Assembly (NCBI GenBank): GCA_012729395.1
Contig: JAAYDF010000170.1
Coordinates: forward strand, 1 to 32,124
Direction of reading: 5' to 3'
Length of the DNA: 32,124 nucleotides
Source of the DNA: Phycisphaerae bacterium
GTDB taxonomy: Bacteria; Planctomycetota; Phycisphaerae; UBA1845; PWPN01
The notes beneath the pieces are model-generated. The model saw only the letters and a list, made by a program, of their open reading frames with translations, was not told where the DNA came from and did no database searches. This document shows, in pieces, positions 1-32,124 of the stretch. Position 1 is the stretch's first letter. Each line of letters opens with the position of its first letter. A program made the translations under genes and the position numbers.

Positions 1-146
1 GAGTAGAAGACGCACACGCACGCAAAACAATGCTCACAGAGCAGTACCACACGCGAGCACGCGCGCCAGCCAACGAGCCCCGAGCGCAAGCGAGTGGGAG
101 GGAGTAGAAGACGCACACGCACGCGAAGCAATGTTCACAGAGCAGT
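1..146. repeat. Two-copy direct repeat, 101-nt period, at the left edge
   Basis: Bases 1-45 recur at 102-146 with three substitutions (offsets 24, 27 and 33), giving a period of 101 nt. The unit begins GAGTAGAAGACGCACACG and includes CACAGAGCAGT. The interval between the copies holds a CGAGCGCAAGCGAGTGGG stretch. The first copy begins exactly at the window edge, so the array may continue to the left. I see no convincing gene in 1-176; the reading frames there are out-of-phase shadows. The origin of the repeat is unknown. Confidence 0.75.
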
Positions 147-176
147 GCAGCACGTGCGCGAAACACGGCTCACTTC

Positions 177-629
177 TCAAACGGATTGGCGGCACACGGT
201 TCGTCGCCGTGCGATGGACCTGCGCACCGACTCCAGTGAGACACCAAGTGCCTGCAATACTTGGTGACCGACTGAGTCTCGCTCCGCGAGCAAGGCGAGT
301 AGCAGGTGTTCCGAGGAGATTTGCCAATTGGCGGAACCGCGGGCCTCGGCCTCGGCACGGGCCCACACATCGCGGAAATGGGGCGTGCCAGGCAGGCGAC
401 CGAGCACCCAAGTCTCATTCAAGCGTGCATGGACGCGACGGTCCACCTCGGCCTGGGTGTTGTACTCGGTGACGCCCAGCTCCAGAAGGACCTGGGCGCC
501 GAGCCCCTGCCCCTCGCGGACGATGCCCAGAAGGAGGTGCTCGGTGCCGACGTAGCCCAGGCCGTACTCCCGTGCAGCCTCCTTGGCCAGTCGCATCACG
601 GCCTCTGTTTGTTTGCTTACCGTGATCAT
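177..629 (-). CDS. Stand-alone Clp N-terminal (Clp-R) domain protein
   Basis: A protein of 150 residues made of two Clp-N repeats. The first (about 1-65) carries EHLLLGIVREGQGLGAQVL and the second (about 80-140) carries EHLLLALLAERDSVGHQVL. In ClpA/ClpC this domain docks substrates and adaptors. No AAA+ ATPase module follows, so this is not an unfoldase itself; it could act as an adaptor or decoy for a Clp ATPase (inference). I start at the internal ATG at 629 because AAGGGGGTAAGGCA lies just upstream as a ribosome binding site and the family motif begins there. The longer frame up to 776 adds basic sequence unlike the family. It is followed downstream by the edge repeat. Confidence 0.82.
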   Translation of the reverse strand: MITVSKQTEAVMRLAKEAAREYGLGYVGTEHLLLGIVREGQGLGAQVLLELGVTEYNTQAEVDRRVHARLNETWVLGRLPGTPHFRDVWARAEAEARGSANWQISSEHLLLALLAERDSVGHQVLQALGVSLESVRRSIARRRTVCRQSV

Positions 630-749
630 TGCCTTACCCCCTTTGACGATTCCTATACGATTCAAACGGGCGGTGAGGCAAATCCCGCCTGAAGTGCACC
701 GAGCCGCCCGCCGAGGTCTCCCGGCGCGAACTGGTGCCTCAATATGGTG

Positions 750-765
750 CCGGACAATCGTCCGG
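750..765. promoter_or_regulatory. Perfect palindrome upstream of the Clp-N gene
   Basis: CCGGACAATCGTCCGG is a 6-bp inverted repeat around AATC, in the 237-nt gap between the Clp-N gene and the sigma-like gene, about 120 nt upstream of the Clp-N start. It could be an operator or a small hairpin. Nearer the start codon, TTGCCT and TATAGG, read on the minus strand with an 18-nt spacer, form a weak promoter candidate. Confidence 0.3.
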
Positions 766-788
766 AGCGAATTCAAAGCGACATCGTG

Positions 789-821
789 ATCGGCAGAGCC
801 GATAAACGCCGTTGTAGGCGT
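789..821 (-). terminator. Tandem stem-loops after the sigma-region-4 gene
   Basis: Two small hairpins stand side by side: ATCGGC-AGA-GCCGAT (789-803) and ACGCC-GTTGTA-GGCGT (806-821). Read on the minus strand they lie 45 nt or more past the stop of the 867-1115 gene, and the first is followed by TTTAT. They probably end that transcript. The U-tract is short, so intrinsic termination is only moderately supported. Confidence 0.4.
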
Positions 822-866
822 CTCATCCGCGAACTGTGATTCCTACGGCCGGGAGGCGCATGTGGT

Positions 867-1115
867 TCAATCGGCGGCCGGCATGAACTCGGCCTGGACG
901 CGCCCCACGACCGTGTCGTGGATTTTCCGGACCTCCTCGACGGAGAGTTCCAGAACCATGGCCACTTCCGTCCAGGTCAGCTTCTCGCCGTATCGGAGCA
1001 TGAGCAGTATCCGTTCCTGTTGACTCATGCATTGCCTGACGAAACGGGCCAGCATGCGGACCGGATTATCGGTAGACCCCAAGACCTCGACTGGAATGGC
1101 GGAAACAAACGACAT
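867..1115 (-). CDS. Small stand-alone sigma-70 region 4-like HTH protein
   Basis: An 82-residue protein. Residues about 28-78 read QCMSQQERILLMLRYGEKL, then TWTEVAMVLELSVEEVRKIH, which is the helix-turn-helix layout of sigma-70 region 4 (a 'P-ERQ-L-L' helix, turn, then recognition helix). There is no region 2, so it cannot be a complete sigma factor. It may bind promoters or the RNA polymerase flap as an accessory regulator (inference). The start at 1115 has a strong GGAGGT six bases upstream. It is divergent from the ECF sigma operon, across a 249-nt gap (1116-1364) in which I see no gene. Confidence 0.72.
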   Translation of the reverse strand: MSFVSAIPVEVLGSTDNPVRMLARFVRQCMSQQERILLMLRYGEKLTWTEVAMVLELSVEEVRKIHDTVVGRVQAEFMPAAD

Positions 1116-1364
1116 GATCGACCTCCGTGTCGTTGGCGGCAGCTTCCAAAGGAAGTGTGCCGGTCAGATGGTTCCCTGCTCGCCGGCGGAAAGCATACCA
1201 CAGTCCAGCCGGACTGCAAGGGGAGTAAGTCCCCGAAAACGTCGTGGTCATCTCCCCACCCACCAGGGCATTGCCTGGCACGGCCTCCCCACGGGATCGC
1301 TACCTTGTGGGCGATTCCGGGTGAACTTCCGGGTGCGATCGCGCGTCAGTATGGTGGCTACTTG

Positions 1365-1922
1365 ATGAATGCCCGATTCAAGGAAAAAGCGGGTCAGATT
1401 TACGAGCAGGTGCTGGTGCTGCGGTGCCAGACCGGCGACGACGCTGCGTTTGCCGAGCTTCTCGGGCGGTATGAGAAGCGACTGGGCCACTACGTCCGCC
1501 GGCTGCTGCATCCCGCGGAGAGCCCGGAAGACGTGCTTCAGGACACCTGGCTCGCCGTCTACCGCAAGCTGCCGGAGCTTCGAGATGTGGGCTCGTTCAA
1601 GGTGTGGCTGTACCCGGTCGCGCGCAACGCAGCGGTCACCCGTATGCGGCGTCGGCGCGACTGGGCCGAGCTGGCGCAGGAGCCGCAGACGATGGCCGAG
1701 AGCAGTGAGCACACGGTCGTCTTGGCCGAGGATATCGCTCGACTGCATGCCGCACTGGATCGGCTGTCAGCAGGGCACAGGGAGGCGTTGACGCTACGGT
1801 TCCTGGAAGAAATGAGTTACGAGGATATCGCCTGTGTTGTCGGTTGTTCGGTCGGGACGGTTCGCTCCCGTCTGCACTACGCCAGGCAGTCTCTCGAACG
1901 CGAACTCCGAGGGCAATCATGA
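1365..1922 (+). CDS. ECF-family RNA polymerase sigma factor
   Basis: A 185-residue sigma-70 family protein lacking regions 1 and 3. Region 2 spans about 20-95, with DDAAFAELLGRYEKRL, then AESPEDVLQDTWLAVYRKL, then GSFKVWLYPVARNAAVTRMR. Region 4 spans about 125-180, with LSAGHREALTLRFLEEMSYE, then DIACVVGCSVGTVRSRLHYA. The start is placed at the ATG at 1365, where the family homology begins, although the frame is open far upstream. The ribosome binding site is weak. The stop overlaps the start of the next gene by four bases (ATGA), so the two are translationally coupled, as expected for a sigma factor and its membrane partner. Confidence 0.9.
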   Translation: MNARFKEKAGQIYEQVLVLRCQTGDDAAFAELLGRYEKRLGHYVRRLLHPAESPEDVLQDTWLAVYRKLPELRDVGSFKVWLYPVARNAAVTRMRRRRDWAELAQEPQTMAESSEHTVVLAEDIARLHAALDRLSAGHREALTLRFLEEMSYEDIACVVGCSVGTVRSRLHYARQSLERELRGQS

Positions 1923-2350
1923 CGCAATCAGGGCTGAGTAGAAACGGTATCGATGAGCGTGGCGGGTCGATGGCGGCGGCGGGTGTGGAAGCGGTCATCA
2001 GACGCGAACGTCGGCGAGTCCGGTGGTGGGCCGCTGCCACGGCCGTGTTGTGGGTTCTGGCCGCCCTCTATCTGTTCGGGCTTCTCTGGGGATACCTGAT
2101 GTGGCTCCACCCGATGGTCTATGAGTTCATTACTTCCGAGGAGCTGGATCCGGACGGTGTCATGCATCCGCGTATGATGGTAGTGACCCAGCTGTTGCTC
2201 GCATTGCTCTATTGGCCGGCTTTTCTCTGCCTTGCCGGGGCCTGCACACTCTTGTTCACGCTGGCTTCCAGGCGGGCGACCTTGAGACAGATCCAGGTCT
2301 CACTCGCGGATATCAGCGAGCAACTGCGCCGGTTGTCCGAGAAACCGTGA
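1919..2350 (+). CDS. Two-helix membrane protein coupled to the ECF sigma factor (putative anti-sigma or sensor)
   Basis: A 143-residue protein that I do not recognise as a named family. It has a basic N-terminal segment (RRERRRVRWW), a membrane helix at about 36-61, a roughly 24-residue polar loop, a second helix at about 86-115, and a C-terminal amphipathic stretch (RRATLRQIQVSLADISEQLR). Both termini are predicted cytoplasmic. Its ATGA overlap with the sigma gene suggests a sigma-regulating membrane partner, but there is no recognisable zinc-binding anti-sigma motif. Its 3' end overlaps the convergent methyltransferase gene by 38 nt, which is unusual and is real if both stops are correct. 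Confidence 0.72.
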   Translation: MTQSGLSRNGIDERGGSMAAAGVEAVIRRERRRVRWWAAATAVLWVLAALYLFGLLWGYLMWLHPMVYEFITSEELDPDGVMHPRMMVVTQLLLALLYWPAFLCLAGACTLLFTLASRRATLRQIQVSLADISEQLRRLSEKP

Positions 2351-3116
2351 ACAAGGGATTGGGGGTCGCCGCCAGACACAGCGTGCCGAAGGGGTCGTCT
2401 CCCCACGGCCGATCGTGGAGGCATCGCTGGACGCTGAAGCCGGCAGCTTCAACTTCCTTCAGGATGGAAGACCACGCTGCGACGTGGCGCGTGGGCGGGT
2501 GCCACGTGTTTCCCAGCAGACGACTTTGCTCGTAAGCGTGGGCTCCCTCCCAGGGCACGTACAGCAGCCGGCCGACGAGTTTCTGCCCGGGTATCACCCG
2601 GGCCAACGTCCGACGATCCACCGGCGCACACATGCTGAGCACGATCAGCACGCCGCCCGGACGCAGCAACGAACGGGCATTCTCCAGGAAGGCCTTGCGG
2701 TCTCGGGGGGCGAGGACGCAGTGCAGGCAGTGTCCGTCCACGACGAGGTCAAACACACCGTGCCGTCGGCATCGGGGGGCACAGACGTCGCCCTGGACGA
2801 ATCGCAGGCCCAGCCCGCGTGACTGCGTTCGCGCCATGGCGATTGCCGTTCGGCTGACATCGATGCCCATGCCGGTGAATCCTTTGCCGTGCAACCAGCG
2901 CAGGATGGGGCCGGTACCACATCCCAGCTCGATCGCCCGCCCACGCCGCGGCGACCAGGGCTGGCGGAGCATATCCGCGAGGAAGTGCCTGATTTCACGG
3001 TCTACCGGGCTGCGTGCATCCCGCCCACGCACGACACACTGCGCGTTCCAACTGCCCTGGCCGCGAGCCTTGAGTTTGCGGTAGGCGTGTTCGTGGGTGG
3101 TGTAGGCCTTCTTCAT
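2313..3116 (-). CDS. Class I SAM-dependent methyltransferase
   Basis: A 267-residue Rossmann-fold methyltransferase. Motif I is ELGCGTG at 63-69 and binds S-adenosylmethionine. The acidic residue closing strand 2 is D86 (GIDVS). FVQGDV and FDLVVDGHCLHCVL are the later strands, and LLRPGGVLIV is the typical motif III region. The substrate cannot be read from sequence. The N-terminus (MKKAYTTHEHAYRKLKARGQ) is basic. It lies downstream of nadB on the same strand, with a 175-nt gap that carries a dispersed repeat, so a shared transcript is uncertain. The ribosome binding site is weak (AAGG). Confidence 0.85.
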   Translation of the reverse strand: MKKAYTTHEHAYRKLKARGQGSWNAQCVVRGRDARSPVDREIRHFLADMLRQPWSPRRGRAIELGCGTGPILRWLHGKGFTGMGIDVSRTAIAMARTQSRGLGLRFVQGDVCAPRCRRHGVFDLVVDGHCLHCVLAPRDRKAFLENARSLLRPGGVLIVLSMCAPVDRRTLARVIPGQKLVGRLLYVPWEGAHAYEQSRLLGNTWHPPTRHVAAWSSILKEVEAAGFSVQRCLHDRPWGDDPFGTLCLAATPNPLFTVSRTTGAVAR

Positions 3117-3204
3117 GGCTTACTCATGCCTTGCTGGCGCGCTTCCTGCAGGGCGGCACTGCGCGCAAAGCGATGCCACACCGCGTGGGTGTCCCGGTCG
3201 ATGA

Positions 3205-3221
3205 CCGCGAAGCGGCAAGCC
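3205..3221 (-). repeat. Copy of dispersed intergenic repeat core
   Basis: Read on the minus strand this is GGCTTGCCGCTTCGCGG. The same 15-17-nt core occurs between genes at 7834-7848, 20817-20833 and 27313-27327, and with one change at 9045-9059. Here it lies between nadB and the methyltransferase gene. A G+C stem-loop (CGCCCG / CGGGCG, 3246-3265) stands between it and the nadB stop. Confidence 0.65.
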
Positions 3222-3291
3222 AGGAACAGAGCTCACTCGCCACCCCGCCCGCCTCCTTACGGGCGCGGTAGGGAACGTCTCGCTACCTTGC

Positions 3292-4932
3292 TTACTCGCT
3301 GAACTCGAGTCGAAGCGCGTCTTGCGTGCGTTGGCAAACCGAGTGTCGGCCGTCGAGACGCGGGTCGAGTTCCGGGAAGTCGGTACGGTAGTGCGCACCG
3401 CGCGATTCCTCGCGTTTCAGGGCCGACGCGGCCATGAGGCGGCTGACGGTAAGCATGTTCTGCGTCTCCCAGCCGCGCTGGTCATCGAACAGTTTATCCA
3501 TGACGTATTGGCCCCAGAACTGGATGATCTCGGCGGTCTCGGTCAGTCGTGGGCCGAACCGCTCGATGCCCGCGTTTCGCCACATCACGCTGCGGAGCGA
3601 GTTGCGGACGTCGTCCACGTCGAGCATGGTGCGGGTGGAAGGGCTGATATCGCTGTGCACCGGCCGGGGTTGGTTGGGTGAATGATCCTGCTGGGCGGCC
3701 TCCCCGGCAACGCGTCCGGCCACGGCACCGAAGACCAGCCCCTCGAGCAATGAGTTGCTCGCCAGCCGGTTGGCCCCGTGAACACCGCTACTGGCCACCT
3801 CGCCGCACGCCAGCAGCCCGGGCATCGACGACCGCGTCTCCTCGTCCACCCACACGCCACCGATCATGTAGTGGGCCGCCGGACGGATGGGGATCGGTTG
3901 CGTGCTCACATCAATGTCGAATTCCTCGCACAGTCGGTTGATGCTGGGAAAACGCTTGCGGAATCGCTCGGTGCCAATCGGGCGGGTGTCCAGGAACATG
4001 CAGGTGGCGTCCTGCTTGGCCATCTCGCTGAGGATCGCCCGACTGACCACGTCGCGAGGAGCGAGTTCGGCGTTGGGGTGGTAGTCGGTCATGAATCGGC
4101 GGCCATTGCGATCGACAAGGTGGGCGCCTTCGCCGCGGACGGCCTCGCTGATCAGCGTACGGGCGGCGCCGGCCACGTAGAGCGTGGTCGGGTGGAACTG
4201 TACCATCTCCATATCGCGGAGCCGTGCCCCTGCCCGATAGGCCATCGCATGCCCGTCGCCGGTGGCCACTTCCGGGTTGGTTGATTCGCGGTAGAGTTGC
4301 CCTGTCCCGCCGGTGGCGAGGATCGTGTGCTTGGCCCAGAAGATCTGATGCCCGAAATGGCGGTGGTAGGTGGTCGCGCCGCCGCAGCGACCCTCGACGT
4401 CGATCAGATCGATGGCGAAGCAGTCTTCGAAGACACGGATGTTCTCCGTGCCGCGGGCCACCCGGATGAGCGTGTTGGCCACTTCGCGACCGGTGGCGTC
4501 GCCCAGGGCGTGGATGATCCGCGGGGCTGAGTGTCCCCCTTCGAGTCCCAGCAGCAGTTTGCGGCCGCGCTGATCGAAGATCCCGCCCCAGTCGATCAGC
4601 TCGCGGATGCGCTCCGGGCCATCGCGGACGATGCGCTCCACGGGCCGGCGGTCGCACAGTCCGCAGCCGACGGTCAGGGTGTCGGCGATATGCTGCTCGA
4701 AGGTGTCGGTCGGAGCGGTAACCGTCGCGATGCCGCCCTGGGCCCAGGCGGTGTTGGAGTTATCCACCCGGCTCTTGCAGACCACCAGGACGGATCCGTA
4801 CCGTGCCGCCTCGATGGCCGCCCGCAGTCCCGCCACCCCGCTGCCGATCACCAGCACGTCCACAAAAAGGTTGGGCACACGGTGGACGTCAAACCGCGTG
4901 AGATAACGTCGTGTTTCGTAGAGCTCTGTCAT
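3292..4932 (-). CDS. nadB: L-aspartate oxidase
   Basis: A 546-residue FAD enzyme that oxidises L-aspartate to iminoaspartate, the first step of de novo NAD synthesis in the cytoplasm. The dinucleotide-binding motif GSGVAG is at residues 30-35, followed by AWAQGGIA. Further family motifs are MVQFHPTTLY, EAVRGEGAHL, ELAPRDVVSRAI and the C-terminal flavin motif ACGEVASSGVHGANRLASNS. The length and the GVHGANRLASNSLLEG signature favour NadB over succinate dehydrogenase/fumarate reductase flavoproteins, and no SDH partner genes are nearby. The frame is open 1.1 kb further upstream, antisense to the 5017 gene; I start at MTELYETRRY. There is no Shine-Dalgarno. nadA and nadC are not in the window. 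Confidence 0.93.
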   Translation of the reverse strand: MTELYETRRYLTRFDVHRVPNLFVDVLVIGSGVAGLRAAIEAARYGSVLVVCKSRVDNSNTAWAQGGIATVTAPTDTFEQHIADTLTVGCGLCDRRPVERIVRDGPERIRELIDWGGIFDQRGRKLLLGLEGGHSAPRIIHALGDATGREVANTLIRVARGTENIRVFEDCFAIDLIDVEGRCGGATTYHRHFGHQIFWAKHTILATGGTGQLYRESTNPEVATGDGHAMAYRAGARLRDMEMVQFHPTTLYVAGAARTLISEAVRGEGAHLVDRNGRRFMTDYHPNAELAPRDVVSRAILSEMAKQDATCMFLDTRPIGTERFRKRFPSINRLCEEFDIDVSTQPIPIRPAAHYMIGGVWVDEETRSSMPGLLACGEVASSGVHGANRLASNSLLEGLVFGAVAGRVAGEAAQQDHSPNQPRPVHSDISPSTRTMLDVDDVRNSLRSVMWRNAGIERFGPRLTETAEIIQFWGQYVMDKLFDDQRGWETQNMLTVSRLMAASALKREESRGAHYRTDFPELDPRLDGRHSVCQRTQDALRLEFSE

Positions 4933-4942
4933 GGCGGAAGAT

Positions 4943-4971
4943 ATGGTAGTAATGTGGACCGCTACCCGCAA
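4943..4971 (-). promoter_or_regulatory. Possible nadB promoter, near-leaderless
   Basis: On the minus strand, TTGCGG (4966-4971), a 17-nt spacer and TACCAT (4943-4948) precede the nadB ATG by 10 nt. This would give a leader of only a few bases and would fit the missing Shine-Dalgarno. The match to consensus is modest. Confidence 0.3.
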
Positions 4972-5016
4972 TGGGCCTGACTGATTCCGGACGGCCAATG
5001 AGCCGATAACCCTATC

Positions 5017-7731
5017 ATGCCGCAACGCATCGCGAGGATACTGCGCGCGACGATGGCCGTGGGACTCACCTGCCTTGTCAGTCAGGGAGCCGGCTCGTCG
5101 GCGATGGCCCAGGAGCCAAGGCGGTCCGCCGCACCGGCCACCTCGCCCGCCGACGACCGTCCACCACTGGCCACCCGGCGAATCGTCAAAGCCTTCGACT
5201 TCGACGAACAGTCGCTGGGCAACTTCGGCACGTTGCCCATGGGGTGGCGGAGACACGGCGGAGCGGGATTCCCTCTTTATCTCGAAGGCCGCTTCGACCA
5301 CGAGATCGGCCAAGCCAAGCCGCCGAGCTTCCGGCTCGATCTCGACGGCGGATCGATCGGCTACCACTACGAAGGCCGCGACATCGCCGTTCGCCTCAAC
5401 AGCGACTATCTCATCGTCGCGTTGGTCAGGACAGCGGGTTTGGACACCGCTCGCGCCTACATCGCCGCGTATCTTCTGGATCGTCATGGGCAGGTGATTG
5501 CGGGGACCGAGCGAGCGAGCGAGTTCGCTGGCGGCACGGATACCGACACCGATTGGGAACCGTTGACCATCCCCATACGCTGCGACATTCCTGAAGCTCG
5601 CTACATGGGCCTGAGCCTGTGGCTGACGCAGCAGAAGATTTGGGACCATGGCTCCAGGCCTGCCAGGGCGATCGAGCATGAGGACATCAAGGCCAGTGCG
5701 TGGTTCGACGATCTGGTCGTCTATCGCATGCCGCGCGTGGCCCTTCGCACCGCTCAGCCGGGACAAGTCTTCGGGGAGAACGACCCGGTGGCCGTCCTGG
5801 CCGAGGTGAGCGATCCCGACGGTCTCAACCTGGCCGCCCAACTCACCCTGCGATCCATCGACGGCCACGTCCACGAGGAGCGCGAGGTCGCCGTTCAGAC
5901 GGCCGACCAACACGAACCGCAGCAACTCGTCTTCGCCGACCTGCCGGTGGGCTTGTATGAAGCGGAACTGGTCGTCTCGACCGAAGGTGCCACGTTGGTG
6001 CGTCAGGGACTCCGGTTGGCTCGCGTTGCTGGGCGGACCGGCCCGCCGGTGGCCACCGGCCACGGCTTTGGAGTCATCCTCAGTGACATTCCTCCCGCAG
6101 TGCTGTCAGGCCAGCAGGCACTCCTGCAGGAGCTGCGCCCGGACCTCGTCAAAGTCCCTGTCTGGCATGCCCAATCGGCGTTCAGCAATCAGCCGCTCGA
6201 CCGTGACGCCGTCGATGCCTATCTCGAGGCCATCCGCCAGACCCAAGCGGATCCGGTCGGCATGCTCATGGACGACCCCGGCTTCTCGCCCGCGGCCGAC
6301 GGCACGCGCCTCATGGCCATGCTGGACATGTTCAACGAGGATCCGCTGGCCTGGAAGCACTTGGTCGCTCCCACGTGGACGCGATACGCCGGTCTGATCC
6401 ACGTCTGGCAGCTTGGAGACGACAATCACACGTGGGTCGGCCTCGATTCGCGTCTGTCCGCTCTGGTTCCGCGGTTACGAGAGCAGATGAGCGACCTGAT
6501 GACCGAGCCGCTTCTGGCGGTGACCTCCTCAGCCATCTATGCATCACCGTCGGCGGGCCCGGGCAACTACCGATCGGTGTTGGTGCCTTCGTATGTGAAC
6601 CCCGCGGACTTCGCGGCTTGGCTTGGGCCACTGGTGGGCCAGGATGCGGACCGCTTGTGGGTCACCGTGGAGGCGTTGCCGGAGAGCCCCTACCCGAGGA
6701 TGGCGCGGTTGGCCGACCTCGGCAAGCGTCTGGTGGAGACCTATGCCCAGGGCGTCGGAACGGTGTTCATGCGGGCGCCGTGGGAGGCGGCCGCTGGCCA
6801 GGCCCTTCCTCGCACCGACCCACTCGAGGATTTCATCATCCTGCGTACCGTCGCTGACGTGCTTGGCGACGCCAAGCCGATCTCGCGCACCAGTCTGGAT
6901 GGCCGTGTCCAGTGCCTGGTGTTCGATCGAAACGACTCGGCCATTCTGTGTGTCTGGGATGACGACGCACCTCCTGAGGGCGAGGTACATCAGCTTCTGC
7001 TCGGCGACAACCTGTTCCAGGTCGACCTGTGGGGTCGGAAGACCCCCTTACCGACCACGGGACGGTACCAGAGCGTGCGGATCGGGCCGACACCCACCTT
7101 CATCCTCAACGCCCTCACCTGGATGGTCGAGTTCCGGCGGCAATTCGTTGCGCGGCCCACCACCATCGAGGCCAGCTTCGATAACCTGGAGTTCGAGATC
7201 GAGTTCCGCAACACCTACCATGACCGCATTGGCGGGATATTGAGGCTCATGCTGCCGGAGGGCTGGGAGTTGCGCCCCAACCGGTTGCCGTTTTCCCTGG
7301 CCCCCGGAGAGGTCTTTCGTCACAAGATCTCCTTGCGATTTCCGCTCAACGCCGAGGCTCGCACCATGCCCTTGCTCGGCGAGTTCGCCCTCGACGCCGA
7401 CCGCAGGTACGTCTTCACCACACCCGCATGGTTCGAGTTCGGGCTCAAAGGCATCGACTCGCACGCCTTCGCCTTCCGCAGCCGCGATCAGGTGACCGTC
7501 CGGCTGATGATGACCAACCGGACCGGGCGTACGGTTCATTTCGAGAGCTATGTGGTCGCTCCCGACCGCCAGCGGATCGAGCGGTTGGTCTCGAACTTCG
7601 AGCCCGGGCAGACGATCCTCCGCACTTTCGTCATCTCCGAAGCCGCCGACCTGGCCGGCCGCGACCTCCGCGTCGGACTCCGCGAGATTCAGGGGACGCG
7701 GATGTGGAATCAGGTCGTCGCCGTGCCGTAG
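5017..7731 (+). CDS. Large secreted protein of unknown function with a possible TIM-barrel core
   Basis: A protein of 904 residues that I cannot assign to a named family. It has a signal peptide (about 1-31, ending SSAMAQ). Next is a beta-rich region (about 50-230) resembling a carbohydrate-binding jelly roll, and then an Ig-like region (about 240-330) with PGQVFGENDPVAVLAEVSDP. The central region (about 345-640) has alternating strands and helices, with RPDLVKVPVWHA, DPVGMLMDDPG and YAGLIHVWQLGDDNHTW. This is reminiscent of a glycoside-hydrolase TIM barrel, where a 'WQLGNE' motif would supply the acid/base; here the residue is Asp. The C-terminus (about 700-900) is beta-sandwich. It is divergent from nadB across 84 nt. 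Export is well supported; catalysis is not. Confidence 0.7.
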   Translation: MPQRIARILRATMAVGLTCLVSQGAGSSAMAQEPRRSAAPATSPADDRPPLATRRIVKAFDFDEQSLGNFGTLPMGWRRHGGAGFPLYLEGRFDHEIGQAKPPSFRLDLDGGSIGYHYEGRDIAVRLNSDYLIVALVRTAGLDTARAYIAAYLLDRHGQVIAGTERASEFAGGTDTDTDWEPLTIPIRCDIPEARYMGLSLWLTQQKIWDHGSRPARAIEHEDIKASAWFDDLVVYRMPRVALRTAQPGQVFGENDPVAVLAEVSDPDGLNLAAQLTLRSIDGHVHEEREVAVQTADQHEPQQLVFADLPVGLYEAELVVSTEGATLVRQGLRLARVAGRTGPPVATGHGFGVILSDIPPAVLSGQQALLQELRPDLVKVPVWHAQSAFSNQPLDRDAVDAYLEAIRQTQADPVGMLMDDPGFSPAADGTRLMAMLDMFNEDPLAWKHLVAPTWTRYAGLIHVWQLGDDNHTWVGLDSRLSALVPRLREQMSDLMTEPLLAVTSSAIYASPSAGPGNYRSVLVPSYVNPADFAAWLGPLVGQDADRLWVTVEALPESPYPRMARLADLGKRLVETYAQGVGTVFMRAPWEAAAGQALPRTDPLEDFIILRTVADVLGDAKPISRTSLDGRVQCLVFDRNDSAILCVWDDDAPPEGEVHQLLLGDNLFQVDLWGRKTPLPTTGRYQSVRIGPTPTFILNALTWMVEFRRQFVARPTTIEASFDNLEFEIEFRNTYHDRIGGILRLMLPEGWELRPNRLPFSLAPGEVFRHKISLRFPLNAEARTMPLLGEFALDADRRYVFTTPAWFEFGLKGIDSHAFAFRSRDQVTVRLMMTNRTGRTVHFESYVVAPDRQRIERLVSNFEPGQTILRTFVISEAADLAGRDLRVGLREIQGTRMWNQVVAVP

Positions 7732-7745
7732 CGGCCACCCCTTAG

Positions 7746-7768
7746 CGGCCGCCCCCCCGTGGCGGCCG
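7746..7768 (+). terminator. GC-rich stem-loop after the 904-residue protein gene
   Basis: CGGCCGCC (7746-7753) and GGCGGCCG (7761-7768) form a perfect 8-bp stem with a 7-nt loop, starting 15 nt after the stop at 7731. No U-tract follows, so termination may need Rho, or this may only be structure at the 3' end. GCGGCC recurs four times between 7731 and 7786. Confidence 0.4.
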
Positions 7769-7833
7769 GGCTGCGGCGGCCGGGTTGGTGACGCGAGACA
7801 GAACGAGTGTATTGGCGGTGTCGCCCCTCCGCC

Positions 7834-7874
7834 GCGAAGCGGCAAGCCATGAGCAGCCGTCCACGCGATTCGAT
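7834..7874 (-). repeat. Left arm of a 41-nt inverted repeat flanking the acyltransferase gene
   Basis: Read on the minus strand, this block matches 9019-9059 on the plus strand at 39 of 41 positions. It begins ATCGAATCGCGTG and ends with the dispersed core GGCTTGCCGCTTCGC. With the heptad array at 7892-7975 it forms a composite unit whose mirror image lies beyond the gene. Confidence 0.85.
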
Positions 7875-7891
7875 CCGTCCCCGATAGCCTC

Positions 7892-7975
7892 CCCTTCACC
7901 TTGCCCCCTTCTCCCCCAACCTTTAGCCCTTCGCCTTCGGCCTTGGGCCTTTCGCCTTTGGCCCTCAGCCTCCCA
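7892..7975. repeat. Heptanucleotide array, 12 units, upstream of the acyltransferase gene
   Basis: Twelve in-phase 7-nt units of the pyrimidine-rich type CCYTTNG, such as CCTTTAG, CCTTCGG and CCTTTGG, fill 84 nt without a break. On the other strand they read as purine heptads of the same type as the array at 8932-9008. The units are degenerate, so the period is clearer than the exact sequence. Confidence 0.75.
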
Positions 7976-7976
7976 C

Positions 7977-7989
7977 CGGTACAATACCG
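7977..7989 (+). promoter_or_regulatory. Inverted repeat containing a TACAAT -10-like box before the acyltransferase start
   Basis: CGGTACAATACCG is a 5-3-5 inverted repeat in which TACAAT (7980-7985) resembles a -10 element. The ATG follows at 7994, so transcription from here would yield an almost leaderless message. No good -35 is visible because that position lies in the heptad array. Confidence 0.35.
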
Positions 7990-7993
7990 CCCC

Positions 7994-8938
7994 ATGGCTC
8001 GGCAGCATCCCATTACTGATTGGCCTGCGTACGCCCTCGTGCGCGTCGTGGCCATGCTTTTCCAGATGTTTCCCATCGACCTCAATCTACGCACCGCGCG
8101 TCTCATGGGTACCATCTGGTTTCACCTCATACGCCGGCATCGCGAGCGAGCCTGCAACCATCTGCGGTTGGCCTACGGCGATCAACTGAGCGACGCCGAG
8201 GTCCGTCGTCTGGCGCTGGCCTCCATGCAGCAGTTGACCATGATGGCCATCGAGGTGCTCTTTACTCCCCGCCTCATCAATGAGTGGACTTGGCCGCGGT
8301 ATATTCGCCTCAAGGGCATCGATCGGGCCATGGAGGTTCTCGTCGCCCGTCGGGGTGCAATTCTGGTCACCGGCCACTACGGGAATTGGGAGCTGGTTGG
8401 CTTCATGCTTGCCACCTTGGGCTTCCCCCTGACCGCGGTGATGAGGCCGCTGGACAACCCCTACCTCAACCGCCATCTCATGGACGTGCGGGCGAAACGA
8501 GGCCTCAAACTGCTCTACAAGAAAGGGGCTTCGCGGTCGGCCGCCGACGTCCTCAACGCCGGTGGGCTCCTCGGCTTCATCGCCGACCAAAACGCCGGCC
8601 ACAAGGGGCTGTTTGTCGATTTCTTCGGCCACAAGGCCTCGACCTACAAGTCGATCGGATTGTTGGCGATGCAGCACAACGCACCTATCCTGGTCGGTTG
8701 TGCCCGCCGAATCGTCAGCCCCGGACACTGGAACGACGGCCGGTTCCGCTATGAGGTCGAGTGCAGCCGTATCATCCTGCCCGAGGAGTGGGCCCGCCAA
8801 GTGGATCCGCTCGCATGGATCACCCAGGAGTACACGATGGCCATCGAGCAGGCCGTACGCCAAGCACCCGAGCAGTACCTGTGGACGCATCGCCGGTGGA
8901 AGTCACGGCCGAGGGGGGAGGAGAAGACGGAAGGCTAG
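7994..8938 (+). CDS. Lipid A biosynthesis acyltransferase (LpxL/HtrB family)
   Basis: A 314-residue inner-membrane acyltransferase expected to add a secondary acyl chain to a lipid A precursor using acyl-ACP. The catalytic HX4(D/E) motif is H128-Y-G-N-W-E133 within TGHYGNWELVG. The family signature FIADQNAGHKGLFVDFFG and a late WTHRRWKSRPRG are present, and an N-terminal hydrophobic segment (about 11-30) anchors it. I start at the ATG at 7994, where family homology begins; the open frame continues upstream into the heptad array. There is no Shine-Dalgarno. The last codons and the stop lie inside the downstream heptad array, so the repeat appears to have shaped the C-terminus (EEKTEG). Confidence 0.9.
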   Translation: MARQHPITDWPAYALVRVVAMLFQMFPIDLNLRTARLMGTIWFHLIRRHRERACNHLRLAYGDQLSDAEVRRLALASMQQLTMMAIEVLFTPRLINEWTWPRYIRLKGIDRAMEVLVARRGAILVTGHYGNWELVGFMLATLGFPLTAVMRPLDNPYLNRHLMDVRAKRGLKLLYKKGASRSAADVLNAGGLLGFIADQNAGHKGLFVDFFGHKASTYKSIGLLAMQHNAPILVGCARRIVSPGHWNDGRFRYEVECSRIILPEEWARQVDPLAWITQEYTMAIEQAVRQAPEQYLWTHRRWKSRPRGEEKTEG

Positions 8939-9008
8939 AGGCGCAAGGCTGAGGGCTCAAGGTTAAAGGCTCAAGGATAAGGGATAAAGGACAAAGGCTG
9001 AACGCTGA
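8932..9008. repeat. Heptanucleotide array, 11 units, downstream of the acyltransferase gene
   Basis: Eleven in-phase units of the type RGGNTNA (AGGCTGA, GGGCTCA, AGGATAA and others) cover 77 nt. The first unit contains the stop codon of the acyltransferase gene. The array is the mirror image in type and position of the one at 7892-7975. Confidence 0.78.
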
Positions 9009-9018
9009 CCGCAAAGGC

Positions 9019-9059
9019 ATCGAATCGCGTGAACGGCTGCTCATGGCTTACCGCTTCGC
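9019..9059 (+). repeat. Right arm of the 41-nt inverted repeat
   Basis: This matches the reverse complement of 7834-7874 with two substitutions. It ends GGCTTACCGCTTCGC, a one-base variant of the dispersed core. It lies 10 nt after the heptad array; on the left side the gap is 17 nt. Confidence 0.85.
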
Positions 9060-9092
9060 AGACTCCCAACAAACCTTCCTCACCCGCGTTGG

Positions 9093-9121
9093 TTGACTTG
9101 GTTTTGTGGGCTTCCTACAAT
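9093..9121 (+). promoter_or_regulatory. Sigma-70-type promoter for trxA
   Basis: TTGACT (9093-9098) and TACAAT (9116-9121) are separated by exactly 17 nt. Transcription would start near 9128, giving a leader of about 100 nt before the thioredoxin ATG at 9227. Confidence 0.65.
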
Positions 9122-9226
9122 CCGGCCGTATACGACGGTGGCTGTCGGCGATGTCGCGATCTCTTGACGCCAAGCCACCTTTCCAGCAGTGGATCGTGAT
9201 CGCCTTACTGACGGAGGATACGCCCC

Positions 9227-9559
9227 ATGGCAGGCATCCACACCATAGAATTCACCGAAGCGAACTTCGAGGCCGAGGTACTCAATGCCGCGGGACCGGT
9301 TCTTGTCGATTTCTGGGCGGAGTGGTGCATGCCCTGCAAGGCCCTCGGCCCAACCATCGACGACTTGGCCACGCAGTACGCCGGAAAGGCCAAGGTTGGT
9401 AAGGTGAACACTGACGCCAATCAGTCTCTCTCCGCCAAGTTTGGCATCAGTGCCATCCCGACGGTGATCCTGTTCAAAGACGGCGAGATCAAGGAGAAGT
9501 TCGTCGGCCTGCGCAGCAAGCAGGACTTCGCCGCCTCGATCGACGCCCTGCTCAGCTAA
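9227..9559 (+). CDS. trxA: Thioredoxin
   Basis: A 110-residue cytoplasmic thioredoxin, a dithiol-disulfide oxidoreductase that reduces protein disulfides. The redox centre is W-C34-M-P-C37, in FWAEWCMPCKAL. The cis-proline is in AIPTVILFKDG, as in the family. The CMPC centre differs from the common CGPC; a residue change between the two cysteines can alter redox potential. The start at 9227 has CGGAGGAT upstream. A good promoter lies at 9093-9121, and the next gene follows after 6 nt, so the two are probably co-transcribed. Confidence 0.95.
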   Translation: MAGIHTIEFTEANFEAEVLNAAGPVLVDFWAEWCMPCKALGPTIDDLATQYAGKAKVGKVNTDANQSLSAKFGISAIPTVILFKDGEIKEKFVGLRSKQDFAASIDALLS

Positions 9560-9565
9560 TCCCCG

Positions 9566-10390
9566 ATGAGTTCACCATTTGCACCGATGGGATCGCGCTG
9601 CGGATTGTGGCTTGCTCTGTCGCTTGCGTCGGCCGTGCTGGTAGGCTGCGCGGCTTCGGAGAAGGGATCTTCTCGCGCGGACGATCGCCCCCGCTCGGAT
9701 GCTCCGCCCGCTGCCGATGTCGCCGAACCGCCTGTTACCGTGGCCGCCTCGCCGGACAGCGCGGATAAGGAAGTCGACACTCAGCCTCGAACCGTCGTCC
9801 CCCCGGGCCCGGACGGCTCGCTCTTCGACGGAGAAACGCTGACCGGATGGCGTGTGCTCCGCGACAAGGCCTACGCAGATGCCGGCCGAGTGTACGTCCA
9901 GAACCGGACCATCATGCTCGAAACCGGGCGGATGCAAACCGGGATCGCCTGGAACGGCGATTTCCCCCGCGATCATTACGAGGTGTCGCTTGAAGCCATG
10001 CGCGTTGCGGGCTACGACTTCTTCTGCGGCATGACGTTCACCGTAGGCGACGAACCCTGCACGCTCATCATCGGAGGATGGGGCGGTTCCGTGGTGGGGC
10101 TATCCAACGTCGATTACATGCACGCCGCCGAGAACGTCACCACCACCGGCCGGAGCTTCGAGCTCGGCCGCTGGTACCGCATCCGCCTGCGCGTGACACC
10201 AGAACGCATCTCTGCCTGGATCGACAACGACTTGGTCATCGACCTGTTGCGTGCTGGTCACAAGTTCTCCGTGTGGTGGGAGCAGGAGTCGGTCAGGCCG
10301 TTCGGCATCGGCACTTGGGACACCGCCGCCGCCCTCCGCGACATCCGCCTGACCGACCTGACCCCGAATGGCACTCCCGCATCGAAGTGA
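9566..10390 (+). CDS. DUF1080 (3-keto-disaccharide hydrolase-like) lipoprotein
   Basis: A 274-residue lipoprotein. The signal peptide ends in the lipobox LVGC with the lipidated Cys at 28. A Pro/Ala/Asp-rich linker follows (about 30-80). From about residue 85 comes a concanavalin/LamG-like domain opening with SLFDGETLTGWRVL, the hallmark of the DUF1080 family, which is expanded in Planctomycetota. Some members hydrolyse 3-keto-glycosides. The later WYRIRLRVTPERISAWIDND is also typical. It begins 6 nt after trxA with no clear ribosome binding site; Met8 is an alternative start. The link to thioredoxin is probably transcriptional only. The 145 nt after it hold one weak hairpin (GCGGTC 10449-10454 / GACCGC 10483-10488) and nothing else that I see. 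Confidence 0.82.
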   Translation: MSSPFAPMGSRCGLWLALSLASAVLVGCAASEKGSSRADDRPRSDAPPAADVAEPPVTVAASPDSADKEVDTQPRTVVPPGPDGSLFDGETLTGWRVLRDKAYADAGRVYVQNRTIMLETGRMQTGIAWNGDFPRDHYEVSLEAMRVAGYDFFCGMTFTVGDEPCTLIIGGWGGSVVGLSNVDYMHAAENVTTTGRSFELGRWYRIRLRVTPERISAWIDNDLVIDLLRAGHKFSVWWEQESVRPFGIGTWDTAAALRDIRLTDLTPNGTPASK

Positions 10391-10535
10391 TTGGGGCACA
10401 ACTCGCCATCCACGGGGCAACCCAAGCCGACCGTGCAGGTACTGAGCGGCGGTCAACGGCCCCCGCAAATCGGTCAGCCTGAGACCGCTACTCGGCCGCA
10501 CGACGCTCACGGACAGCAACCGTCACGCAATCCGA

Positions 10536-13500
10536 TCATTGCCCGCCGAAACCGCTGGTGTCGGTCAGGGCGTACACATGCCCGTCGTAGGTGGTCAGAT
10601 ACAGGGCATTACCGCTGATGCAGGGTGCCGAGAGGATCGGCGTGCCGAAGTTCATCGACCAGGCCAGCTTGCCGTCCGCCAAGTTGAGGACGTAGAGCCG
10701 CCCGTCTCCGGATGGCACGTACACGGTGTCTCCAACGATGGTGGGCGAACCGACCAGCGAGGCGTAGGTGTTGTTGTAGGGTGACATCTTCAGCGGCGAG
10801 GTGGTGATGGGGAAAGTCCACAGGACTTCGCCGTCATCGAGCTGGAAGGCCTTGATGCTGCCGGTGCCGCCCGCGACGACCACGTCGCCCTTGACGGCGG
10901 GGGTGGTGGCGGATGGTCCGTCGACGCCGACGGACCAGCGTTCCTTGCCATCGGCCAGACTGACGGCGTTGATCTTGCCGTCGTAGGTGGTGAAGACGAC
11001 GGTCTCGCCGGCGATGACGGGACTGCCGTGGAGGCCACGGGTGGCGACCTCCCAGACAGTCTCCCCGGTAGCCGCCGACACGCCGCGAAGGCTGTTCTTC
11101 GCCCAGTTGGCGGGGACGACCACGGTGGTACCATCGGTGGCGGGAGCGGCATTGCTGCCGATCCAGTCACCGCCGTAAGACTGGTTCCACTGTTCCGTCT
11201 TCGTGTCGGTATCGAATGCGGCAAAGTAAGCGTAGGTGCCGGCATAGACTCGATTGCCGAAAACAACCGGCGATCCGTAGAGGAACCGCTGATACGCCGA
11301 CCCGAGGGTGCGTTGCTGCAACTCCTCGCCGGTGGACTGCTTGAGGAAATGCAGAAGGCCTCCGTGGGAGGCGGCGTACACATGGTCGCCGTCGACGGCA
11401 ACGCTGTGCGAGACGGCCGCGGGCGTCCAGGCGAACCACTTGCGCGAGCCATCGTGGGCGTCGAGGGCCAGCACGCCATTGTTGCCGAAGTCGCCGCGGT
11501 CCTTGACCCCAACGAAGACGGTATCCCGATAGAGCACCGGAGAGGCGAAATCGAGCGTACCGCCGGTGTGGGTCATCCATGCGATGCCCAGCGGGGGCAC
11601 GAGGGTGGCGTGCGCGACCAAGCCGCCGCGTTTGGGGCCGCCGCCGAACTGAGGCCAGTCACCGGCCGGCATCGGCCGACCCGCGTGGCGGTTCAGCACG
11701 GTGAAGGACGCGGAAGCCTTATTGGTCTCGCGTTTGTCGTTGGTCGCGGTGACCTCCAGGGTATACGTGCGCGCCGACAACAGCATCTCAGCCAGCTTGC
11801 CCGTCCAGGACCAATCGCCGACGCGCGTCAGCTCGCCTTGGGCGATGGTCTGTCCCTCCCGGCGAACCACGTAAGTAACGCCCGTGATATCCGCGCTGGT
11901 CTCGTAGACATTGACGACTACGGGGATGTCGGCGCGAGAGATCAGCAGGTCGGCACCCGGATTGACGATTTGCAGCCGCTTGCCGTCGGCGAGGTAACGC
12001 GTACGTGTCGCGATCTCGCGGGGGCCAACGGAGATCACCTTGAAACTGGCGGGTGAGCAGTCGATCCCGCCAAACAGCAGAGTCGGCGAGTTGTAGGAAC
12101 GCATTGAGCCGATCGAAACGCTGCGCTGACAATGCCAGTGGCCGGTGAACACCGCCTGCGTTTTGTAGGTGGCGAATTCGGAGTGCTCGTCTGCCGAAGG
12201 CGAGTAATGCTGGAAGATGAAGAGCCGTTTGTCGCCGCGGAGTTGGGCGAGATCGGCGGCGACCCAAGCGGCCTGCTCGGGCGTCTTCTGCACCGAGTTG
12301 ACGATCAGAAAATGGCAGTTGCCGTAACTGAATGAGTAGTAGTCCGGCCCGAGGTGACGGCGGTAGTTGCCGCTGCCGCGATTGTTGGCGTCGTGGTTGC
12401 CGAACACATTGAACAGCGGAAGCGCGCTCGTGGCGATGGCGGCAACGTAAGCATCGTATTCGCTCGTGTTGCTGCCGGCGTTGGTCAAATCCCCAGTGGC
12501 GATCAGGAAAGCGGGCGGCTTGGTCAGGTCGCAGATCCGGGCGATGGCCTCGGTATAGAGCTGTCGATTGCCACTGGCGCCGACGTGGATATCGCTGATC
12601 TGCACAAAGTCGAAGGGCGCCGCTTCGTCGCTGGGCGTCAAGGCGAAATCAAATGCGGCCGAGCCGGAATCGGCTTGGACCGCGCGATACCATTCGGCAG
12701 TCTTGGCCCAGCCCGTCGGAATCGAGATGTAGATCAGCGTCGCCTTGTCGCCGGAGTTCGGCAACGTGTATGTGCCGTCCGCGGCGGTGAGAACCAGGTC
12801 GAGCGTATCGGAAACCCCAACACCGGCAATGCCGGGCTCGCCCGCCTCGCGCGCCCCGTTGGCGTTCTTGTCGTGGAACACGCATCCCTTGATCGGTCCG
12901 GCATAGCCGCCGCTGGTGTACACGGCCACCGGACCAGCCCGGCCGTCGCGCACGTCGAGGGCATACTGGAGAAGATTCCGCATGAGCCGCGAGGCCTGCG
13001 CCTTGGCCTGTTCGTTGCCGACTTGGCGAGCCTTGTCCGGAGCCATGGCAAGCAGGAGCACGCGCCCGCGGCCCCAACCCGCCTCGATGATCGTGCCCAG
13101 CGTCGGCGCCGTCGCATGATTACCGGCCAGAACCGCCACCTGCTCGAAGACCTCGAAGCTTTCCCAGGAGCTGGCCCAGCCCTTGTTGTACGACCAGCCG
13201 GACAAGTCGGCATCGCTGATGGCTTCCGGCGAGGTGAAGATCGGGTGGGCGGTCTGAACACGCTGCACCGCGGCGAAGTCACTATCACCACGACGAGCGA
13301 CGGCCGGCGGCTCCAGCCAGCCCTCGTTCGCGCGATTCTGGTCGGCCTGGGTGAAGATGATCACCACGCCACCGCCGGCCACAAAACTGCGAAGGTGCGG
13401 CCCGGCCTTCTCCAAGGCCTCGTGGATCGCGCTGTTCTCCGTGCACAGCGAGCCGATGATCAGAACCTGGAAGCCGTCCAGCTTCACCGCCCCACCGGCC

Positions 13501-13715
13501 AGCAGCCCAGCGGTCAAGTCCGTAGGGCTCTGCCGGATGTCCGCCAGCGATTCACCCAGACCCTTGGTCTCCGTCCATGGATCCTGGTGGTCGATGATCG
13601 CGATCGACAGCGGCTCGGCACCGCGAGCAGCAGTCATCATCAGGAAGGAACACGCAAGCCCCAGAACCGCTGTCGTCACTTTCCGTTGGCGATCGCAATA
13701 TGGCATGACTTTCAT
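10536..13715 (-). CDS. Secreted metallophosphoesterase / PQQ-type beta-propeller fusion
   Basis: A 1059-residue exported protein. A signal peptide (about 1-33, ending ARGAEP) is followed by a region (about 35-260) resembling a ThuA/GATase-like domain, with LIIGSLC and FVAGGGVVIIFTQADQ. Next is an SdrD-B-like segment (about 272-320) with VFHDKNANGAREAGEPGI. The calcineurin-like phosphoesterase (about 366-560) shows metal ligands in QISDIH, ATGDLTN, FGNHD and TGHWH. An Ig-like segment follows (about 585-675). The last 370 residues are PQQ/BamB-type propeller repeats such as LNLADGKLAWSMNFG and YDGHVYAL. Substrate is unknown. ATG 13706 is an alternative start; GAGAGG lies upstream of both. Confidence 0.85.
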   Translation of the reverse strand: MKVMPYCDRQRKVTTAVLGLACSFLMMTAARGAEPLSIAIIDHQDPWTETKGLGESLADIRQSPTDLTAGLLAGGAVKLDGFQVLIIGSLCTENSAIHEALEKAGPHLRSFVAGGGVVIIFTQADQNRANEGWLEPPAVARRGDSDFAAVQRVQTAHPIFTSPEAISDADLSGWSYNKGWASSWESFEVFEQVAVLAGNHATAPTLGTIIEAGWGRGRVLLLAMAPDKARQVGNEQAKAQASRLMRNLLQYALDVRDGRAGPVAVYTSGGYAGPIKGCVFHDKNANGAREAGEPGIAGVGVSDTLDLVLTAADGTYTLPNSGDKATLIYISIPTGWAKTAEWYRAVQADSGSAAFDFALTPSDEAAPFDFVQISDIHVGASGNRQLYTEAIARICDLTKPPAFLIATGDLTNAGSNTSEYDAYVAAIATSALPLFNVFGNHDANNRGSGNYRRHLGPDYYSFSYGNCHFLIVNSVQKTPEQAAWVAADLAQLRGDKRLFIFQHYSPSADEHSEFATYKTQAVFTGHWHCQRSVSIGSMRSYNSPTLLFGGIDCSPASFKVISVGPREIATRTRYLADGKRLQIVNPGADLLISRADIPVVVNVYETSADITGVTYVVRREGQTIAQGELTRVGDWSWTGKLAEMLLSARTYTLEVTATNDKRETNKASASFTVLNRHAGRPMPAGDWPQFGGGPKRGGLVAHATLVPPLGIAWMTHTGGTLDFASPVLYRDTVFVGVKDRGDFGNNGVLALDAHDGSRKWFAWTPAAVSHSVAVDGDHVYAASHGGLLHFLKQSTGEELQQRTLGSAYQRFLYGSPVVFGNRVYAGTYAYFAAFDTDTKTEQWNQSYGGDWIGSNAAPATDGTTVVVPANWAKNSLRGVSAATGETVWEVATRGLHGSPVIAGETVVFTTYDGKINAVSLADGKERWSVGVDGPSATTPAVKGDVVVAGGTGSIKAFQLDDGEVLWTFPITTSPLKMSPYNNTYASLVGSPTIVGDTVYVPSGDGRLYVLNLADGKLAWSMNFGTPILSAPCISGNALYLTTYDGHVYALTDTSGFGGQ

Positions 13716-13825
13716 GTGCCTCTCGCATGCGTTGAAAGGATCCGTCCCGCCGAGGATCGTTCACCGTCCTCCGCGTTGCGCATCGAGAGCATACCATCCG
13801 GCCGCGCGAAGGGCGAGCGGTGCGG

Positions 13826-16800
13826 CTATGGCTCAAGACAATCCGGGTTGCCGGGCACCTCCGCACCCGAGAAACACCCCAGGAACGCATTCAGATCCAG
13901 CACGTCGATGATCGGATGGCCCGCCAAATTCGTGGGAACGCACGCCGCCTCAATCCGGGAGTCGAGGCCCAGACAGTTCTGCAGCACGGCGAAATCATCC
14001 AGATCCACGTCCTCGTCGTCGTCGAAGTCGCCGGGGATCGCCGGCTCCATCACCACGACCTCCACCATGTCGCTGGCCTCCTGGCTCAGCGCGTCCGTGA
14101 CGCTCAGCGTGTACGTTGTGGTCGCCTCAGGCGAGGCCGTGGGCTGCAGCAGCTCGGGGTTGTCCAAACCTTCCTGAGGTGTCCAGGCGAAGAAGTACGG
14201 CGGCGTACCGCCACTGACCGAAGCTGTCAGAACAGCCGATCCGCCAGGGACAATCTGCTGATCTGGACCAGCATTGACAAGCAACGCCGGCGGCACACAG
14301 GGGTTCGGATCGCAAACCGTCCCGTCGCCTTGGTAGCTCCCGCCCGCGGCCGCGCAGTCCATCGCAAGCATTTCCTCGCACACTTCGCCGGGCAGGCAGC
14401 ATGCCCCACTCTGGCTGGGGTCGATGATCAAACCGTTACGCAGCTCAACGTTATCCACGAAGCTGTATCGTGCCGCACTGCTCAGCGGGTTGCCCATGGT
14501 CATGCTGACCCGGTTGAATCCGCCCTTGTACGTTCGCGGGAGGGTATGCGGGCCGCGGATCACCGGCGCAGTCGTCTCGCCGGGATTGGTGAGTTGGATT
14601 GTGACCGTATCGGATCGAATGACCATCTTGAAGGTGGTCGGCCCGCCGTAGGAACTCTTCCACAAGCCAACGGGCTGCCCGGTGTCCACGTCGTACATCT
14701 GCTTGGTGTAATGCCAACGCTGCCCGTCGAAGTAGCAGGCAGCCCCAAACGTGCCGGCACCTTCGGCGTCCTCCGGGGCACGATTGACCGCACAAAACGA
14801 CCCGATCCCCAACACATGGTGCTCCTGGTCCGCTCGCCAGGGGCCTTGGTCGCCGTTGCCGATTGGATCGGGGTCTTCCGTGGTCATGCCTTGCCGCGGC
14901 GCCTGCTCATCGTCCAAAGACAACTCGATATAGAAGTTCGAGCGACTCCCGTAAGTCTCCCCACGAAAATCCATGGTGAACTCGAGCGTCAAGGGCTTGT
15001 CGTCGGTACCCAGCAACACATGGCCCGTGCCGATGCCCTCGTTGCCCTGCCCGTAACTGCTGACCATGTCCGGCTCAAGATTGGCGGTCATGCGATAGGA
15101 GGCTTTGGTGGTATGCATGGCTCCACCGCCCGGTTCAACGCCCACGTTGGTGGAGAAGCTACCGCCGGTCGAGCCGTCGTAGCTGTAGGTCAACGGCCAG
15201 CGTGCCCGCATCGAGGACAGGCTCCACGATCCGATCTTCTTGTCGCCGGTCAACATGCCGTCGAACTTCTCGTTGAGCCGCCGGCCGCCAAAAGGCGATG
15301 GATCACAGACGTCCCCGATGCCGTCCTCGTCATCGTCGGCTTGATCGGGGTTCTGGTGGAACGGGCAGTTGTCACAAAGATCGCCCACCTCGTCGTCGTC
15401 CGTGTCGAGCTGCTCGGCGTTGGAGTCGAACGGGCAGTTGTCGCAGGCGTCGCCCAGCCCGTCCCCGTCGCTGTCGAGCTGGTCGGGATTGCCGTCGGAC
15501 GGGCAGTTGTCGCAGGCGTCACCCACCTCATCGTCATCCTCGTCATCCTGATCGGGATTGGCCACGTAGGGGCAGTTGTCCTGCGCGTTGAGGTCGCCGT
15601 CCCCGTCAATGTCCGGGTCGCAGGCATCGCCCATGCCGTCATCATCGGTGTCCGCCTGGTCCGGATTGCGCACTGCCGGGCAGTTGTCACACGGATCGCC
15701 CACGCCGTCGCCGTCCGTGTCCGGCGGAATCACCGTCACCGCCAGCAGAGCCTGCCCCTCGATAATCGCCTCGGCCACCTGTTGCCGGTAGGCGTACAGC
15801 ACCGCCGGATCGCGGGTGAAGCCCGACGTGGTCAGGTGCGACACCACACTGGGCGGCACCGAGAGCAGTGCACGAGCCGATTCCACATAGTCAATGACCT
15901 GCTGCGTCTCGGGGCAACGCCCGAGCCGGCCGGCAATGTCTTTGAGCAGGTGCAGGTACTCGTAGTCCTCCAGCCCATCGCGAATGTTGTGCGAGCGAAT
16001 CGAAGGCAGCGGGCCGACGTTCGTCGGGCCCGGGTAGTAGATGCACCCATCCGCGTCGGTAAAACCGTTGTACTTCTCACTGTACAACGTGCGGGCATCC
16101 CAGTTCGTGTAGGGCCCGCCGGTGATGAGCGCGTTCTTGTCCATGCGACCCGACTCAACAAGGTTGTAGCCATAGTTGGTCACAGCGTAGTACAGGAATC
16201 CGCTGGGGTTGTACTTGAAAGTCATCGCACCGAGTAGCAGGCGGGCTTCGATCGACGGGTACTCCAGAAGCCAGTTCGCCCCGGTCGGATGGCGGGGGTA
16301 CTCGGCCACGTACCACCACATGTCCTTGCCCTCGGCTCGCAGGGACTCGGCCGCCGCCATGTCGTAACCCACCGTGCCCGGCACCCAAATGTCTACCGCG
16401 TCCCGCAGGAAGGAGCTTAACGGCGAAGTGCCGTAGCTGGCGTCGTACGCCGTGGTCATGGTCCGCAAACCGGGATATTGGCTATGAATCGCCGTGAAGG
16501 TATTGTACATCTCCTGGAACTTGTCCGAGCTCACCTCGTCATAACCGTAGACGTACGCTTCGTTCAGACGCCCCAGGCCGTTGTAGTAGTTGTACAACGT
16601 GGTCAAACCCGACGGGTTGTTCGTAGGCACCTTGCTGAGACACACGGCCGTGTTGCGGGGCAACCAAGACGCGTGCCAGCTTGTCCCTTTCGGCTGCGAG
16701 TAGATCTCGGTCACGCTCAGCCGATGGTCCTGCTGCATCTGGTAGTACTTGTTCAGGATGGTTTCAGACCAACCGCCGCCGTAGACCCAACTCGCTTGCC

Positions 16801-17488
16801 ACAAGCTGTCGATGGAGAAAGCCGTCGGCAAGCTCGGCCGGACCGGTAGCTCGAAATCCCACACGCGGACCGTCAGGTCCAACGTGATCGGGGTAAGCCC
16901 GTTGGCAGCGACAGTCACGGTGGCGGCGTAGTCCCCAGGCGGCGTGCTGGCCAGCGTGCGCACGTTGACCCAAAAGGCCACGCGGTCGTTGGCGCTGATG
17001 TTGCAGGTATCCATGAAAGTCAGGAGCGGGTCCGGCCACCAGCCGCCACTGTGGGTCAGGTTGTAGTTGACCAGGTATGGCGGATACTCGATGCTGAGGT
17101 CGGAACGCGGCTGGGCGGCTCCCTTGACGTGGCCGACCACCCAGGTACTCACCGTCCCGTTGAACGCCCCCTGCCCGCTCTGCGGCTGTAACGCCGAGAC
17201 CGTCACCCGGGCGTTGGTCAGATCCTGGTCGGGAATCACGACGACCTGGAAGGCCTCGTGCTCATTGCGCGCCAGGGCCAAATTGTACGAACTCGCCAAC
17301 TCGCCCTCGTAGGGAGCGAACGGCCAGCCCAGATGCTGCCCTTTGATCATCACCTTATGCATCGGGGTGGACACGCCGATCTGGACGTTCGTCGCCCAGA
17401 CCGCTTCCGCCAGCGCCACTGTCAACAGGCACCCCACCCAGAGCCGCAGCTTTGGCTTCAGGGCACGCACACACCTGCATTGCCGCAT
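13826..17488 (-). CDS. Secreted GH123/DUF4091 protein with thrombospondin type 3 repeats and dockerin-like tail
   Basis: A 1220-residue modular protein. It has a signal peptide (about 1-32). The GH123/DUF4091 region (about 33-560) has the adjacent acidic pair D317-E318 in [10 protein letters not shown], matching the Asp-Glu catalytic pair of GH123 beta-N-acetylgalactosaminidases. The end of this region has [14 protein letters not shown]. Six calcium-binding TSP3 units (about 590-735) repeat the pattern DxDxDGxGDxCDNCP. A beta-rich LamG-like region follows (about 735-1010), then a Cys-rich [13 protein letters not shown] motif, a PKD-like domain (about 1060-1140), and a dockerin-like end with [27 protein letters not shown] lies 7 nt before the ATG at 17488. 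It probably acts on extracellular glycans. Confidence 0.88.
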
Positions 17489-17505
17489 GTTCAGGCTCCT
17501 CCGCG

Positions 17506-17520
17506 TTATCTGACAGATAA
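17506..17520. promoter_or_regulatory. 15-bp palindrome in the leader of the GH123 gene
   Basis: TTATCTGACAGATAA is a perfect palindrome about a central base. It lies between the proposed -10 (17543-17548) and the ribosome binding site (17496-17502). This is a good position for a repressor operator, or for a small leader hairpin. The binding protein is unknown. Confidence 0.5.
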
Positions 17521-17542
17521 GACCCCGTCCACCGACAATGAT

Positions 17543-17572
17543 ATGATAGCATAATTAGCCAATAAATGTAAA
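17543..17572 (-). promoter_or_regulatory. Promoter for the GH123 gene in an AT-rich island
   Basis: On the minus strand, TTTACA (17567-17572) and TATCAT (17543-17548) are 18 nt apart, inside about 50 nt that is strikingly AT-rich compared with the surroundings. Transcription would start near 17536, about 48 nt before the ATG. Confidence 0.5.
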
Positions 17573-17573
17573 C

Positions 17574-17598
17574 AAAAAACACGACCCGCAAAGCGGGT
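17574..17598 (-). terminator. Intrinsic-terminator-like hairpin upstream of the GH123 promoter
   Basis: ACCCGC-AAA-GCGGGT (17584-17598) is a compact stem with a 3-nt loop. On the minus strand it is followed after a few bases by six Us (17574-17579). It would stop transcripts arriving from 17.6-17.8 kb, where I see no credible minus-strand gene. It may insulate the GH123 promoter, or end an unannotated small RNA. Confidence 0.5.
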
Positions 17599-17599
17599 T

Positions 17600-17741
17600 G
17601 GCGACTCCAATCGCGGTTCGTTCAGACGTTTCCCCGTCGGTACGAGCGAATCCCTGGGGCATACGGGCGACCCGATCAACCGATCGGCCTGCACTGTCGT
17701 ACTCCCATTCTGGCTTTCGGCTGACGGGTGGGCCGGTCGAG
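17600..17741. other. Gene-free stretch between the GH123 and FmdE-like genes
   Basis: The whole gap 17489-17873 has no convincing protein gene. Its signals are listed separately: leader palindrome, promoter and hairpin on the left, and the promoter with palindrome on the right. In 17600-17741 itself I see no repeat, hairpin or reading frame worth calling. Confidence 0.5.
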
Positions 17742-17778
17742 GTGTCACTTTGACACAGCCCGACTTCGGTATTACGCT
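17742..17778 (+). promoter_or_regulatory. Promoter with overlapping palindromic operator for the FmdE-like operon
   Basis: GTGTCACTTTGACAC (17742-17756) is a perfect 6-3-6 inverted repeat. Its right half contains most of TTGACA (17750-17755). TACGCT (17773-17778), 17 nt on, is a weak -10. A regulator bound here would cover the -35 box. The leader to the ATG at 17874 would be about 90 nt. Confidence 0.5.
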
Positions 17779-17873
17779 GCACGCGGTTATCATACAAAAC
17801 GCTGGAGCACGCCATTTGTCACGACGATGCCCCGGCGCGAAGCCTCAATCATTGTGCCGTAAAGGAAAGCAGC

Positions 17874-18434
17874 ATGGAGTTTTATCGGCATCAGCACCCC
17901 GGCGATCCGGATTGGCTTGTGCGGGCCGCCTTGTTCCACGGCCATCTCGGCCCGTGGCTTGTTCTTGGTGCACGCATCGGAGCGGATGCCCTCGCCCGGC
18001 TCGACACGCCGGGACAGTGGAAAATCGAGGTCGTCTGCTGGATGCCAAAGTCCAAGCAACGCACCCCGTTCTCCTGTTTGCTCGATGGGCTGCAGGCTTC
18101 AACCGGCGCCACCATGGGCAAACGCAATCTCCGCTTCGCCTATGCACCCGACGTCCTCGATCAGGGCTGGCCCGTCGTCTACGTCGTGCGGCGCGAGGAC
18201 AACGGCCGGCCGCCCGAGGGGGTCGTCTACTATCCCGCCCGCGAATTGCACGCACTGTTTGCGGAGGTGAAGCCGGATCGGATGGAGGAGGCTTCGCGAT
18301 CGTTGGCTTGCGAGGAGGAGGCCCGGCTTTTCATCGCCAACCCGATGAGCCCCGAGGCATTCTCCCGTTACGAACAGATCCTCGCCTGTGAGCGGGCCGC
18401 CATCGCCGAGGCCGCGGAGAGCGATTCCGCATGA
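17874..18434 (+). CDS. FmdE-family protein (formylmethanofuran dehydrogenase subunit E-like)
   Basis: A 186-residue protein. The FmdE signature is seen as LFHGHLGPWLVLGARIGADA (H22, H24), and then C68 in PFSCLLDGLQASTGATMGKR. Canonical members often carry Cys in HGHLCPG; here that position is Gly, so the metal site may differ. FmdE-like proteins occur with tungsten/molybdenum formylmethanofuran dehydrogenases, but also alone in many bacteria with undefined roles. No other fmd/fwd or tetrahydromethanopterin genes are in the window. AAAGGAAAG precedes the start. The stop overlaps the next start by 4 nt, which couples it to a metal-binding lipoprotein and points to a role in metal handling (inference). 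Confidence 0.8.
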   Translation: MEFYRHQHPGDPDWLVRAALFHGHLGPWLVLGARIGADALARLDTPGQWKIEVVCWMPKSKQRTPFSCLLDGLQASTGATMGKRNLRFAYAPDVLDQGWPVVYVVRREDNGRPPEGVVYYPARELHALFAEVKPDRMEEASRSLACEEEARLFIANPMSPEAFSRYEQILACERAAIAEAAESDSA

Positions 18435-19282
18435 TGACGGCTCGACGACATAGGATGGCCTCGGGTTGCTTGCTCCTGGCGGCCATGCTGGCCAGCTGCC
18501 AAGACTCGGCCGACTCTCGGGCCGCCGCATCCAAGTCGCGAGCCGTGGCTGCGAGCAACTCCTACATCGAGGCCGCGGCCGTCGACCTGCTCGGCGACGA
18601 CGCCGAGGTCATCCGTCTGGCAGAGCCTGGCATGTGTCCGGGCCATTTCGATATTCGCCCCAGTCAGGTGCGGGCCTTGCGCACCTGCCGCCTGCTCCTG
18701 CGTTTCGATTTTCAGGAGGCTCTCGACGGCCGGCTCAGTGGCTTGGCCGAGGGCGGGTTGACGATCATACCCGTCCGCGCACCCGGCGGCCTGTGCGAGC
18801 CGAGCAACTACCTCGACGTCTGCCACCAAGTCGCCGAGACGTTCACCACCTTCGGGCTACTGAGCGAACCGGGCGCCCAGTCGGCGCTCGACCGGATCAC
18901 CCGTCGCCTGGCTCAGCGCGAAGCTTGGTGCCGCGAGCGGATGGAACAATCCGGATGGGCGGGCCGGCCCGTGGTTTGCAGCACCCACCAGGAGGCCTTC
19001 TGCCGCTGGCTTGGCCTTGAGGTCGCCGCCACCTTCAGCGGTGCGGACACCGCCTCGATCAGCGAGATCGAGCGGACCGTTCGCACCGGCCGTCAAGCCC
19101 AAATCGACGCCGTCATCGCCAACCTGCCCGAGGGCCGACGGCTGGCGGACGCCCTGGGGCAACGACTCGGGGCCCAAGTCGTGGTCTTCGGCAATTTCCC
19201 CGCCGGTGCCAGTGGCCATTTGTCCTTCGATGAACTGCTGATGGCCAACGTCAACGCCCTGGCCGAATTGCCAAACGATTGA
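18431..19282 (+). CDS. TroA/ZnuA-like metal-binding lipoprotein, cysteine-rich and without transporter partners
   Basis: A 283-residue lipoprotein with lipobox LASC (lipidated Cys23). The pattern fits cluster-9 metal solute-binding proteins: PGHFDIRPSQVRAL (H72) aligns with the GxDPHxYEPTPSD segment of ZnuA, STHQEAFCRWLGLEV (H186) with the second His region, and IDAVIANLPEGRRLADALGQ with the following C-terminal lobe. There is no His-rich loop. Seven cysteines follow the lipid anchor (69, 86, 122, 131, 167, 183, 191), which is unusual and suggests disulfides or soft-metal ligands. No permease or ATPase is adjacent. It is translationally coupled (ATGA) to the FmdE-like gene. The family call is by pattern only. 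Confidence 0.68.
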   Translation: MMTARRHRMASGCLLLAAMLASCQDSADSRAAASKSRAVAASNSYIEAAAVDLLGDDAEVIRLAEPGMCPGHFDIRPSQVRALRTCRLLLRFDFQEALDGRLSGLAEGGLTIIPVRAPGGLCEPSNYLDVCHQVAETFTTFGLLSEPGAQSALDRITRRLAQREAWCRERMEQSGWAGRPVVCSTHQEAFCRWLGLEVAATFSGADTASISEIERTVRTGRQAQIDAVIANLPEGRRLADALGQRLGAQVVVFGNFPAGASGHLSFDELLMANVNALAELPND

Positions 19283-19345
19283 CGCTCCTGGCGGTGGCGG
19301 AATCCTGTATCGTGGTACCGTCCGACAGCGCGGTCTGGCGGCCGA

Positions 19346-19374
19346 TTGACAGGTACACCACTCAACGGCAGAAT
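19346..19374 (+). promoter_or_regulatory. Possible promoter for the DUF6807 lipoprotein gene
   Basis: TTGACA (19346-19351) matches consensus exactly. CAGAAT (19369-19374), 17 nt on, is a 4-of-6 match to the -10. It lies in the 161-nt gap before the gene and suggests expression separate from the FmdE-like operon. Confidence 0.45.
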
Positions 19375-19443
19375 CGGCGCGAAAGCCCGGCCCATCCTGC
19401 AAAGTGGCCCCAGTGGATCGAGGCAACAAGGAGCGAAACCATC

Positions 19444-20379
19444 ATGCGTTCAAAGTGCATTGTTCTCAAGACGGTCTTGGGTATCGCCTTTCTCTTTGCG
19501 GCGGGCTGCCAGACGCCGATGTCCGGGGAAGCCTGGGCGGTTCGACCGGCGAGTTTGGTGGTCGACGCGGGCGAGCGTCAGCTTCTCGTTCACCGCAGCG
19601 ACGACGTGCCCTACAAGCCGTACGTCCAGGTTCTGCGAAGTCCGGTCGGCGTCAATATCCTGCGGGACGCGCCGGCGGATCACCTGCATCACCACGGGCT
19701 GATGTATGCAGTGACGGTCGACGGCGTTGACTACTGGGCGGAAACGGAGCAGGCCGGTCAACAGGTGGTACGTCGTACCCGAGCGGCAGCGCCCACGAAG
19801 ATCGCCGGGTGGTGGCGCAGCGGTTTCATACAGTCGATCTGCTGGGTGCCACCTCGTGATGAGAACATCTCGCTCATCGAGGAGCGAACCATCACCGCGT
19901 GGCAGGGAGACGATCTCGACGCGTCGTTGATTTCCTGGAACACGCAACTGGCGGTGCCGGAATGCCGTCCCACCCGCGAACTCAGCGGCGAGCGTTACTT
20001 CGGGCTGGGCATGCGTTTCGTCGAGTCCATGGACAAGGGCGGCACGTTCTATAACGCCGACGGGGCGACAGGCGTGGCCGGCACCAACAACGTGCGTTCC
20101 CCCTGGTGTGCCTACACCGCCGCTGCGGATGGCCATACCGTGACCGTGGCCATGTTCGATCATCCTGCCAACCTGCGTCACCCGTCTTACTGGTTCACCA
20201 TGGATGACGCGTTCGCCTACATGTCCAACACGCCCGGCGTGCACCACGAGAAGATCACCATCAAGCGGGGAACCCCGTTGTCCTATCGCTTCGGCGTGGC
20301 GGTGTGGGACGGCGAAGTGGCTTCGGATCGCGTGCAGGCACTCTATGAGCGATGGGTGAAGATCGAGGGGGGCAAGTGA
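19444..20379 (+). CDS. DUF6807 (PmoA-like) lipoprotein
   Basis: A 311-residue lipoprotein with lipobox FAAGC (Cys22). The body matches the Planctomycetota family named PmoA-like/DUF6807: an early PYKPYVQVLRSPVGVNIL, then the histidine cluster DHLHHHGLMYA (79-87), and later NVRSPWCAYT and VAMFDHPANLRHPSYWF. The fold is probably a galactose-mutarotase-like beta-sandwich, and members sit in carbohydrate-use loci. Despite the name it is not a methane monooxygenase subunit. I start at the ATG at 19444 with CAAGGAGCG upstream; the frame is open 55 codons further back but lacks a signal sequence there. Confidence 0.85.
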   Translation: MRSKCIVLKTVLGIAFLFAAGCQTPMSGEAWAVRPASLVVDAGERQLLVHRSDDVPYKPYVQVLRSPVGVNILRDAPADHLHHHGLMYAVTVDGVDYWAETEQAGQQVVRRTRAAAPTKIAGWWRSGFIQSICWVPPRDENISLIEERTITAWQGDDLDASLISWNTQLAVPECRPTRELSGERYFGLGMRFVESMDKGGTFYNADGATGVAGTNNVRSPWCAYTAAADGHTVTVAMFDHPANLRHPSYWFTMDDAFAYMSNTPGVHHEKITIKRGTPLSYRFGVAVWDGEVASDRVQALYERWVKIEGGK

Positions 20380-20591
20380 CGATTGCCGGTTGAATGGGGT
20401 GTAACTCGCCTCCCACCCGATTGAATGGAGATGGGCAGCCTGGGGTTTGAGGCGGGGAGAACGCGAGCCGTGAAGGTGCGGGCGACGACATGATGGAGGA
20501 GGGAATTCGGGCTCTGCGGCTGCGCGACAAGAATCAAGGAGTTCAGGCTTTGCGGCTGCGTGATGGGAATTGCGGCTCGCGGCCTCACCGC

Positions 20592-20731
20592 TCGGATTGC
20601 AGATCTCAGATTGTGGATTTCAGATTGCAGATTGCCGATTTCAAGTCTCAGATCTCAAATCTCAAATCTCAGATCTCAGATCTCAGATCTCAAATTGCAG
20701 ATTTCGGATTCCAGATCTCGGATCTCGGGTT
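20592..20731. repeat. Heptanucleotide array, 20 units
   Basis: Twenty uninterrupted 7-nt units fill exactly 140 nt. The commonest are TCAGATC, TCAAATC and GCAGATT, and TCAGATC occurs three times in a row at 669-689 of this kilobase. Degenerate units at both ends (TCGGATT, TCGGGTT) keep the phase. The organisation resembles short tandemly repeated heptamers described in cyanobacteria, but the sequence is different. Confidence 0.88.
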
Positions 20732-20816
20732 GCGGAAGCCACATCACGGACCGCTGTGCGGAGGGGGAGCCTGGATGCGTCAGGGGCCATGGCCTTCCGC
20801 TGGAATCCTGGCTTGG

Positions 20817-20833
20817 GGCTTGCCGCTTCGCGG
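20817..20833 (+). repeat. Copy of dispersed intergenic repeat core
   Basis: GGCTTGCCGCTTCGCGG follows the heptad array by 85 nt, in the same orientation relative to its array as at the two acyltransferase-flanking sites. Confidence 0.7.
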
Positions 20834-20893
20834 GCTAAGCGATGAACACACTCGATTCGATGGCCAATCAGCGCGACGACAGTCAACGACGAA

Positions 20894-21559
20894 TCAATTC
20901 ATCGGCGGGATCAAGATGACCGGGGGCGCTTCCTGGTCGCGGCCGAAGTCATCGCTCTCGGTTCGCTCGCGGATGGCCCGCCCGCGCTCCGGATCGTGAA
21001 CCGCGTGGAACGTGCCCGCCAGTACCATCACCGGCGCGAGCCGAATGTCCGGCGACCAGCCGGCCAGAAACGCGAAGTTCTGCTGCCTGACATTGGCGTG
21101 AAATCGCCCCTCGATGCTTCGCCCCCGCTCGGCATGGATGACCGCGACGCCCATCAATGACGCGCCTCGTTGCCGAATGGGGCCTGCGACCTGCAGGGTG
21201 CGGACTGACTGCCGATCCAGGGTATACAGCCGCTGACTGCCGGCCGGCATCGCTTCGAGCACCAGCGACATGGTCCATTCTGACTCGAAGCCCAATCCGA
21301 ACAGCGGGCTCGAATGCTGCCGGAGAGCAATGTTCAACTCGCCGTCCTCGCCCAGCCAGTAATAGGCCTCGGACGCTTCGACGGTGTTCACCGGCCGCTC
21401 TTGAGGCGGGAAATCCGTGCGGACGAACGGCACGGAGTAGATCCGCGCACTGCCCGCGCAGCCCGGCATCGCCAGACCGCAGGTGGCCAGTAGCGCGGCC
21501 AGTAGCCGTGCCCGCGGACCCAGCAACCGACTCAATGAGGAATGGGGAATCGTTGGCAA
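20894..21559 (-). CDS. Lipoprotein of unknown function, last gene of the gltA-glyA operon
   Basis: A 221-residue protein with a basic N-terminus, a hydrophobic stretch and lipobox MPGC (Cys34). The mature part is mixed beta and alpha, with [20 protein letters not shown] and [20 protein letters not shown], and a charged C-terminus ([13 protein letters not shown]). I do not recognise the family. Its start lies inside the 3' end of glyA (28-nt overlap, different frame), so it is translated from the same message. A functional link to one-carbon metabolism is not implied by the sequence. Confidence 0.7.
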
Positions 21560-22806
21560 AGCTCAAGCACCTGTCCGCGGACCCGATCGGTGACATCCTC
21601 ACGGCCGTGAGCGCTGAGAACCTCGTGGATGAGCCCGGCGATGGTGGCCATCTCGGCCGGCCCGAGCCCTCGCGTGGTGACGGCCGGCGTGCCGATCCGC
21701 AGGCCGGAAGTCAGCGTGGGCTTCCGCTCGTCGAACGGGATCATGTTCTTGTTGACGATGATGCCCGCTTGTTCAAGCCAGCCCTCAGCATCCTTCCCGG
21801 TGATGTCCGCGTGCACCTGTCGCAGGTCCACCAACATCAGGTGGTTGTCCGTCCCGCCGGAGACCAGCCGGTAGCCGTGCTTCGTCAGCGCGCCGGCCAG
21901 CGCCTGGGCGTTCTCCAGGATATGTTGCTGGTAGACCTTGAACTCCGGGCGGAGGGCTTCGCCGAACGCCACCGCTTTGCCGGCAATCACGTGCATGAGT
22001 GGCCCACCCTGGATTCCTGGAAAAATACGGGAATCCACCGCTTTGGCGTGCTCGGCCTTGCACATGATCATGCCCGACCGCGGGCCGCGCAGCGTCTTGT
22101 GCGTGGTCGTGGTCACGAAGTCGGCATGGGGAACCGGCGAGGGATGCAGCCCGACCGCGACCATGCCCGCGATGTGGGCGATGTCGGCGGTCAGGTAGGC
22201 CCCTACCTCTCGGGCGATCTCGGCGAAACCCGCGAAGTCGATGGTGCGAGGATACGCGGATGCTCCGGTGAGGATCATGCGCGGCCGATGTTCGTGAGCC
22301 AAGCGACGAACCTCCGCAAGGTCGAAGGTTTCCGACTTGCGGTCTACGCCGTAATGCACGATGTTGTACAGACGACCGCTGAAGTTCACCTTCATCCCGT
22401 GCGTCAGGTGCCCGCCGTGGGCCAGATCCAGCGAGAGGATGGTATCACCCGGTTCGAGCACGGCCATGTAAACGGCCATGTTCGCCTGGCTGCCTGAGTG
22501 CGGCTGGACGTTCACATGCTCGCACCCGAAGAGCCGCCGCGCTCGCTCGCGAGCCAGCTCCTCGACTTCGTCCACATGCCGGCAACCGCCGTAGTATCGT
22601 TTGCCGGGGTATCCCTCGGCGTACTTATTGGTCAGCACGGAGCCGACGGCCTCGAGTACGCCCCGAGACACGTGATTCTCGGATGCGATCAGCTCAAGGC
22701 AGTTGGCTTGCCTTTGCTCTTCGGCCACCAGGATGCGAAAAACTTCCGGGTCGCCCGCCTGAACGGCCGGATAACCGACCACTTGATGACTATGTTGCTG
22801 CGTCAC
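21532..22806 (-). CDS. glyA: Serine hydroxymethyltransferase
   Basis: A 424-residue cytoplasmic PLP enzyme interconverting serine and glycine with tetrahydrofolate, the main source of one-carbon units. The PLP-binding lysine is K237 in [13 protein letters not shown]. Other signatures are [27 protein letters not shown], and [13 protein letters not shown]. The start is GTG at 22806, with GAGGT eight bases upstream that overlaps the stop of gltA. The 10-nt gap to gltA indicates co-transcription. The length is normal for the family. Confidence 0.96.
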
Positions 22807-22816
22807 GGACTGTACC

Positions 22817-24112
22817 TCAGCTTCGCTCGTTAACCGGAATGTAATGGCGCTCCGTATGGCCCACGTAAATCTGTCGCGGACGGTGGATCCTTGCCGAGGG
22901 ATTCAAATGGCTCTCGCGCCAGTGGGCAATCCAGCCCGGCATCCGCCCGATCGCGAACAAGACCGGGAACATATTCATCGGGATGCCGATGGCCCGCAGG
23001 ATGATGCCGCTATAGAAGTCGACGTTGGGGTACAGCCTGCGCTCAACAAAATACGAATCCGCCAGGGCCACCTCTTCCATGCGCTTGGCAATGTCCAGCA
23101 AAGGATCATGGATGCCCAGCTTGCTCAGCAGGTCGTCGCAGGCTTTCTTGAGAATCTTGGCCCGGGGATCGTAGTTCTTGTACACGCGATGTCCGAAACC
23201 CATAAGTCGGATCTTGGCGCTTTTGTCCTTGACTTGGCGGATGAAGTCATCCACGTTCATGTCGCTGTCGTGGATCTGCTGTAGCATGTTCACCGTCGCC
23301 TGGTTGGCCCCGCCGTGCAGCGGTCCCCAGAGGGCGCACACGCCCGAAGCCACGGAGGCGTAGAGGTTGGCTTGACTCGATCCAACCATCCGCACGGTGG
23401 AAGCCGAGCAGTTCTGCTCATGGTCGGCGTGCAGAATGAGCACTCGGCGCAGGGCGTCAGCCACCTCCTGAGTCGGCTCGTAGGGGCGATTCGGCTTGCT
23501 GAACATCATGTGCAGAAAATTGGGCACATACTGCAAATCGTATCGCGGATAGATCATCGGCTGGCCGAGCGACTTCTTGTAGCTGGCGGCCGCGACCGTC
23601 CGCACCTTGCTCATGATCCGGGCCGCCGCGTCGATGAAGTGCTCGTCCTCCTCGGGCTGCAACAAGACCGGCTGGTAGGCGCCCAGGGCGTTGATCATCG
23701 CCGACAAGATGGCCATCGGATGGGCGTTCGGCGGGAAGCCCTCGAAGTGGTGACGCATGTCCTCATGGATGAACTCATTCTCCGACAGCAGCCGCCGAAA
23801 CTCACCCAAATGAGTCGGCAGCGGGAGCTCGCCGAAGATCAGCAGATAGGCCGTCTCCACAAACGTCGCCCGCTCCGCCAACTCCTCAATGGGGTATCCC
23901 CGGTAACGGAGAATACCCTTTTCGCCGTTGATAAAGGTGATCGCGCTCTGGCATGAGCCCGTGTTGCCATAGCCTTCGTCGACGGTGATGACTCCGCTCA
24001 GCGCGCGCAGGCTGCTGATGTCGATGCCCACCTCGCCCTCAGTGCCGACCACCAGCGGCAATGTGTAGCTCTTGTCGCCAATTCTCAGTACAACTGTATC
24101 TCCTGCCTTCAT
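22817..24112 (-). CDS. gltA: Citrate synthase
   Basis: A 431-residue type II citrate synthase that condenses oxaloacetate and acetyl-CoA. Catalytic residues are H266 ([10 protein letters not shown]), H308 ([13 protein letters not shown]) and D365 (NVDFYSG), matching E. coli H264, H305 and D362. [14 protein letters not shown] is also present. I start at the ATG at 24112 with GAGGA upstream; the open frame continues 43 codons further but without family similarity. It is the first gene of a gltA-glyA-lipoprotein operon. A structured intergenic element lies 54 nt and more upstream. Confidence 0.96.
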
Positions 24113-24165
24113 TCGCGCATCCTCGTGAACGATTGCCTCATGTTGTGCCTCGACGCCTCGTGTAG

Positions 24166-24286
24166 TCCGCCAAGCAGCCTGCAACCTAGGGTGCAGCACC
24201 GGTGCGCCCGCCCTGGTGGGCGCGTCGCCGGTGCAGGCCAAGGCGTCTCAGCTCGGCCTAAGCCGTGTCACAGTGTGTCTGGCGGA
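24166..24286 (-). other. Structured intergenic element upstream of gltA (candidate leader RNA)
   Basis: A 121-nt block closed by a 7-bp stem (TCCGCCA 24166-24172 with TGGCGGA 24280-24286). Inside, GCCTGCA (24177-24183) pairs with TGCAGGC (24232-24238). This continues through CCGG/CCGG and GCGCCC (24204-24209) / GGGCGC (24218-24223) as a long helix. A second small hairpin is CGGC-CTAA-GCCG. The pairings hold for either strand. On the minus strand it would be a leader of gltA. It does not match any riboswitch, SRP RNA or tmRNA consensus that I know. The rest of the 389-nt gap 24113-24501 shows no gene. Confidence 0.4.
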
Positions 24287-24501
24287 GACCACCAAGGGCT
24301 CGCCGGTCCGAAGAGTCTAGCGGAGAAACTCCGGATTGGAAACCGTCGCCCGTGTCCACGTCCAAATCCAGCAATCCAGCACGGCAACCATGGTTCGTAG
24401 CGGCTACGGCCCCGTGGTGGTGGGAAACCAGATTACCGCGAACAGCTGTTGCGGCAAGCTCGGCCTACAATCCATGGTTTGGGGTCTCTTCGCGGCGGCG
24501 T

Positions 24502-25407
24502 CTACAGCATTCTGGCTCGCCGATGGGCGTCGACATTGACCTTGACGGTTGGTGCGTGCCCCGCCGCCGCCTCGTAGAGGATGTGCGGAGCGATCAGCCC
24601 AGCGCGGCTCATTTGCCTGAATTGGCGTCGCCTCAGCCGGGCGTGGCTCAGAGCCGCGTTACCGTTGGGATCATCGTGCAGCACGGCCGACTCCCGTCCA
24701 TGGCTCAGGACATCCCGCATGTGCTCGATGCACTCCGCCCGGTACTCGCGCATGAGCTGCTCGGGAAGGTACCATCGCGAGACGTTAGACCAGCGGTACA
24801 TGGTTCTTCGCCACGAAGCCTGGGACATGAAGCGATTCATGCGATAGAAAAGCTGCCAATTCATGACGAAAGGCAGAAAGGTATCAGTTAGCCTGGCATG
24901 GAGACTGACCTCATGCTCGGAGAAGACTTCCTGCAGCAGGGTGCGCAGTTGTCGCCAGGCCCGCGGGCCGACCATCGCGTCGGCTCGCATCTCCCAGTAC
25001 AAATGTCCGAAAAGCAGGGTGCTGCGCGACATGGCCATCTGCCGGGGGATGAACTTGCCGTGCGCCACCGTATCCGCCGCCAGATGCGACAGGTAGCCCA
25101 GCGCGAAAGCTCGCCCGCAATCGGTGTGTGCATCGTCCAGAATCGCGAGTCCCGTATTCCAATGATGGCAGATTTGCCTGACTCGGCTCAGGCGTTTGGC
25201 GAGCACCACGTCGGCGGCGATGTTGCCGAAAAGGAAGTCCTTGCGATGCCGGGCCAGTAAAGCCGCCACGGCGACCGGCAGGAGGTGCAACTGATTGAGG
25301 ATATCGCCCGCGAGTTTGATGTGTGTGCCCGGTCCCCAAGCCCACGCCGAGGGCGCCGCCATCAACACGACCACCGCACCCAACCCCACCACGACTCGCC
25401 AACTCAC
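24502..25407 (-). CDS. Zinc-dependent phospholipase C-like exported protein
   Basis: A 301-residue protein of the bacterial zinc phospholipase C family (PF00882 type). After a hydrophobic signal (about 5-23, ending SAWA) the mature protein would begin W24-GPGTH29, matching the N-terminal Trp and His zinc ligands of these enzymes. Further ligand-like motifs are FLFGNIAADV, CHHWNTG and GYLSHLAADTVAHG (HX3D plus His). The C-terminal half is helical and basic. I favour the GTG start at 25407 because it gives a normal signal peptide with a GGAAG upstream; an ATG at 25608 would add 67 unlikely residues. Activity on lipids is inferred from the family only. Confidence 0.75.
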   Translation of the reverse strand: MSWRVVVGLGAVVVLMAAPSAWAWGPGTHIKLAGDILNQLHLLPVAVAALLARHRKDFLFGNIAADVVLAKRLSRVRQICHHWNTGLAILDDAHTDCGRAFALGYLSHLAADTVAHGKFIPRQMAMSRSTLLFGHLYWEMRADAMVGPRAWRQLRTLLQEVFSEHEVSLHARLTDTFLPFVMNWQLFYRMNRFMSQASWRRTMYRWSNVSRWYLPEQLMREYRAECIEHMRDVLSHGRESAVLHDDPNGNAALSHARLRRRQFRQMSRAGLIAPHILYEAAAGHAPTVKVNVDAHRRARML

Positions 25408-25629
25408 AGCTTGCCCACTTCCTCGCGTCTTACCGGCGGCGCTATCCCTCCATGATAGCTTCGCCGGGCAAGCAAAGCCACCAAGGCGGCGGCAGACCCT
25501 ATCGCGCGGGTGCCGAGCCTCCCCTGCCAGGGTGGGTGGCATCTGTGCGGTTCTTCTCCTCGCCGGACCCTCATGCGGGTGGTCCGGATGCCGGGGCCTT
25601 TCGCGCACTCCATTTTTTGGCTCGGGCCG

Positions 25630-25658
25630 TTGACATTTCTGCTTGCCGAGACTTTAAT
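25630..25658 (+). promoter_or_regulatory. Sigma-70-type promoter for the first STAS gene
   Basis: TTGACA (25630-25635) and TTTAAT (25653-25658) are 17 nt apart, close to consensus. Transcription would begin near 25665, with AGGAG at 25694-25698 before the ATG at 25707. The rest of the 299-nt gap 25408-25706 shows no gene. Confidence 0.7.
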
Positions 25659-25706
25659 GCGATCTGGAGCGTCCGTGGATCCCCCTCGGCACCCAGGAGC
25701 CGATCG

Positions 25707-26066
25707 ATGCCAGAGGCAGAGGCTAAGCTCAGCATCCGTAAACAGGAATCTGTTTGTATCGTCGAGTTCGAGGACCGCAAGATCCTTGAGGAGATGGTGA
25801 TCAACCAGATCCTTGAGAAGCTCAGCGAGTTGGTTGCGTCCGAGCCGGTCCCCAGGCTGCTCCTCAATTTCAGGAAGGTGGAGCACCTGTCCAGCGCCGC
25901 GTTGGGGGTACTCATCACGTTGAACAAACAGGTCGCCGGCCGAAGCGGCCAACTGGTCCTCGCCAACATCCACCCACAGATTTACGAGGTATTCAAGATC
26001 ACCCGGCTCAACAAGCTGTTCAATATCCAGGGGACCACGGACGAGGCGCTGCGTGCGTTTAACTGA
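25707..26066 (+). CDS. STAS-domain anti-sigma factor antagonist
   Basis: A 119-residue single STAS domain of the SpoIIAA/RsbV type. The conserved phosphoacceptor loop is HLSSAALGVLITL, with S62/S63 as the candidate phosphoserines. In unphosphorylated form such proteins bind their kinase/anti-sigma partner and release a sigma factor or other target. Residue 64 is Ala where many members have Gly. AGGAG lies 8 nt before the start, and a strong promoter stands upstream. A terminator-like hairpin follows the gene, separating it from the kinase gene. Confidence 0.9.
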   Translation: MPEAEAKLSIRKQESVCIVEFEDRKILEEMVINQILEKLSELVASEPVPRLLLNFRKVEHLSSAALGVLITLNKQVAGRSGQLVLANIHPQIYEVFKITRLNKLFNIQGTTDEALRAFN

Positions 26067-26095
26067 CGAGCGGGGCTTGTGCCCTGATCGTGGTG

Positions 26096-26122
26096 ATGCC
26101 GGTGGCTTTCCGGCATGTTTTC
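26096..26122 (+). terminator. Intrinsic terminator after the first STAS gene
   Basis: ATGCCGG (26096-26102) and CCGGCAT (26110-26116) form a 7-bp stem with a 7-nt loop, followed by GTTTTC. It lies 30 nt after the STAS stop and before the kinase gene. Confidence 0.6.
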
Positions 26123-26308
26123 GGCGGTTCAGGATGCGGGAGGGGCGAATGCCAGGGATGGCGGGATGTTCGGATCGCGGAGGTTGAAGGGAGCCCGATT
26201 ATTGGCGTACGCTCTGCCGAGAGTGAGCCGCGGATGGCAACCGGCCCGGAGCAGGATGCAGCCAGACTGGAGTGGGGGCCAGCGGAGCCCCGGTTTGCGA
26301 AGTCAACC

Positions 26309-26728
26309 ATGTCGAGGAACTGGCAACCACTGGCTCACCAGATCGTCATCGCCAGCGACCTCCAGGCCGCCCGTCGCGTCGAAGAGCAACTGCTCAGCGA
26401 GACCCAGACGCACGGTTATAGCCGTGAATGCACCTTCGCCATCCGTTTGGCTCTTGAAGAGGCCATCGTCAACGCGCATAAGCACGGCAATCGCAAGGAC
26501 CCCGCCAAGACCATCACCATCAGTTACCACATCGACCAGACACGGGCCATCGTTCGTGTCCGTGATGAGGGGCAGGGGTTCGACCCAGACGCCATCCCGG
26601 ATCCGACGGTCCCTGATCGCATTCCGCTGCCCACCGGGCGTGGAATTATGCTGATGCGCGCCTATCTGGATGAGCTGTGCTACAATGATCAAGGCAACGA
26701 AGTCCAACTTGTCAAGGAGAGATCATGA
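26309..26728 (+). CDS. RsbW-type serine kinase / anti-sigma factor
   Basis: A 139-residue GHKL ATPase. The N box is LALEEAIVNAHKHGN (E50, E51, N55), the G1 box is RVRDEGQGFDP (D86, G88, G90), and the G2 region is PTGRGIMLMRAY (G110, G112). Such kinases phosphorylate a STAS partner on serine and sequester a sigma factor or regulator. I start at the ATG at 26309, where homology begins; an ATG at 26234 would add 25 residues. Neither has a good ribosome binding site. The stop overlaps the second STAS gene start (ATGA). No cognate sigma factor is adjacent; the ECF factor at 1365 is not of the group normally controlled this way. Confidence 0.88.
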   Translation: MSRNWQPLAHQIVIASDLQAARRVEEQLLSETQTHGYSRECTFAIRLALEEAIVNAHKHGNRKDPAKTITISYHIDQTRAIVRVRDEGQGFDPDAIPDPTVPDRIPLPTGRGIMLMRAYLDELCYNDQGNEVQLVKERS

Positions 26729-27081
26729 TGTCTTCGACACCAGCAGAGCTTCTTAGAGTTGAAGTCGAGACGCAGGGGAGCACGACCATCGCCCGGCTTA
26801 TCGGCTCGGCCAACATGGTGGTCTCGACCGATCTGAAGGACCAGTTGCTCGACTTGGTCGCCAGTCAGCCCCAGCAACTCATCCTGGACCTTAGTAGACT
26901 GGAATTCATCAGTTCCGTGGGTCTCAGCGGCATCATTGCCGCCCACCTGCGTTGCCGACACCATAGCGGAACGGTTAAGCTCGCTGCCCCGCGCCCGGAG
27001 ATCCTCGAATTGCTGAAGGTCACGAATTTGACCCGGCTGTTCCCCATCCATGAGTCGGTTGAAGCCGCCTTGGCCTCCTGA
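26725..27081 (+). CDS. Second STAS-domain anti-sigma factor antagonist
   Basis: A 118-residue STAS domain protein. The phosphoacceptor loop is LEFISSVGLSGIIAAH, with S63/S64, closer to the canonical SSxGL pattern than the first STAS protein. LILDLSRLEFIS is the typical preceding strand. A strong AAGGAGA (26714-26720) lies inside the kinase gene, and translation is coupled by ATGA; the following ATG at 26728 is an alternative start. It is probably the dedicated partner of the kinase just upstream. It converges on tRNA-Arg. Confidence 0.9.
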   Translation: MMSSTPAELLRVEVETQGSTTIARLIGSANMVVSTDLKDQLLDLVASQPQQLILDLSRLEFISSVGLSGIIAAHLRCRHHSGTVKLAAPRPEILELLKVTNLTRLFPIHESVEAALAS

Positions 27082-27155
27082 CCCCGCGCGAAGTTGCGCC
27101 TGGCGTAGCCGCCTCGCGTGGGCCTCCGGAACGCGTCTGACGTGAGCTGGGAAAT

Positions 27156-27229
<74 letters not shown>

Positions 27230-27312
27230 ACGGCCTTGTCGGGCCAGCAATGAAGGTATCGCAAGCTCGCCCACAGGTCAAGGCTGGCTGGTCGCTTCCC
27301 AGTCGCCCCACC

Positions 27313-27327
27313 GGCTTGCCGCTTCGC
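27313..27327 (+). repeat. Copy of dispersed intergenic repeat core
   Basis: GGCTTGCCGCTTCGC in the gap between tRNA-Arg and the GH10 gene. No heptad array is visible beside this copy. Confidence 0.6.
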
Positions 27328-27419
27328 TGCGCCACGCGCAGCCGGCGGCGAGGTGTGAAGCAAGCTGCTTGGGGCTTAACTCACCTTCCTCGCGCCGGCA
27401 GACGGCGAACGACGCTCGA

Positions 27420-28811
27420 CTACTTCAAGGTCACGCTGACGGATCCTTGCTGGCCTCGCCGCAACGTGAAGCTGCCCGAGAGAGGACCATCCTCGCCCAT
27501 GACGGTCACGCGGTAATCGCCGAAGAAGCCGTGGACTCGCAGCTCATCGGCGTTGACTCGCTCGTTTTCGCGACCGCCCGGGCTGCCGGCTCCGTCAGTG
27601 CCGAGTGTGCGCTCCTGGCATGTCCACCACCGCTTTTTCACCAAATCGTGCAGAGCACGATAGGCGGGCTTGGGGCTCATATCGACGCAAAGAAGACCGG
27701 CCGGCGCCGCCTGCCAGGAGTTCTGGTCGGAGAAGTCCCACCATGTGATCGCCTCAACCGCCGGGTGACTGAACAGGAGGGTGTAGAACCGGGCGGCATC
27801 CTCGGCTTGACGTGTTTCACCCTCCGACGTACTAACCCAATCGAAGCCCGGCCGCTGCTTCCGCAAGTCCCAGCCCTGCTCGCCGGAGAGAAAGGTCGTC
27901 TCGGTCCAGTGCAGCGGTTTGCCGAACTTGGCGAACCGCTCACAAACCGCCCATACCTTGCCCAGCGGGATCGCCCCGCCGTGCTGGTGTGACTGCAAAC
28001 CGATGACATCGTACAGCGGCCGGCCCTGGTTGTCGGCCAACGGCTCGACCACCCGAGTGGCGAAGTCTTCGTCCAGACGATAGTCGTTGATGATCAACGT
28101 CGCCTGTGGATGGGTCGCTCGGGCGATGCGAAACGACGCGTGCAGGAACGGGGGTACCCCCATTCGCTCGATAGCCGCCGTCAGCTTGGGGGCCTGCTTG
28201 CGGACTTCCTCGCGGTCGTAATGGGTGGCTTCGTTGACCACGTCCCATATCGCGATGTCGCCTCGGAACCGGTTGACACACTCGCCGACGCGCTTCAACT
28301 GCAGGTCGATCACCGCCGCGGGATCGTCGGGAAGCCATCGCGGGTCGCGGAAGTTCCACGCCAGGGGATGGCCCTTGGGCGTGATCCCATGAGCTTTGCA
28401 CCAGGTGAGGATGCGCTCGGTATCCGCATACTGCGGCTTGCCTTGGGTCTGTTCGTAGGACCACCAGTAGAACGGCAGCGTGGCGAAATTGAACAGCTCG
28501 GCAAAGTGTTTTTCGTATGCGGCGTTGTCCTCGGGCGAACGGCACTTGCCGAGGCTGTAGATGTTGCATCCGAAGAGGAAGGCGTGCCGCTGCTGCTCGA
28601 TCAGAACCTTGGTTCCCGGTTTGAGGCCTTGCCCGGCCGGCGGAACCAGCTTGAGCACCACCTCGCCCATACGGTGCTCGATGATTCGTGCCTCTGCCCC
28701 GGCCAGGAGGGCTTGCTCGTCCAGCCTGCTCTCCGCCGCCGTCGCGAACGAGGTCGCCAGCAGCAGCAAAGCCACAGCCCGCCCCGCACGTCGCGGCCCC
28801 GGCCAGGACAT
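27420..28811 (-). CDS. GH10 family endo-1,4-beta-xylanase-like secreted protein
   Basis: A 463-residue exported glycoside hydrolase. It has a signal peptide (about 1-26, ending SFATAA), then a small beta region (about 27-85) with VVLKLVPPAGQGLKPGTKVL. The GH10 TIM barrel spans about 80-395. The acid/base is E194 in IAIWDVVNEATH and the nucleophile is E304 in LHWTETTF. Substrate-site motifs KGHPLAWNF and INDYR are present. A C-terminal Ig-like tail (about 415-463, YRVTVMGEDGPLSG) follows. GH10 enzymes cleave xylan with retention. The start at 28811 gives a normal signal peptide; the frame continues 60 codons upstream. No clear ribosome binding site or promoter is visible in the 208 nt before it. 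Confidence 0.9.
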   Translation of the reverse strand: MSWPGPRRAGRAVALLLLATSFATAAESRLDEQALLAGAEARIIEHRMGEVVLKLVPPAGQGLKPGTKVLIEQQRHAFLFGCNIYSLGKCRSPEDNAAYEKHFAELFNFATLPFYWWSYEQTQGKPQYADTERILTWCKAHGITPKGHPLAWNFRDPRWLPDDPAAVIDLQLKRVGECVNRFRGDIAIWDVVNEATHYDREEVRKQAPKLTAAIERMGVPPFLHASFRIARATHPQATLIINDYRLDEDFATRVVEPLADNQGRPLYDVIGLQSHQHGGAIPLGKVWAVCERFAKFGKPLHWTETTFLSGEQGWDLRKQRPGFDWVSTSEGETRQAEDAARFYTLLFSHPAVEAITWWDFSDQNSWQAAPAGLLCVDMSPKPAYRALHDLVKKRWWTCQERTLGTDGAGSPGGRENERVNADELRVHGFFGDYRVTVMGEDGPLSGSFTLRRGQQGSVSVTLK

Positions 28812-29019
28812 CCTGGGCACGCATCTCGGCGCACTGCCGGCGGGGGCATAGGCAGGCCCTGCACGGACCCAAGCCTGCGATTCGTGCGGATCGACAAGTC
28901 GCGGCACGTTGCCGTGCAAAGCACGCAACTCCTTGCAGTTACGCACGTTGCGCCCACCGGAGGCATCGGGGCGGTCGGTTTGAGTATGCACGCCAGGCGT
29001 CCTGATTCAGGGAGGGGAT

Positions 29020-29103
29020 TGCCGAAGGAGGGAATCGAACCCTCACCCCCTTGCGGGGACGGGATTTTGAATCCCGCGCGTCTGCCAATTCCGCCACTTC
29101 GGC
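29020..29103 (-). tRNA. tRNA-Leu (anticodon CAA)
   Basis: A class II tRNA with acceptor GCCGAAG/CTTCGGC, anticodon stem CGGGA/TCCCG around loop TTCAAAA (anticodon CAA), a long variable arm (CCCCGCAAGGGG), and T arm GAGGG-TTCGATT-CCCTC. The discriminator is A, and CCA is not encoded. Its first 61 nt are also the in-frame 3' end of the integrase gene. No separate promoter can be placed outside integrase coding sequence. Confidence 0.95.
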
Positions 29104-30518
29104 TTTTCGTTGCCACTATCCGCAGGGTGTCGCGTTATACCGCGTTTTTGTTGGGCTTTTTTGAAGCTTTCCCCCTGTCCGCCGTCGCTTGTGGGTATAA
29201 AACTGGTCGCGTTATTTCGCACCGTTTCGGGCTGTTTCGCACCCGTTAAGTGTACAGATAAGCCACACCCCTGTTGCTTCCCGTCGGTGCCCGTGGCCAG
29301 CCCCTGGGCCTGTTCCTGGGCCGCCACCGTGGACACCACGGGCAGGGCTTCCACGGCCGCCGCCACGTCGGCCAGCCGGGCTTTCGCATACCGCCCGATT
29401 GTCAGCGTCGGGGTACTGTGTCGGGCAAGTTCCTGGCACGTCTTGACGCTCGCCCCACCCGCCACCAGCTCGGATATGAACCCGTGCCGCTGGGCGTGGA
29501 AGTCGAACCGCCCCGCGCTCGTGGTGTAGGGCACCCCAGCCGCCGCCAAGTCCGCCCGCAGCATTTCCGCCGACCGCCTGCCGGGCAGCCGCAAGACGGG
29601 CTCGCCGGGGGCCTTGCTGGCCAGCCAGGGGCTCAACACCGCCACGAGTGCCGACGATAGGGGCTGCGTATCCGTCCGCCGTCTTTTCGAGTAGGCCGCC
29701 GCCACCGTCACCGTTGCCGGGGTACTGCTCAAGTCGAAACTCTCGGGCGTCAGGCTCTTCAGTTCGGATACCCGCAGCCCTGTCCCGCTGGCCAGCCGAT
29801 ACGCTTGGGCTCGCTCGTGTCCCGTCAGCCCGTGGTGAACAGGGCCACGTTCCGCCGCATGAATAAGGGCCACCAGCTCGGCTTCCGTCGGGGCTCTGCG
29901 CACCACCTGGGGGTCTGTGTCCGCCCCGCGTATGCGCAGCCCCGCCAAGCAATCGTCAACGCTTCGGCCGTCCCGCCAAGCCCAACGGCTAAACGCTTTG
30001 ATTGCCCGCTGGTAGTGGGCTACGCTCGCAACGCTCAGCGTGCGCCGCGTCTTGTCCTTGTCTGCCTTGTCCTTGCCCCGCTTCAACTCGGCTTCCCGAA
30101 GCTTCCCAAGCGCCGCCTGTATCTTTGCCGGGCTCAAGTCGCCCAGGGTGCCCACCCCTGCCAGGGACAGCACCCGTTGTGCCCGCTTTACGCTCTTCTC
30201 AACGTGGTCGGGCGTGTTGTTCCTGCCCGCCAAGTCCGCCCGCCACTCGCTCAGGTGTTCAGCCACGGGCCGGGCCGCTTCAATCGCTCGCCGCTCGGCT
30301 CGGGTGTCGATAAGCCCCCGCGTCCGCTGGGCCGCTTCGTCAACCCAACGGGCCAGCAGCCGGGCCGCCGTTTGCCGGCACGTCGTACCCGTGCTTCGTC
30401 GCTGCCGTCGGCCGTTGGGGGCTTGCCAAGTCGCAATCCACGGGCCGCCGCTCACCCGCTGGTGAAGCCCGCCTTGCCCCCTGGGGCGTCGCCGTTGCTT
30501 TTGCTTCTCTTCGCTCAT
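29043..30518 (-). CDS. Tyrosine recombinase / integrase whose frame runs into tRNA-Leu
   Basis: A 491-residue site-specific recombinase. It has an N-terminal arm-binding region (about 1-75), a core-binding SAM-like domain (about 85-190), and a catalytic domain (about 210-385). Catalytic residues are R249 (GTGLRVSELKSL), a lysine near 278, H341-xx-R344 (FHAQRHGF), H367 (LARHS) and nucleophile Y377 (GRYAKA). About 110 residues follow the tyrosine. The last 19 (from P473; WRNWQTRGIQNPVPARG) are encoded by tRNA-Leu itself. AAAGGGG precedes the ATG, which overlaps the HTH gene stop (ATGA). It catalyses integration and excision of the element. Confidence 0.9.
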   Translation of the reverse strand: MSEEKQKQRRRPRGQGGLHQRVSGGPWIATWQAPNGRRQRRSTGTTCRQTAARLLARWVDEAAQRTRGLIDTRAERRAIEAARPVAEHLSEWRADLAGRNNTPDHVEKSVKRAQRVLSLAGVGTLGDLSPAKIQAALGKLREAELKRGKDKADKDKTRRTLSVASVAHYQRAIKAFSRWAWRDGRSVDDCLAGLRIRGADTDPQVVRRAPTEAELVALIHAAERGPVHHGLTGHERAQAYRLASGTGLRVSELKSLTPESFDLSSTPATVTVAAAYSKRRRTDTQPLSSALVAVLSPWLASKAPGEPVLRLPGRRSAEMLRADLAAAGVPYTTSAGRFDFHAQRHGFISELVAGGASVKTCQELARHSTPTLTIGRYAKARLADVAAAVEALPVVSTVAAQEQAQGLATGTDGKQQGCGLSVHLTGAKQPETVRNNATSFIPTSDGGQGESFKKAQQKRGITRHPADSGNEKPKWRNWQTRGIQNPVPARG

Positions 30519-30718
30519 GTTGAAAGCCCCTTTCCGCGTTGGGGCCGGATTTCGAGTTTCAGGGCCTGCAACAGCTTTTCGAGAGTTTCGCCGCGTGCGT
30601 CACGTCGGCCGCTCAGGTAGTTCACCACCTGGGGCCGTGCAACGCCACACCGCCGGGCCAGCTCGGCTTTCGCCCAGCCACGCTTGGCCAGCTCTGTTGT
30701 GATCGTCTCTCGAATCAT
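30515..30718 (-). CDS. Small XRE/Cro-type HTH regulator
   Basis: A 67-residue DNA-binding protein. The helix-turn-helix is AKAELARRCGVARPQVVNYL, followed by SGRRDARGETLEKLLQAL. It could repress its own operon or act in excision control. The frame opens at 30745, but that start lies inside the promoter. The ATG at 30718 is at the predicted transcription start, so the message would be leaderless. It overlaps the integrase start by 4 nt, forming an HTH-int operon. Confidence 0.85.
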   Translation of the reverse strand: MIRETITTELAKRGWAKAELARRCGVARPQVVNYLSGRRDARGETLEKLLQALKLEIRPQRGKGLST

Positions 30719-30724
30719 GCGGGA

Positions 30725-30753
30725 AGTGTAACACATAAATAACACCCTGTCAA
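30725..30753 (-). promoter_or_regulatory. Promoter of the HTH-integrase operon with overlapping palindrome
   Basis: On the minus strand, TTGACA (30748-30753), a 17-nt spacer and TACACT (30725-30730) form a near-consensus promoter. The predicted start coincides with the ATG at 30718. A small palindrome, GTGTAACAC (30726-30734), covers the -10, and AACAC recurs at 30741-30745, suggesting autoregulation by the HTH protein. Confidence 0.72.
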
Positions 30754-30817
30754 GGGGCCGATAAGATAGATTATGTTGCGTCCCACCCCCCGTGGGGCTG
30801 GGCTTCGGGTGTTCAGT

Positions 30818-32124
30818 TCACCCACCCACGTTGGACAGGCAGGGGGGGGAGGGGGGTTCATGCGCCCCCCCACACCCCCCCGGTGCGGAAGCACCGGGGG
30901 TGGGGGCCGCGATACCCCGTCCCCCCCCCTCTGCCAGGACAAAGGTATGCGCCGCACATGGGCCGCTCACCACCCGACGGATGTACCCTTCAGCTTCCGC
31001 CCGCTTCAGCAGCAGCCCCGCCGCCGCTTGGGAAAGCCCCTTGTCAACCGCTCGCCCCATGGCCGTTGCCGATACCACCCCGTCGCCGTTGCCCACACAC
31101 TCAGCCGCAAACGTGGCCACGTCCATTGTCGGCTTCGGGGGCTTCTCTTCTCTCGGGGCTCGTTGCCGCCGGGTCCGCTCGGGCTTCAGGTCCAACGGGC
31201 TCAGGTCCGAGGCCGGGGTGAACGTCGGCCACGTCCAACGCAACGCCAGCGCTTCCGGGGGGGGCCAGCTTCGGGCCACGGCTTCAAGGACAAAGGCGCC
31301 GGGCTCTTCGTGCGCCCGCAGTATGCAATGGCTGTCGGCCGCCCGGGCCATAGCACCCGCACCGCTGCCCACGTCCACCACGGCTTTTGCCGCTTGGCTG
31401 CCTTTGGTTGAATGGTGGATACAGACAAACGCACACCCCAGCCGGGCCGCGTGGGCGTCCATCGCGTTGAACAGTCCCGCAAGGGCTCCGTTGTCATTCT
31501 CGCTTATCCCCGCTGGCAGGAACCGATAGAACGCGTCCAACACCACCACGCGGAACAGCCGGGGCTCTATCGCCCCGAAGTAGTGCCGCATGGCGTGCAA
31601 GTTCACCAGCCGCCCGCGCAGGCTTTCAACGTACACCAGCTCTGCCGTATCGGGGGGTAGGCATAGGGCTTCAATCACCTGGGGCACCCGCCGGGCGATG
31701 GTTTCCTCGTGCAACTCGTTGTCGATAATCAGCACCGGGCCGGGCTCAGTCTCGAAAGCCCCCAGCCAGGGCCGCCCGCTGGCCACGCTCGCCGCCAGGG
31801 ACAGGGCCAGCCAGCTTTTGCCGGTTTTGCTGGGCGCGATGATATTCAGCGTCTCACCTTCGCGTAACAGCCCGTGCACCACCGGGGGGCGCAGCCGGGG
31901 CTTTGCTCGGGCCAGCGCCGCCGCCGTCACATATCGGGGCAGGGGGCCGGGGGCTTCGGGCTCGCCGCCCTGGGCGTCGGCCGCTTCCACGGGGGCCGCC
32001 GCCGCTGCCAGGGCTTCCACTTCCGCGCGGATCCGCTCGGGGGGGACACCGGGGCGGAAGTCCACAATGTCGCCGCCGTCGGGCAAGTCGGGCAGTTCCA
32101 CCACCCGCACACGGGCCGGGGGGC
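30818..32124 (-). CDS. RepA-like AAA ATPase, N-terminus beyond the window
   Basis: A partial protein of more than 430 residues. The segment nearest the edge, VVELPDLPDGGDIVDF, resembles the end of a toprim primase domain, so the full protein is probably a primase-ATPase of a mobile element. The ATPase domain has Walker A NIIAPSKTGKSWLAL, a strand PVLIIDNEL, Walker B RVVVLDAFYRF and a sensor-like VCIHHSTKG. A winged-helix region (VVSATAMGRAVDKGLSQAAA) follows. The last ~25 residues are low-complexity, encoded by the G/C tract. The frame is open to the edge; a GTG at 32110 is an internal codon rather than a likely start. The role is probably element replication or maintenance. Confidence 0.82.
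   Translation of the reverse strand, partial: PPARVRVVELPDLPDGGDIVDFRPGVPPERIRAEVEALAAAAAPVEAADAQGGEPEAPGPLPRYVTAAALARAKPRLRPPVVHGLLREGETLNIIAPSKTGKSWLALSLAASVASGRPWLGAFETEPGPVLIIDNELHEETIARRVPQVIEALCLPPDTAELVYVESLRGRLVNLHAMRHYFGAIEPRLFRVVVLDAFYRFLPAGISENDNGALAGLFNAMDAHAARLGCAFVCIHHSTKGSQAAKAVVDVGSGAGAMARAADSHCILRAHEEPGAFVLEAVARSWPPPEALALRWTWPTFTPASDLSPLDLKPERTRRQRAPREEKPPKPTMDVATFAAECVGNGDGVVSATAMGRAVDKGLSQAAAGLLLKRAEAEGYIRRVVSGPCAAHTFVLAEGGGRGIAAPTPGASAPGGCGGAHEPPSPPCLSNVGG
30834..30933. other. G/C-homopolymer tract with a perfect hairpin
   Basis: Runs of 5-9 G or C alternate here. Between them, CCCCCGGTGC-GGAA-GCACCGGGGG (30877-30900) is a perfect 10-bp stem with a GNRA-type tetraloop. 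Several G-runs on each strand could form quadruplexes. The tract encodes the Gly/Pro/Ala-rich C-terminus of the ATPase gene. Confidence 0.6.

Follow-up and report, generated by a model that had tools for sequence, protein, structure and literature searches.

The two inverted arms that flank the lipid A acyltransferase gene in this window (the whole stretch of DNA analysed, 32,124 nucleotides) very probably belong to a family of short intergenic repeats specific to this lineage, two copies of which lie in opposite orientation beside an undisturbed lpxL-type gene. A repeat search of the window recovers the arms at 7834-7874 (minus strand) and 9019-9059 (plus strand) as 41-nt inverted blocks that are 95% complementary and 1144 nt apart. 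They are identical at 39/41 positions, a level of agreement that is far beyond chance over 1.2 kb. Between them lie further inverted stretches at 7917-7971 and 8946-9000 (55 nt, 73% complementary), and TRF places period-7 arrays at 7920-7970 and 8931-9008. The left array (7917-7971, minus strand) is built of AAGGCNN-like units read on the minus strand. The right array (8931-9008, plus strand) has replaced the end of the acyltransferase gene and provides its last codons and its stop, the TAG at 8936-8938. The preliminary description had reported both the mirror-image blocks with heptads on their inner sides and the stop codon inside the right array, and both observations are confirmed. The enclosed gene (7994-8938, plus strand, with the start taken as the ATG at 7994) encodes a lipid A biosynthesis acyltransferase of the LpxL/HtrB type (lpxL/htrB), matching PF03279 (Lip_A_acyltrans) with an E-value of 2.5e-39 in a profile scan. 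Homology between the arms continues 2 nt beyond the 41-nt block and stops where a 17-nt core, GGCTTGCCGCTTCGCGG, finishes; this core forms the outer end of the left element as an exact copy (7832-7848, minus strand) and that of the right element with two mismatches (9045-9061, plus strand). Three further copies lie elsewhere in the window, at 3205-3221 (minus strand), at 20817-20833 (plus strand; it follows an AGATNNN-type heptad array, 20591-20726, at a distance of 93 nt) and at 27313-27329 (plus strand; one mismatch). The resulting count of five core copies was reached in 0/100 shuffles.

Across the 5.74 Mb genome the 41-nt block is found only three times at up to three mismatches, in the two arms and on contig C78 (2945-2985). 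A sequence model of these three copies gave weak matches at a dozen more sites, mostly to its last 25-35 positions, and it was the alignment of those sites that revealed the common 17-mer. The core is present in 38 exact copies, 67 copies with up to one mismatch and 91 with up to two, while a reversed-pattern control yields none and four at the latter two thresholds. Its orientations are balanced (30:37), and some 57 of the 67 copies fall outside the called genes, whatever the directions of the genes on either side; genes were called by a simple codon score with unrefined starts, and some placements inside genes are probably wrong. Each of 40 relatives, 12 of them from the same family, contains between zero and two copies, and the repeat family therefore belongs to this lineage. 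Neither a relaxed consensus nor the 41-nt block matched anything in genome_contigs or viral_contigs, collections from which near-identical genomes may be left out. A reading as a known structured RNA was rejected, with no Rfam match in window positions 7000-9300 or in 20 copy loci. The repeat is an undescribed family, whose members may bear arrays of seven-base units on a single, fixed side. The earlier suggestion of two copies of one repeat family inserted in opposite orientation is supported by a third array and block at C78:2941-3009 and by the dispersal of the core at 67-91 sites.

Alignment of 75 copies on the core reveals graded conservation upstream, strongest at CGCGAG (about -21 to -16), at AA (-13/-12) and at CC before the core, with little conservation downstream. 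CGCGA, allowing one mismatch, is found at -21, -20 or -19 in 46/75 copies. A family member reads, from 5' to 3', as an optional heptad array, 30-90 nt with CGCGAG near -21, and GGCTTGCCGCTTCGCGG. The third copy of the array and block, at an unrelated locus 3' of a hemD-like gene (its putative product resembles uroporphyrinogen-III synthase), has its heptad array on the same side and brackets nothing. The three 41-nt copies agree pairwise at 39, 38 and 38 positions, the left-right comparison being the highest (39/41 vs 38/41). The spacer AGGCTGAACGCTGACCG is common to the right arm and the C78 copy, and the left arm lacks most of it. Within this three-member subfamily, similarity reaches 120-130 nt upstream of the core, taking in the array, and stops at the last base of the core (0 nt downstream). 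A second pair of loci, L118 and L160, has matching sequence on both sides of the core, and the core end is therefore not the limit in every copy. The subfamilies indicate copying of whole units. At L118 the core is enclosed by ATGACGTA...TACGTCAT in a MITE-like arrangement. Pairing of the left arm with the core folds barely better than random (z about 1.3), so that the palindrome, and with it the likeness to REP elements, is weak for most copies; some copies do fold well, and the family mean is just slightly better than that of random left arms. RNAalifold and mutual information, applied to the 75 copies, support no covarying stem beyond the internal 4-bp CCGC/GCGG hairpin of the core. A longer stem with a conserved downstream CAAGC partner was set aside as a minority feature, since it is found in 7 copies against about one expected.

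The heptad arrays and the core are joined with a fixed polarity, the array standing 5' of the core. When TRF was applied to the sequence within 200 nt of the 75 aligned cores, arrays with a period of seven or a multiple of it were found 13 times upstream and once downstream (binomial p 0.002), and a period-7 signal was seen upstream in 11 cases and downstream in none. A paired upstream-downstream test of period 7 across all copies gives p 0.06, because most copies have no array. A pattern search for (AAGGCTN)4 identified six distinct loci genome-wide, five of which have a core at their 3' side (C58, C78, the right arm on C137, C233 and C259; the right arm and C78 belong to the same subfamily and are not independent), and the sixth, on C211, does not. 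Given this polarity, the succession of arm, heptads, gene, heptads and arm amounts to two composite units that point outwards. For heptads of a second class, AGATNNN, the genome contains 269 overlapping matches that cluster at many sites, whereas a reversed control gives none. A tie between this class and the core was rejected, as the class is abundant throughout the genome and, in the places listed, lies mostly away from the core. In the family relative G009, the three AAGGCTG array loci found there (L178, L181 and L183) are each followed, at a distance of a few tens of bases, by an array in inverted orientation, and each could form one long heptad stem-loop.

Comparison with relatives shows that the acyltransferase gene occupies its ancestral position and keeps its ancestral direction. 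A homologue is present in 60/60 relatives searched (in a few of them only a distant paralogue), and the gene order is conserved. The downstream neighbour in the window, a thioredoxin gene (9227-9559, plus strand; PF00085), lies 3' of the acyltransferase gene and in the same direction in seven relatives (G002, G011, G008, G007, G003, G012 and G017). In one of these, G007, the acyltransferase gene is also preceded by a homologue of the upstream neighbour, a gene for a 904-aa protein with a weak NPCBM_assoc match (5017-7731, plus strand). No arms or heptad arrays were seen by eye in the non-coding sequence beside the gene in those seven relatives. The probable promoters adjoining the arms, both identified by eye, are likewise shared: a TACAAT box, probably the -10 box of the acyltransferase gene (7980-7985, plus strand), has recognisable counterparts right before the start codon in several relatives, the left array extending to the -35 region of this promoter, and the thioredoxin promoter TTGACT-17-TACAAT just past the right element (9093-9121, plus strand) resembles boxes in G002 and G011. 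The intergenic spaces flanking the gene measure 262 and 288 nt in the window, compared with about 110-130 nt upstream (G007) and 77-174 nt downstream in relatives, as expected if each space had gained a unit of about 130 nt. Since the gene keeps the position and orientation that it has in relatives, it has been neither moved nor flipped.

These comparisons bear directly on the proposal of the preliminary description that the structure is a mobilised or invertible cassette. On such a reading the arms would be the ends of a transposon or of a recombining segment, and the enclosed gene would be cargo or the segment that switches. Although inverted arms of 39/41 identity and mirrored arrays do bracket exactly one gene, the order and orientation of that gene are ancestral, no displacement or inversion of the gene with respect to relatives was found, the core is dispersed singly, the third copy of the block brackets nothing, and both probable promoters stand beside the arms in recognisable form. 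A scan of six neighbouring genes returned no transposase or recombinase match, and the earlier statement that no transposase is present stands for the immediate neighbourhood but not beyond it. A cassette is therefore highly improbable. The preliminary description had itself allowed that the enclosure would be chance if the block occurred singly at hundreds of sites with the gene in the same place in relatives; this is essentially what we find, with single dispersed copies and the gene in place, but at dozens of sites and not hundreds. For 67-87 randomly placed copies, 0.9-1.6 pairs less than 1.2 kb apart are expected by chance, or about 0.2-0.4 of this spacing and geometry, and another inverted pair of cores, 339 bp apart and facing each other, is known on C180; close pairs of core copies are therefore nothing unusual. 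Random landing is a poor explanation, however, for the 1.2 kb distance between two members of a 41-nt subfamily that numbers only three (a post hoc estimate of about 0.001-0.004), and this points to local copying or gene conversion as a likely origin. The specific possibility that the second arm derives from the first, through local duplication or gene conversion, is compatible with two family members beside an undisturbed gene and concerns only the origin of this pair. The proximity of the two and their highest block identity speak for it, but the stretch common to the right and C78 copies, spacer included, is longer than that common to the right and left copies, and we advance it tentatively.

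A serious rival to a mobile repeat is that the core is a putative protein-binding site, with a chromosome-organising or regulatory role, where selection would preserve the 17 nt and the CGCGAG located 21 nt upstream and would leave the flanks free to drift. It is serious because the core is much more strongly conserved than the sequence around it, being near-invariant among mostly unrelated flanks, and both the locked position of CGCGA and the graded upstream conservation are consistent with it. On balance we nevertheless think it unlikely: the core is nearly absent from 40 relatives (12 of the family and 28 others), which is unusual for the site of a conserved binding protein, the copied flanks of several subfamilies show physical copying, and the copies favour neither a particular position nor a particular strand with respect to genes. 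The dispersal of the core, the third copy of the unit and the ancestral position of the gene lead us instead to conclude that two composite repeat copies landed in two intergenic spaces. The number of copies, their random orientation and mostly intergenic location, their confinement to this one of the genomes searched, the array-to-core polarity and the ancestral position of the gene are all observed. Most likely, a small non-autonomous repeat has spread in trans with arrays as passengers. In such a scheme the family would be mobilised in trans in the manner of a REP or MITE, the array, where present, would travel with it and lengthen by slippage, and the acyltransferase gene would not be cargo. 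No empty site at nucleotide resolution, target-site duplication or mobilising enzyme was found. It is a good deal more doubtful that the family represents a novel type of interspersed element in bacteria, one that ends 3' in a fixed core and bears a 5' tail of tandem heptads, which is spread by an enzyme and whose core end sets the site and direction of the array; its layout would be comparable to that of eukaryotic elements with tandem-repeat tails, though not its ancestry. A false cassette is replaced with a defined repeat family whose heptad-array polarity can be tested, and were arrays found to form consistently to one side of a mobile core, this would offer a testable origin for the heptanucleotide arrays of several bacterial groups.

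The core repeat resembles REP elements and REPINs (repetitive extragenic palindromes), which include GTAG- and CGTC-tagged families (PMC3733652), in being short, dispersed, intergenic and lineage-specific, with tens of copies in both orientations. It differs from them in having no fixed GTAG or CGTC tag, only a weak, imperfect palindrome, and heptad arrays on one side. Column counts of the aligned copies revealed no such fixed tag. The genome has 11 matches to Y1_Tnp, of which the six for which loci were extracted have no core at up to two mismatches within 1.5 kb, and just two stray matches with three or four mismatches; the remaining five have no listed core within 1.5 kb by coordinates. Mobilisation of the core by a RAYT was accordingly rejected, no Y1_Tnp gene having been found beside it. 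With both tag and RAYT association tested and neither found, the core repeat falls outside the tagged REP families and is also distinct from the GTAG-REP/RAYT system of this genome. One locus (L171; G000:C312, about 10.0-13.4 kb) has a RAYT-type Y1_Tnp gene between inverted GTAGCGGCCG sequences, a REPtron-like arrangement of GTAG-REP/RAYT-like character, and a degenerate copy of GTAGCGGCCG adjoins the left arm at 7728-7785 of the window.

Other known repeats are alike in part. Geobacter metallireducens has a 49-copy heptanucleotide element with four GGGACCG repeats, found also inside genes (PMC2700814), which shares with our family GC-richness, dispersal, tandem heptads and tens of copies in one species; here, by contrast, the array is optional, its unit is variable and it lies outside the conserved core. 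Arrays of the fixed heptamer TAACTGA are known from Beggiatoaceae, Cyanobacteria and Bacteroidetes and, in a Beggiatoaceae genome, mostly lie just 5' of start codons (PMC4679880). These too are intergenic heptanucleotide direct repeats, whereas the units described here vary and a 17-nt core follows the array. MITEs and composite transposons offer a parallel as non-autonomous dispersed repeats and as an inverted pair around a gene, but the present family has no family-wide terminal inverted repeats, no target duplication has been shown for it, and the gene is not mobile. Several cores (L099, L149, L151 and L159) have near them a further palindromic repeat, CCACGAACAAGTTCGCTCGGTCC, which is itself dispersed and sometimes tandemly arranged. 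Elsewhere in the window, a 69-nt tandem repeat of 3.8 copies is present at 15322-15580, within a large ORF on the minus strand (13826-17488).
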